Virus record (IMG/VR): IMGVR_UViG_3300013094_003731
Coordinates: 1 to 64,000 of that record
Origin: a virus
DNA length: 64,000 bases
Direction: 5' to 3' (one strand)
Below, one piece after another: positions 1 to 64,000 of this stretch. How positions within the stretch are numbered: the first letter of the stretch is position 1; every line of letters begins with the position of its first letter. The notes beneath the pieces were generated by a model that worked only from the letters and a program-made list of their open reading frames with translations, was not told the DNA's origin and did not search any database. Made by a program: the position numbers and the translations under genes.

Positions 1-285
1 GAAACCGGAGACAATGTAAAGAAATATTTAAGTTCCATTATACATGCAGTCAAAAGCGAGAAACATGGTGATGTTATTTATTTCTTTGAGGAAGAAACTA
101 ATAAGTTCATTGCACAGGGTCGCAACGACGACGAGCTGATTGCAGCACTCAAAGCACGTTGGCGTGATCATATTTTTATTGTGGGTGAACGATACTACAT
201 GGCCGGACCTGACTTTAAAATGCAGGAAATTAAAGATCCCGATGAGATTGGCAAAATGTTAGCAGAAAAAGTAATTGATAAATGA
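1..285 (+). CDS. C-terminal part of an unknown protein (cut by window edge)
   Basis: Frame 1 is open from the first base to a TGA at 283-285 and gives 94 residues with no start in view, so the gene begins upstream. The visible part is charged, includes the stretch FIVGERYYMAGPDF and ends in a lysine-rich helix. I do not recognise a family and see no transmembrane segment. Strand and dense packing match its neighbours. Confidence 0.6.
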   Translation, partial: ETGDNVKKYLSSIIHAVKSEKHGDVIYFFEEETNKFIAQGRNDDELIAALKARWRDHIFIVGERYYMAGPDFKMQEIKDPDEIGKMLAEKVIDK

Positions 286-382
286 CTCGAGAACTACTGA
301 TATTTTTAAGCATTGTGGCACTAATGGCTTACCAAAACTTACCCCCAAAATATTTCAATCATACCACTATAGGATATTCAAG

Positions 383-754
383 ATGAAACCTCAAACACCT
401 GCACAAGGAATTATGTTAAATCGCAATTGGGACACAGCTCGGGTCTACACCATTGCTTGTGAATGTGGCGACACCGATCACTTTCCGCAGATGTGGATTG
501 AGGTTGGCGACGAGCATGATCGGGAACTGCAAAACGTCACAGTGACATTTTATGTAGAAACAGTAAGCCCTTGGTACAGTATCAGTCGTTGGTGTCAAAT
601 TTGGACCATGTTAACACGTGGGTATGTAAGGCAAGAAAGTACCCTAATTCTCAGTAAACAAGCGGCTCTAAACCTAAGTACTGTAATTAGAAACAGTGTT
701 GCAAAAATGCAACAGGTTAATGTGGTGCCGGTTGACTTTGATGAAGAAATGTAA
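383..754 (+). CDS. Hypothetical phage protein, 123 aa
   Basis: The frame is open from a TTG at 275, but the ATG at 383 is preferred because an AGGA lies 9-12 bases upstream and because the earlier part would overlap the previous gene. The product is soluble, about 14 kDa, with paired cysteines (CECGD) near residue 26 and an aromatic central segment (YVETVSPWYSISRWCQIW). The first half is probably beta-rich and the second helical. No family is recognised. Its last codons overlap a sigma70-like promoter for the next gene. Confidence 0.6.
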   Translation: MKPQTPAQGIMLNRNWDTARVYTIACECGDTDHFPQMWIEVGDEHDRELQNVTVTFYVETVSPWYSISRWCQIWTMLTRGYVRQESTLILSKQAALNLSTVIRNSVAKMQQVNVVPVDFDEEM

Positions 755-760
755 TATAAT
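732..760 (+). promoter_or_regulatory. Sigma70-like early promoter
   Basis: TTGACT at 732-737, a 17-base spacer and TATAAT at 755-760. The -35 box and spacer lie within the end of the upstream gene. The start at 792 leaves a leader of about 25 bases with a GGTGA Shine-Dalgarno-like element. This near-consensus host promoter suggests early expression of the 792 gene. Confidence 0.6.
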
Positions 761-791
761 TAACTTCTGACGTACTAATATAGGTGACTTT

Positions 792-1187
792 ATGACCATG
801 CATCTTCATCATCCTGCACTAAGTTTAAATGGCAAATGCAAAGGCAAAATGAAATTTAAATCAGCAGAACAAAAGCGTGAGCACGAACGTTTAGAACAGG
901 AATGGCGAGAATTGCTCAAGCGTCAAGGTGCCGAATTAGAAGCAAAACGCCAAAGTCGTGCCATGCGGGCTCCGGCATTGAATTACAAATTGTCCACACC
1001 TGCGGGACGCAGTACCGGACACGAAATTGCCAGTCTCGATACAGGCCACTCGGGTGCAGTACGCTCAAAAGAAATACCACAATACACTGGCACTAAAATA
1101 TTGGGCATTGGCACCATGCACAAGAGCAATGCCGTACCTGTGTTCAGTGACGAGCAGGCAGTTGACATCAGTAGAATGAGGAGATAA
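792..1187 (+). CDS. Hypothetical phage protein with charged coiled-coil centre
   Basis: This 131-residue protein has a strongly charged helical stretch at about residues 20-60, rich in Glu, Lys, Arg and Gln and able to form a coiled coil. The tail has two short patterned motifs, PQYTGTKILGIG and NAVPVFSDEQA. No transmembrane segment or enzyme motif is visible. It follows a sigma70-like promoter and ends 3 bases before the next gene, so the two are probably co-transcribed. Similar small proteins occur in T4-like phages, but I cannot name a function. Confidence 0.65.
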   Translation: MTMHLHHPALSLNGKCKGKMKFKSAEQKREHERLEQEWRELLKRQGAELEAKRQSRAMRAPALNYKLSTPAGRSTGHEIASLDTGHSGAVRSKEIPQYTGTKILGIGTMHKSNAVPVFSDEQAVDISRMRR

Positions 1188-1190
1188 TTT

Positions 1191-1703
1191 ATGTCGCAAA
1201 TGCTCACCGAAGTTCGATATCGAGCTCCTTGGTACACAAAACGTATTGCACAAAATAGACAAATTGTAAAATTTCTAATAGATCGAATCCTACAACACTC
1301 GGAACCGGATTTTCCTTGGAGCAAAAGCGATCTTAAATATCTCAAATATGATGATTTGTTAGAGATCGCAATTGCCACAGTGAACAAAAACCTAGAGATA
1401 ACACTGGGTGCGGGCAGTGATTATAGCAACAATGTAGATGCCAAATTCAGCGTGGTTCGAAAAAATGGCACTGCAAAAAATCCTCAATATTCGGCCTTGA
1501 TATCGGGATGTCAAAATAAAGAGCACGTGTTTGCCTGTGTGTACGAAGAAAACAAAGAAAAATTCTATTTCTTTAGTTTTCCGGTACACTTGAAACAACA
1601 TTCTATTCCGTTTGATCGAGACAGTTTTGAGCCCCGATTGGACAACTATATGTGGCAATACAAATATGACACATTTGAAGAAATGGCACTAAGTAAACAG
1701 TAA
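1191..1703 (+). CDS. Hypothetical protein, 170 aa
   Basis: The ATG follows the previous stop by three bases, with GAGGAG just upstream. The N-terminal half is helical and basic. The second half alternates strands and includes VDAKFSVVRKNG followed by two hydrophobic strands. That arrangement resembles the core of some PD-(D/E)XK nucleases, but the full catalytic set cannot be assigned, so no function is claimed. The gene lies directly before infA. Confidence 0.6.
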   Translation: MSQMLTEVRYRAPWYTKRIAQNRQIVKFLIDRILQHSEPDFPWSKSDLKYLKYDDLLEIAIATVNKNLEITLGAGSDYSNNVDAKFSVVRKNGTAKNPQYSALISGCQNKEHVFACVYEENKEKFYFFSFPVHLKQHSIPFDRDSFEPRLDNYMWQYKYDTFEEMALSKQ

Positions 1704-1730
1704 ATAGAATTATTAGGAGTAAACCAACCG

Positions 1731-1949
1731 TTGAGCAAAGAAGATTTAATTAGAATGGCCGGTCGAGTCGAGGAAGTCCTTCCCAATGCCATGTTTAGAA
1801 TTGTGTTGGAAAATCAACACCGGGTCATGGCCACTATCGGTGGCAAACTGCGACAGAATAATATACGTATATTATTAGGCGACAGTGTGGAAGTTGAAAT
1901 GTCACCATACGACATGAATCGCGGACGTGTAGTGTATCGCAATAAATAA
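1731..1949 (+). CDS. infA: Translation initiation factor IF-1
   Basis: This 72-residue protein is IF-1 over its whole length. It begins [13 protein letters not shown] and carries [12 protein letters not shown], the [15 protein letters not shown] block and the [12 protein letters not shown] ending that define the OB-fold factor. IF-1 binds the 30S A site with IF-2 and IF-3 during initiation. The length matches bacterial IF-1 (71-72 residues). The start is TTG, with an AGGAG 10-14 bases upstream. An IF-1 gene is unusual in a phage; it could replace or adjust the host factor to favour viral mRNAs. The family call is near certain, the viral role is inferred. Confidence 0.93.
1941..1948 (+). promoter_or_regulatory. 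T4-like late promoter box
   Basis: AATAAATA overlaps the infA stop region and ends 4 bases before the ATG at 1953. If used like the T4 late box, transcription would start at or within a base or two of that ATG. No Shine-Dalgarno precedes the 1953 start. Confidence 0.35.
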
Positions 1950-1952
1950 TGT

Positions 1953-2498
1953 ATGAACGACATTAGACACACCATAGAATTACTAGAAGCCAAAAACAAA
2001 CAGACCTTGGAGCAAATAAAATTGCCCTACAGTAGAACCGCACTTGCTCCGGTCATGAGTGGGGCCACAGTGGATTTGCACTTTGGCAAACTGTACAAAG
2101 GCTATGTGGATCGCTACAACCGGGGCGAAGGCGATCCCGGTTTTAACGAAGCCGGAGCATTTTTACACAGCATTTGGTTTGCACAATTTCGCAGTCCCGG
2201 GGCCCGCAAGCCGCACGGAACTATTTTGAACCTGATCGAACGCAATCACAAAAACTTCAATGACTTCAAGGAAGCATTCAAAACCGAAGCCATGAAGTTG
2301 CAGGGATCCAATTGGATTTATCTCAGCAAATCGGGACAGATCAAAACCATTCGCAATCACGCCAAACGCACCGACATTGCCTTGTTAGTGGATTGGTGGG
2401 AACATGCTTGGACCTTGGACTATCACACCGACAAGGCCAAGTACCTAGACAACATCTGGCGTATCATGGACTGGGACGCAATTAATAGAAGATTATGA
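1953..2498 (+). CDS. Fe/Mn-family superoxide dismutase
   Basis: This 181-residue protein matches the Fe/Mn superoxide dismutase family, which converts superoxide to oxygen and hydrogen peroxide. All four metal ligands can be placed: His in [12 protein letters not shown] (about residue 43), His in AFLHSIWF, and Asp and His in the hallmark [12 protein letters not shown], followed by KAKYLDNIW. Bacterial enzymes are about 190-205 residues, so it is slightly short. There is no signal peptide, so it acts in the cytoplasm. It overlaps the next gene (IscA-like) by 4 bases, a pairing that suggests protection or repair of Fe-S proteins during infection. Iron or manganese preference cannot be told. Confidence 0.88.
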
Positions 2499-2821
2499 TT
2501 ACAATTACCGAAAACGCTACTATAAAACTACGAGATATTCTTGCCGAAGAAAACAATCCCGACCTTAAACTACGCATATTTGTACAGGGCGGCGGATGTT
2601 CGGGCATGAGTTATGGCTTTACTCTCGATGAAGAACAAAACGAAGATGATTTTGCTCTAGACGAATCAGGAGTACAAGTCTTGGTTGATGCAATGAGCAT
2701 GCAGTATTTGACCGGTGCCGAAATCGACTATCGAGACGATTTAATGGGCAGCAATTTCTCAATCAAAAATCCCAACGCCCAAACCACTTGCGGTTGCGGC
2801 AGCAGTTTCTCTATCAATTAG
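2495..2821 (+). CDS. IscA/ErpA-type iron-sulfur cluster carrier
   Basis: A 108-residue HesB/IscA-family protein. The three cluster-binding cysteines fall at C35 ([11 protein letters not shown]), C99 and C101 (TTCGCGSSF), the canonical spacing of A-type carriers. These proteins receive Fe-S clusters from scaffolds and pass them to target enzymes. It overlaps the superoxide dismutase gene in an ATGA arrangement, so the two are translationally coupled. The window encodes four radical SAM enzymes that need 4Fe-4S clusters, so supplying those is a plausible role. IscA, ErpA and SufA cannot be separated by eye. Confidence 0.9.
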
Positions 2822-2838
2822 CCCAGACCCGCTTTATT

Positions 2839-2870
2839 CAAATCCGCTAAATAAGCTATATAAGGATTTG
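2839..2870 (+). promoter_or_regulatory. Intergenic hairpin before the large structural gene
   Basis: CAAATCC at 2839-2845 pairs with GGATTTG at 2864-2870, enclosing GCTAAATAAGC, which can form its own 3-bp stem. The 94-base gap 2822-2915 holds no gene. A TAAATA box inside the loop could be a late promoter; there is no T-run, so a classical terminator is unlikely. Confidence 0.3.
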
Positions 2871-2915
2871 GATTAAGGCCTTGGCCCGATCCAACACTAC
2901 GAGAAACGATTATAC

Positions 2916-5900
2916 ATGTCAAATCTAAGTTGGATTACTACTCCGGGCACTATAGCCAATTTTGCCAGCCAATTACCCATATCCTACCAATTGTTGGCAT
3001 ACGATTCGGCCAATAACGGGGCACCAATTACTTTTTCCATCATTAGTGGAGCACTGCCGCAGGGATTGACTTGTAATTCCAGCGGCGTCATCAGCGGAAC
3101 TCCAACATCTATTTACTCAACTAATAGTCAATTACGAGTACCCTATTCGTTTACAGTTCGTGCAAACAGCCAAAATGGTTACGTACTAGATGGTACATTT
3201 ACAATAAACATTGTCAATTCAATTACAAATAAAATTTCTTGGGTAACGGCCAGTGGCAGTTTGGGCACAGTGCCCAACAACGAATATTATCAAATTCCGT
3301 TACAGACGCAAACCACAGACAATAGTGCAGTAACTTATACTCTGTTGTCGGGCGAATTGCCGGCGGGCATGGAAATAGCCAAGGCAGGATATCTGCAAGG
3401 CGTACCAACTTTTACTACATCAACTGTGGTTGATCAAACCAAGACTTATTCGTTTACAGTACGTGCCCAAGATTCAAGTGGAATTGTAAATGATAGATCG
3501 TTCAGTATCAGCATCACCGATGTCAATGGCCCGGTTATTGAACCCGCAGTGACTTCGTTGGAAACCTATTACGACGGCAGTTATTTTTATCAACAACTCA
3601 CAGTGACCGAACTCAGCCCATTGGTTCAAGTACAGTGGAGTATTGAATCGGGGGCATTGCCCGATGGGGTTACACTGGACGCCAATACCGGTGTCATCAG
3701 CGGTTACATTTATCCAATTCCGCAAGCCAATGCTTCATCAATATCGGGATACAACACGATTGTGACCGATCCCGCTAGTGGTGCTATCATATATCAACAA
3801 GAATACGATCATCCCGGCGATGCATACGATTTTGGCAATACTGCAACACAATCCTTGAGTTATAGTTTTACTGTGCAGGCTTATGATGGTGCCAATTATG
3901 ATTTGCAGTCCTATACCATTTCGGTACAGTCCTACAACGGTGTATACACTCCTATTCTTTTAAACACTCCCGGAGCTATACCAACTGCTAGACAAGACAG
4001 TTATTATGCTTATAAATTTCAAGGTCTAGATTTTTCCGGTGACACTATCACGTACAGTTTGGCCAACGAAGCTGGAACATTTGATACTTTTGTTTCTGGT
4101 ACCGATCAAGGTTTTGACTATATTGGCTTTGACAGTTTTTCGTCGGGAAATACATCACCGGCCAACTTGCCGGGACTGACACTGGACAGCACAACCGGAT
4201 GGTTGTACGGAAAATTGAACAGTCAATCCACTTCAGAACAGACTTACACGTTTGGTATAGTTGTGTCCAAGACCATTAGTGGAAATACCTACACCAGCAC
4301 CCCGGAATTCTTCAACTTGACTGTGCTGGGCGATGTCAACAATATTGTGAATTGGGTCACACCAGCCAATCTCGGCACTATCCGTAACGGCAGCGTCAGC
4401 GAATTGTCTGTGACGGCAACCAGTGTAATTGGCAAAGATCTAGTTTATAGTTTATATGATGCTCCGGGATATCCTGCCGGACTTCCACAGGGCTTGTCGT
4501 TATTGCCATCGGGCGATATCAGTGGACGTGTAAGTTTTGAACTGTTCAGTCTAGATGATTTTGCAACCACATTTGATAACGGGGCATTGACTCTAGATAG
4601 AACTTATAATTTTACTGTACAAGCCGCTACCACTGATGGAACTTCATCGTCGTTGAGAAAATTCACAGTGGTTGTAGATCTAATAGATCAAAGGCCCTAT
4701 GTGGATTTGTATCTTACAGCAATGCCGGCACAAAATCAACGTGCAGCCTTGCAATCAATATTGAATGATACAATCATATTCAATCCCGATTACATTTACA
4801 AACCCACCGATCCTTGGTTTGGCGTTGCTAACAATCTAAGAATGTTGTTCTTGCCCGGACTTAACAGTACCCAATATGTCAACTATGCCAATGCCATACT
4901 CAACAATCATTGGACCAAAACCTACAATTTTGGCTCGATTAAAACTGCGGTGGTATTTGACGACAACTACAATGTCAAGTACGAGGTTGTTTATGTTGAA
5001 ATTGTTGATCCCGAAGAAAATTCCGCTGGACAAGGTGCTCCACTCGAGATCAATCTTGCCGGGGTGATAGCCAATCCCTATATTGATGCTATCGGTAACA
5101 ATTACGACGTTATCTATCCCAACAACTCGGCCAACATGATATCGAGATTGGTAAACAATGTTGGCTATTATGACCAGAGCAGTTTGCCCAATTGGATGAC
5201 CAGCGACCAAGAAGGCAGTTCGGGCAACAGTTTCAATCCGCCCTTGGGCTATGTCAAGGCTGTGGTCTTGGCCTATACACAACCGGGTTACAGTAAAAAA
5301 ATTGCTTACAATCTTGCAGCCACAGGCATTAACTTCAAGAATATTGACTTTACCATTGATCGATACAACATGGACAACAACTACAGTCGATATTTTGACA
5401 CCAGTGCCAATGTGTATATTACCGGATACGAAACAACTTTTGACTACTTGCCGGTCAACAACATCGGAGCCATTGTGGCCACAGTGAATTATGCATTGTC
5501 GGTTCCGTTTGATCAAATCAACGGCAGACCTGTAGATTATATCAACAATCATGGTGGCATAGACGGAGTAACAAATTATCAATCGGGACAGACCTTGATT
5601 TTTGCCAAACAAGAAAATTTTGTCAATGGCGGATCATACGACGGTTGGGTAGATTATGTAGATGCCTATATCGGTAATGATATTTTGACCGGAGTGGATC
5701 AAGGCTACAGTTCTGAGGCTTATGATGACTACTCGATTGTGCCGGGCTATCTAGAATCCACTCAAGCTTCGACCACAATAACTGGCAATAACACAATATC
5801 ATCCTATACCATAAGTCAAAGCATTGCCAATGCCGGTGCAGTCAATGTTTATGTAAACGGAATTTTGCAATCTAATTCAAGTTATACCATATCGGGCACC

Positions 5901-6536
5901 ACTTTGTTGTTTACAACACCGCCGGCCAATGTTGTTGTGCCATCAAATCCGGCTCAAATATCGGTCTACAGCGGAGTAAACTTACAATCATTTACTGCCA
6001 ACGGAAATGTTGCGACTTTTACCTTGGCCAATATTGTAAGCAGTCCAACCACAGTGTTAGTCAACGGCACTGTGATAACCAATGCAAATTACACATTGGC
6101 CAACATAAACGGCAACACGTCGATTACATTTACTACTACTCCACCATTAATCACATATCCGCAAATTCCGCCAACAATTCTAGTGACCAGTCTGGCCAAC
6201 AGTGTAAATCAACGCGGCGGTATTTGGCAAATTGACATTGTTAACGATGTGGTAAATTTGATATTTGTCAAACCCGTTGTGTTAAACAGCAAAATACAAG
6301 TGGCCATGGGCCAAACCTACAACGGAAGTATTTTGATTTACACACTAGATACTACGCTGGGACACACAGTTCCCTATTATGTGCCGTATAAAACCAATAG
6401 CACACAATTGGCCAATAGCACACAAACAACATTCAATGGCGGGACCACTAGATTCTTCTCGGACCGAGATCAATATTACGTCCCAGGATCACAAGATCAA
6501 TATTTAAAGTTCCCGCAGTACGGTGCTTTTCCATAA
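2916..6536 (+). CDS. Large tail/fibre-type structural protein with Ig-like repeats
   Basis: 1206 residues, rich in Ser, Thr, Asn and Tyr and poor in Lys, typical of an extended beta-structured virion protein. At least five repeats have the putative-Ig (He_PIG) pattern, a G-LP-G stretch then a G-ISG or related turn, near residues 43, 144, 245, 415 and 520. A unique middle region (about 600-960) follows. Two C-terminal modules (about 975-1090) begin VNVYVNGIL and TVLVNGTV, as in fibre or appendage proteins. No signal peptide or enzyme motif is seen. Two smaller genes with virion-like N-termini follow. A surface-exposed tail, neck or fibre component is likely; exact position on the particle is unknown. 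Confidence 0.75.
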   Translation: MSNLSWITTPGTIANFASQLPISYQLLAYDSANNGAPITFSIISGALPQGLTCNSSGVISGTPTSIYSTNSQLRVPYSFTVRANSQNGYVLDGTFTINIVNSITNKISWVTASGSLGTVPNNEYYQIPLQTQTTDNSAVTYTLLSGELPAGMEIAKAGYLQGVPTFTTSTVVDQTKTYSFTVRAQDSSGIVNDRSFSISITDVNGPVIEPAVTSLETYYDGSYFYQQLTVTELSPLVQVQWSIESGALPDGVTLDANTGVISGYIYPIPQANASSISGYNTIVTDPASGAIIYQQEYDHPGDAYDFGNTATQSLSYSFTVQAYDGANYDLQSYTISVQSYNGVYTPILLNTPGAIPTARQDSYYAYKFQGLDFSGDTITYSLANEAGTFDTFVSGTDQGFDYIGFDSFSSGNTSPANLPGLTLDSTTGWLYGKLNSQSTSEQTYTFGIVVSKTISGNTYTSTPEFFNLTVLGDVNNIVNWVTPANLGTIRNGSVSELSVTATSVIGKDLVYSLYDAPGYPAGLPQGLSLLPSGDISGRVSFELFSLDDFATTFDNGALTLDRTYNFTVQAATTDGTSSSLRKFTVVVDLIDQRPYVDLYLTAMPAQNQRAALQSILNDTIIFNPDYIYKPTDPWFGVANNLRMLFLPGLNSTQYVNYANAILNNHWTKTYNFGSIKTAVVFDDNYNVKYEVVYVEIVDPEENSAGQGAPLEINLAGVIANPYIDAIGNNYDVIYPNNSANMISRLVNNVGYYDQSSLPNWMTSDQEGSSGNSFNPPLGYVKAVVLAYTQPGYSKKIAYNLAATGINFKNIDFTIDRYNMDNNYSRYFDTSANVYITGYETTFDYLPVNNIGAIVATVNYALSVPFDQINGRPVDYINNHGGIDGVTNYQSGQTLIFAKQENFVNGGSYDGWVDYVDAYIGNDILTGVDQGYSSEAYDDYSIVPGYLESTQASTTITGNNTISSYTISQSIANAGAVNVYVNGILQSNSSYTISGTTLLFTTPPANVVVPSNPAQISVYSGVNLQSFTANGNVATFTLANIVSSPTTVLVNGTVITNANYTLANINGNTSITFTTTPPLITYPQIPPTILVTSLANSVNQRGGIWQIDIVNDVVNLIFVKPVVLNSKIQVAMGQTYNGSILIYTLDTTLGHTVPYYVPYKTNSTQLANSTQTTFNGGTTRFFSDRDQYYVPGSQDQYLKFPQYGAFP

Positions 6537-6539
6537 ATA
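6532..6539 (+). promoter_or_regulatory. T4-like late promoter box
   Basis: CATAAATA overlaps the stop codon of the 1206-residue gene and precedes the 6561 gene, which has its own GTAGGAG ribosome binding site. Confidence 0.4.
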
Positions 6540-6560
6540 TACTGTAGGAGTAAAGATCAA

Positions 6561-6857
6561 ATGGCATCAAACATCAATGCAACCAATATAGATATCACTT
6601 ACCCCATTGCCGGGCAAGACAATGATACACAGGGTTTTAGAACCAATTTTACTGTCATACAAGAAAACTTTACTGTTGCTGCCACTGAGATTTCGGCATT
6701 GCAGGCCAATAGTTCGGCCTATATATCGTCAACCACAGTGCCGGTCAGTTCTAGTGCACCCGGAATCACCGGACAAATAGCCTATAATTCTAGTTACATC
6801 TATCTATGTATTGCCACAAACACTTGGGTACGAGCCGCAGTCAGCAATAGTTTTTAA
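6561..6857 (+). CDS. Small virion-associated protein sharing an N-terminal module with the next gene
   Basis: 98 residues. The first 45 residues (INATNIDITYPIAGQDND, then QGF then NF) closely match the start of the downstream 482-residue protein. This suggests a shared attachment module fused to different C-termini. The rest is Ser/Thr-rich, and PGITGQIAYNSSYIYLC followed by TNTWVRA resembles short fibre-tip or adhesin modules in phages. A GTAGGAG ribosome binding site lies upstream. Probably a minor virion protein; exact role unknown. Confidence 0.6.
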   Translation: MASNINATNIDITYPIAGQDNDTQGFRTNFTVIQENFTVAATEISALQANSSAYISSTTVPVSSSAPGITGQIAYNSSYIYLCIATNTWVRAAVSNSF

Positions 6858-6871
6858 TATGACTCTTTGAG

Positions 6872-6879
6872 TATAAATA
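6872..6879 (+). promoter_or_regulatory. T4-like late promoter box
   Basis: Exact TATAAATA, the T4 late promoter consensus, 29 bases before the structural gene at 6909, with an AGGA downstream as ribosome binding site. Confidence 0.6.
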
Positions 6880-6908
6880 CTTGATATCATATTTAGGACG
6901 CAGATTAC

Positions 6909-8357
6909 ATGTCAAGCAACATCAATCCATACAACGTAGACGGCACTTTCCCGATTGCTGGGCAAGATAATTCCAGCCAAGGATTCAGAGATAATTTTAC
7001 CAATATCAAGAATAACTTTATCTATGCCGAAAACGAAATTTCTGATCTACAGTCAAAAGTCATTACAACCAGTGCCTTAAATGGACAAACCTTAAACAAC
7101 AACATGGCCGGGGCACAGATTATTGCTCCGCAATTGGCATCTTGGACACAGAGTTTATTGGATTTGGGTACAGCAAGCGGTGCAGTTCAGCTGGATTTTT
7201 CAAAAGCCAACTTTCAAAAGTTAACCACAAATGCCTCAATCAGCTTGAGTTTTATTAACTGGCCAGCTAGTACTGGATCGGGTGCATTGGGCTATGGCTT
7301 GATGCGAGTTTGGATCAATGTGACCAATACCGCATATACTGTAACACTTCCCTCTAGTGTGAGCATTGCCGACGGCGATATTGCTGGATTCAATGCCGGC
7401 ACAAGTACTATTACTTTTGATGCAATCGGCAATTATGTATTTGATTTTAGTTCAATCGACGGCGGATCACACTATTTGATATTTGATGTTACTCGCAATC
7501 GCAACAGTTTGCGTGACCCACAGATCTATTTCAATCCTGCAATCACTGCAGCTCCCACATTGTTCTTGGGCTATGGTCAAAACAATGGCGGCCAAACAGC
7601 ATTGGGAGTGGCACTGGCCGGCGATCAAGGACAAAACATTGTCAGTGCCCTGGGATCGTATAATTCAGTGGCACTTGGTAATTTGAGTTTGGCCAGCACC
7701 ACAAATGCACAACTTGATACAACCAAAATTGGCGGTTATACTCTTACTGCTGCACGCGGTAATTTGAGTACTGCCACAATTACTCCGGTACAAAGCGGTG
7801 ATTATCTTGGATATCGCAATGCTGTTGCCTATACCGGCACCGGTGGTACTGGCAATGTGTTCCAGCAATTGTCAACCATTGTGCATTATGCGACCGGATC
7901 CAATGTCACATACGGTCTAGGTGGTAATATTGCATTCTTTACTGCCGACGATGGCGGCAATAGCGGTAATGTTGTACTACAGGGCATGGGCATTGAAAAC
8001 GACCAGAGCGTTCATGTGTACGGCAACTTCTATACCAAATCGGGCATAGTAGAAGGCGGTACTTATATTACAAATTTTGTAACCAGTGGTGGTAGTGTGT
8101 TCACTGCCAATAATGCAGTAAGCACCGTGATCATCGACAGCACTGGGTCGGCGTCAATTTCTAGCGGTAATATTATATTGCCGCCTAGTCCGGTTGATCG
8201 ACAACGATTCAAAATTGTATCGGTAGCTCCCATTGTTTCGGCAAATGTATACTCGACATCCACAGTCAAATGGGTTCCAAGCAACAAGTTCAGTGCCGGT
8301 AATGTAACAGCTCAATTGACCTATATTTCGGCTGCGAACACTTGGTATCTAAGTTAA
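6909..8357 (+). CDS. Tail fibre/appendage-like structural protein
   Basis: 482 residues. The N-terminal module (INPYNVDGTFPIAGQDN, then QGFRDNFTNIKNNF) is shared with the preceding small gene. Then comes a long Gly, Ser, Thr and Asn-rich, probably beta-helical region. The C-terminal part contains VDRQRFKIVSVAPIVSANVY and ends in a strand-rich tip. An exact late-promoter box precedes it, fitting a late structural gene. A fibre or baseplate-associated role is inferred from composition and context. Confidence 0.65.
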   Translation: MSSNINPYNVDGTFPIAGQDNSSQGFRDNFTNIKNNFIYAENEISDLQSKVITTSALNGQTLNNNMAGAQIIAPQLASWTQSLLDLGTASGAVQLDFSKANFQKLTTNASISLSFINWPASTGSGALGYGLMRVWINVTNTAYTVTLPSSVSIADGDIAGFNAGTSTITFDAIGNYVFDFSSIDGGSHYLIFDVTRNRNSLRDPQIYFNPAITAAPTLFLGYGQNNGGQTALGVALAGDQGQNIVSALGSYNSVALGNLSLASTTNAQLDTTKIGGYTLTAARGNLSTATITPVQSGDYLGYRNAVAYTGTGGTGNVFQQLSTIVHYATGSNVTYGLGGNIAFFTADDGGNSGNVVLQGMGIENDQSVHVYGNFYTKSGIVEGGTYITNFVTSGGSVFTANNAVSTVIIDSTGSASISSGNIILPPSPVDRQRFKIVSVAPIVSANVYSTSTVKWVPSNKFSAGNVTAQLTYISAANTWYLS

Positions 8358-8401
8358 CCAAAAGACTTGATTTTTAAACAACATTCACATATACTACGAG
8401 T

Positions 8402-8641
8402 ATGGGACATCCACTCACACCTGTATTAAGTTCTTTATCTCAAGAAGAGCTGTCAAAGAAAATAAGCGAGCTCAACTCTAGACTGAGTATGGCTTATCGC
8501 TGGGGTCGAGGAGACATAGTACAACAAATACACATGATGTTGGACGACTACCAATTTGAATTAAACGAACGCACTCGAAAACAAATGGAAGAAATGGCCA
8601 AAAAGAATCCCAACTTCGACAAGCTAATTGATATTAAATGA
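8402..8641 (+). CDS. Conserved T4-like phage hypothetical protein, 79 aa
   Basis: A small helical protein beginning MGHPLTPVLSSLSQEEL with a heptad-like middle and a basic tail. From memory, proteins with this beginning occur in T4-like cyanophages and relatives, with no known function. It overlaps the next gene by 4 bases (ATGA). Confidence 0.65.
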   Translation: MGHPLTPVLSSLSQEELSKKISELNSRLSMAYRWGRGDIVQQIHMMLDDYQFELNERTRKQMEEMAKKNPNFDKLIDIK

Positions 8642-9156
8642 ATTACGATCCCTACGGACAGGCCTATACCGATACTCGAGAACTTTGCGACTTGCTTTAT
8701 CTCGATCCTGACTTGGACTTGTCAAAGTTTCGAGTCGTGGACAGTTTGCCTTATAACACAGCAGTGATGCAGACCTTTAGCGGATTTCCGCAACTGCGAC
8801 AATATACAGTTCCCCAAGAGGACGTTTCCTTGGAACTGTTTCACTGGGGACAACAACAAACATGGTACATGCCCGAAGAATATCAAGATTTGGATATTGC
8901 ACAACATGTATTAAATTTGTGCCAAACCGATGCCGAACTACAACGTGTGGGACAAGAGCTATTGTTGTATCAGGAAAGAAACCTATTCTCCTTGCTACAA
9001 TATCTTAAATACTTTGTAGACACCATGCGAGCTAATTCAGTATTATGGGGATTGGGTCGTGGTAGTAGTGTAGCCAGTTATGTGTTATACTTGCTGGGCG
9101 TACACAAGATCAATAGTATGTATTATGATCTTGATATACGAGAATTTTTAAAATAA
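8638..9156 (+). CDS. DnaE-like fragment (DNA polymerase III alpha palm/finger segment)
   Basis: 172 residues. The last 60 match the part of bacterial DnaE that leads into the polymerase active site: a helix ending in VDTMRANSVLWGLGRGSSVASYVLYLLG, here split as VDTMRANSVLWG and LGRGSSVASYVLYLLG, then a Y-DLDIREFLK ending, corresponding to the DnaE GRGS-AGSLVAY-LG and FERFLN blocks. The catalytic PDFDxDF that follows in DnaE is absent because the protein ends there. The first 110 residues are not recognised. It cannot be a polymerase by itself; reuse as a DNA or primer-binding factor is possible. The tight ATGA overlap upstream and normal stop argue it is a real gene. Confidence 0.6.
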   Translation: MNYDPYGQAYTDTRELCDLLYLDPDLDLSKFRVVDSLPYNTAVMQTFSGFPQLRQYTVPQEDVSLELFHWGQQQTWYMPEEYQDLDIAQHVLNLCQTDAELQRVGQELLLYQERNLFSLLQYLKYFVDTMRANSVLWGLGRGSSVASYVLYLLGVHKINSMYYDLDIREFLK

Positions 9157-9165
9157 GGAATAACG

Positions 9166-9603
9166 ATGTCAAAAATATACAAAACCGCACGTGGCAAAAT
9201 GGTTGATATTGATCGAGTCAAATTAACCAACGAAAATGTCACAGCCGTTGGCAACATGCGTGTCAATGCACGTGGTGATTTATTGGGCAACAACGGTGAA
9301 GTGGCCATGGGGCGAAATCAAATCATGGATCAGGCCTATGCAGTTGCCGATGCTCCGTACAGTCCCAATGACCCGGCAGTGGTCATGGCACAACAAAAAT
9401 TAATTGAAAAAAGCCAAGCACAAGAATTACATAACATGGTAAACAATCTTACCAACAGTGGCCCATTGGAGCCAACAACACCATCTGAGCCACCGGCACG
9501 TGGCAGTTTGGCAGCAGCAGCGGCCAAAACAGCATCAGTGGTACAACAACCTATACCCACCGCTAAAGAGCAAAAAAAATCACAAGGACCTACTAGAATT
9601 TGA
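9166..9603 (+). CDS. Hypothetical protein, 145 aa, with low-complexity tail
   Basis: The N-terminal half is ordered, with MVDIDRVKLTNENVTAVGN and NARGDLLGNNGEV motifs. The second half is Ala, Pro and Gln-rich and probably disordered, ending in a Lys-rich segment. A TAAGGA ribosome binding site is present. Proteins starting this way appear in T4-like marine phages as unknowns. It is directly followed by the GroES-like gene with a one-base gap. Confidence 0.6.
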   Translation: MSKIYKTARGKMVDIDRVKLTNENVTAVGNMRVNARGDLLGNNGEVAMGRNQIMDQAYAVADAPYSPNDPAVVMAQQKLIEKSQAQELHNMVNNLTNSGPLEPTTPSEPPARGSLAAAAAKTASVVQQPIPTAKEQKKSQGPTRI

Positions 9604-9604
9604 T

Positions 9605-9979
9605 ATGTTAAAACCAATTAAAATCAAAGAAATACGCACCATCAAAGATCATGTGCTGGTGACCGATATGAACTTCAAAGAGAGGAAAACCAGTAGTGGA
9701 TTGTACTTACTCGGCGACGACGGTAGAACCGCTGGAGTTCGTCCAAGATGGGCACAGGTATATGCCATTGGACCCGAGCAAGAAGATATTAGAGTGGGAC
9801 AATGGGTCATGGTTGCCCACGGTCGTTGGACACGTGGAGTTGGTATTGAGGATCACGACGGCGAACGAACAATTCGTAGAATTGACCCCAACGATATCTT
9901 GTTGGTATCCGATACCGAACCCACCGGAGATGACACACACAACACCGGCAAATTAGTCGATTCTAAAACACGTTGGTAA
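9605..9979 (+). CDS. Probable co-chaperonin, GroES/gp31-like
   Basis: The ATG at 9605 is preferred over upstream in-frame starts because it follows the previous stop by one base; the product is 124 residues. The order of elements fits the GroES fold: a strand pair with IKDHVLVTDMNF, a mobile-loop-like segment (KERKTSSGLYL), then AQVYAIGPEQEDIRVGQWVM, equivalent to the GroES V-AVG...VK-GD-V block, and a C-terminal IDPNDILLV like the E-D-ILA-I end of GroES. T4 gp31 likewise replaces GroES for capsid folding with little sequence identity. Residues after 105 are an extra tail. Fold assignment is likely but not certain. Confidence 0.6.
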   Translation: MLKPIKIKEIRTIKDHVLVTDMNFKERKTSSGLYLLGDDGRTAGVRPRWAQVYAIGPEQEDIRVGQWVMVAHGRWTRGVGIEDHDGERTIRRIDPNDILLVSDTEPTGDDTHNTGKLVDSKTRW

Positions 9980-9980
9980 A

Positions 9981-10217
9981 ATGGGATACCGACGTGACTG
10001 GGATGCCAATGCCATACGACATGGCATTTGGATGATGCGTGCCGAATGCGTCAATCCTCGCAATGATGGATTTGTTACTTGGAACACCAAACAAGAGTTG
10101 TACCGGCTCAAATGGCTTGTAGATGAAAGTTTGGCGGCTTGTAGCACTTATGCCGGCGAGGAAGAATGGCTCAAAGAACAAGAGCAAGATCGCATTATGA
10201 GGATACTTAAACAATGA
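9981..10217 (+). CDS. Hypothetical protein, 78 aa
   Basis: A small acidic helical protein beginning MGYRRDWDANAIRHGIW. No domain is recognised. It starts one base after the GroES-like gene and overlaps the next gene by 4 bases, so it belongs to the same transcription unit leading to the clamp loader. Confidence 0.55.
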   Translation: MGYRRDWDANAIRHGIWMMRAECVNPRNDGFVTWNTKQELYRLKWLVDESLAACSTYAGEEEWLKEQEQDRIMRILKQ

Positions 10218-10405
10218 AATGTACCACTTGTAGACACGAGTATAGTCCCGGGTGCGACTATCGTCAAGGGCGTTGTCCACATCACCCTGCAACTACACCA
10301 ACTTGGTTGCTATTACTTGCAGCCTGCGTTATAATTCCTGTATGGTGCATAACGCATCCGCGTCAAGTATGGCAACAAGCAAAACAAGATTGGAATATTA
10401 AATGA
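10214..10405 (+). CDS. Small membrane protein with N-terminal Cys/His cluster
   Basis: 63 residues. The N-terminus has a CTTCRHEYSPGCDYRQGRC-like set of four cysteines plus histidines that could bind zinc or iron. One hydrophobic span (WLLLLAACVIIPVWCI, about residues 31-46) follows, then a short basic-aromatic tail. Probably an inner-membrane protein. ATGA overlaps on both sides tie it to the clamp-loader operon. Function unknown. Confidence 0.55.
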   Translation: MKCTTCRHEYSPGCDYRQGRCPHHPATTPTWLLLLAACVIIPVWCITHPRQVWQQAKQDWNIK

Positions 10406-11331
10406 AAGAACTTTGGACCGAAAAGTACCGACCCAACACAGTAGAAAATTATGTTTTTACCGATCCCGAACAACGACAAACAGTCGAAAGCTGGATCAAG
10501 GATGGCATTATCCCGCATTTGTTATTGAGCGGCAGTCCCGGTACCGGTAAAACAACACTGGCCAAGATATTGATCAACGAGCTGGGTATCGAAGAATACG
10601 ATGTAATGTATGCAAACGGCAGTAAAGAAGCACGTAAAGTCGAGTGGGTCGACAAGCTAATTAATTTTTGCCAAACCATGCCGTTTGGCAAGTTCAAAGT
10701 TGTGCTCATTGACGAAGCCGACTATATGAATCCCAATAGTGTACAACCGGCACTGCGTAACTTGATGGAAGACTACAGTCAAAATGTACGTTTTATCTTG
10801 ACCTGTAACTATCCCAACAAAATACTTCCGCCCATACACAGTAGATGTCAAGGATTCCACATTGACAAAACCGATGCTACCGAATTCACTGCACGAGCAG
10901 CCACTGTGTTGGTAACCGAAGGTATTGAATTTGATCTAGATGTTTTAGACAGCTATGTCAAAGCAACCTATCCCGATTTACGCAAGTGTTTGAACCTGTT
11001 GCAACGAAGTACCACTACTGGTACTTTGATCAATCCCGGACAAACCGATTCCAGTGTCAAAGATTGGAAACTGGACAGTGTGGCATTGTTCAAGGCTGGA
11101 AAATTTCGCGAAGCACGTGGATTAATTTGCAGTCAAATTGCCAACGAAGACATGGAAAGTTTCTTTCGTTGGATGTACGATAACTTGGATATCTGGAGTT
11201 CAACGCCCGAAGGACAGGACGAAGCAATTATAATTATAAGCCGTGGATATGCCAATCATACACTGGTGTCCGACGCAGAAATCAATGTATCAGCAATCAT
11301 AACCGAATTATCAAAGATAGGACACGAATGA
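10402..11331 (+). CDS. Sliding-clamp loader ATPase, gp44-like
   Basis: 309-residue AAA+ protein. It begins WTEKYRPNTVENYVF as in RFC and gp44 subunits, with Walker A GSPGTGKTTLAK near residue 47, Walker B VVLIDEADYM near 100, sensor LTCNYP and an SRCQ arginine-finger motif near 150. A helical collar domain follows. Length matches T4 gp44 (319). It loads the ring-shaped clamp onto primer-template DNA using ATP; the clamp is encoded at 50424. A gp62-like partner is not obvious, though the next gene, coupled by ATGA, occupies that position. Confidence 0.92.
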   Translation: MKELWTEKYRPNTVENYVFTDPEQRQTVESWIKDGIIPHLLLSGSPGTGKTTLAKILINELGIEEYDVMYANGSKEARKVEWVDKLINFCQTMPFGKFKVVLIDEADYMNPNSVQPALRNLMEDYSQNVRFILTCNYPNKILPPIHSRCQGFHIDKTDATEFTARAATVLVTEGIEFDLDVLDSYVKATYPDLRKCLNLLQRSTTTGTLINPGQTDSSVKDWKLDSVALFKAGKFREARGLICSQIANEDMESFFRWMYDNLDIWSSTPEGQDEAIIIISRGYANHTLVSDAEINVSAIITELSKIGHE

Positions 11332-11714
11332 AAATTAAAGATTTACACCTCTTGGCGTTTTACGTGATCAAGCCCAAAGATCCCAAAATGACACATGTTA
11401 GAGGATACATGAGCGATCCCAACAATCATCAATACGACGAACGCATTGAGTTTACTAAAGGCCTAAAGCCCAATGACCACAGTTACGCCGGTGTAGTACT
11501 AAATTTAAGCAAGAAGACCATTGTTAAAAATCGTTTCAATGCTTATGATGGCGACTTTGACAAGCTATTCAAATACTTTTTGGAAGCCTATCCCAAATAT
11601 GTTATCAATGTAATGGCACAATTGGATCTTGCTTACCTTGAGCAGTTTATTCCCAAAGAAGAACCTGCAGTAGACGCAGAGGCAGCCACAGTTGACTCAG
11701 TTGTTGCCGAGTAA
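11328..11714 (+). CDS. Hypothetical protein coupled to the clamp loader
   Basis: 128 residues with a beta-rich N-terminus, a helical centre (FDKLFKYFLEAYPKYV) and an Ala/Glu-rich disordered tail. In T4 the small clamp-loader subunit gp62 and then RegA follow gene 44, but I see no convincing similarity to either. The ATGA overlap suggests stoichiometric synthesis with the gp44-like protein, so an accessory clamp-loader role is possible but unproven. Confidence 0.55.
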   Translation: MKIKDLHLLAFYVIKPKDPKMTHVRGYMSDPNNHQYDERIEFTKGLKPNDHSYAGVVLNLSKKTIVKNRFNAYDGDFDKLFKYFLEAYPKYVINVMAQLDLAYLEQFIPKEEPAVDAEAATVDSVVAE

Positions 11715-12849
11715 GACTTTTTGCATCTTGCCATGGGTTCATTTCTTTCACGAGCCCAACGGCAAGTTTGGTCCTTGTTGCAGTGCCGATAAACAAGCAG
11801 TCGAGTTTGGAAACATACGAGATTTTGCTACTGCTCAAGACATAGTAAATGTTCCCGAAATGAAGTCGGTGCGTCGGGCCATGATGCAGGGACACGAACA
11901 CGAAGCCTGTGCCAATTGTTATAGACAAGAACGCCACGGTCTTGAAAGTTTTAGAACCAGCAAAAATATCAACATACCCGAAAGTAATCTAGATTGGTTA
12001 CTGGCCAAAACCGAACCCGATGGTACCTTGCACAATTTTCAAATGCAGTATTGGGACGCTAGATTCAGCAATGTATGTAATTTGAAATGCCGCATGTGCG
12101 GGCCCGGATACAGTCATACCTGGGCCCAAGAATTAAACGCCACTGTAAATGGCAGTTACATAATACAAGCACACGATACCACAGTGTGGGAAGACATTAT
12201 TGCCAAGTACGGTGATCTTGGTGAATTACGAGAAGTTTACTTTGCCGGTGGCGAAGTGTTCTTTCAGCAAGAACATTGGGCTATGTTAGAACATCTGCGG
12301 CAGTTGGGCATGCGAGATATTAGACTCACATACGTGACAAATTTAACACGTTTGACCCTGGGAACCTACAATATCGAAGACTATTTGACCTATTTTACCA
12401 ACGTATTGTTCATAGTGAGCATGGACGGCCTAGGATCGGTATTTGAATATATTCGCAGTGGCAGCAATTGGAGTCGGTTCGTGGCCAATCTCGATTTGAT
12501 AAAAAAGTTCAAGGTCAATATTAGATTCAATATTGTTGTGACCATTTACAATATATTATCATTGCATCAAGTCTTGGATTTCATTGACTCCAATGGATTT
12601 GACAAATACGATTTAAGTATTGCCAATTACCCGGTGGAGCAAAACATTACAAATTTGCCTCCAGAACTTAAAGATCTTGCACAACAACGACTCAAGAACT
12701 ATCCCAGAGCACAGGGCATAATCAATTACATGAATCAAATTCCGTTGACCGAATGGAACGTGGTAATGAACCGAACCAATGAACTTGATCGTGTACGCAA
12801 AGAAAATGTCTTGGATATAGTTCCCGAGTTTGAACCCTATTGGAAATAA
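11692..12849 (+). CDS. Radical SAM protein with N-terminal SPASM/twitch-like segment
   Basis: Up to 385 residues. The 4Fe-4S/SAM motif CNLKCRMC (CxxxCxxC) sits near residue 127, followed by FAGGEVFF, the GGE motif. Before the core is a Cys-rich segment, FCILPWVHFF ... GPCC ... GNIRD ... CANC, like the auxiliary-cluster region normally at the C-terminus of SPASM proteins. The start is uncertain: TTG at 11692, 11701 and 11704 are all in frame, and 11704 (giving MPSKTFCILPW) best matches the family. It overlaps the upstream gene. Such proteins recur in phages; the substrate is unknown, possibly a peptide or a sugar-nucleotide. Confidence 0.8.
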   Translation: MTQLLPSKTFCILPWVHFFHEPNGKFGPCCSADKQAVEFGNIRDFATAQDIVNVPEMKSVRRAMMQGHEHEACANCYRQERHGLESFRTSKNINIPESNLDWLLAKTEPDGTLHNFQMQYWDARFSNVCNLKCRMCGPGYSHTWAQELNATVNGSYIIQAHDTTVWEDIIAKYGDLGELREVYFAGGEVFFQQEHWAMLEHLRQLGMRDIRLTYVTNLTRLTLGTYNIEDYLTYFTNVLFIVSMDGLGSVFEYIRSGSNWSRFVANLDLIKKFKVNIRFNIVVTIYNILSLHQVLDFIDSNGFDKYDLSIANYPVEQNITNLPPELKDLAQQRLKNYPRAQGIINYMNQIPLTEWNVVMNRTNELDRVRKENVLDIVPEFEPYWK

Positions 12850-12851
12850 AT

Positions 12852-13094
12852 ATGAGTATGTTAGACATGTACAAAGTCAAAAAGAAACGTGCAGTGGACC
12901 CCAATGCACCGCCTCGTCCCAACTTGCTCAGTCACGAAAAAGTTCTTAAAGATGTCAAATCGTCCAATGATCAACGCGATAACGAAATTGCCATGCTAAA
13001 ACATCGACTTGCCGAACTTGAAAATAAATTTAGAAATCAAACAGCATATCTATCCGAACTACACAATGCAGTCAGTCGTCTGACCCGCAAATAG
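12852..13094 (+). CDS. Small coiled-coil protein
   Basis: 80 residues from the ATG at 12852; an in-frame TTG at 12840 inside the upstream gene is less likely. The N-terminus is basic and Pro-rich, and residues 38-78 form a clear heptad pattern (IAMLKHRLAELENKF ...). No enzyme motif. Its 3' end overlaps the minus-strand radical SAM gene by 23 bases, a tail-to-tail arrangement. Confidence 0.5.
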   Translation: MSMLDMYKVKKKRAVDPNAPPRPNLLSHEKVLKDVKSSNDQRDNEIAMLKHRLAELENKFRNQTAYLSELHNAVSRLTRK

Positions 13095-14088
13095 AATTAC
13101 ACTTGTAGTGTCTTCCGTTCAGCACAGTATCTATAGACCAAGTTTTTTCCAGCTCGGCGAACCAAGACATGGCCGATTCTATTCCAACATCTAGTGCGTT
13201 GTTGTTCTTGGCAATGGCAGCAGTTTGATCCATTCCCGGAGTTATTTTATTAGTATCGGGTGCAAATCCCACCCAACAACAGGGATATACTTGTCCGTTG
13301 CTTTGTACATAAATGCTGGCCGGATTCTGCACTTGACAACGGATTTTCTTTTTGCTGATTCGAGATTCGTAGTAGACTCGATTACCTCCTTCACGAGTCT
13401 TAACAAATTCACGCATGTCCAATAATACTTGATAATCTCTGATATCGGGATCGGGAGTACCAATGGTATGGCTAAATTCACCGTCTCGTGTAAACACCAC
13501 AGTGTTGTTTCTTCCGTGATTGATAAGTCGAAATTCTTTGAATCCCAAGTCCTTGCTCATTTGTCGTGCAGTATCACGTTGATGTTGATTGAAGTCAAAT
13601 TCGATCATGTACCAGGCTGCATTTCCGCCCGCAGCAATAAACCGTTTGGCATTACTGATTATCAAATCAAAATCGGTATATTGCCTATACAAGTGATGTG
13701 TATCGGCCAATCCATCAATTCTAAATATTACTTGTAGGTTTTTGATTTTACCAAGTTGGCTCCAGATCTTGGGTTGGCCACTGGCGTTGGTGCTGATCTC
13801 AATTGACATACGGGGATTGGCGTCACTGATGTATTGTACAATTTCCAATCCGTCACGGCAGGTAATAAAGTCACCAAAGTTGCCATTGATTGTAAAAATA
13901 TCAAGTTGTTGTAAAAAGTCTACCGGAAAGATAGTTTGAGCCTCGCTCAAACTCATGTCATGTACTACATAATCACCGTGATCTTCAATGTCTCCGCCCC
14001 TGAGGTTTCTAAGGCACTCAGGGCACGAAGCATTGCAACGACTACTTATCTCTAGATGTACTTTGCGTATATCGCCATATTTGAACAT
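13072..14088 (-). CDS. Radical SAM protein (MoaA/SPASM type), minus strand
   Basis: 338 residues. The cluster motif CNASCPEC is at about residues 18-25, preceded by HLEISSRC. Further SAM-binding features are TINGNFGDF and EISTNASG. The C-terminal part has extra cysteines (IRCQVQ, YPCCWVGF, CNSICG) consistent with an auxiliary Fe-S domain of the SPASM type. It is one of only three minus-strand genes here and lies 14 bases after phoH on that strand. Substrate unknown. Confidence 0.83.
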   Translation of the reverse strand: MFKYGDIRKVHLEISSRCNASCPECLRNLRGGDIEDHGDYVVHDMSLSEAQTIFPVDFLQQLDIFTINGNFGDFITCRDGLEIVQYISDANPRMSIEISTNASGQPKIWSQLGKIKNLQVIFRIDGLADTHHLYRQYTDFDLIISNAKRFIAAGGNAAWYMIEFDFNQHQRDTARQMSKDLGFKEFRLINHGRNNTVVFTRDGEFSHTIGTPDPDIRDYQVLLDMREFVKTREGGNRVYYESRISKKKIRCQVQNPASIYVQSNGQVYPCCWVGFAPDTNKITPGMDQTAAIAKNNNALDVGIESAMSWFAELEKTWSIDTVLNGRHYKCNSICGSDD

Positions 14089-14092
14089 CTAA

Positions 14093-14100
14093 TATTTATT
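14093..14100 (-). promoter_or_regulatory. T4-like late promoter box, minus strand
   Basis: AATAAATA on the minus strand ends 4 bases before the radical SAM start codon at 14088. No Shine-Dalgarno lies between them. Confidence 0.35.
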
Positions 14101-14102
14101 GG

Positions 14103-14900
14103 CTATACCTCCCCGTACATTTTAAGTATTTCAAATACCGCAGGATGACGGTGTATATCGCGTCCTTCGAATTCAACACCTGCGACATAGCGACTATTTT
14201 CGTATTGTCCCACAATACGTTTGAAGTCAATTAATCCGTTGTTGTTTTCTTTACGGTCCGCTTGTTGTGTGTCTCCGGTTACTACCATTTTGCTTGCATC
14301 GCCTAAACGTGTCAACAGCATTTTCATCTGAGATGGTGTGGCATTCTGCATTTCGTCAGCTATGATCCACGAATTTTTAAATGTCCGTCCACGCATGAAC
14401 GCTAGGGGAGAAACCTCAATAACTTGTTCGTCTAGCATTCGAGCAATGTCAGCCGGTCGGTAATACTCGGCAAACACATCCATTATGGGTCTTGTCCAGG
14501 GTGCCATTTTTTCATTTAGCGTTCCGGGCAAGAATCCATGTTGTTCATCATCTACGCCCACTGCCGGACGAGTGACGACAATCTTTTTACAGTCTCCTTC
14601 TTGATAGGCTTTGATGGCGGCCATTACAGCCAACATGGTTTTGCCTGTGCCAGCAGGTCCTGTTGCAAATATAATCAGTTTCTGAGAATTGGTCAATAAA
14701 TCAATGTAAGTTTCTTGATTTAAACTCTTAGGCTTTAATTCTACACGTCGACTTCGTTGTACGTATTCCTCGGTTACTACTCGTAAGTCGGGCTGGATAT
14801 GTCTTTTTTGTTTGGGTTGTTGATACTGAACGGTTTCTACTAATCGATTCTTACGTTTGGACAAGAGTACCTCCTTGGGGTTTGTGTCATCATGTTCCAT
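14103..14900 (-). CDS. phoH: PhoH-like ATPase
   Basis: 265 residues. Walker A is FATGPAGTGKTMLAV near residue 79, and VTRPAVGVDDEQHGFLPG, IADEMQNATPSQMKMLLTR and VVTGDTQQ are the diagnostic PhoH motifs. It has an extra N-terminal 60 residues rich in Lys, Arg and Gln. PhoH-like P-loop NTPases with helicase or RNA-related activity are widespread in marine and freshwater phages and are used as phage markers; their role in infection is unsettled. Minus strand, between a methyltransferase and a radical SAM gene. Confidence 0.93.
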   Translation of the reverse strand: MEHDDTNPKEVLLSKRKNRLVETVQYQQPKQKRHIQPDLRVVTEEYVQRSRRVELKPKSLNQETYIDLLTNSQKLIIFATGPAGTGKTMLAVMAAIKAYQEGDCKKIVVTRPAVGVDDEQHGFLPGTLNEKMAPWTRPIMDVFAEYYRPADIARMLDEQVIEVSPLAFMRGRTFKNSWIIADEMQNATPSQMKMLLTRLGDASKMVVTGDTQQADRKENNNGLIDFKRIVGQYENSRYVAGVEFEGRDIHRHPAVFEILKMYGEV

Positions 14901-14933
14901 ACTGTGTTGCGAACAACAGTATGTTCACGCAAG

Positions 14934-14941
14934 TATTTAAG
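14934..14941 (-). promoter_or_regulatory. Possible late promoter box for phoH, minus strand
   Basis: CTTAAATA on the minus strand, 33 bases before the phoH start. The 106-base gap 14901-15006 holds no gene; apart from this box and weak inverted repeats I see nothing else in it. Confidence 0.3.
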
Positions 14942-15006
14942 AACCAACCCAAAAAGGTTTTACTAGTGTTAATGAAATTTATCTAAGGACTAAGTATTAG
15001 ACTGCA

Positions 15007-15732
15007 CTATAATTTTTCATATACAAAGTACAATCTATCATTGGCATCTTGTTTATACTTCAGCAACTTTAGATTGTATCGCTCGGCAAATTCACTTACT
15101 ATCTCAAAGCTCCAAGGAAATATTTCCACATAAGGCCCATTCTTGTGTACAATGCCAGGGTTGGCACGTAGATAAAATTTACCTCCCGATTCTAATAGAT
15201 CAACGCAATGACTGAATCTTGCTTCAATATCATCACGACTATTAAAATTGATTGATCCTAGTGCAAGTATGTGATCATACTTTTGGTTTACCTTATAGTC
15301 TAATATATCAACTTCAAAATCGGCACAATTGTTGTAAGGATCAATTCCCACTAGATTTTGTATACGTCCTTTAAACGGATGGTATCCGCAACCTACATCT
15401 AGTACTGCTCGAGGATTTTGGGCATTAATTTCTTCAACAAGTGCCCAACCGGTGTAATCATAATCATTGGTGCGTGGTTTCCAAATCTCGCTAAAAAAGC
15501 GTAGGATATATCGTTCACTGAGATCATCTACTATGCTACGCAAGGTGCCAACATAATCACAAGGTAAACTCAGTTCTGATTCTACTGCATCTCGAAACTT
15601 GCGATAGCGTGCCGGAGTCCAGGGCAGTTGATCCACTTGAGTGTTTTCGTCTATAACGATATTGGCATATTTGGGTAAATTAAATGCAGAGTGCAAATTT
15701 TCTTTGATTAAGTTAAAAATTTTGGTATTCAT
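15007..15732 (-). CDS. Class I SAM-dependent methyltransferase
   Basis: 241 residues. The Rossmann-type methyltransferase core starts at about residue 114 with AVLDVGCGYHPFKG (motif I), then LVGIDPYNNCADFEVDILDY and HILALGSINFN, and a late ESGGKFYLRANPG segment. The N-terminal 110 residues (helical, with WTPARYRKFRDAVE) are not recognised. No DNA-methylase DPPY/NPPY motif is seen, so a small molecule, sugar or protein is a more likely target than DNA. It is divergently transcribed from the ferritin-like gene. Confidence 0.75.
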   Translation of the reverse strand: MNTKIFNLIKENLHSAFNLPKYANIVIDENTQVDQLPWTPARYRKFRDAVESELSLPCDYVGTLRSIVDDLSERYILRFFSEIWKPRTNDYDYTGWALVEEINAQNPRAVLDVGCGYHPFKGRIQNLVGIDPYNNCADFEVDILDYKVNQKYDHILALGSINFNSRDDIEARFSHCVDLLESGGKFYLRANPGIVHKNGPYVEIFPWSFEIVSEFAERYNLKLLKYKQDANDRLYFVYEKL

Positions 15733-15751
15733 TGAAATTTTCTTTGTTTTG

Positions 15752-15759
15752 GATAAATA
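15752..15759 (+). promoter_or_regulatory. T4-like late promoter box with downstream hairpin
   Basis: GATAAATA in the 73-base divergent region. Just downstream TTTGCA (15762-15767) pairs with TGCAAA (15772-15777) around a GAAA tetraloop, then an AAGGAG ribosome binding site precedes the ATG at 15806. Suggests strong expression of the ferritin-like gene. Confidence 0.4.
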
Positions 15760-15805
15760 TTTTTGCAGAAATGCAAATTCTATTAAATATATTTAAGGAG
15801 ATAGT

Positions 15806-16501
15806 ATGGACTCAAAACAATTTGTTGCCAAAATCGTGGCCGACAATCAAGCGTTATTTAAAGCAAGTCAACACAATGTTAAAGCATATTTTGACAGCAA
15901 GCCTGCTCAAGAAGAACTAGTTGATCACTTTATTGGTCGTATGGTAAACGAGCGTATGAACATGGTTGAAATCAGCAAGCAAGTTTCCGAACTAGGTGCT
16001 GACGCAGATCCAGTGGAACTGCAACTGTTAACACAACAAGCACACGATGAAGCAGTACACTTCCGTTTAGTTAAAGAAGTTATCGAACACATCCAAGGTA
16101 GTCCAATTGATGTACAAGCCGCTATTGCTCGCGAAGCCGCTAAGCCAACTGCCAAAGGTGCTGGTTTATTGGCCAAGTACGATGCCGAGAATGATCCAAT
16201 TGCATTGGCAGCTTATCAGTTAGTTGCTGAAGGACGTGCTGAAGCAGTTTGGAATCAAATGGCCGAATGTATTGAAGATGAATTTATCTCTGGTGCTTAT
16301 GCCAAGATTGCCAAGGACGAAGGTTTCCACAGTAAAATTGGTGCACGTAAATTAGAACAACTAGTAACAACTCCAGAAGCTCAAGCTCGTGCCTTTGCAC
16401 TAGTAGAAGCTATGCGTAAAGACTTGTATGAAATTTCCTGCAAGAATACCGTAGCCGCAGAAGCTGGTAAAGAACTAGTAGCCGACGCTTACGGATGGTA
16501 A
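15806..16501 (+). CDS. Ferritin-like di-iron protein
   Basis: 231 residues, almost entirely helical and Ala/Glu-rich. Two EXXH motifs (DEAVH near residue 92 and DEGFH near 172), each on a long helix with further Glu residues (MVNERMN and MAECIEDEF), give the four-helix-bundle di-iron pattern. Such proteins are oxygenases, oxidases or iron-storage relatives; it is not a canonical ferritin or Dps. The strong AAGGAG site 4 bases upstream suggests high expression. The amidotransferase gene starts 2 bases after its stop. Substrate unknown. Confidence 0.7.
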   Translation: MDSKQFVAKIVADNQALFKASQHNVKAYFDSKPAQEELVDHFIGRMVNERMNMVEISKQVSELGADADPVELQLLTQQAHDEAVHFRLVKEVIEHIQGSPIDVQAAIAREAAKPTAKGAGLLAKYDAENDPIALAAYQLVAEGRAEAVWNQMAECIEDEFISGAYAKIAKDEGFHSKIGARKLEQLVTTPEAQARAFALVEAMRKDLYEISCKNTVAAEAGKELVADAYGW

Positions 16502-16502
16502 T

Positions 16503-17057
16503 TTGAAGATAGGACTCACACAACGAGTTTTATATCACAAAAGTCGAGCGTATGACTCAATTGAACATGGATGGTATTCATATTTACGAGAGCATACGCT
16601 TGTTTTTATTCCCAATAGAAACGATCAAGATTTTAAACAATTAGCAATTTCAATTGATGCATTAATTATCACAGGTGGTGATGACAGTGCAATTAGACGT
16701 AACACAGAATTAAAACTAGCAACAGAAGTAATGAAACAGGGCAAGCCAATAATTGGTATTTGTCATGGATGTTTTTTGTTGGTAGATGCATTAGGCGGTA
16801 AAGTAAGTACCATAGATGGACACTTGGATGTACTGCACGAAATAAATTATTTTGGTGAAACAAAAACAGTAAACAGTCATCATAATTTATACATAGAACA
16901 ATTACACCCAAATGCCACTGTATTAGCAACAGACGAAACCGGAAACTGTGAAGCATGGATAGATAGTAGGCTAGCCTTAGCCGGAGTTGTGTGGCATCCA
17001 GAACGCATGCCTGTTGCTTGGATGCCCGATGAAATAAATCAATTAATAGGACTTTAA
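16503..17057 (+). CDS. Class I glutamine amidotransferase-like protein (peptidase C26 type)
   Basis: 184 residues from a TTG start. The glutaminase triad is visible: Cys in IIGICHGCF (about residue 88) and His-Glu in VVWHPERMP (about 164-166), with the TGGDDSA oxyanion region near 58. This resembles gamma-glutamyl-GABA hydrolase/PuuD-type enzymes, which hydrolyse gamma-glutamyl bonds; free-standing class I domains can also supply ammonia. It is coupled to the ferritin-like gene upstream and followed by a TctC-like receptor. Its pathway is not evident. Confidence 0.75.
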   Translation: MKIGLTQRVLYHKSRAYDSIEHGWYSYLREHTLVFIPNRNDQDFKQLAISIDALIITGGDDSAIRRNTELKLATEVMKQGKPIIGICHGCFLLVDALGGKVSTIDGHLDVLHEINYFGETKTVNSHHNLYIEQLHPNATVLATDETGNCEAWIDSRLALAGVVWHPERMPVAWMPDEINQLIGL

Positions 17058-17058
17058 C

Positions 17059-18039
17059 ATGAAACGAATTTTAACAATATTATTACTACTGCCTGCATTA
17101 GCATTTGCATGGGAACCCAGTCCCAACAAGCCCATTGAAGTAATTGTAGGCAACAATCCTGGTGCTGGTAATGAACTGGCATTTAGAGAACTAATGGCCA
17201 TTGTGAATCAAACACAACCCACGGTCAAGTGGTATGTGGTAAACAAGCCCGGAGCCGACAGTGTGGTGTCAATGAACGAATTGTACAAAGCCACTCCAGA
17301 TGGATATACTATAAATGCGTTAAGCCATATGAGCACATTTGTCACAAACGATATTTGGGAAAAGTCTGTAAAGAAATGGCAATGGAATGAATTTACTCAT
17401 GTGTTGACCATGGGCAAGAGTCCACAAGTGCTAGTGGCCAGTGTTCGAAGTACAATTAATACTCCTGAAGAATTTGTAAAGTTGATCAGCACAACCAACC
17501 GCCCCATTAGTGTAGCGGTGGGCGGAGGGGCACATCGCACAGTGTTTGAATACTTAATGGTTAAAGGACACGGTAATACCGAGTTAGTTAAAACAGTTAA
17601 ATTTAATGGACCATTGCAAGCAGTTACTAGTGTGGCACAGTTTGATGGTAACTTGGGCACAGAGTTTGGTATCATGCCCATTGCAGTGGCCAAACCCTTG
17701 ATCGAAGCCGGCAAAGTCAAAGCAATTGGATTTAGTGGAACACACAAGATGGCACAGTATCCCAATGTACCTTTGTTGAACGGTGTTGCCCCCGGAGTAA
17801 ATGTATATGCCGCTTGGAGTATTGCATTGCCACCCAACACACCACAAGAAGTCGTTGACTGGTATGTCAAGACATTTAGTGCCGCCGTACACAGTAAACA
17901 GTATCAACAATGGTGTTATGACAATGTGGTGTTTACCGATGATGCAGAATTGACTCCTGCAGGATTGGTTCGACATGCACAAAGTCTACGTGATACATTT
18001 TTACCCATGTTGGAAAAGATTGATATCAGTAAAGACTAA
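17059..18039 (+). CDS. TctC/Bug-family periplasmic solute-binding protein (copy 1)
   Basis: 326 residues with a clear signal peptide (MKRILTILLLLPALAFA, cleavage near residue 17). Mature features match tripartite tricarboxylate transporter receptors: PIEVIVGNNPGAGNELAFRE, VVNKPGADSV, an ATPDGYTI motif, VAVGGGAHR and a C-terminal VPLLNGVAPG segment. In bacteria these capture carboxylates or other small solutes in the periplasm for TctAB or for sensing. A receptor on a phage is very unusual. A second, divergent copy lies at 20193. No TctA or TctB membrane gene is present, so it would have to work with host partners or alone. Confidence 0.88.
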   Translation: MKRILTILLLLPALAFAWEPSPNKPIEVIVGNNPGAGNELAFRELMAIVNQTQPTVKWYVVNKPGADSVVSMNELYKATPDGYTINALSHMSTFVTNDIWEKSVKKWQWNEFTHVLTMGKSPQVLVASVRSTINTPEEFVKLISTTNRPISVAVGGGAHRTVFEYLMVKGHGNTELVKTVKFNGPLQAVTSVAQFDGNLGTEFGIMPIAVAKPLIEAGKVKAIGFSGTHKMAQYPNVPLLNGVAPGVNVYAAWSIALPPNTPQEVVDWYVKTFSAAVHSKQYQQWCYDNVVFTDDAELTPAGLVRHAQSLRDTFLPMLEKIDISKD

Positions 18040-18671
18040 TGAAGTACATTTTTGTAGCCGGTGCTCCGGGCTCAAAATGGAGCAGTGTTGTTAAAAACAT
18101 TTATTACAGTCCCGATATAGATCGCAGTGACTATCGTGCGGAATGGACTTATTATCACGATGCTAGCGGTACCATGGACTTGATGCACTTGGGTGCGTAC
18201 TTTGATCCCGGAATGGAATCGGACTTGCCCGAGTCGGTGGACTTTCATGGCCGGGCCAGTTTAGAAGCCATATTTGATGCACCCTTTGCACGAGACAACA
18301 ATGGTATACGTATTATTAAAAGTCACATCTTTTGCAACCACATAGATTTTTTACGTAAAACTTGGCCCGAGTGTCCCGTTGTATTAGTTCACCGCAGTGA
18401 TGATGCTTGTTTGGGTTGGTGGGTCAAATGCGGACATTTTGATATCACGTATCCGCTATACCATAAGTATTATGTGGATTTAAAAACAATGGCTCGACGT
18501 ATACATCAACAGAATACAAATCTAGTAGAGTCCTGGACCGAGTATGACCAAAATCTTGCAATGCCAACAAACAATCATCAATTGTGCAGAGCGTTGGCGA
18601 TAGCAACTCCTCCCGCGGAATACAAGCAAAATTATATTGAGAATGACGTAACAGTAAAGGTAATAAAATGA
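18039..18671 (+). CDS. Sulfotransferase-like P-loop protein
   Basis: 210 residues. The N-terminal strand and loop VAGAPGSKWSSVVKNIYY has the position and feel of the 5'-phosphosulfate loop of sulfotransferases. The middle block, GIRIIKSHIFCNHIDFL then CPVVLVHRSDDACLGWW, resembles the 3'-phosphate-binding strand-helix. It shares a base with the TctC stop (TAATG) and overlaps the next gene by 4 bases. Sulfotransferase-like genes recur in T4-like cyanophages; the acceptor is unknown. It could instead be a nucleotide-binding relative with another activity. Confidence 0.55.
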   Translation: MKYIFVAGAPGSKWSSVVKNIYYSPDIDRSDYRAEWTYYHDASGTMDLMHLGAYFDPGMESDLPESVDFHGRASLEAIFDAPFARDNNGIRIIKSHIFCNHIDFLRKTWPECPVVLVHRSDDACLGWWVKCGHFDITYPLYHKYYVDLKTMARRIHQQNTNLVESWTEYDQNLAMPTNNHQLCRALAIATPPAEYKQNYIENDVTVKVIK

Positions 18672-19339
18672 AAAAAGAAAGCAGTTGGGATAAATTACGC
18701 AAAGCGAGCACATATCATTTTGACAACACCGTTGTTGATAAGAAACGAGATGTGTACTTTGAGCTGGGCCGAATAGAAGCAGACTTCTCTCGAGAAGTTA
18801 AAAAGATTGTTGCAAATTCAAAGCCGGCCAATTGGGAAACACGTGGATTCAAGGGCGAGGGAGTGGATGTTCCACGTCCCGAACTAGTGGATGAGGAATA
18901 TGACTTGGAGCGTGTGGGAATTGATCCCAAAGTTATCATTACAAACTTGGCGTGGCGACTGCCCAAGAAGTTGCAGACAATAAGTGATGCATTTGCGTTA
19001 GAAGACAACATGGAACGTATCCATGTACAACAACCCGGTCAGTTGTGGCACTTGCATATTGACAAACTATACAAATGGTTCCCCGAACAACCTGAACGTG
19101 TTGGCCGATACTTTATCGCACTAACTGACTGGCAACCGGGACAGTTTTGGAGTTACGGTAACTATACACATACACAATGGCGTGCTGGAGATGTACATAC
19201 ATTTGATTGGCGTAACATGCCACACAGTACCGCCAATGCCGGATTCCATCCCCGAGTTACGCTACAGTTAACTGGTATTATAACAGACAAGACCAAAGCA
19301 TTCTTGAAAGAACTCAAGCGAACTCCGCTAATACTATGA
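18668..19339 (+). CDS. 2-oxoglutarate/Fe(II)-dependent oxygenase
   Basis: 223 residues. The double-stranded beta-helix iron triad is visible: HID in LWHLHIDKLY (about residues 130-132) and the distal His in NMPHSTANAG, followed by HPRVTLQLTG with the Arg that binds 2-oxoglutarate. Such enzymes hydroxylate proteins, nucleic acids or small molecules, and several T4-like phages carry them. It overlaps sulfotransferase-like genes by 4 bases on both sides, suggesting a common pathway, possibly modification of a surface or virion molecule. Target unknown. Confidence 0.78.
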   Translation: MKKESSWDKLRKASTYHFDNTVVDKKRDVYFELGRIEADFSREVKKIVANSKPANWETRGFKGEGVDVPRPELVDEEYDLERVGIDPKVIITNLAWRLPKKLQTISDAFALEDNMERIHVQQPGQLWHLHIDKLYKWFPEQPERVGRYFIALTDWQPGQFWSYGNYTHTQWRAGDVHTFDWRNMPHSTANAGFHPRVTLQLTGIITDKTKAFLKELKRTPLIL

Positions 19340-19989
19340 AACATTTACTAATCATAACCGGGCCGCAAGGGTCAGGAAATCATTTGTTTAGTCGTGTACT
19401 AAGTCAACATCCTGCGGTAGCCGGGTGGGACGAAATGCTCTCTAACTATTGGGTACCTAGTGATCAAGAACCGTTTGCCGAGTATTGGGTCGATCCCAAA
19501 AAACTAGAAGCCGGCCATTTTGACAACCGGGACTATCATCTTGCTAACGTAAGTTGTCCGTTCTTTTTTGATGGTGAGCGTAGGATTCCCGACATAGTAG
19601 GAGTTGCACGTCGTGCTGAAAGTTTTGGTATTGATGTGCAAGTGGCCATTATTGTACGAGATCAAAATATCAATCAAGTGCAACAGATGCGTGTACGTAA
19701 ACAACACACAACGCCTATTGCACAAGAATACTATTACAATATTTTAATTCCCAGCGGTTTTCTTGTGCATTTTTTGGATCATGAGGCATTTTTCCTGCAC
19801 CGCGAACACTACATGAAGTGGGTTGGAACTATAACTCAATTTCCTGTAGAAACTGATCCGGAAAAATTAATGAGTTTTATCAGTGAAGATGCCAATCACA
19901 AGTATGTAAAATACATTGACGAGCACTGGCTTGACGAGTATGTGCTGGCCGGTTGTCGACCCGACAGAAATAATCGACTGCAAAAATAA
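19336..19989 (+). CDS. Sulfotransferase-like P-loop protein
   Basis: 217 residues. Starts with a strand and loop LIITGPQGSGNHLFSRVLSQ typical of sulfotransferases, and has VQVAIIVRDQNINQVQQM at the place of the 3'-phosphate-binding motif. It is distinct in sequence from the protein at 18039. ATGA overlap with the oxygenase gene upstream. The next gene is separated by a 203-base structured leader. Confidence 0.55.
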   Translation: MKHLLIITGPQGSGNHLFSRVLSQHPAVAGWDEMLSNYWVPSDQEPFAEYWVDPKKLEAGHFDNRDYHLANVSCPFFFDGERRIPDIVGVARRAESFGIDVQVAIIVRDQNINQVQQMRVRKQHTTPIAQEYYYNILIPSGFLVHFLDHEAFFLHREHYMKWVGTITQFPVETDPEKLMSFISEDANHKYVKYIDEHWLDEYVLAGCRPDRNNRLQK

Positions 19990-19991
19990 AT

Positions 19992-19999
19992 TATAAATA
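19992..19999 (+). promoter_or_regulatory. T4-like late promoter box
   Basis: Exact TATAAATA three bases after the stop of the sulfotransferase-like gene, at the head of the long leader of the second TctC-like gene. Confidence 0.5.
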
Positions 20000-20004
20000 C
20001 TGTA

Positions 20005-20192
20005 GCAACGCCGGAAATGATTCTGACGTCGGACTGCACATTGACGCCTAGGGTAGCGAAACCCTTTTACTAGCATGATATGCCTGGAACGCCAATTCCC
20101 GTAAGTAGATTTTCTCTACAAGCAAATGGGCAATTACGATTGCTCGATTGACAATTTTAGTATAAAATACAAACACTTACAAAGGAATTTCT
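20005..20192 (+). promoter_or_regulatory. Long structured 5' leader of the second TctC-like gene
   Basis: No gene fits in 19990-20192. Starting from the late box, the leader would be about 185 bases. Hairpins visible: AGGGT/ACCCT (20050-20065, followed by TTT), GTAGA/TCTAC (20105-20119), and GCAAT/ATTGC with a UACG tetraloop (20130-20143). A TATAAA near 20161 could also be a -10 element with a poor TTGCTC -35 (15-base spacer). An AAAGGA ribosome binding site precedes the ATG. It could be a regulatory leader; no known riboswitch class was recognised. Confidence 0.35.
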
Positions 20193-21086
20193 ATGAAAAA
20201 ATTACTCGCCGTTGTTCTTTCTGCATTTGCAATCACGAGCATGGCTAAAGAAACTGTGACAATTTATTATGCTTTTAGTCCCGCAGACACCATGGCTGCA
20301 TACAGTAGGACCTTGGTCGAGGAAGCCAACCATATACAGGACAAATACACCTTTGTGTTTGATACCAAACCCGGTGCTGGCAATGCCATTGCTGCTAATT
20401 TTGTGAAAAATAACAGTAATACTATTTTGGCCACCAGCAGTGCATTTTTTATCCGACCCAATTTTTATCCCAATGAAAGTTACAATGTCAACGATTTTCA
20501 AGAACTAATGCCACAATGTAATGCACCAATAGCAATCAGTAGCACCAAGTATCAAACCTGGGCCGATGTTCCCAAGGACAAACCACTCAATATTGGCACA
20601 AGCGGATTGGGAGTGACTACCCATTTGACTTCGTTGCAGATTGTGTCTAAATTTCCCAATGTTCAAGTTGTGCCGTTCAAGAGTACAAACGACAGCATTT
20701 TGTCCATGATGTCGGGCAACATTGACTTGCACGTGGGATTTCTAGGCGAAAGCGAGTCCTGGGGCGACAAGGTACACATACTGGGAACCACTGGCCCCAA
20801 ATCGGTCAATCATCATCCGATCTTGGCCGGCGAGGGATTTGCAAAAATAGTGTCCAACATGGATGCCCCGCATCATTTGGTTGTACCAAAATCGGTGCCG
20901 GATGAAAAATTTCGCGAATGGCGTAAGATACTGGTACAGGCTGCTCGAGCCGAATCGGTGCAAAAATCCTACTTGATCGATCATTGTTACAGCATGAGCG
21001 AAATGAAAGATCAAGACTTGCATGCCTGGTACGAATCGCAACAGGCCCAGTGGAAGAAATTGAGCACTGGTGTAAAAATTGATTAA
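20193..21086 (+). CDS. TctC/Bug-family periplasmic solute-binding protein (copy 2)
   Basis: 297 residues with a signal peptide (MKKLLAVVLSAFAITSMA, cleavage near residue 18). The fold markers of the family are present though diverged: FDTKPGAGNAIAANFVKN, LNIGTSGLGVTTHLT, VPFKSTNDSILSMMSGNIDL and a C-terminal helix pair. It is shorter than copy 1 (326) and only distantly related to it, so the two probably arose separately or long ago. It ends in an 8-base overlap with the PP-loop gene. The ligand cannot be predicted. Confidence 0.8.
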   Translation: MKKLLAVVLSAFAITSMAKETVTIYYAFSPADTMAAYSRTLVEEANHIQDKYTFVFDTKPGAGNAIAANFVKNNSNTILATSSAFFIRPNFYPNESYNVNDFQELMPQCNAPIAISSTKYQTWADVPKDKPLNIGTSGLGVTTHLTSLQIVSKFPNVQVVPFKSTNDSILSMMSGNIDLHVGFLGESESWGDKVHILGTTGPKSVNHHPILAGEGFAKIVSNMDAPHHLVVPKSVPDEKFREWRKILVQAARAESVQKSYLIDHCYSMSEMKDQDLHAWYESQQAQWKKLSTGVKID

Positions 21087-22263
21087 AGGCATTGAACAAA
21101 ATACCAAGTTGGGGTACTACCAACTTGGTGATGAAAAAATATACAACAAAGTGCAGGCACTGATTACTGCCACCAAGACCAATCGTTTTCCCGAATGGAA
21201 TTTTAATAGACCAATATTTGATGCCATGGCATGGGAACAAGAACCCGAAACAGACTTGCGTGAATTGTATAGACAACGTGCACAACAATTACGCGAACGT
21301 TATGATTGGATTCGAGTTGAAGCGTCCGGCGGTGGCGACAGTACTACTGCTATTTACAGTTTTTTACGCAACGGCATACACATAGATGAAATAGTTTTTC
21401 GCTATCCCAAACAGGGCGAAAAAGGAGTCAGCAGTGATCCGTTCAATACCAAACCCCAAAATACTCTTAGCGAATACGATTTTGCTGCTAGACCGTTACT
21501 GAATTGGGTCCAAACACATTTTCCTCGAGTGCGAATTACCATACACGACTACAGTGAATTTATCTTGGACAGTGCCACTGATGAAACTTGGGTTTTTCGA
21601 GGCAAAGACTATTTTCAATTGGCTCATGTGTGCAAGCACGATGCTGTGGCCATGAAAGAACATCGTGAATTTGCCGATACCGGCAAAAAAATCTGTGTGT
21701 TGTACGGAATTGACAAGCCCAAGATGTGCATCAAGGACGGCAAATGGTATGTGTATTTTATGGATTTGCAGGCCAATCATAGTAATACTGTTTACGATTA
21801 CAACAATATCACGAACGAATATTTTTATTGGACTCCAGATTTTCCCGAAATAGTGCAAAAACAAGCACACATAATACGCACCTGGTTCAGCTTGCCGGCC
21901 AACAAACATCTACAGTATCTAGTGCGTTGGCCCAATTACAGCATTGCACATCGCAGTGCCTATGAACAAGTGGTCAAACCCTTGATCTATCCCGACTACG
22001 ATCCGGCTACGTTTCAAACCAGTAAACCCACCAACAGTTTTTACAACGAAATGGACTATTGGTTTTATCACAACTTTCAAAATACCGCTGCTTTTCGTAT
22101 TCAAGAGGCCGGACAAAATCTCTTGGTCAAAACCATAGATCCCAAGTATTTCAATAACGAGCTGGGACGACCCGTGGGATTTGTGGGATTTTTAAGCCCG
22201 TTTTACTGTCTAGGATCTGCCGACTATCACGACACCGGAATCAACAACCATTACAAGTTCTAG
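21079..22263 (+). CDS. PP-loop ATPase (PAPS reductase/ATP pyrophosphatase-like)
   Basis: 394 residues from a TTG start overlapping the TctC-like gene. The PP-loop is RVEASGGGDSTTAIYSFL near residue 82, where SGGxDS binds ATP pyrophosphate. The following YDFAARPLLNW and conserved cysteines (HVCKHDAVAM, KICVLYGIDKPKMC) fit enzymes that activate a substrate as an adenylate, as in PAPS reductases, tRNA thiolases and QueC. The region around QueC zinc cysteines is not seen, so a QueC assignment is not supported. Related long PP-loop proteins occur in T4-like phages, function unknown. Confidence 0.7.
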   Translation: MIKGIEQNTKLGYYQLGDEKIYNKVQALITATKTNRFPEWNFNRPIFDAMAWEQEPETDLRELYRQRAQQLRERYDWIRVEASGGGDSTTAIYSFLRNGIHIDEIVFRYPKQGEKGVSSDPFNTKPQNTLSEYDFAARPLLNWVQTHFPRVRITIHDYSEFILDSATDETWVFRGKDYFQLAHVCKHDAVAMKEHREFADTGKKICVLYGIDKPKMCIKDGKWYVYFMDLQANHSNTVYDYNNITNEYFYWTPDFPEIVQKQAHIIRTWFSLPANKHLQYLVRWPNYSIAHRSAYEQVVKPLIYPDYDPATFQTSKPTNSFYNEMDYWFYHNFQNTAAFRIQEAGQNLLVKTIDPKYFNNELGRPVGFVGFLSPFYCLGSADYHDTGINNHYKF

Positions 22264-22268
22264 GATTG

Positions 22269-22276
22269 TATAAATA
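22269..22276 (+). promoter_or_regulatory. T4-like late promoter box
   Basis: Exact TATAAATA, ending 7 bases before the ATG at 22284. No Shine-Dalgarno lies between box and start. Confidence 0.55.
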
Positions 22277-22283
22277 CACTACT

Positions 22284-22841
22284 ATGCCGGCAAATATTAA
22301 AGAACTATTAGACAACACCAAAGATATCTTCATGACCGACTCTGCAGTCAACACACTGCTAGACTTCGAGCGTGTGGTAGACGAACTAGATGTTTATGCA
22401 TTCGCGAACTGGAAACAGGGCGAACTGGTCAAAGGACCTGTATACGAAAAGTATTTTGTGGGTTGCACATTTATGTGGCCTTACAAAAAAATGCCCGACC
22501 CGCGTGGAGCTGCACGGTTAGTGGAATTTGATTGCGAAGTAAATTACAAACGTGACTACTTTGAACATCCCAAAAAAGTAAAAACACCGTACGATTACAA
22601 ACCTGGTACAAAAGTACCAAAACTGATCAAAAGTCCAATTTGGTTGGTAGAAATCATCATGCCCAAAAAACTCATGCAAGACATCGAGCAGGGTGCATTG
22701 GAATTGGCATCGGGCACAGTGGACATGGAAGATATTGATCAGGCCTACGAAGAAGGCGGAGATCAAACTCTAAATCAAACTACCAATATCGACAATCAAT
22801 CCTTGGGCGGAGAAGCTGATGCTGAACAACCAACACAATAA
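22284..22841 (+). CDS. Conserved T4-like phage protein of unknown function, 185 aa
   Basis: Start chosen at ATG 22284 (MPANIKELLDNTKDIF) because an upstream in-frame start at 22266 would overlap the late promoter. It contains TDSAVNTLLDFERVVDELDV, FMWPYKKMPDPRGAARL and TKVPKLIKSPIWLVEIIMP, a pattern I remember from T4-like cyanophages, where the gene lies next to the following one. C-terminus is acidic and Gln-rich. No enzyme motif. Probably late and perhaps structural. Confidence 0.7.
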   Translation: MPANIKELLDNTKDIFMTDSAVNTLLDFERVVDELDVYAFANWKQGELVKGPVYEKYFVGCTFMWPYKKMPDPRGAARLVEFDCEVNYKRDYFEHPKKVKTPYDYKPGTKVPKLIKSPIWLVEIIMPKKLMQDIEQGALELASGTVDMEDIDQAYEEGGDQTLNQTTNIDNQSLGGEADAEQPTQ

Positions 22842-23379
22842 TATTTTTGAAGGACTAGAGCCAGGCGATCTGAAACGTCTAGTGCATCCCGAATTGCACA
22901 TCGACGAATTCAAGAGCAAGATTGGCGAGGACCGAGACATTGTTGTACTGAGCTTCAAAGTCGCCGGCAAACAACCGGCTGCCGATCTCGTTAACTTTCT
23001 TGAAAAGGGCTACGACTGTGTTATTGATGCCGACACCAGCACCGGCGAAATGGACGACGGCGATTATCTTGTGTTCTTGGAACTGGATCGCAACGAACAA
23101 GTGGTAGACAATATAGAAACAATCATGAAGGACATGATGAACGTGACCAAGCAAAAACTCAAGGACTGGCGTGTTCGTTATGTAAAAGACAATAGAGAAA
23201 CTTACTTTGATGTTGACTCGTTGAAGGAAATGATTCCGTGCACTCCCGAAGACTACGATGCCAAATTTGGCAATCAGTCCTTGGACGAGATGCGTAGTGC
23301 TGCCGGCTTGCCGATACCGGCTAGATCGGCCAATACTGAATATATTCGAAGTTTAAAGGCAGCCGCAGGAATACTATAA
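22819..23379 (+). CDS. Conserved T4-like phage protein, 186 aa
   Basis: Overlaps the preceding gene by 23 bases. Begins with MLNNQHNNIFEGLEPGDL, has DIVVLSFKVAGKQPAADLVNFLEKGYD and an acidic DADTSTGEMDDGDYLVFLELDR stretch in which alternating hydrophobic residues suggest strands, then a helical C-terminus. It pairs with the preceding gene in T4-like phages as far as I recall. Function unknown; a structural or assembly role is possible. Confidence 0.65.
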   Translation: MLNNQHNNIFEGLEPGDLKRLVHPELHIDEFKSKIGEDRDIVVLSFKVAGKQPAADLVNFLEKGYDCVIDADTSTGEMDDGDYLVFLELDRNEQVVDNIETIMKDMMNVTKQKLKDWRVRYVKDNRETYFDVDSLKEMIPCTPEDYDAKFGNQSLDEMRSAAGLPIPARSANTEYIRSLKAAAGIL

Positions 23380-23382
23380 GTA
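23375..23382 (+). promoter_or_regulatory. Late promoter box variant
   Basis: TATAAGTA overlapping the upstream stop codon, ending 5 bases before the ATG at 23388. Confidence 0.35.
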
Positions 23383-23387
23383 TTTCT

Positions 23388-24245
23388 ATGCTAGAACTCA
23401 TTACTGTAGTATTTGAACCCGAACTACCCTTACTAAAAATACAAGCACAAAGCATACAACAACACGTGAACAACGTAGGTTGTATCACCGTTGTGGTCAA
23501 CGATCATGACCGTATTGTTCACAAAATTGATTGCAATTGGTGGGGACCGTTGTGCTCGTTGGTGCGTGTTGTTCCCAAAAGCAAATGGAATTATCAAAGC
23601 CGAATCAACGGTTGGGAAGAACAACAACTGTTAAAACTGTTGGCCGCCGGAGAATCTGCCATGACATGGAGCATGGTTCTGGATGCCAAGACTTGGTTTG
23701 TGCAATCGTTTGACAATCTATTTGACCCGCAAGGTCGACCGAGAACCGGAGCTATCAATGTGTTTCCCGTGTTTGAATCAAGCCAAAAATTTGTCGAACG
23801 CTACTACAACATCGCTATGCCACGGGTGCTGGGTCCGGCCGGTGTACCTTTTTTGTTTCATACCGACACTGTACGCAATCTAGTAGACAGTGTGAGTGAT
23901 TTTCCCGAGTTTTTTCAAACCAATGTACGGTATCCCAATTTGGTTACAGAATTTCATTTGTATTCGGGATTTGTGCTTTCACAATGTGGCACCTACGATA
24001 AATTGTATAATTTGTACAGTTACTACAATGTTTTAAACATAGCCGATTGGGAAGCCGACAATTTTGACCATCTACTAGAAACTGCAAAATCCAATCCCAA
24101 ACTGCTCACGGCCAGCATACATCGACGCACCTATAAACTGTTATCCCCGAGTCAAATTCAGCAGTGGGTCGACTTTCTAGTAGATAACAAAATTGTTACA
24201 AACGAAAAAGAAACTGTTTCCTTGCTAAATACTTTTGTAACCTAA
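23388..24245 (+). CDS. Glycosyltransferase-like protein (DUF6492 type)
   Basis: 285 residues. Begins with a strand-rich LELITVVFEPEL and reaches SMVLDAKTWFVQSFDNLFD near residue 102, at the position of the GT-A metal-binding DxD loop. The pattern (short-range strand, WEEQQLLKLLAA helix, LDAK, later HTDTVRNLV) resembles the DUF6492 group of putative sugar transferases. It sits just before the endolysin, after a late-box variant. Sugar donor and acceptor unknown. Confidence 0.55.
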   Translation: MLELITVVFEPELPLLKIQAQSIQQHVNNVGCITVVVNDHDRIVHKIDCNWWGPLCSLVRVVPKSKWNYQSRINGWEEQQLLKLLAAGESAMTWSMVLDAKTWFVQSFDNLFDPQGRPRTGAINVFPVFESSQKFVERYYNIAMPRVLGPAGVPFLFHTDTVRNLVDSVSDFPEFFQTNVRYPNLVTEFHLYSGFVLSQCGTYDKLYNLYSYYNVLNIADWEADNFDHLLETAKSNPKLLTASIHRRTYKLLSPSQIQQWVDFLVDNKIVTNEKETVSLLNTFVT

Positions 24246-24260
24246 TAGGGGAGATTTTCA

Positions 24261-24887
24261 ATGAGTTTCGAATTCGATTTTACCGCAAACCACGTACACC
24301 AATTACTAAATGGTAATCCACATGCCCAGAGCTGGTATGATGCCCTGTGCGACGAGTTGCCAAAATACAAAATTACCACTAAAGAGCGTGTGGCTATGTT
24401 CATGGCACAAACCGGGCACGAGAGCGGTAACTATACTGCTCTGGTAGAAAACTTAAACTACAAACCACAGGCATTAATGGCTATTTGGAAGAAGCGTTTC
24501 CCTACTATGGATATTGCAAATCAATATGCACACAATCCCGAGAAAATTGCCAATCGAGCCTATTGTGATCGTATGGGCAATGGATCAGAAGAAAGCGGAG
24601 ATGGTTGGATGTTTCACGGACGTGGCCTAATACAACTTACTGGACGTAGTCTGTACGAGGCATTTGCTCGAGAAATAGGTAAAGGCCTTGAAGAAACTGT
24701 GGCCTATTGCGAAACACCCGACGGTGCAGTAGAGAGTGCCTGTTTCTTTTGGGAACATCATGGCCTAAATGCCATCAGCGATGCTGGCGACATAGTACAT
24801 GCCACCAAGGTAATTAACGGCGGTACATTGGGCATTGAAGATCGTACTGCTCGTTACAATCACGCATTACAACTATTTGGTGCATAA
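24261..24887 (+). CDS. Endolysin, glycoside hydrolase family 19 (chitinase-like lysozyme)
   Basis: 208 residues. The GH19 catalytic Glu is in AQTGHESGNYTALVEN (about residue 53), with YCDRMGNG then GDGWMFHGRGLIQLTGR, the hallmark FRGRG-Q-TG block of the family, and FFWEHHGLN. In phages these cut peptidoglycan glycan strands to lyse the cell. No signal peptide, so export relies on the holin at 26284. A GGGGAGA ribosome binding site is present. It leads a lysis cassette: endolysin, spanin pair, lipoprotein, small protein, holin. Confidence 0.9.
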   Translation: MSFEFDFTANHVHQLLNGNPHAQSWYDALCDELPKYKITTKERVAMFMAQTGHESGNYTALVENLNYKPQALMAIWKKRFPTMDIANQYAHNPEKIANRAYCDRMGNGSEESGDGWMFHGRGLIQLTGRSLYEAFAREIGKGLEETVAYCETPDGAVESACFFWEHHGLNAISDAGDIVHATKVINGGTLGIEDRTARYNHALQLFGA

Positions 24888-25342
24888 TGTTTGAGTTTAT
24901 CATTCAACACATACTGGCACATTTGCCTGTTTGGTTCTGGCCCGCAACGGCTGGTGCAGGAGTACTGATATATTTCCTTGCAGGATTTTTAACACATTTC
25001 CCCGGGCTAAAAATATACGGTTGGTTATTCAAACCACTAGGCGTTTTGGTATTTGTACTGGGCATTTTTATGTTTGGCGGTGCAGGTGTTACTGCCATAT
25101 GGCAAGCACAAGTTGATGCGGCACAAGCACGAGTTGATGCAGCAAAGGCACAAAGTAACGAGGCTAATACAAAACTTGCACAAGTACGCAAGCAGAAGAA
25201 TCAAGTAATATACAAACGACAAGTTGTAATTCAAGAACGTATTGTAAAAGATGCTGCCAAGATTGATGCAACGTGCAAGGTTGATCCTTTGGCAATTAAA
25301 GATTTAAATGATGCCGCAGCTAATCCGGAGACAAAGAAATGA
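24887..25342 (+). CDS. Probable inner-membrane spanin (Rz-like)
   Basis: 151 residues. Two or three hydrophobic spans fill the first 68 residues (VWFWPATAGAGVLIYFLAGF and a second stretch ending GVTAIW). A long charged coiled coil follows (AQVDAAQARVDAAKAQ ... IQERIVKDAAKID), with a Cys near the C-terminus. Classical Rz has a single N-terminal helix, so extra spans are unusual and might add holin-like function. The o-spanin gene overlaps its 3' end by 4 bases, as expected for a spanin pair. Confidence 0.65.
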   Translation: MFEFIIQHILAHLPVWFWPATAGAGVLIYFLAGFLTHFPGLKIYGWLFKPLGVLVFVLGIFMFGGAGVTAIWQAQVDAAQARVDAAKAQSNEANTKLAQVRKQKNQVIYKRQVVIQERIVKDAAKIDATCKVDPLAIKDLNDAAANPETKK

Positions 25343-25614
25343 AATATCTCGTACCCGTTTTATTATTAGCTGGATGCGGCAGTTTTCGAGCACCTCCTGT
25401 TACAGTTGCTCCACAGTGGCCCGATGTTCCACCTGCTATGATGGAAGCATGTCCGGATTTAAAAACCGTTGACACTAATACTGAAAAACTAAGCGAGGTA
25501 TTAACTGTGGTAACCGACAACTATACACAATATTATCTATGTGCCGGCAAGATTGATGACTGGAACAATTGGTACAATACACAAAAACGAATTTACGAAA
25601 AGGCAACAAAATGA
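25339..25614 (+). CDS. Outer-membrane spanin lipoprotein (Rz1-like)
   Basis: 91 residues. A lipoprotein signal with lipobox LLAGC places the lipidated Cys at residue 13, followed by a Pro-rich segment (RAPPVTVAPQWPDVPPAM) typical of Rz1 proteins, then a helical periplasmic part with two Cys. Overlap with the Rz-like gene and position after the endolysin support the call. Together the pair would bridge the two membranes and fuse them at the end of lysis. Confidence 0.75.
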   Translation: MKYLVPVLLLAGCGSFRAPPVTVAPQWPDVPPAMMEACPDLKTVDTNTEKLSEVLTVVTDNYTQYYLCAGKIDDWNNWYNTQKRIYEKATK

Positions 25615-26015
25615 AACGATTAATACCTTTATTCATGATAGTTGGTCTATCTGGTTGCGCGGCGGTGGATGCTCTGTTAATGGGCAAATATGACAACAAC
25701 GAATATCAATTGATAACAACCATACGATATGATGCACAACTTGCCAGTGCTAATTGTGCCGATGATGCGGCATCACGAGCCAGTGCAAATACTATCGCAT
25801 ACAACACAGGACTTTATGCACTATACGAAAGTGATCGAGCACACAACGAAGACAGTATCACGGCTTCAAAGGCTTTAGATACAATAGCACAAGAATTACG
25901 GAAAAGATACAACAGCGGAGAAAAGATCAATGCATTGTATTGCAAACTCAAATTTGAAAGTATAGAAAATAGTGCAAGACTAATCCAACATGTACAAGGA
26001 AAGAGACCATCATGA
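25611..26015 (+). CDS. Additional lipoprotein in the lysis cassette
   Basis: 134 residues from the ATG at 25611, which overlaps the o-spanin stop. Lipobox GLSGCAAVD with Cys at residue 16; the mature part is helical with two further cysteines (ANCADD and LYCKLKF) that may form a disulfide. It is not needed for a standard spanin pair. It might be a third lysis component, a superinfection-exclusion lipoprotein, or an envelope protein of other use. Overlaps the next gene by 4 bases. Confidence 0.65.
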   Translation: MKRLIPLFMIVGLSGCAAVDALLMGKYDNNEYQLITTIRYDAQLASANCADDAASRASANTIAYNTGLYALYESDRAHNEDSITASKALDTIAQELRKRYNSGEKINALYCKLKFESIENSARLIQHVQGKRPS

Positions 26016-26272
26016 CACAAGACGATTTAAACAACCATTTGGCCACTTTGATCAACAGTGGCGATCAACAGTTTGCAAATGCAGCACAATTTGTTCAACA
26101 GGTAATACAACAAGTGCAATCGGGCAATATGCCCCCGGACCAAGCACAAGAAGTATTACAAGATGTGCAACAACAACTAGATGTAATTCAGGCCATGGAA
26201 CAAATGGCCATGAAGGAAACATTAAATACAGTTATAAATGGTGCGATTAGTTTAGTCGGTGCCATAGGATAA
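26012..26272 (+). CDS. Small Gln-rich helical protein
   Basis: 86 residues, Gln-rich (QQVIQQVQSGNMPPDQAQEV), with a mildly hydrophobic C-terminus (TVINGAISLVGAIG) that might contact a membrane. It lies between the lipoprotein and holin genes, overlapping the former, so it belongs to the lysis operon. A regulator of lysis timing is possible but there is no motif to support it. Confidence 0.55.
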   Translation: MTQDDLNNHLATLINSGDQQFANAAQFVQQVIQQVQSGNMPPDQAQEVLQDVQQQLDVIQAMEQMAMKETLNTVINGAISLVGAIG

Positions 26273-26283
26273 AGGAAAACAAA

Positions 26284-26886
26284 ATGCCAAAATTAGATCC
26301 CGATGACGAAGGTCAACACCCAACAAGTGCCGACATAGCTGCGGCACAAACCAGTAAAGCCCCTAGTTTGTTTACAAGTAGTGCTCCTGCTCAACCAACA
26401 CCAGCACCCGTGTTTAATGCCACTCCCACACAATCCAACTTTGGATCATCCGCTCCCGGCGGATTTGGTAATGGCAATGTGCCATTGGGTAACAGTATGA
26501 GCACAGGTGGGTTTGGCGGAGGGTTTGGGCAGTCACGAACAGGATTTGGACAACAACCAGTTGCTCCAGATGCTAACACAACCGCTGCATTTGGTAACTT
26601 AATGGCGGCCAGTGAGGGCAAAGAGCCCGAACACTGGATGAAGAGTTTTTGGCGTCCGGCAATGGGTTGGTTGTACATGCTGATCTGTTTCATGGACTTT
26701 GTGGCCTTTCCCATGATCAGCATGTTCTTGCCCATCATTGAAAAGGGATTTGGGGTTCAAATGGGCTATACTGCTTGGCAGAGTCTAACACTCAGCAACG
26801 GTGGACTTATCCACTTGGCGTTTGGTGGTATACTGGGCGTAAGTGCATTTGGCCGAACAATGGAAAAGAAAGCCGGCACTGCGTAG
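26284..26886 (+). CDS. Holin, three-TM GTA/phage type
   Basis: 200 residues. The first 110 are disordered, rich in Pro, Gly, Ala and Phe (GGFGGGFGQSRTGFGQ). The C-terminal part fits three-TM holins of the gene-transfer-agent family: HWMKSFWRPAMGWLYML (first span with the WRP motif), a second span PMISMFLPII and a third LIHLAFGGILGVSAFGRTMEKK with basic end. Such proteins release the endolysin. The long N-terminal tail is unusual. A strong terminator follows directly. Confidence 0.7.
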   Translation: MPKLDPDDEGQHPTSADIAAAQTSKAPSLFTSSAPAQPTPAPVFNATPTQSNFGSSAPGGFGNGNVPLGNSMSTGGFGGGFGQSRTGFGQQPVAPDANTTAAFGNLMAASEGKEPEHWMKSFWRPAMGWLYMLICFMDFVAFPMISMFLPIIEKGFGVQMGYTAWQSLTLSNGGLIHLAFGGILGVSAFGRTMEKKAGTA

Positions 26887-26903
26887 TTTTTCGACTACAA
26901 TAT

Positions 26904-26933
26904 AACCGGACATGTTGACTCTGTCCGGTTTTT
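26904..26933 (+). terminator. Rho-independent terminator after the lysis cassette
   Basis: AACCGGACA (26904-26912) pairs with TGTCCGGTT (26922-26930), 9 bp with a 9-base loop, and the last T residues continue as a run of five. Ends the 24.3-26.9 kb transcription unit. Confidence 0.8.
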
Positions 26934-26943
26934 CATTTATAAT
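26915..26943 (+). promoter_or_regulatory. Sigma70-like promoter overlapping the terminator
   Basis: TTGACT (26915-26920) lies inside the terminator loop, a 17-base spacer follows, and TATAAT is at 26938-26943. Transcription would begin about 7 bases later, at the dnaJ ATG (26950), giving a leaderless or near-leaderless mRNA. Confidence 0.6.
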
Positions 26944-26949
26944 AATACT

Positions 26950-27792
26950 ATGACTCATTATGAAACACTAGGTGTTGAAGAATCTGCCGGAACCGATGAA
27001 ATCAAACGAGCTTACCGAAAATTGGCCAGCCAGCATCATCCCGATAAAGGCGGAGATACTCAAAAATTTCAAGAGATTCAAACTGCGTATGATACTTTGT
27101 CCGATAGTGACCGACGTCAACGCTATGACCACGAGCGTCGCAATCCCGGCTCCGGCGGAGTACACTTTACTTGGCACAATGGCGGGCATCCCGACATACA
27201 AGAAATATTCAAAAACTTTGGATTTGGAAACGATCCTTTTGCACATTTACGTCCACAACAACAGAGACGCAATAAAGATTTACGGATCGAATTGCCAATT
27301 AGTCTAGCAGAAACCTTGCACGAGCAAGCCAAGACAATTAGCATACAAACCACCACTGGCACAAGAGAAGCAGTAGAAGTCATGGTTCCACGTGGAGTAA
27401 CAAGCGGAACTCAAATAAAATATCCCGGACTTGGCGATAATATGTTTAATACTTTGCCGCGTGGCGATTTGTTTGTGCAGATAACAGTTCATGCCAACGA
27501 CAATTTTCATGTATCAAATGGCATTGACTTACACACCCGGTTTAGTGTAAACTGTTTAACTGCAATAGTAGGCGGTGTTGCCGAAGTTGTTGGTCTTGAC
27601 AATAAAAAATTTACCATTGCTATTCCACCGGGTACACAACCCAACGTTAAATTCAGATTGGCACAACAGGGAATATATCAAATGCATTCAGAACATCGAG
27701 GAGATTTATATGCCGAGATGACTGTGACTGTTCCTAAAAATCTCGATCAACAACAACTTGACACTATCCAAAACATACTCAACTCTAACTAA
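26950..27792 (+). CDS. DnaJ/CbpA-type J-domain co-chaperone
   Basis: 280 residues. The J domain occupies residues 1-65, with YRKLASQHHPDKGGD containing the HPD tripeptide that stimulates Hsp70 ATPase. A Gly-rich linker follows, then two substrate-binding beta domains (from about 115, LPISLAETLHEQAKTISI to the end). The DnaJ zinc-finger cysteines are absent, so it is of the CbpA class (about 300 residues). No phage DnaK is in view, so it likely recruits host DnaK. A sigma70-like promoter lies directly upstream; clpA follows in 9 bases. Confidence 0.88.
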   Translation: MTHYETLGVEESAGTDEIKRAYRKLASQHHPDKGGDTQKFQEIQTAYDTLSDSDRRQRYDHERRNPGSGGVHFTWHNGGHPDIQEIFKNFGFGNDPFAHLRPQQQRRNKDLRIELPISLAETLHEQAKTISIQTTTGTREAVEVMVPRGVTSGTQIKYPGLGDNMFNTLPRGDLFVQITVHANDNFHVSNGIDLHTRFSVNCLTAIVGGVAEVVGLDNKKFTIAIPPGTQPNVKFRLAQQGIYQMHSEHRGDLYAEMTVTVPKNLDQQQLDTIQNILNSN

Positions 27793-27795
27793 ATA
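27789..27795 (+). promoter_or_regulatory. Late promoter-like box CTAAATA
   Basis: CTAAATA overlaps the dnaJ stop and ends 5 bases before the clpA ATG; no Shine-Dalgarno precedes that start. Confidence 0.35.
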
Positions 27796-27800
27796 TTTTT

Positions 27801-30080
27801 ATGAGCTTACATACAAATCCCGAAATTGAAGTGGTAATACAAAATGCCACCGAATTGGCCAAACAACACAATCATGAATATGTAACACTCGAACATCTTG
27901 CACATGGTTTAATAGTGTTTAAACCGTTCAACGAATTGTTGGCCAACTTCGGGATCGATGTTGCTGGATTGGCAACTGATCTAGAAGAATACTTGCACAA
28001 ACAAACCTACATTATCACCACAGAAGAAAATACAACACCAAAGAAAACACAAAGCCTAGAACGTGTGTTTAATCGTGCACTGACACAAGTGATGTTTTCG
28101 GGTCGTAGCCATGCTCAAGTAATTGATATATTTTTGAGTATTGCTGCCGAAGCCAATAGTCATGCCAGTTACTTTTTCAACAAATACGGCATCAACAAAC
28201 TAGAACTAATTGAATTTTATCGTAACAACTATACCGAAGCAAGACCGGCACGTAGAACAAACAATGTTCGAGCCGATGAGATACTGAGAGAGTACTGTGA
28301 AAATTTAAATGTACAGGCCAAAGAAGGCAAAATTGATCCGGTGGTGGGCAGAGACTTTGAACTAGATGAAATAGCACAAGTTTTGGCCAAGCGTAACAAA
28401 AGCAACGTGTTACTGGTAGGCGATGCCGGTGTAGGTAAAACTGCCATTGCCGAAGGCCTGGCACGTAACATTGTGAATGGTGACTGCCCCGATTACTTGA
28501 AAGACTACACTGTTTACAATCTAGATATTGGCAATTTGCTTGCCGGAAGCAAATATCGCGGCGAGTTTGAAGAAAAGTTCAAAGACGTAATTGCGGCACT
28601 GCAACTAAAAGGCAAATGTGTTTTGTTCATTGACGAAGCACATCAAATGCGTGGTGCCGGATCGGGCAGTAGCGGATCAGGTGTGGACTTTGCCAACATG
28701 ATCAAACCGGCCTTGTCCAAGGGCAGTATCAAGGTCTTGGCCAGTACCACCTGGGAAGAGTACACACAGAGTTTTGAAAAGGATCGTGCCTTGATGCGTA
28801 GGTTCTGTAGAATTGTTGTTGAAGAGCCCACTCCCACAGTGGCAAAAGAAATCTTGTACAATCTACGAGAATATTTTGAAGCATTTCATGGTGGCAAGAT
28901 CGGTGACGATGCCATTGAAGCTGCTGTTGATCTCAGTGTACGTTATCAAACAGATCGACGTTTGCCTGACAAAGCCATTGATCTCGTCGACACAGCAGCA
29001 GCACGATTGAAAATACATGCCGTGGATTGGACTGTTACCAAAAGCAACATAGTGGATGTTATCAGTAAATTTATCAAGATACCGGCCGAACAAATTGGTA
29101 GCGAAAGTACCAAGAGCCTGGTGGGACTGGAAGACACTATCAAGACAAAACTGTACGGACAAGATAGTGTAGTTGACACAGTATTGGAAAAGATCTACGT
29201 GGCACGAGCCGGCTTAAAAAGTCTCAACAAGCCAGTGGGCAACTTTTTGTTCTTGGGACCAACCGGCACTGGTAAAACCGAACTGGCCAAATTGCTTGCC
29301 GAAGGTATGGGCATGCGAATGTTGCGTTACGACATGAGCGAGTATCAAGAAAAACACAGCATGGCCAAATTGATCGGTGCTCCTCCCGGGTATGTGGGCT
29401 ACGATGACGGCAACTTGGGAGGTGGCATGTTAATCAGCGATATTGAAAAGAATCCCAACTCGGTTATCCTGTTTGACGAAGTTGAGAAAGCACATCCCGA
29501 TGTAATGAATGTGTTGCTGGCACTCATGGACGAAGGAATAATTACCAGCAGCAACGGCAAGAAAGCCGACGCACGTAACTGTATTGTTATTCTAACCAGC
29601 AACTTGGGTGCCAGCGACAACGAGCGTAACACCATTGGATTTAGTACCGAACTGCAAAAGACCGACGAAGACGACCGAGCAGTCAAAGAATTCTTTAGAC
29701 CCGAATTCCGCAATAGACTGGACAGTGTTTGCAAGTTCAATCGACTTACACAAGTTAGTATCAAAAAAATTGTTATTAAATTTATCAACGAAGTCAACGA
29801 GTTGTTGAGCGAAAAAGCAATCAAGATCACGTTGACCGAGGCTGCAGTTGATCGATTGGCCGCGGTCGGCTACGATAGCAAAATGGGTGCAAGGCCCTTG
29901 GCACGCAAGATAAATGATTTGATCAAAGTACCACTGAGTAAAAAGATCTTGTTTGAAAGTGTTGCACGTGATACTGTAATTGAAGTTGACTATGCTGGTG
30001 AATTTATATTCTCGCCCAAAATGCAACTTCAACAACCTACTGTGGACGAAAATGGATACATCATTCTGGAACAGTCTTAA
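27801..30080 (+). CDS. clpA: ClpA-type AAA+ unfoldase
   Basis: 759 residues, equal to bacterial ClpA (758). It has a Clp N-domain (residues 1-140; HEYVTLEHLAHGL), first AAA+ with Walker A GDAGVGKTAIAEGLA near 208 and Walker B VLFIDEAHQM, and second AAA+ with GPTGTGKTELAKLLA near 488 and VILFDEVEKAHPDVMN. NTIGFSTE, in the place of the ClpA IGL loop, is the ClpP-docking tripeptide, so ClpP binding appears retained. The ClpB middle domain is absent. ClpA feeds substrates to the ClpP protease; no phage ClpP is seen, so host ClpP may be used. Adjacent to dnaJ. Confidence 0.9.
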   Translation: MSLHTNPEIEVVIQNATELAKQHNHEYVTLEHLAHGLIVFKPFNELLANFGIDVAGLATDLEEYLHKQTYIITTEENTTPKKTQSLERVFNRALTQVMFSGRSHAQVIDIFLSIAAEANSHASYFFNKYGINKLELIEFYRNNYTEARPARRTNNVRADEILREYCENLNVQAKEGKIDPVVGRDFELDEIAQVLAKRNKSNVLLVGDAGVGKTAIAEGLARNIVNGDCPDYLKDYTVYNLDIGNLLAGSKYRGEFEEKFKDVIAALQLKGKCVLFIDEAHQMRGAGSGSSGSGVDFANMIKPALSKGSIKVLASTTWEEYTQSFEKDRALMRRFCRIVVEEPTPTVAKEILYNLREYFEAFHGGKIGDDAIEAAVDLSVRYQTDRRLPDKAIDLVDTAAARLKIHAVDWTVTKSNIVDVISKFIKIPAEQIGSESTKSLVGLEDTIKTKLYGQDSVVDTVLEKIYVARAGLKSLNKPVGNFLFLGPTGTGKTELAKLLAEGMGMRMLRYDMSEYQEKHSMAKLIGAPPGYVGYDDGNLGGGMLISDIEKNPNSVILFDEVEKAHPDVMNVLLALMDEGIITSSNGKKADARNCIVILTSNLGASDNERNTIGFSTELQKTDEDDRAVKEFFRPEFRNRLDSVCKFNRLTQVSIKKIVIKFINEVNELLSEKAIKITLTEAAVDRLAAVGYDSKMGARPLARKINDLIKVPLSKKILFESVARDTVIEVDYAGEFIFSPKMQLQQPTVDENGYIILEQS

Positions 30081-30756
30081 TTACGGTATCAAGTTCAAAG
30101 AGACCAAGAAACGATTCTGGGGTCAGTATCTTTGGCGTATGGAAATACATGCCGACTGTGCTCAAGTGGCTTGTTATGATAATACCGAACGTGCCGTAGA
30201 ACTATTGAAACTTCAAGCTCAAAATCGAAGCAATTGGGGCGGCAGTTGGCGACACAAAGCACAAGCCGATAGGTACGATAAAGTCGATTTTGGTTTATTA
30301 AAAAGTATCAGGACACTGAAAGAAAATTTTGTATCTCTTACAAAAACTCGTATTGAAGATTCTAATGTTCAATTTTATACAAAAGACGAAAATGATTTAA
30401 AATCAGTAGCAAAAATCTTATCGACTTATAGTTGCATTCGGGCTATAACTGGTCCGCGGGCAGGCACAGAAGAATTGCTCTGTTCAGATGTAATCATTGC
30501 TCCAAAAATACCTTTTAAATATAAGATACTGTTGAGAGATGGCACTTACGATTTGCTACTAAAAGAACAAATGCTTAATCTATTAGAAAGTCAAGAAGAT
30601 GTAAAACTCACTGCCGGGTTAAGACACAATTTGAAACGACCCTATCCAGGCATGTGGGGAGCTTTTTTCTACACCAATGATTTGGGCGTTGTGACCATGC
30701 TCTCTTTAATGAGTCCGGGTATAGTGGGAAAAATTCACGAGGTTGTACAGGCCTAA
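30052..30756 (+). CDS. Hypothetical protein, 234 aa
   Basis: The ATG at 30052 overlaps the end of clpA; earlier in-frame starts lie deep within clpA and are unlikely. Begins MDTSFWNSLNYGIKFKETKK, has FWGQYLWRMEI then strand-helix alternation, and a C-terminal RPYPGMWGAFFYTNDLGVVT. No family is recognised. The translational overlap with clpA hints at a linked role. Confidence 0.6.
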   Translation: MDTSFWNSLNYGIKFKETKKRFWGQYLWRMEIHADCAQVACYDNTERAVELLKLQAQNRSNWGGSWRHKAQADRYDKVDFGLLKSIRTLKENFVSLTKTRIEDSNVQFYTKDENDLKSVAKILSTYSCIRAITGPRAGTEELLCSDVIIAPKIPFKYKILLRDGTYDLLLKEQMLNLLESQEDVKLTAGLRHNLKRPYPGMWGAFFYTNDLGVVTMLSLMSPGIVGKIHEVVQA

Positions 30757-30762
30757 TAAATA
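30755..30762 (+). promoter_or_regulatory. T4-like late promoter box
   Basis: AATAAATA overlaps the stop of the 30052 gene. A TATAAT at 30769-30774 lies nearby but has no -35 at correct spacing. An AAGGAG site follows for the 30786 gene. Confidence 0.4.
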
Positions 30763-30785
30763 TCTGTATATAATTCAAGGAGTGC

Positions 30786-30965
30786 ATGATGGCACGGATT
30801 CAAGAAGAAGTGATCGTTATCACAGTTAGCAAATTGCACAAAAACACACCTGAAGCTACTGTCACTGATAGCGATATTGTATCAGAAGATACAATGTCAG
30901 CATTGGCATCAGTGGCCGAAGAATTACTTGGCAACGGAGTTGTTGTCGAAGTTAGCAAAGCATAA
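30786..30965 (+). CDS. Small acidic protein, 59 aa
   Basis: ATG at 30786 (a second ATG at 30789 is equally possible) with AAGGAG 5-8 bases upstream. The product begins MMARIQEEVIVITVSKLHKN, has acidic TDSDIVSEDTM and ends VVVEVSKA. It alternates beta and helix. The strong ribosome binding site, a late box upstream and codon use like its neighbours support a real gene, though it is short. Function unknown. Confidence 0.6.
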   Translation: MMARIQEEVIVITVSKLHKNTPEATVTDSDIVSEDTMSALASVAEELLGNGVVVEVSKA

Positions 30966-30987
30966 TCAATTAACCAAAAAGGAAAAC

Positions 30988-31872
30988 ATGAGTACTAAAA
31001 AACCTGACGCTAAAAAGAGTCAAAACGATGCCGTGGCTTTGATCAAGGCTGCTGCTGCCAAACAGGCTGCACAAGCTGCACAGGCACAACAACCTCAACC
31101 ACAAGGTACCCCGTATGATTTTAGAAAGAATCATTTGCACATTGGTATTCCTTGTTATGGTGGTATGGTAAGTGAACCCACAATGACCAGCTTGTTACGC
31201 TTTATTTTGTTGGCACAACAAGCCGGTCTAAACTGGAGCTTGGACACCATGGTAAACGAGAGTTTGGTGACACGTGCACGCAACAACTTGATGGCCAAGA
31301 TGATGACCAATACTCAAGCCACTCACTTTATGTTTATTGATGCTGATATTAGATTCCAGCCCGAGTCCATACTGCAAATGATGGCATACGAGAAAGACGT
31401 GATCGGTGGCCTGTATCCCAAGAAAGCCTTGCCAGTCAATTATGTTATCAATCTCAAACCCGAAACCAAGATTCAAGGCGATATCTTTACAGTGGACACC
31501 ATGGGCACCGGCTTCTTGATGTTCAAACGCAAGGTATACGAAGACTTGATCAAGGCACATCCCGAAACAAAATATGTCGACGATGTGGGCCTAGGCAAAC
31601 AATTCGAGCCCATGATGTATAGTATCTTTGATTGCAAGATCGACGAGCGTGGACACTACTTGAGCGAAGATTGGTTGTTTTGCCGACGCTGGCAAGAACT
31701 AGGTGGCGAGATTTGGGCACACAGCAAAGTGTTGTTGAATCACGTGGGACACTACGAGTATGCCGGAGACTTGGACAAACTAAAAATTGCCGAGCGTGGA
31801 AGCATGGGCATCATTGAAGATACCCTGGCTGCACAAGGACAAAAACTAGAAGCTGCTCCAACACCGGCGTAA
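30988..31872 (+). CDS. GT-A type glycosyltransferase-like protein
   Basis: 294 residues from ATG 30988, which has AAGGAAA upstream; an in-frame extension to 30877 would cover the small gene before it and is rejected. After a 40-residue Lys/Ala/Gln-rich tail the fold begins LHIGIPCYGGMVSEPT. The metal-binding motif is THFMFIDADIRFQPESI near residue 113, then KDVIGGLYPKK. EDWLFCRRWQELGG near 225 resembles the acceptor helix of family 2-type enzymes. Such proteins are conserved in T4-like cyanophages. Target may be phage DNA, capsid or a host glycan. Confidence 0.7.
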   Translation: MSTKKPDAKKSQNDAVALIKAAAAKQAAQAAQAQQPQPQGTPYDFRKNHLHIGIPCYGGMVSEPTMTSLLRFILLAQQAGLNWSLDTMVNESLVTRARNNLMAKMMTNTQATHFMFIDADIRFQPESILQMMAYEKDVIGGLYPKKALPVNYVINLKPETKIQGDIFTVDTMGTGFLMFKRKVYEDLIKAHPETKYVDDVGLGKQFEPMMYSIFDCKIDERGHYLSEDWLFCRRWQELGGEIWAHSKVLLNHVGHYEYAGDLDKLKIAERGSMGIIEDTLAAQGQKLEAAPTPA

Positions 31873-31874
31873 TC

Positions 31875-32321
31875 ATGTCCAAGACCGAAAAACTTCATTT
31901 CAAAATCACACTGGGAGGTACTTATTGGCACAAGGTGCCCGAGTACTCGATCCTGGTGGATGATACAGAAATTGTCAGGGCTTTGGTTAAAAATCCCAGT
32001 GGCGAAGTTGAAACAATCGAATTCGATCTCGAGCTTGCCGAAACCGATCACATGCTCAAGATCCGATTGGAAAATAAAACCAATGACGACACTGTGGAAA
32101 ATGCCGACAAGACTGCAATAGTCAAGGACATGCTGCTGAACATTAAAAAAATCACGATTGACGAAGTTGACTTGGACAGTATATTAGTTTTCAAGACTCA
32201 ATTTCGTGCCGATGATCCTGATCGTCCTGTGTTGACCCGATGTGTGGATCTCGGCTGGAACGGTGCATGGGAACTGCCGTTTGCTTGTCCGTTTTATATT
32301 TGGTTGTTAGAAACAATATAA
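31875..32321 (+). CDS. Beta-sandwich-like hypothetical protein (family member 1)
   Basis: 148 residues, mostly alternating strands: LHFKITLGGTYWHKVPEYSI, LVDDTEIVRAL, VETIEFDLELAETDHMLKIR, LLNIKKITIDEVDLDSIL. Pattern resembles the proteins at 33593 (92 residues) and at the window end (63558), which have a similar opening strand and a DDT or DND turn. A carbohydrate-binding or virion-decorating role is conceivable, but no binding motif is proven. Confidence 0.55.
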   Translation: MSKTEKLHFKITLGGTYWHKVPEYSILVDDTEIVRALVKNPSGEVETIEFDLELAETDHMLKIRLENKTNDDTVENADKTAIVKDMLLNIKKITIDEVDLDSILVFKTQFRADDPDRPVLTRCVDLGWNGAWELPFACPFYIWLLETI

Positions 32322-32322
32322 A

Positions 32323-32349
32323 CTAAATATAGTAATAGAGAATATTACT
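32323..32349 (+). promoter_or_regulatory. Late box followed by a hairpin abutting the start codon
   Basis: CTAAATA at 32323-32329. AGTAATA (32331-32337) pairs with TATTACT (32343-32349), a 7-bp stem ending at the base before the ATG at 32350. No Shine-Dalgarno is visible, so the hairpin could control translation. Confidence 0.35.
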
Positions 32350-33591
32350 ATGTTTGTCACTGAATTATTTGAAGCACAAGAGCGTCGTGTACTGGTAGCT
32401 TATCCCGGACGCTTTCAGCCCTTTCATCAAGGGCATCTTGCTGTACTAAAACTGTTGCAGGCCAAATTTGGTGCTGACAATGTGCGTATTACCACTAGTC
32501 CCAATACAGTTCAAGACAAAATAGCATCGGGACAAAAATACGACAAGAAATCACTTCCCAAGAATCCGTTTAACGCCAATGAAAAAATCCAGCTCATGAA
32601 GGCAGCTGGAGTCAACGATCATCAAATACTATTGGTCAATGATCCTTACGGGATAGATTCAGTGGTAGCGGCTGCTGGAATCGATACAAACTCTACAGTT
32701 TTAATTTTTGCCGTTGGTGCTCCCGACAAAGAACGTTTGGAAGTTGATAGCTTTTATCAAGAGTTTACGCCCACAGGACGTCGAGCCACTATTCCCCCGG
32801 GAAAAGCAGTGGGCGACGAAAAGCCGTTTAAAACATTACCAAAGAATCTAACTGACACTGTTACTGTAGGTGAAGGACATGCTTATGTGCTGGTTGTTCC
32901 CGAAAAGAAAGTGCCGTTTACTGTAAATGGTGAAATAGTGGATATCAGTCATGGCACCGAATGCCGTGCAGTCTACAACCAAGTTAGAAACGACCCCAAG
33001 CAACGTGATGCTTTCTTAAAGGCATTATATGGACGTGCCACTCCCGAGCTGGTACACATATTCAATAAAATAACCCCGGATTCGGGAGCCGAACCTGTTG
33101 CCGGGACACCACCAGCAAAGACCGCTACACGGTTACCGGCACCGGCTGAACCTGCAGGTGGTATGGAGGTTAAAAAGAGTGCCAAGCGAGCCAATTCTCT
33201 AGTCAGTGAAATGGGCGGGGTTGGTGTGGTCAAAGGCGGGAATGATCCACGCTATGTAATGAGCACTGCTGGCGATCAAAATGCAGTAACTGGCAAGACA
33301 TTGGGCGACGAAATGAAGGCACTTCATTTGACCGGAGTTAAAGCACCCAAAACTGGCCAAACACCAGTTAAAAATACCGTGGGTCGGGGCTTGAAAGAAA
33401 ATGATAGTTTTGATAGTGGCCTTGCTCGAGCCAAACAAAATCTATTAGACATGATCGACATGCGTATCAACAGTATTCAAAACATGGTCAAAGGCGATCC
33501 CGAAGCTGAACGTGCGTATGCTCCAAAACTAAAAGAACTTGAACAAAAGAAACTGGAAATAATTGTGGGTAGAAAGTTAGGAGCCATGTAA
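32350..33591 (+). CDS. Nucleotidyltransferase-domain protein with head-targeting-like leader
   Basis: 413 residues. The first ten residues, MFVTELFEAQ, fit the short leader shared by several proteins here. A cytidylyltransferase/adenylyltransferase-like domain follows: AYPGRFQPFHQGHLAVLK with the HxGH nucleotide-binding motif near residue 27, and about 200 residues of Rossmann fold. The second half is low complexity, Pro/Ala/Lys-rich (about 240-285), then a helical C-terminus (DMIDMRINSIQNMVKGDPEAE). HxGH proteins transfer nucleotidyl groups to sugars or cofactors; the substrate is unknown. A related protein is known in T4-like cyanophages. Confidence 0.7.
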   Translation: MFVTELFEAQERRVLVAYPGRFQPFHQGHLAVLKLLQAKFGADNVRITTSPNTVQDKIASGQKYDKKSLPKNPFNANEKIQLMKAAGVNDHQILLVNDPYGIDSVVAAAGIDTNSTVLIFAVGAPDKERLEVDSFYQEFTPTGRRATIPPGKAVGDEKPFKTLPKNLTDTVTVGEGHAYVLVVPEKKVPFTVNGEIVDISHGTECRAVYNQVRNDPKQRDAFLKALYGRATPELVHIFNKITPDSGAEPVAGTPPAKTATRLPAPAEPAGGMEVKKSAKRANSLVSEMGGVGVVKGGNDPRYVMSTAGDQNAVTGKTLGDEMKALHLTGVKAPKTGQTPVKNTVGRGLKENDSFDSGLARAKQNLLDMIDMRINSIQNMVKGDPEAERAYAPKLKELEQKKLEIIVGRKLGAM

Positions 33592-33592
33592 C

Positions 33593-33871
33593 ATGGCCCG
33601 CACAGTGATCACGCTCGATGTTTACTGTGATACAACACAACACGGTACTCCGGCATATCGTGTGTATGTGGACAATGACTTATTGACCGAACGCAGTTGG
33701 ATCTGGCCCGCATACGAAATATTCATACAAGAAAACTTAGAAGTCGATATCGAATCCGGCACACACCAAGTTCGTATAGAAAGTTGCGGAGCTGAAACTG
33801 TATTTAGACCTCGCAATTTAACTGTTGATAGCAAAACTGTAGATTCACAAGATTTAACGTTTTCTACTTAA
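33593..33871 (+). CDS. Small beta-sandwich-like protein (family member 2)
   Basis: 92 residues, nearly all strands: VITLDVYCDTTQHGTPAYRV, YVDNDLLTERSWIWPAYEI, VDIESGTHQVRIESCGAET. Resembles the first part of the proteins at 31875 and 63558. Starts one base after the nucleotidyltransferase gene, so probably co-translated. Function unknown; a small virion-surface or internal protein is possible. Confidence 0.55.
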   Translation: MARTVITLDVYCDTTQHGTPAYRVYVDNDLLTERSWIWPAYEIFIQENLEVDIESGTHQVRIESCGAETVFRPRNLTVDSKTVDSQDLTFST

Positions 33872-33873
33872 CG

Positions 33874-33880
33874 CTAAATA
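33874..33880 (+). promoter_or_regulatory. Late promoter-like box CTAAATA
   Basis: CTAAATA 22 bases before the ATG at 33903, with a CAGGA ribosome binding site between. Confidence 0.35.
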
Positions 33881-33902
33881 TACAATATATTCAGGAATCA
33901 CG

Positions 33903-35147
33903 ATGAAACCCACAGAATTTTTACAAGAATTTACCGATGCACCCAGTGATGGCACTGATGCAACTATGGCCAAAAACACCTTGCACACCATTGTACGTGT
34001 AGCCAGTCACTTAGAAGGTGCGTTAAGCGACAACGAACATTTACCTGAATGGGTCGAGGAAAAACTCGGAGCTATTAAAGAAATGATGGTCACTGTCATG
34101 GACTATGCATTGAGCCAACACGAAATGGACAAAGAACACGAAGACGGATTGCCTGCGTTCAATATTGGCAATGCTGAACAAACTGTTAATGAAATGCTTG
34201 ATGACGAAGACGAAGCAGAAAGAAAAATACAACATCTAATGCAAAAATATCACTGGAGCCGTCAAGAGGCCATGGAGCACTACTATTATGGCGAACACGA
34301 TCCAAGTGATTGGGAAGGCATAGAAGAGGGCTACAATCCTGTAGAATCAGACTGGCATAATTGGTCAAAAGCACTATATCCACACGGAGACGGAGCACAC
34401 GCACTTGAGTTAGTGGGCCGTGATGCTGATACTGTTAGAAATATTTTAACGTATGTAAAACAAAATAGACAGGTACTAGGCCAAGAAGTTGGCGACAGAA
34501 CTAACAAAACTGTAAAAGATGCTATTATTGATATTAGAAAAGCGTACCCCGAATTATATCAGTCAGCACAACAACCACAAGGTATGGCGGAAGGCCAACG
34601 TTGGGCCGACGAAAAGACATCACTGAGTTATCCCAATCGCAAACGTATAGAAGTCGATCCCAAAGCCAGTAAACACTTTGGTCCACTTGCCACTCGACTT
34701 GATGGTCCTAAATATAATATACCACAAAAGCCCGTGAACAAAAGTAAAGCACCAGGAGAGATACCTAACTTTTTAAAGAAAGGTGTGGAGGAGCACATTG
34801 TTAAAGTCAAAGGCGGTTACGAGTTAAAGAGCAAACATGGCGACAAGAATTTGGGCAAGTATCCCACTAGAGCCGGTGCAGAAAAACGTGAACGTCAAGT
34901 ACAATATTTTAAACATGCAGGCGAGAGTGTTAACGAAACAAAGTCGTTAAGACAACAACTCAAACAAGAATTAAATCGACTAAGTGAAGATTCTGGTGCC
35001 ACTGTAAGCAGTTCAGTTGCTACCGTTGTTACTGAATTGGGTGCTGGTGGCATGACCAAGGCACAAGTGCAAAAACGATTGCAAGGCTATTCCAATAGAC
35101 AAAGCAACGTCAAGCACGATATCAAACCACCAAAGGCCAAAAAATAA
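33903..35147 (+). CDS. Putative internal head protein A (leader MKPTEFLQEF)
   Basis: 414 residues, highly charged and mostly helical. The leader MKPTEFLQEF closely resembles the capsid-targeting sequence of T4 internal proteins (MKTYQEFIAEA), which is cut after a Leu/Ile-x-Glu by the prohead protease. It has an acidic part (MLDDEDEAERKIQHLMQKYHW), a PQGMAEGQRW element near residue 227 like the VAEG repeats of the protein at 36058, and a Lys-rich C-terminus that could bind DNA. No enzyme motif is seen. TAATG overlap links it to the next gene. Confidence 0.6.
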   Translation: MKPTEFLQEFTDAPSDGTDATMAKNTLHTIVRVASHLEGALSDNEHLPEWVEEKLGAIKEMMVTVMDYALSQHEMDKEHEDGLPAFNIGNAEQTVNEMLDDEDEAERKIQHLMQKYHWSRQEAMEHYYYGEHDPSDWEGIEEGYNPVESDWHNWSKALYPHGDGAHALELVGRDADTVRNILTYVKQNRQVLGQEVGDRTNKTVKDAIIDIRKAYPELYQSAQQPQGMAEGQRWADEKTSLSYPNRKRIEVDPKASKHFGPLATRLDGPKYNIPQKPVNKSKAPGEIPNFLKKGVEEHIVKVKGGYELKSKHGDKNLGKYPTRAGAEKRERQVQYFKHAGESVNETKSLRQQLKQELNRLSEDSGATVSSSVATVVTELGAGGMTKAQVQKRLQGYSNRQSNVKHDIKPPKAKK

Positions 35148-36058
35148 TGGATCAGCATTTTAGCAATATCATAAACACATTCAAACGGTTAGATGAAATG
35201 GCTCCGCAGGGCATGAAGGCAGTGGCCATATCCGATCCACAAACTGGCAAGCAGTTGGATTACTTGGATGTGGATACGGCTGCAAAAAAATACGGGTTCA
35301 ATCCTCAAGACGTAGCCAAACAACTTGCTCTGCAACCATTTACGCAAATGAAGGCTAGTGATGGTAAAACATACACAGTGCAAAAAGAAATAGGCTCAAC
35401 TGCATTCAAACCACCGGCAACAACTCCACCCAGCCAACAAGTTGCACAAAATCAACAGGCCCAGACACAAGCAGAAGCTGCTAGTCCGGCACAGATACAG
35501 GCTGCCAAGGCCATCAACATGAAAAAACATCACATCCGTCCCAAGAACGAAGACAGTATGGCGGCGGCTGAACATAATCCACGTGGTGCCAAATTTGGTG
35601 GTTACTGGAAGGGCACCGACAAGAACCCACCTCGTCCCGGACAAGGTGTTGGTGGTTGCGAAGAAAGCATAGAAGAGGCTATTGCACGCGAGTGGAAGGC
35701 CTACGTTCAAGAAGCAGGAGCCAGTAATCCAGCCCAAGGTGGACAACAACAAAATCCACAGGTGGCAGCAAAGCAAAAACAAACAATAACAACCGGTTTA
35801 CAAAAAATTTCTCAAGCCACTGGTAAAAAGCCCGTAGGTGGTGTTCCTACTGCGGCAAACGGTGGAGCTGAATTTTTAAACACTCCCAATGCTGATCCTG
35901 CAACAGGAAAAGGCATGAGCCCACAAGCTAAAAAGTTTGCTGCCACTGTAACTGATGAACTTGGGCCGGCACTACTAGATCCACAAGCATCACAACAAAT
36001 TGCTACAGCAGTTAAACAGGCAACACAAAAACAAAATGCTGCCGCAGGAGTCAAATAA
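35147..36058 (+). CDS. Putative internal head protein B
   Basis: 303 residues. The leader MDQHFSNIINTFKRLDEMAPQG includes LDE followed by a small-residue turn, a possible protease site. Residues 85-200 are Gln/Pro/Ala-rich with HHIRPKNEDSMAAAEHNPRG, and SIEEAIAREWKAYVQEAG resembles linker-helix elements of the neighbouring proteins. The C-terminus is Ala/Gln-rich and basic. It overlaps both neighbours by a single base (TAATG), so all three are translated together. Confidence 0.55.
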   Translation: MDQHFSNIINTFKRLDEMAPQGMKAVAISDPQTGKQLDYLDVDTAAKKYGFNPQDVAKQLALQPFTQMKASDGKTYTVQKEIGSTAFKPPATTPPSQQVAQNQQAQTQAEAASPAQIQAAKAINMKKHHIRPKNEDSMAAAEHNPRGAKFGGYWKGTDKNPPRPGQGVGGCEESIEEAIAREWKAYVQEAGASNPAQGGQQQNPQVAAKQKQTITTGLQKISQATGKKPVGGVPTAANGGAEFLNTPNADPATGKGMSPQAKKFAATVTDELGPALLDPQASQQIATAVKQATQKQNAAAGVK

Positions 36059-38502
36059 TGTTTTTAAATGATATTGTAGATGCCATGAGCATTGCAGAAG
36101 CCAAACGCACTCAAGCACAACGCAATCGTGAACACTGCCGCACCGGTTGGCACAAAGAAGGATCAAAGGCCAGTCCCACTTATGGCAAAGAGGTCAAGGT
36201 CAATAACTGTGTTAAAAATAAACCTTTAAAAGAATTTGCACCCAGTCCCGAATACGGCGGTGGTGACAATGGTATGGGTTATCTACATGCTTTGGCACAG
36301 GCTTGGTACACACAGGATCTGAGCCTATTGGCAGACATAGCCCGAAAAGGTGGTAGCCCAATGAAGAAGGTTATTGATGCACAAGTGGCAGTGGAAAAAA
36401 TATTGAGTCGTGGCGTACATTGTCCTGATGGCAAGGTAAGAAAATACTACATTGACTACAACGCAGATTTTGATGGTGTAGACATGGCCAGTCATGATTA
36501 CTATGAATATGCTGATGATGGCGAGAACGGTGAAGAGGTAGACAGTCGTACAGGCCAACCCTGGAGTCCATATGACCACATAGAATTTCAAGGCAGTGAT
36601 TTAGGTGAGAGTGTAGAAGAAGCCATGATGACCGGAGGCACAGAAGCCTATGCCATGGAAGATGAACAACTGGACGGTATGGCACTGGGCGAACTACGGG
36701 CCATAGCCGAGGCTGCAAAAAAGATTTACCGATCTGTTAAACAGGGCGTACCACTAGAAGCATGGATGTACAAAAAGATCACCAACGGCAACGAAGGCTT
36801 GACTGCAGTGGCACAACAGATTGACAATCCTGCAGTTAGAGAACAACAGGGCGTAGCGGAAGGGTCACAATCAAGACTACAACCAGGAACTCATGTAATG
36901 TTATGGTTAGGCCCAAAAGACATGCTACCAAATCCTCCAAGAGATGATAAACAGTATTGGGACCGAGGTGTAGTAGTTAGTGAACCAGAAATGATGACTG
37001 GAAGTTGGCAAGTCTTAGTAAAATCACAACGAGCAGGTCAATCACCTATTAGTCCTGCACGTGTGTTTGTTCTTAAACAACAGGATGTGGCGGAAGGATC
37101 ATATGATACCGTAACATTTGGCGTTGACAGTGAAAAGGCCTACAATCAAGTAATGGCCAAATTCGGCAAAGCGATCAGCTGGCATGGCGATGACATGACG
37201 GCTCCACGTAAGTATTGGGCGGCTATACAACAATTGGCACACGACGCTGGCGGTGCAGCTGAAGAAACCGGATACGAGCGAGATGTGGCTGAGACCACAG
37301 GCGATAAGCCTTTTGACCACATGATGACGACTATTAAAACGGGCACCAAAAAACAAGCCACCGCAGATAGACGCGAGCAAAAACGGCAAGACCAAGAAAG
37401 AACAAGAGCTGCAATTGACAATATGTTTGGCAGTAGCATGAATCAATTTAAAAATTTAAAAATTAAAGAGCAAGGTGTAGCTGAAGCAGAATTTGAACCA
37501 CACACTGCCAAATTTGGTAAACAAGTATTAGGCCACAAAAAAGGTCAGGACGAGCCAATGGGCACTGCCAACATTGAAATACAGATCAATGGGCGTACTT
37601 GGAAGATTTTTCCCGGTGCCGGTCCCGAAAACAGTAAAGCATGGTTTGAACAAAAACAAAAGATGCGAGAGATGTGTGCTCGTAAAACTGCACAAACTGG
37701 AAAAGAGTGGAAAATGTACATTACTGGCAAACCACCAACAGTTGAAGGTGTAGAAGAAGGCAAATTTGCAAACGCACTGGGTGCATTTACATTGGGTGCA
37801 GCCGGTGTTGCTGGCATGATGGGCAACCAAGACATTGACTATAAAGGCTATTCGTTTCATCATGCCCCAAGAGAAATGTCAGTGCCGGGTGCTGCCAAGT
37901 TGATGAACGTAGACGGCAAAGAATTGTTCATGTGGCGAGCTGTTGATCCCAAAGAAGGCGGACCCAAATACTACTATAAAACCAAAGCCGAAACCAGAAT
38001 CGACAATGCCATGGGCATGAACGAAAACGACGTCGACGAAGATTCATGGCACGGTGAAGGTGATGCTTGGCATGGCCAAGGGCAAGTAATGGAATATGCG
38101 GATGGCCATATGGTTCCAAACGATAGTACAAGTGCTATTCCCGGAACACCCGGTCTTGACGAAGATGGTCCCAGTAGACAGTCCTTGATTGACCAGTTAA
38201 AGCACAAAGTGGATGTAAGTCATTTAGAATTACTCACATACGACGAATTGTTAAAAGTATGCAAACACTACGGAATTGAATTGAACGAGTACAATGCTGC
38301 AGATCCTGCAGTGGGAGCCGGTCCCGATGATTCATCAAGTCCAGTTCCGCCCGGCAATCAACGTGTAAATGTTTCTAAATTGTCCGGGCCTACTCCAATG
38401 ACCAGCCAATATCAAAAGCCCATGGGCATTGCTGAACGTCGCCAACAACGTTTAATGGCAGTGCGTTTGGCCGAAATGCGACGTGCCGGATACTTTGACT
38501 AA
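36058..38502 (+). CDS. Putative internal head protein C, 814 aa, modular with VAEG spacers
   Basis: The leader MFLNDIVDAMSIAEAKR includes IAE-A, a possible prohead protease site. Modules are separated by similar short spacers: EQQGVAEGSQ near residue 264, QQDVAEGSYD near 342, EQGVAEAEFE near 472 and GVEEGKFANA near 564. Modules include KKIYRSVKQGVPLEAWMYKK, a DYNADFDGVDMASHDYYEY acidic patch, and a C-terminal part ending in MGIAERRQQRLMAVRLAEM. No known enzyme motif was found. The architecture suggests a polyprotein whose beads are released by cleavage after Val-Ala-Glu. Position between other leader-bearing genes supports this, but it is inference. Confidence 0.6.
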   Translation: MFLNDIVDAMSIAEAKRTQAQRNREHCRTGWHKEGSKASPTYGKEVKVNNCVKNKPLKEFAPSPEYGGGDNGMGYLHALAQAWYTQDLSLLADIARKGGSPMKKVIDAQVAVEKILSRGVHCPDGKVRKYYIDYNADFDGVDMASHDYYEYADDGENGEEVDSRTGQPWSPYDHIEFQGSDLGESVEEAMMTGGTEAYAMEDEQLDGMALGELRAIAEAAKKIYRSVKQGVPLEAWMYKKITNGNEGLTAVAQQIDNPAVREQQGVAEGSQSRLQPGTHVMLWLGPKDMLPNPPRDDKQYWDRGVVVSEPEMMTGSWQVLVKSQRAGQSPISPARVFVLKQQDVAEGSYDTVTFGVDSEKAYNQVMAKFGKAISWHGDDMTAPRKYWAAIQQLAHDAGGAAEETGYERDVAETTGDKPFDHMMTTIKTGTKKQATADRREQKRQDQERTRAAIDNMFGSSMNQFKNLKIKEQGVAEAEFEPHTAKFGKQVLGHKKGQDEPMGTANIEIQINGRTWKIFPGAGPENSKAWFEQKQKMREMCARKTAQTGKEWKMYITGKPPTVEGVEEGKFANALGAFTLGAAGVAGMMGNQDIDYKGYSFHHAPREMSVPGAAKLMNVDGKELFMWRAVDPKEGGPKYYYKTKAETRIDNAMGMNENDVDEDSWHGEGDAWHGQGQVMEYADGHMVPNDSTSAIPGTPGLDEDGPSRQSLIDQLKHKVDVSHLELLTYDELLKVCKHYGIELNEYNAADPAVGAGPDDSSSPVPPGNQRVNVSKLSGPTPMTSQYQKPMGIAERRQQRLMAVRLAEMRRAGYFD

Positions 38503-38505
38503 ATA
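38499..38505 (+). promoter_or_regulatory. Late promoter-like box CTAAATA
   Basis: CTAAATA formed partly by the upstream stop codon, ending 6 bases before the dps ATG at 38512; no Shine-Dalgarno between. Confidence 0.4.
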
Positions 38506-38511
38506 TACATT

Positions 38512-38949
38512 ATGAACGAAGAATTAATTAACTCCTCTAAAATTGCTTTTGCCAGCAGTTTTAGTTTTTATTTAAAAAGTCACAACTTTCACTGGAACGT
38601 AGAAGGTGCTGCATTTTATCAATACCACAAACTATTTCAAAAAATATACGAGGAAGTTTACGGTAGCATTGACGATTTTGCCGAAAACATTCGCAAAAGT
38701 GGTGGATATGTTCCAGCCAGTTACACACGCTTCAGTGCATTAACCGAAATTGCAGACGAAACACAAATTCTTCCACCAGAAGAAATGGTGCTCGTATTAC
38801 TAGAAGATGCCGAACACATGATAGGCATAATCAAAGTTGTCTATGACTTGGCCGAATCGGCTGGCGAACATGGATTCAGTAACTTTTTGGCCGAACGTAT
38901 TGATGCGTTCCGTAAACATGCATGGATGCTACGAGCAACAGCAAAATGA
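38512..38949 (+). CDS. dps: Dps-family ferritin-like DNA-protection protein
   Basis: 145 residues, single Dps/ferritin domain. The ferroxidase residues typical of Dps can be seen: KSHNFHWNVEG (His and Trp), YQYHKLFQKIYEEVYGSIDDFAENIR (Asp and Glu) and a C-terminal helix FLAERIDAFRKHAWML. Dps proteins form 12-mers that oxidise and store iron and may coat DNA. It has no head-targeting leader, unlike its neighbours. Its place within the head-like cluster raises the chance that it protects or packs phage or host DNA. Overlaps the next gene by 4 bases. Confidence 0.88.
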   Translation: MNEELINSSKIAFASSFSFYLKSHNFHWNVEGAAFYQYHKLFQKIYEEVYGSIDDFAENIRKSGGYVPASYTRFSALTEIADETQILPPEEMVLVLLEDAEHMIGIIKVVYDLAESAGEHGFSNFLAERIDAFRKHAWMLRATAK

Positions 38950-40142
38950 GAGCAAGTGAATTTTTAATCGAATCCAAGGGCACCAAACTAGGTGGATTCA
39001 CAGTCAAGCCCCTACACATCGGCGGCGAAGTTGATGAAGCCATTGGACTAAATGCTCCGCATCGTAGACTTGATCGTGGCACAATGCAAAGTCGCGCTGA
39101 ACGAATCAAGACCGACACTCAAACCAAACAAGATCGTTTTGCTGGTATAATACATGGCAGTAATATCAAGGCCATTACCAAAGATGATCAAGTGGATGAT
39201 GAAGGCAATCCGGTCAATGAATGGGATTTAGATGACTTGGCTAGACAAATAATGGCTAGACCCAAAAGCATACTGGACAGTCCCAACGCCAAAATGTTAA
39301 AAAGTGCCACTGAGGGCGAGGTAGTATTGGACCTAACACTACCTGCGCTGGCCGGAATTATCATGGACGAAGCGACCGGTGACTTTGTGGAAATTGTAAC
39401 CTGTCCCGGAGCCGGTGCTTGTCAACTGTTTTGTTATGCACGAAAAGGCGGCTATGTAATGTTCCCGGCCAGTAGCATGAGTGCTGCTCGTAGTCTTAAC
39501 TTTTTGATTAATCATCCCGAAGAGTGGTTTGCTATGTTACGAGCCAACATTGATAAAATCAAAAGCGGACTTGCTGCTAAAGGAATGAAACTTGTAGTAC
39601 GTTGGCATGATGCTGGTGACTTCTTCAGTAAAGAATATTTAGACATGGCATTACAAGTAGCACGTGACTATCCGGATGTGGATTTTTATGCTTATACCAA
39701 GATGGCCATGGCAGCATTGGCCAACTTGCCCGACAACTTTGAAATTCAGCACAGTGGCGGAGCTAAAAGTCGCGAAGTCAAACCAATCAAGCAACACATT
39801 GCCGGTGGCGGTACAGTTAAACAAGCATTTGAAGTGCCTAAAGATATGTTTAGAGACTTGATTGTAACCAATCCCAAAGGCAAGGCCATCAAGGATGCCG
39901 AAGGGCGTACACAATTTAAATCACCCGAAGCTTGGGAAGAATTTAAACAACGTTTAATTAAAACGTTTGGTGCGGAAAGTAGTCAACCTATACGTCCCAA
40001 TACTATTATCAGCTACGATGAAATGTTGAAAATTCCAGTAGGACCAGTACGTAAATGGAATGTGGTAGTATTTGCCAGCGGACACGGCGACAGAGCAGCT
40101 AATCGACGTGATGTTATGAATAGCTTCTTGATGTTCCACTAA
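38946..40142 (+). CDS. GP88-like Cys-motif protein with head-targeting-like leader
   Basis: 398 residues from ATG 38946, overlapping the dps stop. Leader MRASEFLIESKG has LIE before Ser, closest in the window to T4 MKTYQEFIAEA. Near residue 156 the cysteine cluster CPGAGACQLFCYARKG is followed by SLNFLINHPEEWFAMLRANI and VVRWHDAGDFFSKEYLD. This is the pattern of the phage GP88 family, thought to be radical-SAM-like or Fe-S binding but uncharacterised. Basic C-terminus. If packaged, it would be an injected Fe-S enzyme; this is inferred from the leader and neighbours only. Confidence 0.6.
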   Translation: MRASEFLIESKGTKLGGFTVKPLHIGGEVDEAIGLNAPHRRLDRGTMQSRAERIKTDTQTKQDRFAGIIHGSNIKAITKDDQVDDEGNPVNEWDLDDLARQIMARPKSILDSPNAKMLKSATEGEVVLDLTLPALAGIIMDEATGDFVEIVTCPGAGACQLFCYARKGGYVMFPASSMSAARSLNFLINHPEEWFAMLRANIDKIKSGLAAKGMKLVVRWHDAGDFFSKEYLDMALQVARDYPDVDFYAYTKMAMAALANLPDNFEIQHSGGAKSREVKPIKQHIAGGGTVKQAFEVPKDMFRDLIVTNPKGKAIKDAEGRTQFKSPEAWEEFKQRLIKTFGAESSQPIRPNTIISYDEMLKIPVGPVRKWNVVVFASGHGDRAANRRDVMNSFLMFH

Positions 40143-40145
40143 ATA
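40139..40145 (+). promoter_or_regulatory. Late promoter-like box CTAAATA
   Basis: CTAAATA overlaps the upstream stop and ends 6 bases before the ATG at 40152; no Shine-Dalgarno between. Confidence 0.4.
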
Positions 40146-40151
40146 CTCATT

Positions 40152-43100
40152 ATGCGAGCAAAAGAGTATTCTAAAGAAAGCGACAACCGGGCATTTGTAC
40201 AAAAGTACATTCCTTGGATCGCTGAGCAATTGGGAATTAAAGAACTTCCTGAAATCACATTGCTAGATGCTCCTGTTGATACAACTTTTGGGCAGTATAA
40301 CCCAGAAACAAAAACACTAAATGTTGTCATTGCCAATCGCAATCCCATAGATGTGCTACGCACTCTTGCACACGAACTAACACATCATAAACAAAACTTA
40401 GCCGGAGAGTTGACTGCAGCTGCAGGCGAAACTGGTACTCCACAAGAAAACGAAGCCAATGCCAATGCCGGTGTTGTCATGCGTGACTTTGCCGAGGCCA
40501 ATCCCGAATACTTTGGTTTAAAAAAAAGTGGCATAACTGAAGAAGCATTTAACGGTATAGATATTTCTATTGAAATACAAAAAGACGATGAATACGTTGA
40601 TGATGACGATTACGATAATCAAGTAATGTATGTTACGGCTACAAGCAACGGTCGTGAGTTGGGTCATGTGTTATTTGCTTTTGATGGTGACGAATTACTA
40701 CCACAAGACCTAGAAGTTGAAGAACGCTATCGTGGGCAAGGCATTGCTCAAACCATGTATGACTATGTGAAAAGCAAAGGCTATAAAATCCGCCGCAGTG
40801 GGCAACAAACTGATGCTGGCGCCGGCTTTTGGGCTAAACATCGTCCCGAACAAAATGTCTGGGAAAATGATGTCGACGAAGGTAAAATCATACATCCTGA
40901 CAGAATCAATCTTTATCTAAATCTACGCCGACCCAACGCTAAACCAATTCAAATAGCACACAACATTCCCTACAAGGCAATGGATCCTGTTATAGCAAAA
41001 CTTGTCAGCAAGTATTCGGACGTTGAAGCCGACATGTTTGAATTTAGACCGGCTCCACCTCTTAAAGAAGCACCCGCACAAGATCCCTCACAAGATCCCG
41101 CAGTTGTGGCACTGTTAAATAAAATGAATTATCGCATGTGGTCTAAAGGTGATGGCGAATACATGATGACCTTCAATAATACACGTCTTGAATTTAACAG
41201 TGCCGGAGTATTTTATAACGGTCCACCAGTGAAAGGGCCCAACGGTGTCAAACCCAATTTTGGAATTAAATGGCGTCATGATCCCGAATGGTATAGTCCA
41301 AGGGGAGAAATAAGTTTTGAGCTGGCCTGGCAAATGGGACTATTCCCAAAAATCCAAGGAATATATCCCTATCTCCACGCAATGGATAAACAGGGCTATA
41401 GCGATCGCAAAAACTGTCTCGGGATAGATCAAGTCATAGTACAATCCGCTATTGACTATGTTCAAAGTCAAAACAAAGTAGACGAAAACATGGATCATGA
41501 CAAAGATAAAGATGCCGTAGAAGAATTACGTGCCGCATTGGAAGCACATAAAAAACAGATACAAGCAGTCGACGACAATGACGACAAAGTATACGATATC
41601 ATAGACAAGATCATGACACGTGTAGCCAAGAGTCATGGTATAAGCGGACAAAAAATGCATGATCTCTGGGTAGAAAAGTATAAACAAATTCCCGACACTT
41701 GGATCATGAGCGAAAACTTTGCCGATGGTAAGCATCCTGGACGCAAAGGATTGGCTAAACGCAGTGGTGTTAATACTAAAGCAAGTGTAAGTAGCCTACG
41801 TAAAACGGCCAAACATAGTACGGGAGAGAAAGCTCGTATGGCACACTGGTTGGCTAATATGAAAGCTGGCAAAAAGAAACATGCCAAAGAAGGCGTTGAC
41901 GAAGCTGTTGGCGAAAAGAAATTAGTTATATTTGACATTGACGATACGCTAGTAACTACTAATACTCGAGTTGGTGTAGTTCGCAATGGTAAAACTGTCA
42001 AGACCCTAGACAGTCACGAGTTTACATTGTACAAAAAGCAACCCGGCGAAGAATTTGACTTTGGTGCATTTAGAGATGCCGAAGACTTTTTCAAACATGC
42101 ACAACCAATTGCACCCATGATTGAGCAATTGAAAAATGATATTGCAACCGGTAATAAAGTTGTAATGGTTACTGCTAGAAGTGACTTTAACAATAAAGAA
42201 ATATTCTTAAAAACATTTGAACAATGGCACATAGATATGAACAAGGTACATGTGTACCGTGCAGGAAATGATCAAGATCCTGTGCCAATTGATGAAAAGA
42301 AAGCACGTATTATACGTAGATTGTTAACAGGATATCCTTATAACAAAGCAATTATGTACGATGATTCAAAGCCCAATTTGGAATCATTTTTAAAGTTACA
42401 CCAAGAATATCCTGATATTAGATTTTATGCTTGGCATGTAGACCGCAGTGGACATGCTACAGAGTATGCACGTGCCGTAGATGAAAGTTTATTTGAATCC
42501 GAAGTTGCTAATCAAGTTACTGATGCTGTAATAGATTTTTACCAAGATGAGGTTGGCGAAGTCGCTCGACAACCTGTTGACAATTACGTTGAACAAGCAC
42601 AAGCATTATTAGCCAAAGCCGATCCTTCAGTTCGTGGACAAGTTAAAGAAATTCTAGTCAAAGCCAAAACAAATCCTTATATACAAGGTGGTGTAATAAC
42701 AACCATTGGTACACTATTAACTGGTGGCTTGTTGCATATAGCGCAAAATGTACAACTTTCTCCAGCACAGACCAACATGTTGTTACAGGCAGTATTGAAT
42801 ACTGTTATACCTACTGTGGTGAGTCGAGTCAACGGCAAAAACTGGATCGACACTGTAAAATATACATTGGCTAGTGCCGGTATTGGTATAGGTATCGGTG
42901 CCATAAGCGAAGACGAGATAACCGAAATTGAAAATTTACAATCATATCAATATACAGGTGGTAAAGATGTGTTAAAACATCCTAGGTATACCGATCCCAG
43001 GGCAGTAAGCCAAAAGAATATAAAACCGTTACCGGGTGGCAGTGGATTAAATTATGCCACCATTGACACTGGGCGTTTTTTAGAAATAAGAATATTAGAT

Positions 43101-43652
43101 CAATCAGGGCAAGAAGCCGTCGGACAATTGAAATTGATGCGGGTAGGTTTTCCTATCAATAATGCATACCAAGTGAGTACCGTCACAGTGGATGAAGATT
43201 ATCGAGGACAGGGCATTGCCAAAGCCCTGTATGGTGTTGCACTAAGCATATTAAAAATAACCTTGCTTGCTGGATCACAACAAACACCCGGCGGTAAACG
43301 TAATTGGATGAGTCTAGCACAAATTCCCGGGGTTGAAGTTCGCGGCTACGTAGAATTGGAAAATAGTGATCTTAAATATAAAAAGTTACACAAACAAAAA
43401 AATGCCGATGATCTTGCAAGGGCAAAAAGAAGAAACGCGATAGTTGATAAAAATATTGATATTGTAATGGGACGATTGGGCGGTGACTATCTTGGAGACG
43501 ACGAAGATGGCAATATGATTTTTGCTTTTGACGTGGTGCCCGGTACCGGATCATTGACTCCAGCAGTAAAAACCGAATTAAACAAACTCTATTATGGTGA
43601 ATACGATATGATGTACGTAACTGGATTGTATGCACAGTGGCGTGGTGCATAA
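40152..43652 (+). CDS. 1166-aa multidomain protein: metallopeptidase motif, two GNAT-like domains, HAD phosphatase
   Basis: Leader MRAKEYSKES resembles those of neighbouring genes. Domains in order: zinc-peptidase HELTHHKQN (HExxH) near residue 75; GNAT-like EERYRGQGIAQTMYDYVKS near 190; two unrecognised segments; a basic block with GRKGLAKRSGVN and GEKARMAHWLANMKAGKKK near 530-580; HAD phosphatase with FDIDDTLVTTNT near 592, VTARSD near 673 and MYDDSKPN near 735; a hydrophobic stretch with Gly repeats near 840-915; a second GNAT-like TVDEDYRGQGIAKALYG near 1012. The linkers VDEGK, VDENM and VDEAV are candidate cleavage sites. It could be processed and injected. Each domain call rests on short motifs. 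Confidence 0.65.
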   Translation: MRAKEYSKESDNRAFVQKYIPWIAEQLGIKELPEITLLDAPVDTTFGQYNPETKTLNVVIANRNPIDVLRTLAHELTHHKQNLAGELTAAAGETGTPQENEANANAGVVMRDFAEANPEYFGLKKSGITEEAFNGIDISIEIQKDDEYVDDDDYDNQVMYVTATSNGRELGHVLFAFDGDELLPQDLEVEERYRGQGIAQTMYDYVKSKGYKIRRSGQQTDAGAGFWAKHRPEQNVWENDVDEGKIIHPDRINLYLNLRRPNAKPIQIAHNIPYKAMDPVIAKLVSKYSDVEADMFEFRPAPPLKEAPAQDPSQDPAVVALLNKMNYRMWSKGDGEYMMTFNNTRLEFNSAGVFYNGPPVKGPNGVKPNFGIKWRHDPEWYSPRGEISFELAWQMGLFPKIQGIYPYLHAMDKQGYSDRKNCLGIDQVIVQSAIDYVQSQNKVDENMDHDKDKDAVEELRAALEAHKKQIQAVDDNDDKVYDIIDKIMTRVAKSHGISGQKMHDLWVEKYKQIPDTWIMSENFADGKHPGRKGLAKRSGVNTKASVSSLRKTAKHSTGEKARMAHWLANMKAGKKKHAKEGVDEAVGEKKLVIFDIDDTLVTTNTRVGVVRNGKTVKTLDSHEFTLYKKQPGEEFDFGAFRDAEDFFKHAQPIAPMIEQLKNDIATGNKVVMVTARSDFNNKEIFLKTFEQWHIDMNKVHVYRAGNDQDPVPIDEKKARIIRRLLTGYPYNKAIMYDDSKPNLESFLKLHQEYPDIRFYAWHVDRSGHATEYARAVDESLFESEVANQVTDAVIDFYQDEVGEVARQPVDNYVEQAQALLAKADPSVRGQVKEILVKAKTNPYIQGGVITTIGTLLTGGLLHIAQNVQLSPAQTNMLLQAVLNTVIPTVVSRVNGKNWIDTVKYTLASAGIGIGIGAISEDEITEIENLQSYQYTGGKDVLKHPRYTDPRAVSQKNIKPLPGGSGLNYATIDTGRFLEIRILDQSGQEAVGQLKLMRVGFPINNAYQVSTVTVDEDYRGQGIAKALYGVALSILKITLLAGSQQTPGGKRNWMSLAQIPGVEVRGYVELENSDLKYKKLHKQKNADDLARAKRRNAIVDKNIDIVMGRLGGDYLGDDEDGNMIFAFDVVPGTGSLTPAVKTELNKLYYGEYDMMYVTGLYAQWRGA

Positions 43653-43765
43653 AGCGTGCCGTGATAATTAATGAAGCTCGTCTGCCAATTCGTTGTTGCC
43701 CAGAGGAGAGACACGGAAAATCCTCAGGTTCTTCAAATCTTTATCGGTCCGTATCGCAACGGCAC
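43653..43765 (+). ncRNA. Structured non-coding stretch before the acyl carrier gene
   Basis: The 124-base gap holds no convincing gene. GTGCCGT (43656-43662) can pair over 110 bases with ACGGCAC (43759-43765), and GAGGA...TCCTC forms an inner stem. No tRNA T-loop or anticodon arm is visible, so a tRNA is not supported. A TATCGCAACGG segment recurs as TGTCGCAACGG after the ACP gene. Confidence 0.3.
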
Positions 43766-43771
43766 TAAGTA
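43764..43771 (+). promoter_or_regulatory. Late promoter box variant ACTAAGTA
   Basis: ACTAAGTA ends 5 bases before the ACP ATG at 43777; no Shine-Dalgarno. The same arrangement as before 23388. Confidence 0.3.
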
Positions 43772-43776
43772 TTTAT

Positions 43777-44004
43777 ATGATAACACCACAACAATTGTTT
43801 GATTTTATAGCCCAGGACCAAGATCTTGATGCCACCAATTGGACTTTATCCACCACTTTGGACAGTTTGGGTATAGACAGTCTAGCTCGAATGGAGTTGG
43901 TGTTTAGACTCGAAGACGAATATAAAATCACAATCCCCAATGATGATATCGCAGTAAGCACATTACAAGAAGTATTGGATTTGGTCAACAGACACCTACC
44001 TTAG
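43777..44004 (+). CDS. acpP: Acyl carrier protein
   Basis: 75 residues. The phosphopantetheine site is LGIDSLARMEL, Ser35 being the attachment residue, followed by VFRLEDEYKITIPNDD and a helical end (TLQEVLDLVNRHL), as in bacterial ACP (about 78 residues). ACP carries fatty-acyl or other thioester chains and also partners with acyl transferases. Start set at ATG 43777 to match family length, though an in-frame ORF opens at 43693. It lies alone between structured non-coding stretches, unlike the rest of the genome. Role in the phage unknown: lipid change, acylated modification or use by the GNAT-like domains upstream are possibilities. Confidence 0.85.
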   Translation: MITPQQLFDFIAQDQDLDATNWTLSTTLDSLGIDSLARMELVFRLEDEYKITIPNDDIAVSTLQEVLDLVNRHLP

Positions 44005-44007
44005 GTT

Positions 44008-44080
44008 CCGTTGTCGCAACGGTTAGGGCGCAAGCCCAGGCGTCAAGTGGGCGGCTGCTGCCCAGTACATGAGTTACGCC
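44008..44080 (+). ncRNA. GC-rich structured RNA candidate downstream of ACP
   Basis: Three adjacent stems: CCGTTG/CAACGG (44008-44022), GGGC/GCCC with a GCAA tetraloop (44026-44037), and a branched element with outer GGCGT/ACGCC (44039-44080) and inner GGGC/GCCC (44049-44063). More GC-rich than the neighbouring genes. No T-run, so not a simple terminator. The rest of 44005-44157 holds the promoter below and no gene. Confidence 0.4.
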
Positions 44081-44109
44081 AGATTCTGTACAAAGTGAGC
44101 ATTCTACTA

Positions 44110-44138
44110 TTGCATTTCTACAACATCTCCCGTATAAT
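44110..44138 (+). promoter_or_regulatory. Sigma70-like promoter
   Basis: TTGCAT (44110-44115), 17-base spacer, TATAAT (44133-44138). An AGGAGAAAC site precedes the ATG at 44158. Likely early expression of the DsbA-like gene and, if transcription runs on, the polymerase region. Confidence 0.65.
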
Positions 44139-44157
44139 ACAATTTTAGGAGAAACAA

Positions 44158-44424
44158 ATGTCCGATTACAACAGAACGTTTAATGGTGATGCAAAAATTA
44201 AATTGACTCAACTTATAAATGAGGGATGCCAAGTAATGCAAGAAGTAGAAGACTTGAACACTGGGCTTAATGAAACAATCAAGGCAATTGGTGAAGAGCT
44301 AGAAATCAAACCGGCCACGCTAAAGAAGGCAATCAAAATTGCACACAAAGCACGTTTAGGTGAAACCAATAGAGATCATGACGAATTGAACACAATTTTG
44401 GAAACAGTTGGTAAAACACTTTGA
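44158..44424 (+). CDS. DsbA-like dsDNA-binding protein (T4 late-transcription type)
   Basis: 88 residues, helical, beginning MSDYNRTFNGDAKIKLTQLI with ETIKAIGEELEIKPATLKKAI. This resembles the small double-stranded DNA-binding proteins annotated as DsbA in T4-like phages, which bind late-promoter regions. It is not the host disulfide oxidoreductase. It is first in a unit with a strong sigma70-like promoter and overlaps the next gene. The family call is from memory of pattern, without search. Confidence 0.55.
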   Translation: MSDYNRTFNGDAKIKLTQLINEGCQVMQEVEDLNTGLNETIKAIGEELEIKPATLKKAIKIAHKARLGETNRDHDELNTILETVGKTL

Positions 44425-45428
44425 AGACTATTGTTCATACCTGTAGTAGTGTATTAGTACGTCCCAACGGCATTGTGCGTTATATCAATACTGTATTAGA
44501 TTTGCACAAGAGCATGGGGTATCGAACTGTGTTTATTACCGATGCACGGCCCACTCAGGCGATACGTGCAGATACTGTATTATACTCAAACGATGTCAGT
44601 ACTTATCAACCCAACATGCGAGACGGACACGTTTGGTTGCAGGTGGATCCGCAAATTATACAAGATATAGACAAAGTCTGTAACCAAAATTGTATAATGG
44701 CTGATTTGGTTGTTGCACACGACTTGCACAGTTACCTTGCTGCATCGGCCAATTACCATAATGGCATATTTGTACAACACGAGAGTGATGTAATGAACAA
44801 CGACGGGCGTTACAGTTTCTTGAGTGATGAATATTTGCAACAACAGATTGATGTTGTGAACAGTACCGAATGGCGAGTTGGCATGTGTGCTCCTTACAGT
44901 CATCAAGTTCATCCCAAAAGACCCGTTTACACTCCGCCACCATTTGTGCCACAAGGCCTAATAGGATCCAATCAAACACGTGGATTGTTATACATCGGCG
45001 ACACTACCGATCGTAAAGGTGCCAGAGAATTCATGGCCATGGCACGGGCATTGGCAGTGACCCCGACTGTGATCACACACGAGCCTGACAGTGAACTATT
45101 TGCCGGTGCAGATGTGTACACATTTGGTCTTGATCAACGAGACGAAATGTTCAAATTGATCAGTGAGTGCCGTGTTGCTTTTGTGCCCAGCAAGAACGAA
45201 TGTTTTAGTTTGGCCATATTGGAGTCGGCTCAATTCATTCCCACAGTGGTTGACAGTCAGTATCAATGGACCGAACATGTGACGGACTTGGGCGTACTAC
45301 GTGCCACCGGTGCCGAATTGTATGCCGTAATCGATGCCAAATTACGAAGCACTGCCAAATACGATCGACGTTTGCTTGACATCTGGGCACGCAACAGTAT
45401 TCGTTTTTGGACCAACTTGACCGCATGA
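44421..45428 (+). CDS. GT-B glycosyltransferase (family 1/4 type)
   Basis: 335 residues from a TTG start overlapping the DsbA-like gene. N-terminal half has KTIVHTCSSVLVRPNGIVRYIN, as in GT4 enzymes; C-terminal half has LLYIGDTTDRKGAREFM and SKNECFSLAILESAQ, with the E-x7-E pair that binds the donor nucleotide-sugar. The product may glycosylate DNA, proteins or an outer glycan. Next to replication genes, so DNA glucosylation as in T4 is conceivable, but no evidence decides it. Confidence 0.8.
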   Translation: MKTIVHTCSSVLVRPNGIVRYINTVLDLHKSMGYRTVFITDARPTQAIRADTVLYSNDVSTYQPNMRDGHVWLQVDPQIIQDIDKVCNQNCIMADLVVAHDLHSYLAASANYHNGIFVQHESDVMNNDGRYSFLSDEYLQQQIDVVNSTEWRVGMCAPYSHQVHPKRPVYTPPPFVPQGLIGSNQTRGLLYIGDTTDRKGAREFMAMARALAVTPTVITHEPDSELFAGADVYTFGLDQRDEMFKLISECRVAFVPSKNECFSLAILESAQFIPTVVDSQYQWTEHVTDLGVLRATGAELYAVIDAKLRSTAKYDRRLLDIWARNSIRFWTNLTA

Positions 45429-45712
45429 TCAAAAATATTATCCAGTACATTCAACGAGATTGGGCAAGCAATCCACTGCGTTTTTGTGCCGAAGCATTTG
45501 CTTGGCTTTGCAGTGTGGTCAGTGCTGTAATGTTTGCTGTGACGGCACCGGATATTCCCATTATACCCTTGTACTGTATTTTTATATCGGGATGTTGTGC
45601 CAGTGCGTGGAGTTGTTATACTCGAGGCAGTTTTGGCTTAATGGCCAATGCAGTTTTTTTGATAACAATTGACAGTGTGGGGCTTGTCAGAATGATAAGT
45701 AAAAGCATATAG
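45425..45712 (+). CDS. Small membrane protein, about 3 TM segments
   Basis: 95 residues from ATG 45425 overlapping the glycosyltransferase stop. Begins MIKNIIQYIQRDWASNPLRF, then hydrophobic spans (AWLCSVVSAVMFAVTA, IIPLYCIFISGCCASAW, LMANAVFLITIDSVGLV). Proteins of this pattern lie just before the DNA polymerase gene in T4-like phages. Function unknown. Confidence 0.65.
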   Translation: MIKNIIQYIQRDWASNPLRFCAEAFAWLCSVVSAVMFAVTAPDIPIIPLYCIFISGCCASAWSCYTRGSFGLMANAVFLITIDSVGLVRMISKSI

Positions 45713-45713
45713 A
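45684..45713 (+). promoter_or_regulatory. Weak sigma70-like promoter before DNA polymerase
   Basis: TTGTCA (45684-45689), 18-base spacer, TATAGA (45708-45713), close to the end of the membrane protein gene. A short GTTGG/CCAAC hairpin (about 45717-45731) and an AAAGGAAC site precede the ATG at 45774. Confidence 0.3.
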
Positions 45714-45773
45714 GTCGTTGGCTCAACCAACATGTAGAGTATGTGTGAGCTCAAAATCACATAAAGGAACCAT

Positions 45774-48437
45774 ATGAGTTATGTAGACGCTCTCTTTGAC
45801 CGAGCAAAAGATCGAATACACGTTGTTGAACGTGTTGATGGTGAACGAGTTTATAAAGAATATGCTGCCGAGTATGTTTTTTATTACGACGATCCCAAAG
45901 GCCGACACCGCACCATCTTTGATACTCCGGTTTCGCGATTCCATACTAGGAATAGCAAAGAATATCATAAAGAACTAAAAATAAATTCAGGTAAAAGACT
46001 ATGGGAAAGTGATATCAATCCCATATTTCGTTGTCTTGAATCAAATTACTTGGGAGCGAACTCGCCTAAGTTACAAACTGCATTTTTTGACATTGAGGTT
46101 GATTTTGATCCCACTAAAGGTTATGCCCCAACAAAAGATCCGTTTAATAAAATTACCGCGTTCTCTTTATACCTAGATTGGTTGGATAAATTAGTTACTC
46201 TAGTAGTTCCTCCAAAATCAATAAGTTGGGATACTGCCAAAGAGATATGCAGTAAGTTTGACAATTGTTTTCTTTTTGAACGTGAAGAAGACATGATCAA
46301 TACATTCTTGGATATTATACAAGACGCCGACATACTAAGTGGGTGGAACAGTGAAGGCTTTGATATTCCCTATACTGTGGGACGTATTGTGAAAGCTCTG
46401 AGCCGAGATGACCTAAGACGTTTGTGTTTGTGGAATCAAATGCCTAAAGAGCGTACATTTGAACGCTTTGGTGCAGAAAATATTACATTTGACTTGATTG
46501 GTCGTGTGCATATGGACTATATGCAACTGTACCGCAAGTACACATACGAAGAACGACACAGTTATAGCTTGGATGCTATTGCCGAATACGAACTGGGCGA
46601 AAGCAAAACGCCTTATGAAGGAACACTGGATCAATTGTACAACATGGACTTTCCCAAGTTTATTGAGTATAACCGACAGGACACAATGCTGATTGCAAAA
46701 TTTGACAAGAAACTGCGCTTCTTGGATCTTGCAAACGAATTGGCACATGATAACACAGTATTGCTGGCCACTACAATGGGTGCAGTGGCAGTGACCGAGC
46801 AGGCGATTATTAACGATGCTCATCAACGTGGTATGGTAGTTCCTAACAGAAAGGGTCGTGATGACAAAGAACAAACGCAAGCCGCAGGTGCCTATGTTGC
46901 TTATCCCAAAAGAGGCATGCACGAATACATCGGGGCAATCGACATCAACAGTCTCTATCCCTCGGCTATTCGAGCCCTTAACATGGGACCGGAAACCATC
47001 ATCGGGCAACTCCGGCCCGTAATGACCGATCTCTACATTGCAAACAAGATGCGTGAGAACGGTGGTAACTTTGCAGATGCATGGGAGGGCCTGTTTGGCA
47101 GTTTAGAATATACTGCTGTCATGGCAGGTGAAGTGGGTACCGAGATCACAATAGACTGGGAAGATGGAAAAGAAACCGTACACAGTGCCAAACAGGTATG
47201 GGATATTGTTTTTAACAGTAATCAACCTTGGACGCTGAGTGCTAATGGTACCATATTCAAGTATGACCGTAAAGGTATTATACCAGCGTTGCTAGAACGT
47301 TGGTATGCCGAACGCAAACAAATGCAGGCCAAACTTAAAGAAGCAGAAACAGATGAAGATAAGGCTTATTGGGATAAACGACAACTGGTTAAGAAAATTA
47401 ATCTTAATAGTTTATATGGTGCTTTACTCAACCCTGGTTGTCGTTTTTTTGACAAGCGTATTGGACAATCAACGACACTTACCGGACGCGGAATTGCACA
47501 CCACATGGATGGCCATGTCAATGAAGCAATAACTGGCCGGTACGATCACGTGGGCGAGGCAATCATATACGGTGACACTGACTCGGTTTACTTCTCGGCT
47601 TGGCCCATGGTGCGTGAAGAAGTTGAAGCTGGTAAAATGGAATGGAACAAAGACATCGCTATACAGTTATATGATACCATTGCTGACTCGGTAAACGAAT
47701 CATTCCCGGCATTTATGGAACGTGCATTTCATTGTCCTAGAGAAATGGGAGCTATCATCAAGGGCGGTCGAGAACTTGTTGCTAGTAAAGGCTTGTTTAT
47801 TAAAAAGAAACGCTATGCAGTTCTTATTGTAGACAAAGAAGGCAAACGTTTAGACACACATGGTAGCCCAGGTAAAGTAAAAGCCATGGGCTTGGACTTG
47901 AAGCGAAGTGACACTCCCAAGGTGGTGCAAAACTTTTTGAGCGAGATCTTGATGGATGTGCTAACTGGAGCCGAACGTGACACCGTTATTGAAAAGGTAA
48001 AAGAGTTCAAGATTGCTTTTAAAGATCGTCCGGCTTGGGAAAAGGGCACTCCCAAACGTGTCAACAACCTAACCAAGTACACTGCCGAAGAACAACGACT
48101 AGGCAAAGCCAACATGCCCGGACACGTTAGAGCCGCAATGAACTGGAATAATCTAAAGCGTATGCACGGAGATAACTATAGTAGTGCTATTGTTGATGGT
48201 ATGAAAACCATTGTGTGCAAATTAAAAGACAATCCTTTAGGCTATACCAGTGTTGGTTATCCCACAGACGTGTTACATATTCCACAGTGGTTCAAAGACT
48301 TGCCGTTTGACAACGGACTTATGGAAAGTACTATTGTGGATCAAAAGGTAGAAAATTTGTTGGGAGTATTAGGCTGGGATATTGAAGCCAATACCGATAT
48401 CAGTAGCACATTTGACAGTTTGTTTAGTTGGGAATAA
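45774..48437 (+). CDS. 43: Family B DNA polymerase, gp43-like
   Basis: 887 residues (T4 gp43 is 898). Proofreading exonuclease motifs: FFDIEVDFD near residue 106 (Exo I), ILSGWNSEGFDIPY near 189 (Exo II) and YNRQDTMLI near 302 (Exo III). Polymerase motifs: AIDINSLYPSAIRALN near 388 (motif A), LVKKINLNSLYGALLN near 540 (motif B) and IIYGDTDSVYF near 600 (motif C with the catalytic DTD). The C-terminus FDSLFSWE can contact the clamp. Replicates the phage genome with the clamp at 50424 and loader at 10402. Confidence 0.97.
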   Translation: MSYVDALFDRAKDRIHVVERVDGERVYKEYAAEYVFYYDDPKGRHRTIFDTPVSRFHTRNSKEYHKELKINSGKRLWESDINPIFRCLESNYLGANSPKLQTAFFDIEVDFDPTKGYAPTKDPFNKITAFSLYLDWLDKLVTLVVPPKSISWDTAKEICSKFDNCFLFEREEDMINTFLDIIQDADILSGWNSEGFDIPYTVGRIVKALSRDDLRRLCLWNQMPKERTFERFGAENITFDLIGRVHMDYMQLYRKYTYEERHSYSLDAIAEYELGESKTPYEGTLDQLYNMDFPKFIEYNRQDTMLIAKFDKKLRFLDLANELAHDNTVLLATTMGAVAVTEQAIINDAHQRGMVVPNRKGRDDKEQTQAAGAYVAYPKRGMHEYIGAIDINSLYPSAIRALNMGPETIIGQLRPVMTDLYIANKMRENGGNFADAWEGLFGSLEYTAVMAGEVGTEITIDWEDGKETVHSAKQVWDIVFNSNQPWTLSANGTIFKYDRKGIIPALLERWYAERKQMQAKLKEAETDEDKAYWDKRQLVKKINLNSLYGALLNPGCRFFDKRIGQSTTLTGRGIAHHMDGHVNEAITGRYDHVGEAIIYGDTDSVYFSAWPMVREEVEAGKMEWNKDIAIQLYDTIADSVNESFPAFMERAFHCPREMGAIIKGGRELVASKGLFIKKKRYAVLIVDKEGKRLDTHGSPGKVKAMGLDLKRSDTPKVVQNFLSEILMDVLTGAERDTVIEKVKEFKIAFKDRPAWEKGTPKRVNNLTKYTAEEQRLGKANMPGHVRAAMNWNNLKRMHGDNYSSAIVDGMKTIVCKLKDNPLGYTSVGYPTDVLHIPQWFKDLPFDNGLMESTIVDQKVENLLGVLGWDIEANTDISSTFDSLFSWE

Positions 48438-48438
48438 G

Positions 48439-49383
48439 ATGTCGTTGCACGATCTAGTTTCGTTAAAACAGTCGTTGAGCCAACAACTGGATATTGGCCC
48501 GGTGGTTGCATCCATTAACGAATTAAAAACCAAACTAGGCAATATTCGATTACAGGTCAACAGTATCGATCCCGAATACGAAAAGTATATCGATACTTTA
48601 ATTGCACACTACGACAATATCTTGACTCAAACTCAATTGCCCTTGGAGCAAAACAAAGTCACACTGACTCATTTAACAAACAAGATAACCGATATTGCAC
48701 ATCGATTGTTCAGCGACAGTTACGAACTGGAAGAACGCACTGGCGGAATTGACAATGTGCGTAATAATCGCAAAATTGCACTACGTGAAGATGTCGAGCA
48801 AACTGTCAAGCAACGAATACTGCTGCACACCAATTGGCGTTATCCGGCTTTGGAAATAGGATGTAGAGACGGCGAATGGACACAGTTTTTGGTAGCTGCC
48901 GATCCGCTTTATATCATGGATCCATTTCCTGAATTTTTAGACAGCACCAACAGTCGATTTCCTGCACCATATCAAAATCGATTAAGAAAGTATCCGTTAA
49001 AAAATTACGATCTCGGTGCATTGCCAAAAAATCAATTTGCATTTGTGTTTAGTTGGGGACATTTCAATTACGTTAGTTTAGATACTGTGACACAGGTGCT
49101 GAAGCAACTGCAAACTGTTATGCGACCTGGAGGAGTGTTTTTGTTCAGTTACAACGACGGCGATACTCCGGCCGGTGCCGGCATGGCCGAAAACTTTGCT
49201 CAAACCTACATGCCAAAAAGTCTATTGATTCCCACCTGCGAAAGCGTGGGATTTGAAATTGTTGAAGATTTTTTCTTTGCCCCAAACATCAGCTGGTTAG
49301 AGATTCAACGTCCCGGGGTGTTGCACACAATCAAGGCACATCAGGCCATGGGCAAAATTGTAGCAAGAAACAATGCAGTATAA
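48439..49383 (+). CDS. SAM-dependent methyltransferase with coiled N-terminus
   Basis: 314 residues from ATG 48439. The first 125 residues are helical and partly coiled-coil (LEQNKVTLTHLTNKITDIAHRL). The methyltransferase core starts with YPALEIGCRDGEWTQFLVAA (motif I, near residue 138), then PLYIMDPFPEFLDS, FAFVFSWGHFNYVSLDTVTQ and VMRPGGVFLFSYNDGD. A C-terminal FFAPNISWLEIQRPG follows. Placed between polymerase and a radical SAM enzyme with overlapping ends. Substrate unknown. Confidence 0.72.
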   Translation: MSLHDLVSLKQSLSQQLDIGPVVASINELKTKLGNIRLQVNSIDPEYEKYIDTLIAHYDNILTQTQLPLEQNKVTLTHLTNKITDIAHRLFSDSYELEERTGGIDNVRNNRKIALREDVEQTVKQRILLHTNWRYPALEIGCRDGEWTQFLVAADPLYIMDPFPEFLDSTNSRFPAPYQNRLRKYPLKNYDLGALPKNQFAFVFSWGHFNYVSLDTVTQVLKQLQTVMRPGGVFLFSYNDGDTPAGAGMAENFAQTYMPKSLLIPTCESVGFEIVEDFFFAPNISWLEIQRPGVLHTIKAHQAMGKIVARNNAV

Positions 49384-50380
49384 CCCCATAATATTTGCCA
49401 ACTATCCGCGTGGACAGGACTGGCCCACGCCTATCAACAATCACTGTGATCAACCGTTCCGAGTGGTCAACATCGATCTTGAAGGTGACTGTTATGTTTG
49501 CCAATGCGAAGCACATCTTCCAGTCAGTGTGGGCAATATTACCGACTTTGATCGTTTGCAAGACGTATGGACCAATCCTATTGCCATCAAGTTACAACAA
49601 ACAATACTGGATCGCAGTTATACCTATTGTGCTGTACAACATTGTGGCATTATCAATGCCGATCATGTTATGAATCGATACCAAATTGGCATCAATATCG
49701 ACGAAAGTTGCAACTTATCGTGCCCTAGTTGTCGTAGGCAGTCCATTAACCACACCTCGGGCCCGCTATACCACACTAGATTGGCCAAGGTAATGCATTT
49801 GATCGATCTTGTAAATCAATTCACAGAACCAGTGCATATTGTCATGAGCGGCAATGGCGATCCCTTGGCCAGTGCAATCATGCGTCCGTTGTTGTTGAAT
49901 TGGCAACCCAAAAACCATCAAACCATCAAGCTACACACAAATGGTTTGTTAATGAAAAAACTGTTGCCAACATCAAGCATACTTGAACACATCAGCGAGT
50001 TTCATATCAGTGTCGACGCCGGATCTGAATCGGTATACGAGGTGGTTCGTAGACCCGGAAAGTTTGATGCATTGTTGGAAAATTTAGAATGGTTACGCAA
50101 CAACCGACCCCGTAATGCTCAAGTCACTCTGTTGTTTGTGGTGTCGGCAATGAATGTGTCCAGTATTGTGCCGTTTGCTGATCTGTGCCAACGCTACGGT
50201 TTTACGGGCGAATACACCAAACTAGACAATTGGGGAACTTTTGACAACTTTGACAGTCAGGACGTTAGCCGTGCTTCACATCCAATGCATTCGACCATGT
50301 GCCAACAGTTGGCTTTGGTGGCCGAAAAATCACACGTGACAATTTCACCGTTTTTAAAGAAATTTATAAAAACAAATTGA
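49373..50380 (+). CDS. Radical SAM protein with N-terminal auxiliary Cys region
   Basis: 335 residues. The cluster motif is DESCNLSCPSCRRQS (CxxxCxxC) near residue 114, followed by HIVMSGNGDPLAS and FHISVDAGSESVYEVVRR. Upstream of the core, residues 25-95 contain DCYVCQCEAHLP, VGNITDF and YCAVQHCG, which look like a SPASM-type region placed in front rather than behind. That order matches the protein at 11692 and differs from the one at 13072. It overlaps the methyltransferase end. Substrate unknown; its Fe-S carrier could be the IscA-like protein. Confidence 0.78.
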   Translation: MQYNPIIFANYPRGQDWPTPINNHCDQPFRVVNIDLEGDCYVCQCEAHLPVSVGNITDFDRLQDVWTNPIAIKLQQTILDRSYTYCAVQHCGIINADHVMNRYQIGINIDESCNLSCPSCRRQSINHTSGPLYHTRLAKVMHLIDLVNQFTEPVHIVMSGNGDPLASAIMRPLLLNWQPKNHQTIKLHTNGLLMKKLLPTSSILEHISEFHISVDAGSESVYEVVRRPGKFDALLENLEWLRNNRPRNAQVTLLFVVSAMNVSSIVPFADLCQRYGFTGEYTKLDNWGTFDNFDSQDVSRASHPMHSTMCQQLALVAEKSHVTISPFLKKFIKTN

Positions 50381-50405
50381 CAAATCTAAATACATCTGTT
50401 ACAAT
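50377..50405 (+). promoter_or_regulatory. Sigma70-like promoter for the sliding clamp
   Basis: TTGACA (50377-50382), 17-base spacer, TACAAT (50400-50405). An ATAGGAGA ribosome binding site precedes the ATG at 50424. A CTAAATA sequence (50386-50392) in the spacer might also act late. Confidence 0.65.
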
Positions 50406-50423
50406 CAACTTATAGGAGAAATT

Positions 50424-51164
50424 ATGCAAGATTATTTAAAAGACATCGTACAACACACCAACGGACTGGGCAATATTGACCTAATTAAAATTACCGGTAC
50501 CGAAACAGAAACGCTGATCAATAGCGTAAGCGAAGATAGAACTGTTATTTTAGAAGCACGTTTTAAAAGCCCACATTCTGACTTTATTGGTACATTTGGT
50601 ATGCCAAATTTAGGCAAACTAAAAACTATTTTGGGCATTGAAGAATATCGAGAGAATGCCAAGATTACCATTAACACTCAAACCAACAGCACAGGCGATA
50701 CAGTGCCTTGTGGTATTCACTTTGAAAACAAAGTGGGCGACTTCAAAAACGACTATCGGTTCATGGATGCCAATGTGATCAATGACAAGTTAAAGACTGT
50801 GAAGTTTAAAGGTGTCAAGTGGGGTGTGGATTTTGTGCCCGCAGTTGCCAATGTTACACGACTTCGTTATCAAGCCAGTGCCAACAGTGAAGAAACTACG
50901 TTTACGGCCAAGACTGACAGCAATGGCAATTTGGTATTTTACTTTGGTGACCCAACTAGCCATGCCGGTAACTTTGTTTTCCAAGCCGGAGTTACTGGTA
51001 GCTTTACCAAGCAAAGTTGGCATTGGCCCGTTAACGTGGTGTTGGCTATCTTGGCCTTGCCCGGAGACAAAACATTCAAAATGAGTGACGAAGGTGCAAG
51101 TAAGATCACTGTAGACAGTGGACTTATCGAATACGACTACATTATTCCTGCACAAACCAAGTGA
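50424..51164 (+). CDS. 45: Sliding clamp, gp45-like
   Basis: 246 residues (T4 gp45 is 228). Begins MQDYLKDIVQHTNGLGNIDL and carries GTFGMPNLGKLKTILGI, a signature of phage sliding clamps, with two halves of alternating strands. It forms a trimeric ring that tethers the polymerase and, in T4, activates late transcription with gp33 and gp55. Own sigma70-like promoter; downstream stop overlaps the next gene. Confidence 0.85.
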   Translation: MQDYLKDIVQHTNGLGNIDLIKITGTETETLINSVSEDRTVILEARFKSPHSDFIGTFGMPNLGKLKTILGIEEYRENAKITINTQTNSTGDTVPCGIHFENKVGDFKNDYRFMDANVINDKLKTVKFKGVKWGVDFVPAVANVTRLRYQASANSEETTFTAKTDSNGNLVFYFGDPTSHAGNFVFQAGVTGSFTKQSWHWPVNVVLAILALPGDKTFKMSDEGASKITVDSGLIEYDYIIPAQTK

Positions 51165-51787
51165 TCGTCGACGCCGGCTTCTTGGACGAGTGGAAAAACA
51201 AAGGTCACCGTTATGGTGAGTGCATGAGTCACCCTGACAGTGATTTAATGTACGTTTACATTCCCAAGAATGCCACGTCGTGGACCAAACCCAATTTGCA
51301 AGATTGGGGCTGGCAATTTTACAATTACCATACTGATGCACTTGACAAACATGCCATCATTGCACTACGTGATCCCGTGGATCGTTGGTTAAGTGGTATT
51401 GCCGAGTGTATGTTTTTGTATCATCCTGAATTTGAATTCGATGATCGAGAAACTGTTGAACTAGTATTTGATAGAGTAGTATTTGACGACCATACAGAAA
51501 AACAAGTAAAATTTGTACACGGACTTGATACTGATCGTTGTACTTTCTTGCGGTGTGATGAAAACTATTCCAAGAACTTTGCTGATTTAATTGCCGGGTA
51601 CTATGGTACCAATCGCTATGCCGCATATGAACCGCAACACGTAAGCGAACACAGTCCCGAACGCCGACGGTTTAAAGAAATATTTCAGCACTATCTTAAC
51701 GAATCTAAATACCTTGAACAAATACAAAACTACTTCGAAGAAGATTACAAACTAATAAACTCTGTACAATTTTATGGCACAAGATAA
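51161..51787 (+). CDS. Sulfotransferase-family protein
   Basis: 208 residues from a GTG start overlapping the clamp stop. The PAPS-binding parts typical of the Sulfotransfer_2 group are recognisable: MYVYIPKNATSWTKPNL (5' loop region) and IIALRDPVDRWLSGIAECMF (3'-phosphate motif). It is a third such protein in the window. The acceptor could be a host or phage glycan, protein or small molecule; nothing in the sequence selects one. Confidence 0.72.
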   Translation: MIVDAGFLDEWKNKGHRYGECMSHPDSDLMYVYIPKNATSWTKPNLQDWGWQFYNYHTDALDKHAIIALRDPVDRWLSGIAECMFLYHPEFEFDDRETVELVFDRVVFDDHTEKQVKFVHGLDTDRCTFLRCDENYSKNFADLIAGYYGTNRYAAYEPQHVSEHSPERRRFKEIFQHYLNESKYLEQIQNYFEEDYKLINSVQFYGTR

Positions 51788-53294
51788 CTTAACACAAAAA
51801 CAAAACGACTATGCAGTCTTTTTGCCCGCTATCAGTGGCTTTTATGCTACGTTTGTGGGCAAGCAACAGGTCAACAATGACTATGTAGACCCCAAACGTT
51901 TTCCCGCTGGATTGACCAGCATGGAGCAACTGAATTGGCTCAACAGTCAGCAGGCACTGTTTCCGTACAAGTGGAGTCTACATTCAGGCGGACATGCCAA
52001 CTTGGATTTGACCAAGGAAGTGCCGGCCGAAAACATGATGCGTAAACGTGAAAAGGGCACTACACTGGTTGGCGACTCGGGCGGATTCCAAATTGCCAAG
52101 GGCTTGTGGGAAGGCGATTGGAAAGCCAACTCGGGATGTCCTCGAGCACAAAAGATGCGTGATAGTGTGCTTAAATGGCTGGATGGCAGTGCCACGTACG
52201 GCATGGGCCTGGATATTCCCACTTGGGTTGTGCGTGACGAATTTGCCAAAAGCAAATGTAAAATTACCAAGCACCAAGAAGCAGTAGATGCCACTCGATT
52301 CAATAACGAATACTTCATAAACAATCGCAAAGGCATTCGTAACGGTGGTGCTAGATTCTTGAATGTGCTACAAGGTGCTAGTCACAAAGAAGCCGACGAT
52401 TGGTACGAAACCATGAAACACTATTGTGATCCAGCACAGTATCCCGATACGCATTTTAATGGTTGGGGCATGGGCGGACAAAACATGTGCGATGTACATC
52501 TAATACTGGATCGATTGATTGCGTTAAAGTACGATGGTTTGTTACAAGAAGGTGTTCATGATTGGATGCACTTTTTGGGCACTAGTAAACTGGAATGGGC
52601 AGTATTGCTCACAGTTATCCAACGCAATGTTCGCCGGTATGCCAACCCCAATTTTACTATATCGTTTGATTGTGCAAGTCCTTTCCTGGCAACTGCAAAC
52701 GGACAGGTCTATTACGAAAACGCATTTCCCGACCAAGGCAAATGGAGTTACAAGATGGCGGCCGGTCCTGATGATAAAAAATACAGCACCGACACACGTC
52801 CATACGGACAAGCTGTAGTTGCCGATGGCTACTATCCAACTTGGCAAGCCAGTCCGGTGAGCGATTTGCTAACTATGCGAGACATCTGTATATATAAGCC
52901 CGGTGACTTGAACAAAAACGGCAAAGAAGGACGTAGTTCGTGGGACAGTTTTAGTTATATGTTACTGATGAGCCACAATGTTTGGATGCATTTGACTGCG
53001 GTACAAGAAGCCAATAGACGTTTTGATGCAGGCGAACGACCCGGCATGATGCAACGCAGCGAAGGCGACTATGCCAAATTTGAAGATGTTGTGGAAAGTA
53101 TATTTGCGGCTCCTACCCGAGCAGCCAGCGAAGCAATAATTAAAAAATACGATGACTATTGGATGGAGATCGTTGGTGGACGTGGCTACACTGGCAAGAA
53201 AGCACGTAACAGCACCACTATGTTTAATCAATTGTTTGAGTATGTAGAACCCGAATTAGACAACAACCGACTTGACGAATTGGAGGAACAATGA
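51774..53294 (+). CDS. dpdA: DpdA-like tRNA-guanine-transglycosylase homologue for DNA modification
   Basis: 506 residues. TGT-type catalytic features are visible: LVGDSGGFQIAKGLW near residue 100 and ISFDCASPF near 300, holding the two active-site Asp residues. The tRNA-type zinc motif is not seen. Phage DpdA exchanges guanine in DNA for a 7-deazaguanine such as preQ0, protecting it from restriction enzymes. FolE (58826) and QueD (61336) supply early pathway steps; QueE and QueC are not found here. Overlaps the sulfotransferase-like and DUF465-like genes. Function as DNA modification is inferred from family. Confidence 0.82.
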   Translation: MAQDNLTQKQNDYAVFLPAISGFYATFVGKQQVNNDYVDPKRFPAGLTSMEQLNWLNSQQALFPYKWSLHSGGHANLDLTKEVPAENMMRKREKGTTLVGDSGGFQIAKGLWEGDWKANSGCPRAQKMRDSVLKWLDGSATYGMGLDIPTWVVRDEFAKSKCKITKHQEAVDATRFNNEYFINNRKGIRNGGARFLNVLQGASHKEADDWYETMKHYCDPAQYPDTHFNGWGMGGQNMCDVHLILDRLIALKYDGLLQEGVHDWMHFLGTSKLEWAVLLTVIQRNVRRYANPNFTISFDCASPFLATANGQVYYENAFPDQGKWSYKMAAGPDDKKYSTDTRPYGQAVVADGYYPTWQASPVSDLLTMRDICIYKPGDLNKNGKEGRSSWDSFSYMLLMSHNVWMHLTAVQEANRRFDAGERPGMMQRSEGDYAKFEDVVESIFAAPTRAASEAIIKKYDDYWMEIVGGRGYTGKKARNSTTMFNQLFEYVEPELDNNRLDELEEQ

Positions 53295-53494
53295 CCTTAC
53301 CCGGACGACTCAAACATCTAGAAAAAGAACATGCCACTTTGGATAAAAAAATTGACAAAATGGAACAAACTGGTATGTTTACCGATGAACACATGACCAA
53401 ACTGAAGAAACAAAGGTTGCATGTCAAAGAAGATATTGTTAAAATAAAAGAACAAATAGCACGAGGGGAACCCGATGATCAGAGATGGCTTTGA
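53291..53494 (+). CDS. DUF465/YdcH-like small helical protein
   Basis: 67 residues, beginning MTLPGRLKHLEKEHATLDKK, with TGMFTDEHMTKLKKQRLHVKEDI. This is the pattern of the YdcH/DUF465 family, small helical hairpins of unknown function common in Proteobacteria. Overlaps dpdA by 4 bases and the next gene by 20 bases. Confidence 0.75.
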   Translation: MTLPGRLKHLEKEHATLDKKIDKMEQTGMFTDEHMTKLKKQRLHVKEDIVKIKEQIARGEPDDQRWL

Positions 53495-53987
53495 AGATGT
53501 GGATTTTTTCTATGGCACCGAAGTAGAACATACTCCGGCACATGGAAAAAGAACATTGTTTGTAGTTGGAGTACAAACTGACGAAGCAATTACAAAAGCG
53601 TTATCGTTGAATCAAATTGAACATATTTACTTTGGTGCCAACATGAGCTTTCCCAAGTGCGATGTTAACGACATTGGCGTTTGGCAACCATGGGAAGACA
53701 TGATTCAACCATTTTTACAACGAGGTTATCTATGCACTCTAGACATAGATAGCACTTGTGTAGAAGGATTAGCCGAAAGTGGGCTGGTAGAGTTCAACAA
53801 CTTTATCCCCATGATATCGGTTAAACTGCCGTATATTCAGTTACTGGGGTATAACGCAGTACTCAAACTAGATGACAAAGACTTTGCAAAATCCAATCCC
53901 GGAGTTTGGTGTCATAGTTTACACAACCTACGTGATCGAACAGTGTTTACTGATTGGTCACAATATACTAAAGACTCACCATTATGA
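53475..53987 (+). CDS. Conserved phage protein adjacent to dpdA, 170 aa
   Basis: Begins MIRDGFEDVDFFYGTEVEHT with HGKRTLFVVGVQ, a pattern I recall next to TGT-like genes in T4-like phages. Contains two Cys in FPKCDVNDIG and LCTLDIDSTCVEG. No radical SAM CxxxCxxC, so it is not QueE. A role with DpdA or the 7-deazaguanine pathway is suggested only by position. Overlaps both neighbours. Confidence 0.6.
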   Translation: MIRDGFEDVDFFYGTEVEHTPAHGKRTLFVVGVQTDEAITKALSLNQIEHIYFGANMSFPKCDVNDIGVWQPWEDMIQPFLQRGYLCTLDIDSTCVEGLAESGLVEFNNFIPMISVKLPYIQLLGYNAVLKLDDKDFAKSNPGVWCHSLHNLRDRTVFTDWSQYTKDSPL

Positions 53988-54427
53988 TTCAAGCCGAAAG
54001 AGAAACTGTAGAACGAATTAAAACTGCCGCTGGACGTACAATATTTGTAACGTTTCAAAAGGAAGGCATTCATTGCTATCCAGCTGCTGCAACAGACCCA
54101 CAACTAGCAACAGGAGATGAATATGATGTATCGTTTTTGGGCACTCCTCATCGTCATATATTCCACTTTAGGGTGGCAATTGATGTATTCCACAATGATC
54201 GCGACATTGAATTTATTCAGTTCAAGCGTTGGTTGGAAAACTTATATAAAGATAGTATACTAGCATTAGACTACAAGAGTTGCGAAATGATCGCAGATGA
54301 TTTGTATGTACAAATTGCCGGACGTTATCCCAATCGCGACGTCACAATTGAAGTATCCGAGGACGGTGAAAACGGATGCGTCATTAACTACAACCTCACC
54401 CGTCCAAGTCAATCCATAGTAATTTAA
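53984..54427 (+). CDS. T-fold (QueD/PTPS-like) protein
   Basis: 147 residues. LGTPHRHIFHFRVAIDVFH has the strand and His layout of 6-pyruvoyl tetrahydropterin synthase-type folds, then DIEFIQFKRWLENLY and LDYKSCEMIADDLYV, where Ser-Cys-Glu takes the place of the T-x-E substrate-gripping Glu region, and ends in TIEVSEDGENGCVINY. It differs from the clearer QueD at 61336. It may be an extra pterin-fold enzyme or a regulator of the deazaguanine pathway. Fold call is moderate. Confidence 0.5.
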   Translation: MIQAERETVERIKTAAGRTIFVTFQKEGIHCYPAAATDPQLATGDEYDVSFLGTPHRHIFHFRVAIDVFHNDRDIEFIQFKRWLENLYKDSILALDYKSCEMIADDLYVQIAGRYPNRDVTIEVSEDGENGCVINYNLTRPSQSIVI

Positions 54428-54436
54428 GGAACATAT

Positions 54437-54715
54437 ATGGCAAACGAAAATCTGAAAAAATATTTGACCATGAAACAAGAAGTCAAAAACATTTTTGAAG
54501 ACCTAGAAGTTTACAAGCAATTTTGCGTAGACTACGGATACGTTTTTGATGAACGTCATCTCTACAACGAGCGTACACCATATGGTGAGTTTGTACGGTA
54601 TACCAAGGGCAAAGAACCGTGGGATCATTGGCGTACTCCCAATCGTGAACGTACTACATTTAGGCCACGTGATACCAATTCCAATTGGCGAGTAAGGGAA
54701 CAAAATCGTGACTAA
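54437..54715 (+). CDS. Hypothetical protein, 92 aa, basic C-terminus
   Basis: Begins MANENLKKYLTMKQEVKNIF, then FCVDYGYVFDERHLYNERTPYG and an Arg/Asn-rich tail. An AAGGAAC ribosome binding site is present. No family recognised. Overlaps the MazG-like gene by 8 bases. Confidence 0.55.
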   Translation: MANENLKKYLTMKQEVKNIFEDLEVYKQFCVDYGYVFDERHLYNERTPYGEFVRYTKGKEPWDHWRTPNRERTTFRPRDTNSNWRVREQNRD

Positions 54716-55079
54716 TCCTTTTAGAGACCAAGAAAAGTTTATGAGGGCGTGCGATCAAACTGTTGACAACATCAATACTCAACAGTTTGGTATGTACGTA
54801 GGGCTGATCAAAGAAGAACACGATGAATTAACTGTTGCTATGAACAATAGCGATCCGGTCGAAACATTAGATGCATTAATTGATATCTTAGTTGTTACAA
54901 TCGGTGCTATACACAGTATGGGTGCTGATGCTGAAGGTGCTTGGAAAGAAGTTATGCGTACCAACTTTGAAAAGATTGATCGAGATACCGGCAAGGTTCG
55001 TAAACGTGAAGATGGCAAGGTTCTTAAACCTCTAGGTTGGACTGCTCCTGAACTTGAACCATTTTTAAAGAAAGCGTAA
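54708..55079 (+). CDS. MazG/PRA-PH-like nucleotide pyrophosphohydrolase
   Basis: 123 residues from a GTG start. The all-alpha pyrophosphohydrolase signature is visible: LIKEEHDELTVAM (ExxE on one helix) and VETLDALIDILVVTIGAI (a second ligand-bearing helix), then TNFEKIDRDTGKVRKREDG and GWTAPELEPFL. These enzymes hydrolyse nucleoside triphosphates, often dUTP, abnormal dNTPs or ppGpp in phages. Next to DNA modification genes it may shape the nucleotide pool. Confidence 0.78.
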   Translation: MTNPFRDQEKFMRACDQTVDNINTQQFGMYVGLIKEEHDELTVAMNNSDPVETLDALIDILVVTIGAIHSMGADAEGAWKEVMRTNFEKIDRDTGKVRKREDGKVLKPLGWTAPELEPFLKKA

Positions 55080-55080
55080 T

Positions 55081-56286
55081 ATGAGAAAACTATGGTACAT
55101 GGGCCTAGAGCCTTATAAAGCAAGATATACATTACAACTGCAAGATTGGAACGAAGCAGTATTTAAACGTCGTGGTATTAATTATGAATTAGTAACCGGC
55201 GAAACTCTCAGCAACGACCAAGCTATTGTTACAGGACAAGTGTTAGACGCACATGGACGTACATACTTTGGTATGAGCCAGTTAATGAATTTAATTCGAC
55301 GACTTAAAGCAGGAGATGTAACCAATGAAGATGTCATTTACTTTGAAGACATGTTCCAGCCCGGTATCGAAAGTTTGCCATATATTTTTGACCAAATTGC
55401 CCCTGATTTTCGGCCCCGTGTTGCTGTTCGCTGTCTTGCTCAAAGTATTGATCCTGACGATTTCGTACATGTATGGGGCATGTCGAAATGGATGGGCTTG
55501 TATGAGAAAATGGTGGACTCGTTCGCAGACATCGTCCTAGCCTCAAATGAAGAAATGGTAATGCACATGAAGATCGCAGGCTGGGAAGCCCCCGTATATA
55601 ATATTTCGGGATTGGCATTTGGCAAGGAGGAAGTACGTGCACGAGTTCCTGGTGACTTAAAGCCGTTTCGAGAACGTGCACTACGTGTGGGCTTTGCGGC
55701 ACGTTGGGATCAAGAAAAGCAACCAGACTTTTACATGGACTTTATTGAAGAATGGACGAGACGTTATCCACATCTAGGCGTAGAGTTTTGTGTGTTTAGT
55801 GGTGCTAAACTAAAAAGCAATAACGACAGTTACATGAACCGTACACGTGACATGCAGGCACGTGGATTGTTAACCCTGCACGAGGACTTAGAGAAAAATG
55901 ATTATTACGCTTTACTTAACGATACTCGGGTGCTATTTAATTGTGCTCTTCAAGATTGGGTGTCCAACACTGTCAGTGAAGCAGATACTCTCGGATGTAA
56001 TGTTTTATATCCTGCTTATAGGAGTTTCCCTGAGACCTTTGCTAACGATCATACAAGATTGTATGTGCCTTGGAGCATAGATGATGCTATCAACAAATTG
56101 TATCCATTGTTAAATGATCCAAGTCCTAACATGGGTCGGATCTCTGATTGGACTGATGGTACTATTGATCGCGTTGTTGATATCTTGGAAGGTACCAGTA
56201 ACAATAGACACAAGCGGTGGGAACACAACCGGTGGTCTCGTAATAGTGTTGACTATCGTAAACACACACATGAATCGAAATATTAA
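55081..56286 (+). CDS. GT-B glycosyltransferase
   Basis: 401 residues. C-terminal domain carries VGFAARWDQEKQPDFYMDF (nucleotide-binding strand-helix of GT4), the FNCALQDWVSNTVSEADTLG segment where the donor-binding Glu lies, and a C-terminal helix. The N-terminal half has YMGLEPYKARYTLQL and EDMFQPGIESLPYI. It opens a sugar cassette that continues with two other transferase-like genes and GalE. It may build a glycan on the phage or host surface. Confidence 0.75.
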   Translation: MRKLWYMGLEPYKARYTLQLQDWNEAVFKRRGINYELVTGETLSNDQAIVTGQVLDAHGRTYFGMSQLMNLIRRLKAGDVTNEDVIYFEDMFQPGIESLPYIFDQIAPDFRPRVAVRCLAQSIDPDDFVHVWGMSKWMGLYEKMVDSFADIVLASNEEMVMHMKIAGWEAPVYNISGLAFGKEEVRARVPGDLKPFRERALRVGFAARWDQEKQPDFYMDFIEEWTRRYPHLGVEFCVFSGAKLKSNNDSYMNRTRDMQARGLLTLHEDLEKNDYYALLNDTRVLFNCALQDWVSNTVSEADTLGCNVLYPAYRSFPETFANDHTRLYVPWSIDDAINKLYPLLNDPSPNMGRISDWTDGTIDRVVDILEGTSNNRHKRWEHNRWSRNSVDYRKHTHESKY

Positions 56287-57274
56287 GCCTTTGCTTGATG
56301 TACTACCTGGCACAAATAAAAAAATTGTCAATATCAGTAGTAAAGATCCTGGCACAATAATAACAATTTTAAATCAATTAAGTATACCCGAGGATACTGT
56401 TGTATTGACTAACTCGGATGTTTGGAGATATTTTAGCAACGAGGCAAATATTTTTAATCATCCTGCATTAGTCAATAAAAATGTTTTCATGCAAACATTA
56501 GAATACAACAACACCAAAGTTGATAATCTGCATTGGAAAATATCATATCCAATATTTTATTGGTCCAGAACAATCAGTAGTATAAATTTTAAATTATTAA
56601 ATGCCAATTTGCCATATGGATTTAGTTGTTTGAACAATAATGCTGGTGTACTACATCGTTTAATTTTAGGTTATAATTTTTACAAAAATAATTTATTAGG
56701 GAGTATTATTTTTTCTCAGAATGATTATAACAGTTGGTGGGTAAATAAATTGCCGGCACCAGATATAATTAATACACTTCCAGACTTTCAAGGTTATCTA
56801 GATCTACTACCTATTCGTGCCATTGAATCAACTTCTCAAGTAAAAAATTTTGTAAACGATCATTCAATTAATAACTTGGCTTACAATAATGCTTATTGTA
56901 ATATTGTAACCGAATCGGAATCCGAAGAATATCCTTACGGTAGAAATATCAATCTTCCTGTGGTGACCGAAAAGAGTTATAAGCCATTTCGCAGCGGGCA
57001 AATACCTTTAATTTTAGGTGCACGAGGACATATTGCATACTTAAAAGGACTAGGTTTTGAAATGTTGGAAGATTTATTGCCTGATGGATATGATGATATG
57101 ACAATTTTGAAAAAAATTGATAGTATTGTTACAATAGTAAGTAAGGGACGAGATTATATAGAAGATTTTTACTTTAGTCATAGAAAAGAAATAGAACATA
57201 ATTATAAACTTGTTAACAGTAACCGAGTTGAAAATTTGATATTGCAACGAATTAAGGAAATGTTTAATGATTAG
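56270..57274 (+). CDS. Putative glycosyltransferase-like protein, AT-rich gene
   Basis: 334 residues from ATG 56270, overlapping the previous gene by 17 bases. The final third has VVTEKSYKPFRSGQIPLILG then YLKGLGFEMLEDLLPDGYD, as in fucosyltransferase (GT10)-like and related phage glycosyltransferases. The body is Asn/Ile/Lys-rich and the DNA is visibly more AT-rich than its neighbours, suggesting recent transfer. Enzyme class is moderate in confidence. Confidence 0.55.
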   Translation: MNRNIKPLLDVLPGTNKKIVNISSKDPGTIITILNQLSIPEDTVVLTNSDVWRYFSNEANIFNHPALVNKNVFMQTLEYNNTKVDNLHWKISYPIFYWSRTISSINFKLLNANLPYGFSCLNNNAGVLHRLILGYNFYKNNLLGSIIFSQNDYNSWWVNKLPAPDIINTLPDFQGYLDLLPIRAIESTSQVKNFVNDHSINNLAYNNAYCNIVTESESEEYPYGRNINLPVVTEKSYKPFRSGQIPLILGARGHIAYLKGLGFEMLEDLLPDGYDDMTILKKIDSIVTIVSKGRDYIEDFYFSHRKEIEHNYKLVNSNRVENLILQRIKEMFND

Positions 57275-58250
57275 AAAAATCGTAGTGACTGGTGGGTGTG
57301 GTTATATTGGTAGTCATGTGGCTCGTGCATTCAAACAACGTGGCGATACTGTATACATTATTGATCAAGTACAACGAGATCATACATTACAAAATATGGA
57401 TGGGTGGGTCATAAATGACTTTGTTAGCGATGAGGCCTTGAGTTTTATTCGCATGAACGAGCCTGATGTTGTTGTGCATTGTGCTGGCACTAGCTTAGTA
57501 GGACCCAGCATGAAAGATCCTGGAGAATACTACAACAATAACATAGCAAAAACAATTCAATTGCTTAATGTTGTCAAGGATATCGCCAAAAAACCTGTCA
57601 TTATGTTTTCTAGTAGTGCCAGTGTATACGGCGAGCCCGATCGACTGCCTTTAGTAGAGGATGATCCCGTAAAGCCTATTAGTCCATATGGCAATACAAA
57701 AGCCATGACTGAAAGTATACTACGTGACTATTGGGGTGCGTATGCCTTACAAAGTATGTGCTTTAGATACTTCAATGCTGCTGGTGCCGAACCTGTCAAC
57801 TTTGATCTAGGACAAGAACCTGGTGCTACACATATTGTGGCACGATTGTTAGAAGCCAAACTCTCAGGTACTGCATTTGTTTTGAATGGTATTGACTTTG
57901 GCACCGACGATCATACTGCGGTACGTGACTATGTACATGTGTGGGATATTGCACGAGCACATGTGCTAGGTGCAAGTTGGATGTTGGACGACTATCCGCA
58001 AATGGGTGCACACGTTTACAATCTCAGTACCGGTAAAGGTACAAGCAATTTGGAAATCATTAGCTATGTTACTTCCCGATACGGCAAGATGGAACAAATA
58101 TCATATGGCCCAAGACGTTTTGGCGATCCGGCACAGTTATATGCTGATGCCGGTAAAGCACGAAAACAATTGAGTTGGACTCCGTTGTTCAGCGATTTAG
58201 AAACTATCATTGATAGTGCTTACAAATGGTATACAAGAAATGGCATTTGA
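57267..58250 (+). CDS. galE: UDP-glucose 4-epimerase-like (GalE)
   Basis: 327 residues. Extended SDR fold: VVTGGCGYIGSHVARAF binds NAD near residue 5, MFSSSASVYGEPDRLPL has the catalytic Ser/Thr, and SPYGNTKAM has the YxxxK pair. FRYFNAAGAEP and VRDYVHVWDIA are GalE markers. It interconverts UDP-glucose and UDP-galactose or their N-acetyl forms and so supplies the neighbouring glycosyltransferases. Length normal (about 330-340). Confidence 0.88.
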   Translation: MIRKIVVTGGCGYIGSHVARAFKQRGDTVYIIDQVQRDHTLQNMDGWVINDFVSDEALSFIRMNEPDVVVHCAGTSLVGPSMKDPGEYYNNNIAKTIQLLNVVKDIAKKPVIMFSSSASVYGEPDRLPLVEDDPVKPISPYGNTKAMTESILRDYWGAYALQSMCFRYFNAAGAEPVNFDLGQEPGATHIVARLLEAKLSGTAFVLNGIDFGTDDHTAVRDYVHVWDIARAHVLGASWMLDDYPQMGAHVYNLSTGKGTSNLEIISYVTSRYGKMEQISYGPRRFGDPAQLYADAGKARKQLSWTPLFSDLETIIDSAYKWYTRNGI

Positions 58251-58836
58251 TAAATTATTTGAGTTTGAAGAAAAGCTCAGCCGGTTCACTGGTGCTCCTT
58301 ACGTGGTTGTCACTGATGGATGTACTCATGCTCTAGAATTGTGTTTTAGACATGACCGTATTGTTGCTACCACATTGACTCCATACACGTACCTTAGCAT
58401 CCCCATGATGTTGCAGCAACTTAGCGTCAATTACGAGTTCTATCCCGACTCATTACCGCATAGACAACAATGGATTGGCGAATACAAGTTTGAAGCTACT
58501 CGAATTTGGGACAGTGCTAGACTTTTAAAATTAGGTATGTATCGCCCCGGACAAGTGCAATGTGTAAGTTTTGGGCACGGAAAGCCTTTACAAATAGGCC
58601 GTGTTGGTGCTATACTAACAGATGACAAACAATTGTATGATTGGTGTAGTCTTGCACGCAGCGATGGTAGAGATCTTAGAATCTCACCGTGGGAACAACA
58701 AACAGTATTTGCACAGGGCTATCACTATTGCCCCACATTAGAAGATTGTCAACGAGGCATAGAAAGATTAAGTTTTGTTGACCAAGAACCTAAATACTAT
58801 CAATATCCCGACTTAAGGAAAATAAATGTACGATAA
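58240..58836 (+). CDS. Short DegT/DnrJ-like PLP-fold protein
   Basis: 198 residues from ATG 58240, overlapping galE. It matches sugar aminotransferase-fold proteins (DegT family, normally about 370 residues) in FEEKLSRFTGAPYVVVTDGCTHALELCF and VSFGHGKPLQIGRVGAILTDD, where the Lys of GHGKP may be the PLP lysine. It is about half length and lacks the usual C-terminal domain, so it may be inactive or a minimal enzyme. Confidence 0.55.
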   Translation: MAFDKLFEFEEKLSRFTGAPYVVVTDGCTHALELCFRHDRIVATTLTPYTYLSIPMMLQQLSVNYEFYPDSLPHRQQWIGEYKFEATRIWDSARLLKLGMYRPGQVQCVSFGHGKPLQIGRVGAILTDDKQLYDWCSLARSDGRDLRISPWEQQTVFAQGYHYCPTLEDCQRGIERLSFVDQEPKYYQYPDLRKINVR

Positions 58837-59587
58837 AGCACAACAAGATTTTAAAGAAAAAGAACACATCGTTAATCAAATAGATGAAGGTGGTTATAGC
58901 GAAGGCACACGTCACGGATATCTAGCTTCCGTGATGAGACGTAACGGCAAACGTTTTTGGGCTGGAGATAATATTAGCGAGTATGTTCGAGAAGAACACA
59001 TTCCTCAATTAATTGATGAAGCAACCGAGGCATTTGAACGAGTGTTAGACTGTTTGCTGATTGATAGAGAGACGGATCCTAACAGCAAGGGCACTGCAAG
59101 ACGTTTGGCAAAAATGTATTTTAACGAAATAATGGAGGGCAGATATGTCGCAGGACCTGACGCAACAGCGTTTCCAAACGATAGCGAAGACCGATACGAA
59201 GGTATGTTGGTGGTACGTAGTGAGCTCCGCTCTATGTGCAGTCATCATCATCAGCCCGTTACTGGTGTCGCTTACATTGGTATCATCGCCGCACAAAAAC
59301 TTATTGGTCTTAGCAAGTACACTCGTATTGCTCAGTGGTGTGCTCGTCGCGGCACTCTCCAGGAAGAGTTGTGCAACGATATTGCTCGGGAAATAGAACG
59401 AGCCACAGGTGCACCCAACTTGGGCGTTTACATCCAAGCAGTGCATGGTTGTTGCGAGAATAGAGGCATTATGGCTAAAAGCAGTCTAACACAGACCACA
59501 GTACTAAAAGGCAGCTTCAAGGACGACGCCGGTGTCAAGAAAGAGTTCTTTGACAATATCAAATTACAACAAGAATACTCGTGCTGA
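58826..59587 (+). CDS. folE: GTP cyclohydrolase I (FolE)
   Basis: 253 residues. The FolE active-site region is clear: SMCSHHHQPVTG (zinc Cys and His near residue 138), KLIGLSKYTRIAQWCARRG, LQEELCNDIAREIE, and VHGCCENRGIMAKSS with the second zinc Cys. It makes dihydroneopterin triphosphate from GTP, the first step of tetrahydrofolate and of 7-deazaguanine (preQ0) synthesis. With QueD and DpdA here it most likely feeds DNA base modification. Somewhat longer than bacterial FolE (about 220). Confidence 0.9.
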   Translation: MYDKAQQDFKEKEHIVNQIDEGGYSEGTRHGYLASVMRRNGKRFWAGDNISEYVREEHIPQLIDEATEAFERVLDCLLIDRETDPNSKGTARRLAKMYFNEIMEGRYVAGPDATAFPNDSEDRYEGMLVVRSELRSMCSHHHQPVTGVAYIGIIAAQKLIGLSKYTRIAQWCARRGTLQEELCNDIAREIERATGAPNLGVYIQAVHGCCENRGIMAKSSLTQTTVLKGSFKDDAGVKKEFFDNIKLQQEYSC

Positions 59588-59588
59588 T

Positions 59589-59617
59589 TTGACATGAAAT
59601 GGCTTGAATGCTATAAT
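59589..59617 (+). promoter_or_regulatory. Perfect-consensus sigma70 promoter
   Basis: TTGACA (59589-59594), 17-base spacer, TATAAT (59612-59617). Both boxes match consensus exactly. Starts immediately after folE and drives the FG-GAP lipoprotein at 59646. Confidence 0.8.
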
Positions 59618-59645
59618 TAGGATATCAATAGCTACAGGAGCACCT

Positions 59646-60923
59646 GTGAAATATAGTATCCTAATTCTGTATACTTTAGTATTAACTGCTTGTGGGGGAG
59701 GCGGGGGCTCGGTCTCTAGTGCAAATACTCCGACGGTTTCTCACGTTCTTAACCAAACTTTAGCTCAGGTGACAACTTATCAAAATAGTGAGGCAACCGG
59801 AGAAATTTTTAATACTCAAGTGGCCGACCTAAATGGCGACGGACTTGAAGATGTAGTAGTAAGTGGTTGGGCAGTTGAGCCTGCCGCATACGCCAATGCA
59901 GTGCATGGCAAAGTTCCTGTAAAAATACTGATACAACAAACTGACGGGACTTTGAAAGATCAAACCGACGCCATGTTGGGTGTTGGCAACAACATGATTT
60001 ATGGAAGTCAACGCATTATTATTGCCGACTTCGACAGTGACGGTAAACCCGATATCTTTTTAGGTGGATTTCAAGACAGTCCATCACTGTCAAATCAGTT
60101 ATGTTGCAGTCCCGTTGCCAGCGTGATGTTTTGGAATGATGGTGCTGTTTTTACCAGATATGATTTTGTCGATACTGTATGGGCTCATGCAGTTTGTATT
60201 GGTGACTTAAATGGCGATGGGCCCAGTATTGTAATGGGCGGGACTAACACCTACGCCAATAATATTTACATCAATAATGGTTTGCGTAATTTTACTCTGA
60301 CTCATACTGCACAATTTATCAGCAGTGGTGGGGCATGTGCTGTAGTTAAAGATGCCAATAGTGGAAATATTGGTATAGTTACTACCAATGTGGGATTTGC
60401 TCTTGTTGCCGGGTATAATGCCGTGGTGCAGATATTTGACAGAAATATGAATTTTCTCAATGTAATAGGGTTACCAGGTGCAGAAGGTACGGCACACGAT
60501 ATAGTAAATATAGTATCAAGTAATAATTTATTGATCCTGACCGACAACAAATTGGATAACGGTACCGGCTCATTTACTGCATTACAAATAAATGCCGGAT
60601 TGTCATTTACCAATGTTACCAGTACATATTTTCCAAGCCAGCCCAACAATTATTATTTTCAATACTACACACGCAGCCTAAATATCAATGGTAGTCCGGC
60701 AATTTATGTAGACAATGTAGATAGCAATTGGAATTTTAGTACTCTGCCAGATTTATGGATATTGACCAACGGAAGTTTTCAACCCAGTATGCAACCGCAA
60801 ATGAGCACCGACATTGGTAACTACAGTCAACCCACGTTATACAAAGACAGTGACGGAAATTTGCGTTTGTTATTGATACAGAACAACAACAACACCTTTA
60901 CTTTTTATACAAAACCAGTATGA
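59646..60923 (+). CDS. FG-GAP/VCBS-repeat lipoprotein
   Basis: 425 residues from GTG 59646, chosen because CAGGAG precedes it at correct spacing and it makes a proper lipoprotein signal (LILYTLVLTACGGGGG, Cys16). The mature part has calcium-binding beta-propeller repeats: DLNGDGLEDVVVSG, DFDSDGKPDIFLGG and DLNGDGPSIVMGG. Such integrin-like domains bind partners on cell surfaces. A phage-made envelope lipoprotein under a perfect early promoter suggests host-surface remodelling, for example superinfection exclusion or an altered receptor. Signal and repeats are clear; role is inferred. Confidence 0.8.
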   Translation: MKYSILILYTLVLTACGGGGGSVSSANTPTVSHVLNQTLAQVTTYQNSEATGEIFNTQVADLNGDGLEDVVVSGWAVEPAAYANAVHGKVPVKILIQQTDGTLKDQTDAMLGVGNNMIYGSQRIIIADFDSDGKPDIFLGGFQDSPSLSNQLCCSPVASVMFWNDGAVFTRYDFVDTVWAHAVCIGDLNGDGPSIVMGGTNTYANNIYINNGLRNFTLTHTAQFISSGGACAVVKDANSGNIGIVTTNVGFALVAGYNAVVQIFDRNMNFLNVIGLPGAEGTAHDIVNIVSSNNLLILTDNKLDNGTGSFTALQINAGLSFTNVTSTYFPSQPNNYYFQYYTRSLNINGSPAIYVDNVDSNWNFSTLPDLWILTNGSFQPSMQPQMSTDIGNYSQPTLYKDSDGNLRLLLIQNNNNTFTFYTKPV

Positions 60924-61258
60924 TACAATTACCACCAGGATGTCGACTCAATTACAGTATATGGATAGATGTAGACGCTATCACGGATGAAATGTGCGAA
61001 TGGTTCAGCATGATTGGCGGTACTGTTGCCGAAGTACCAGGACCCGGTTATGGTGCCGTAAGAGTATCTGATCTTGTAAAACGCAAAACTGTGCAATATG
61101 GTAAGGCTAAACCCAGTTACTATAGACAAGACGGTACTGGTTATGTTAAAATAAACTTCAATGGTGATGATGCTTCAACTGCCAGTGTGTTCCTACTTAA
61201 ATTTATGGACAACGTCAAAGCTCACAATGTGAAACAGGAATTTGACTTAATTAAATAA
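60920..61258 (+). CDS. Hypothetical protein, 112 aa
   Basis: Begins MIQLPPGCRLNYSIWIDVDA, overlaps the lipoprotein stop by 4 bases. Has GGTVAEVPGPGYGAVRVSDLV and VKINFNGDDASTASVFLLKF. No recognised family. Likely co-transcribed with the FG-GAP lipoprotein. Confidence 0.55.
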   Translation: MIQLPPGCRLNYSIWIDVDAITDEMCEWFSMIGGTVAEVPGPGYGAVRVSDLVKRKTVQYGKAKPSYYRQDGTGYVKINFNGDDASTASVFLLKFMDNVKAHNVKQEFDLIK

Positions 61259-61287
61259 GTCTATAGCGGTCTCGGGCTTCATCCCGC

Positions 61288-61317
61288 TTTACAAACTCTG
61301 CCAGCCTATGCTATAAT
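61288..61317 (+). promoter_or_regulatory. Sigma70-like promoter for queD
   Basis: TTTACA (61288-61293), 18-base spacer, TATAAT (61312-61317); TAGGAGAAAC ribosome site before the ATG at 61336. A weak AGCGG/CCGCT inverted repeat (about 61265-61289) just upstream may act as a poor terminator. Confidence 0.6.
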
Positions 61318-61335
61318 TAACATAGGAGAAACAGC

Positions 61336-61827
61336 ATGACAACTTATCGATTTACTAGTACAAAAGAATACCACGATGCATTTCCGTGTGCGTACAGACA
61401 GTGGCGAGCCGACAGCCATTGCAATACCATACATGGCTATTCATTTAGTATGAAATTTTACTTTGGTACAGATACTTTAGATGCACGTAATTGGGTAGCT
61501 GACTATGGTGGATTAAAAGAATTAAAGAAGGTATTAGAAGATCAATTTGATCATACGCTACTTGTAGCACAAGACGATCCCGAGCTTGAAACATTCAAAC
61601 TGTTGGAAAGTAAAAAAATGGCCAAGTTGACTATCCTACCACGTTTAGGTTGTGAAGGATTAGCAGATATGCTTTACAAGTATGTGAATGGAGTTTACAT
61701 TCCCGATATGTGGGGACCAGGTGAAGCAGAAAGACTTTGGTGCTTCAAGGTCGAAGTAAGAGAAACACAAAGCAATATGGCTTATCGAGAAGGTCACAGA
61801 GAAGATGGCGAGGACTTGTTTGCCTAA
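61336..61827 (+). CDS. queD: 6-carboxytetrahydropterin synthase (QueD)
   Basis: 163 residues. SHCNTIHGYSFSMKFYFG contains the catalytic-type Cys and a His of the zinc site; HGY replaces the more common HGH. NWVADYGGLKELKKVLEDQFDHTLLV is the QueD D-G-L and DH region, and CFKVEVRETQ the terminal motif. It converts dihydroneopterin triphosphate to 6-carboxytetrahydropterin, the second step to preQ0. The HGY variant with the tail AYREG is, from memory, known in T4-like cyanophage QueD. The promoter directly upstream suggests early expression. Confidence 0.85.
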   Translation: MTTYRFTSTKEYHDAFPCAYRQWRADSHCNTIHGYSFSMKFYFGTDTLDARNWVADYGGLKELKKVLEDQFDHTLLVAQDDPELETFKLLESKKMAKLTILPRLGCEGLADMLYKYVNGVYIPDMWGPGEAERLWCFKVEVRETQSNMAYREGHREDGEDLFA

Positions 61828-62030
61828 TGGATATTAACATCATGTATCTGGCCATTGTGTTCTTTTGTCAAGGAACACAATGTGGTGCAATGTCGGTCGA
61901 GACTCCCTACGCAAATCGAGCCGAATGTCAATCAGATGTGGCCAAGGCCGAAGAAAAGTTTCGACAAGATCCTTCAATAACCATTGTTGAGGGAAGATGT
62001 GCAAAATTTAATAATGGATTGAAATCATAA
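61827..62030 (+). CDS. Small Cys-containing exported-like protein
   Basis: 67 residues from ATG 61827 sharing a base with the queD stop (TAATG). A short hydrophobic N-terminus (MYLAIVFFCQ) may be a membrane anchor or signal, then CGAMSVETPYANRAECQ and GRCAKF, four Cys able to make two disulfides. No family recognised. Confidence 0.5.
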   Translation: MDINIMYLAIVFFCQGTQCGAMSVETPYANRAECQSDVAKAEEKFRQDPSITIVEGRCAKFNNGLKS

Positions 62031-62041
62031 TCGAGAAAAAT

Positions 62042-63565
62042 TTGCATAAAGTTTACAAGATTGAACCCAATAACACAACCGATTTAGTGCTTGCCAAGAG
62101 CAAATATCAATCGGTTGTGTTACTTAATACACCCAAATTGGGTTTGAATAATCCTCCCATGGCTCCAGCACTGTTACAGTCTATTGCCAAGTCCATGGGA
62201 TGCAGTGTAGATTTTATAGATATCAATTTGGAATTTCAAACTTATTTCGCAAACAACAATCGACTGTTAAATGATTGGTGCGAACTTGAGCAAGAGTTGT
62301 CTGCAGATGAATTGGATTTGGTCGAAGCTTTTACACAAACACTTGACTTGGATACAATATTTCGAGCCCAAGTTGTTGGGATCAGTGTGTTTAGCATTCA
62401 TAGTTTTGCATACACCACGTGGTTTTTAGAACGCTATCGACAACAAATGTCGGGCATTGTGGTAGTTGGCGGAGCCGGAGCCAATTCCAGTGACTACGGA
62501 AAAAAATTATACGAAAAAGGTTTGATCGATTTTTACACCATTGGCGAGGGCGAATTGTCTTGGCGAGCTATACTAAGCGATCGGTTGCCGTTTCCCGGAG
62601 TCAACAGTGTGGGGCAGTCGCTGCAAAACTTTGACTCAATTCCCATTCCCGATTATAGCGGATTCCGGCTGGAACAATATATAAATTCACGTGTACACGG
62701 AATCACCATTGGTGTAGAAGGTAGCCGTGGATGTGTAAGAAATTGTACCTTTTGTGATATAAGAAGTTTTTGGGACAAGTACAAGTTCAAGGACGGTGTC
62801 AAACTGGCCAATGAACTGATCAAACTAAAAGAACAGTATGATGTAAAGCATTTCTTTTTTAATGACAGTTTGGTAAACGGCAGTGATCGCGCATTCCGAG
62901 ATTTTATCAATGTATTGGCCATTTACAATCGCTGGAGCGATAACAAAATACATTGGAGCGGCTATTACATAATCAAGCCGGCAATTACTTACAAAGAAAA
63001 AGATTGGATCAATTTAAAAGACAGCGGAGTACGTAGTTTATATATTGGAATAGAAAGTGGGTCGGAACAGGTACGTGACCATATGAAAAAGAAATTCAGT
63101 AACAGTGATATAGATTATGCCATGACCAAAATACAGTTGTACGGCATTAGATGCACTTGGTTACTGATTGTTGGCTATCCCACCGAAACCGAACAGGATT
63201 TTGAATCAACATTGGATCTACTGACACGATATCAACCCATGGCCCTGGATCGAACCATAGACACTGTGGCCCTAGGGTTTACCCTGGGCATTATACCGGG
63301 ATCACCACTGGAGTCACTGAAAGAGCAGTTAAACATACAATCGGCCTTTCCCGGACACACCGACAATGGTATATATTGGAAAAACGAAAATAGCAATTTT
63401 AAAATACGAGTACAACGCAGAATACGTGCCGAACGACTGATTAGGCAACTGGGATACAACAGTTGGGTCGGTGACAACGATGTTATCGCCTACTTTGAGC
63501 AAAAGCTGGATCAGTTGGAAAGGGGCATCATTATCGAGGACGACATTGCCGAACACCATGGTTAA
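62042..63565 (+). CDS. B12-binding-domain radical SAM protein
   Basis: 507 residues from a TTG start (no better start was found). The N-terminal 190 residues resemble a B12-binding fold: VVLLNTPKLGLNNPPMAPALL, VVGISVFSIHSFAY, IVVVGGAGAN and FYTIGEGELSWRAI. The radical SAM motif GSRGCVRNCTFCDIRSFW (CxxxCxxC) is near residue 230, and IGIESGSEQVRDHMKKKFS and IVGYPTETEQDFEST are class markers. Cobalamin-dependent enzymes of this type methylate carbon or phosphorus. No His-based cobalt ligand motif was seen, so B12 binding is not certain. Overlaps the next gene. Confidence 0.8.
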   Translation: MHKVYKIEPNNTTDLVLAKSKYQSVVLLNTPKLGLNNPPMAPALLQSIAKSMGCSVDFIDINLEFQTYFANNNRLLNDWCELEQELSADELDLVEAFTQTLDLDTIFRAQVVGISVFSIHSFAYTTWFLERYRQQMSGIVVVGGAGANSSDYGKKLYEKGLIDFYTIGEGELSWRAILSDRLPFPGVNSVGQSLQNFDSIPIPDYSGFRLEQYINSRVHGITIGVEGSRGCVRNCTFCDIRSFWDKYKFKDGVKLANELIKLKEQYDVKHFFFNDSLVNGSDRAFRDFINVLAIYNRWSDNKIHWSGYYIIKPAITYKEKDWINLKDSGVRSLYIGIESGSEQVRDHMKKKFSNSDIDYAMTKIQLYGIRCTWLLIVGYPTETEQDFESTLDLLTRYQPMALDRTIDTVALGFTLGIIPGSPLESLKEQLNIQSAFPGHTDNGIYWKNENSNFKIRVQRRIRAERLIRQLGYNSWVGDNDVIAYFEQKLDQLERGIIIEDDIAEHHG

Positions 63566-64000
63566 GTTTGAACTATTTTTAAACACCAATTACGTTAGTA
63601 TGCCCGAAGTGGTACAGATTGGTATTGATGACACAGTTGTGCTCGATACTGTTATGCCCTTGGATCATGTGAAATTTGAATGTGACTTGGCCGATAACGA
63701 GCATGTGCTATGGATCGAATTATGTGACAAACACAGCACCAATGAATACCGCATCAATGGCCAATTAGAAAACGACACTTTTATAGATATTAAAAATATT
63801 TCTATCAATGGTAGCATGATGAATCATTTGCTCAACGACAATGCTTATGTCATTCCCGATTGGCAACATCACCCCGACGTTGCTCTGTGGTTTCAAGAGA
63901 ACAAAGGATTTGTTCCTGAACGATTGGAAAAATCTAAATATTTAAACTTTAAAGGCCGATACTGTTTTCATTTTTCTTTGCCGATTCGAGATTATCTAAA
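63558..64000 (+). CDS. Beta-sandwich-like protein, truncated by window end (family member 3)
   Basis: 147 residues visible, starting at ATG 63558 which overlaps the radical SAM gene by 8 bases; the gene continues past 64000. Strand-rich: VKFELFLNTNYVSMPEVVQI, GIDDTVVLDTVMPLDHV, LADNEHVLWIELCD. Same layout as the proteins at 31875 and 33593 (opening strand, DDT turn, NEHVL/TDHML strand). Function unknown. Confidence 0.55.
   Translation, partial: MVKFELFLNTNYVSMPEVVQIGIDDTVVLDTVMPLDHVKFECDLADNEHVLWIELCDKHSTNEYRINGQLENDTFIDIKNISINGSMMNHLLNDNAYVIPDWQHHPDVALWFQENKGFVPERLEKSKYLNFKGRYCFHFSLPIRDYL

Follow-up and report, generated by a model that had tools for sequence, protein, structure and literature searches.

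The run of genes between positions 32350 and 43652 of the window (the whole 64,000-nucleotide stretch analysed here, taken from a 79,915-bp virus record of an uncultured phage) raises the question of whether it encodes proteins that are brought into the prohead by T4-like leaders, cut there and injected. The DNA polymerase of the record has its nearest matches in T4-like jumbo phages. According to a T4 review, residues 1-10 of IPIII are enough for packaging, and gp21 cleaves after L/I-x-E. In the T4 record, the N-termini of ipII/ipIII (MKTYQEFIAE↓A) and gp24 (MAKINELLRE↓S) represent a first leader type and that of Alt (MELITELFDE↓D) a second; here and below the arrow marks the position after the Glu.

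The original prediction was that six clustered genes share one such targeting signal, so that about 11 kb would encode injected proteins. We confirmed the six ORFs at 32350, 33903, 35147, 36058, 38946 and 40152, with the GP88-like gene starting at 38946 and not at the upstream ATG at 38922. The features of the run are as follows.

32323..32329, +, CTAAATA, late-promoter-like, before gene 32350
32350..33591, +, HxGH nucleotidyltransferase/cytidylyltransferase-like protein with Alt-type leader MFVTELFE↓AQ (PF01467, E 2.6e-7; class B leader)
32350..32373, +, leader MFVTELFE of gene 32350 (from sequence, second-class pattern)
33874..33880, +, CTAAATA, late-promoter-like, before gene 33903
33903..35147, +, 414-aa protein with leader MKPTEFLQE (12.2 bits)
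33903..33929, +, leader MKPTEFLQE of gene 33903 (matrix score)
34578..34593, +, degenerate linker QGMAE↓G within gene 33903
35147..36058, +, 303-aa protein, a weak member of the run, leader-like solely via LDE↓M at residue 17
36058..38502, +, 814-aa polyprotein with leader MFLNDIVDAMSIAE (MFLNDIV...SIAE) and at least 4 internal VAE sites
36847..36862, +, linker QGVAE↓G at residue 268 of gene 36058
36866..37087, +, exchanged module of gene 36058 between two linkers (222 nt, 86.5% DNA identity to a 170-kb phage)
37081..37096, +, linker QDVAE↓G at residue 346 of gene 36058
37279..37293, +, site ERDVAE↓T at residue 412 of gene 36058
37471..37486, +, linker QGVAE↓A at residue 476 of gene 36058
38499-38505, +, CTAAATA, late-promoter-like, before the Dps-like gene 38512
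38512..38949, +, Dps/ferritin-like protein inside the run, without leader (PF00210, E 1.4e-21)
38946..40142, +, GP88-family protein with leader MRASEFLIE↓S (PF17338, E 2.5e-32; leader 21.1 bits)
38946..38972, +, leader MRASEFLIE of gene 38946 (matrix score)
40139..40145, +, CTAAATA, late-promoter-like, before gene 40152
40152..43652, +, 1166-aa polyprotein: from N to C terminus, leader, HExxH metallopeptidase, GNAT, unknown, NFADG, HAD-like phosphatase/kinase, helical and second GNAT
40152..40178, +, leader MRAKEYSKE of gene 40152 (7.2 bits)
40539..40541, +, Glu130 of GITE↓E in the 40152 protein, where the first GNAT module begins
40863..40880, +, NVWE↓NDVDE↓G, Glu238 and Glu243 of the 40152 protein, where the first GNAT module ends
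41484..41486, +, Glu445 of KVDE↓N in the 40152 protein
41712..41714, +, Glu521 of IMSE↓NFADG in the 40152 protein
41901..41903, +, Glu584 of GVDE↓A in the 40152 protein, where the HAD module begins
42483..42485, +, Glu778 of AVDE↓S in the 40152 protein
42909..42911, +, Glu920 of AISE↓D in the 40152 protein, where the last module begins

The HxGH nucleotidyltransferase and the GP88-like protein named in the original prediction are borne out by their PF01467 and PF17338 matches, as is the metallopeptidase/acetyltransferase/phosphatase polyprotein (gene 40152), with weak fold matches. Domain-family searches with the 33903 protein returned no family match above the cut-off. Proteins similar to the Dps/ferritin-like 38512 product adjoin cargo genes in loci L171 and L176. 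Elsewhere in the window, inspection points to a small ORF with acyl-carrier-protein-like sequence at 43693-44004 (LDSLGIDSLARMELV), and to signal-peptide-like starts and a resemblance to periplasmic solute-binding proteins at 17059-18039 and 20193-21086.

Two classes of N-terminal leader

The strict first-class leader pattern, M[RK]xx[ED][FIL][ILVMF]xE, is carried by 99 of 1920 proteins from related contigs, compared with a mean of 0.15 and a maximum of 3 in 500 shuffles, and follows an internal Met in 0 of 9608 cases. Chance or an ORF-start artefact as the source of the leader is ruled out by the shuffles together with the internal-Met control. The second-class pattern, M-F-x-x-[DE]-[LI]-[FV], occurs 31 times in related loci versus 1.04 by shuffling. 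The first-class leader is common to mostly unrelated protein families, with 61 leader-bearing proteins showing a mean column identity of 7% and many kinds of Pfam domain. Because the contigs were gathered by homology to window genes, these rates are not valid for all phages, and the proteins, de-duplicated as they are, remain incompletely independent.

We built a weight matrix from the 99 leader proteins, leaving out near-identical contigs to avoid circularity, and applied it to all 105 genes of the 79,915-bp record. Five genes score 7.2 bits or more, the next reaching 2.1, where shuffling expects 0.08 at 6 bits or more; no replication gene among the 105 scores. Three of the five belong to the run (38946 at 21.1 bits, 33903 at 12.2 and 40152 at 7.2), and two are minus-strand genes at record positions 76320-76715 and 76715-77329 (20.5 and 18.5 bits). 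A looser regular expression, applied to this genome alone, gave 5 observed versus about 1 expected, which is not significant. The two minus-strand genes, outside the window (L001:16320-17329), start with MRITEIITE↓S and MRIQEILAE↓G; on inspection alone, the 76715-77329 product has the look of an isochorismatase-type hydrolase from its HPVIVVDVQPEY start, and starts of this type, with leaders, recur in proteins of several related phages.

The prediction of capsid-targeting-like leaders held for five of the six genes, and their T4-likeness held through the match to the ipII/ipIII, gp24 and Alt propeptides. The single targeting signal did not hold: 33903, 38946 and 40152 carry the first type, and 32350 (MFVTELFE) and 36058 (MFLNDIV...SIAE) the second, Alt-like one. 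The T4 hallmark of a short N-terminal propeptide, some 10-20 residues long with an [LI]xE ending, fits 33903 and 38946, fits 40152 (YSKE) and 32350 (LFE) more loosely, and does not fit 35147. The latter, which fails the prediction, has the N-terminus MDQHFSNIINTFKRLDEM, to which neither leader class applies; its homologue in the related locus L175 has the N-terminus MDNNFADILNIFKRLDE↓G.

The T4-late-promoter-like CTAAATA lies close upstream of 32350, 33903, 38512 and 40152, and late-promoter-like sequences are enriched upstream of leader/linker genes in related loci (odds ratio 2.9, p 1e-7). Across relatives the cargo domains include GNAT, deaminase, GP88, cytidylyltransferase, sigma-70 region 4, Pol-beta nucleotidyltransferase, ParB, M48 peptidase, HD, LysM, transglycosylase and chitinase. 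GP88 homologues show leader variants and an N-terminal region with inserts of varied length; in GP88-like proteins of different phages (L002-L081), the region that receives these very variable inserts surrounds a QDVDE/QGVEE site.

Module borders, an 18-bp linker and module exchange

The internal cleavage-like sites between modules had been overlooked by the original prediction. Proteins related to 36058 and 40152 match those of the window in single modules only, in many cases at 75-92% identity, the flanking parts being unrelated. The 40152 product joins disparate domains in one chain (metallopeptidase, GNAT, HAD-like and GNAT), its metallopeptidase module being of the minigluzincin/selecase kind; the fold matches of its modules are weak, with a best E of about 1e-3. 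We folded this 1166-aa protein with AlphaFold as two halves, because a first whole-protein alignment had given low identities with GNAT pieces seemingly on the wrong copy; in the models the sites at module borders have low confidence (29-62).

Module junctions take the form [V/L/I/M]-x-E and align with the leader-terminal Glu of stand-alone homologues. The NFADG module stands alone as MRVIEIILE↓NFADGKKPGRK and is embedded as QGVAE↓NFADGKHPGRK and IMSE↓NFADGKKPGRK, and the SLD module stands alone as MRSQEFITE↓SLDHPYKILRW and is embedded as SINE↓SLDQPYKILRW. When the mature parts of 34 leader proteins were aligned into embedded homologues (projection test), 97 of the 148 distinct embedded starts had Glu precisely at P1 versus a 6.7% background, with V, L, I or M at P3 in 87 of these 97; the other 51 starts have no Glu at P1. 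For a wider set of 229 starts, Glu accounts for 50% of the P1 column versus 4-17% of other columns. BLAST segment ends likewise fall near [VLIM]xE, with 309 versus 137 expected and 323 versus 132 expected. The frequent V at P3 departs from the L/I-x-E rule given for T4 gp21.

QGVAE, the commonest junction, occurs in 95 distinct contexts versus 0.42 expected, and linkers number up to 10 in one protein, at a median spacing of ~78 residues. Among the 36 proteins that contain at least two linkers, 22 have a leader, versus 88 of 1915 linker-free proteins; the other 14 of the 36 polyproteins have no recognised leader. The commonest linker, QGVAE↓G, is also conserved at the DNA level, as CAAGGTGTGGCGGAAGGC: its Ala codon is GCG in 71 of 82 cases (rare elsewhere, 8%) and its Val codon GTG in 71 of 82 versus 19% elsewhere, with the conservation sharply bounded at about 18-20 bp. 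Linker matches occupy a single coding frame in 150 of 160 cases, most others lying where ORFs run off contigs. Across the viral collection, at least 120 stretches contain linker DNA. The copies within the window are degenerate, QGVAE and QDVAE keeping the V-A-E peptide though the DNA has drifted. A bacterial origin of the linker was rejected, the 26 scattered single matches in 257 Gb lying mostly in GC-rich genomes and in unrelated frames and being judged chance. A search of open-access literature for the linker string gave nothing relevant; other papers could describe it.

The modules themselves have been exchanged. The linker-bordered 222-nt module of gene 36058 shares its 86.5% DNA identity with a stand-alone ORF of the 170-kb phage, and the capsid proteins of that phage and of another phage with modules in common with the window are only 32% identical; near-identical modules in phages with such capsids have therefore moved horizontally. 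The role of the linker as a recombination seam is inferred. In the 170-kb phage the 36058 module is a small stand-alone ORF without leader (L174:9989-10237).

The prohead protease, virion data and known systems

The search for a gp21-like protease elsewhere in the record, a check proposed alongside the original prediction, failed: gp21 and gp23 are absent from the 80-kb record and from an 89-kb near twin, and PF03420 and a gp21 profile found nothing in the record itself. Among related records, gp23 was found in 12 of 31 and 7 of 18, and gp21 in exactly those (19/19). The record and its near twin are probably both fragments. One related record without gp21/gp23 breaks off within the portal gene, just ahead of the expected gp21, and in two long gp21-less related records the genes for portal, protease and capsid are all missing at once, as expected of fragments. 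His85 and Ser140, in T4 gp21 numbering, are kept by every one of 15 sequences, and related major capsid proteins have several [LI]xE sites in their propeptide, the last mostly directly before a conserved ATAG.

The published virion proteome of the T4-like cyanophage S-CREM2 comprises 52 detected proteins; we examined 217 of its annotated ORFs, leaving out only two, and 165 of the 217 are undetected in virions. All five ORFs matching a pattern with T4 spacing, M[KRQ]x4F[ILMFV]xE, are in the virion list versus 0 of the 165 undetected (Fisher 6.8e-4), and they comprise a SAM hydrolase, a kinase, a cytidylyltransferase and two unknowns. This spacing was chosen after the S-CREM2 N-termini were known, so the p value is post hoc and optimistic; nine-residue leader patterns show no enrichment among S-CREM2 virion proteins, and the proteome paper cautions about co-purification. 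The NMNAT of S-SCSM1, a virion protein, has the N-terminus MKSFLQFLKE↓A. The 32350 protein and the S-CREM2 cytidylyltransferase belong to the same superfamily, with a short and weak pairwise match. In the Cas9-like virion protein of S-CREM2 (L335:7704-10313), a leader-like LRFASFMAE↓A lies ~16-25 residues past the annotated start, which may be wrong.

The capsid-targeting reading of the leaders is supported by the T4 match, their absence from replication genes, CTAAATA, the gp21-encoding phages and the S-CREM2 virions. For the claim that about 11 kb encodes injected proteins the support is indirect: in the absence of proteomics on this group, presence in the virion rests on analogy with S-CREM2, and cutting and injection are inferred from the leader.

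The system resembles T4 internal head proteins and Alt in leader length, EF/ELF core, [LI]xE end, unrelated mature parts, late-promoter-like sequences and the presence of gp21 in the phage group. Unlike in T4, the typical first-class leader has 9 residues instead of 10, the cargo families are many more, and there are polyproteins with repeated internal sites at which V is common at P3. Like the polyvalent proteins of phages and conjugative elements (Iyer et al. 2017, PMC5512222), these proteins are multidomain and predicted to be injected, with GNAT, ParB and metallopeptidase domains in common; unlike them, they have proposed prohead-protease cuts at a fixed linker and exist in stand-alone versions with a leader. 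The ejection proteins of SPN3US and phiKZ are similar in that a prohead protease cuts after x-x-E and the packaged load is large, but differ in their mostly long propeptides and S/A-x-E specificity; the paper sections on these ejection proteins do not describe the QGVAE linker. The virion-associated enzymes of S-CREM2 and S-SCSM1 include cytidylyltransferase-family proteins with a T4-type leader, and the paper sections that bear on them do not mention the leader. Unlike here, such polyproteins were not found in the isolates searched, which gave only short or distant matches.

Proposed mechanism and alternatives

The most likely joint reading is that 32350-43652 encodes late, prohead-packaged, gp21-cut and injected cargo, including several modular polyproteins whose modules are reshuffled; the Dps-like 38512 is left out of this reading and 35147 is uncertain. 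Short N-terminal T4-type leaders would bring late cargo proteins into the prohead, where a gp21-type protease would cleave them after [L/I/V/M]-x-E, and the cleaved cargo would enter the host along with the DNA. Extra cuts at module borders (QGVAE↓G, VDE↓A, MSE↓N) would split the polyproteins, while still in the head, into individual small proteins. The modules would travel from phage to phage and alternate between standing alone and being embedded, probably via recombination at short conserved linkers, recombination as the reason for linker conservation being an inference. A bolder reading, which could as readily prove wrong as right, takes the 18-bp in-frame CAAGGTGTGGCGGAAGGC as both recombination seam and prohead-protease site, such that each new module would be packaged, cut free and injected.

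A referee might suggest that the leader targets the head while the junctions are uncut scars of gene fusion, so that long multidomain chains are injected in the manner of polyvalent proteins. Embedded homologues do retain the Glu of a former leader, and polyvalent proteins such as the N4 RNA polymerase are packaged uncut. However, P3 and P1 alone are kept while the remaining leader is lost, QGVAE has the same form yet is not leader-derived, and the sites lie in low-confidence inter-module stretches; we consider this alternative unlikely. Even less probable is a selfish or DNA-functional repeat (a recombination or packaging site), with the 18-bp linker merely tolerated in frame and its peptide having no role. 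The conserved synonymous positions (the GCG preference above) and the sharp 18-20 bp bounds speak for a DNA repeat, but the single frame of 150 of the 160 matches and the retention of V-A-E in diverged linkers while the DNA drifts speak against it. That the N-terminal motif serves a non-capsid role, for example by guiding late proteins to a membrane or a chaperone, can be all but dismissed: a short hydrophobic-acidic leader could in principle be read by other machinery (an inference), and there is no experiment on this phage, but the match to the T4 ipII, ipIII, gp24 and Alt propeptides and the detection in S-CREM2 virions argue against it.

If the reading as packaged, cut and injected cargo is true, the few internal proteins of T4 would extend to a broad, searchable delivery system, in which leader and linker predict the phage proteins that enter the host with the DNA. 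Many of the predicted injected proteins are of unknown function and may counter host defences, and the linker modules, about 50-150 residues long, could go directly into functional screens. A seam that serves both DNA and protein would give cargo a new route of evolution. The phage would in effect load and inject swappable cassettes of host-modifying proteins.
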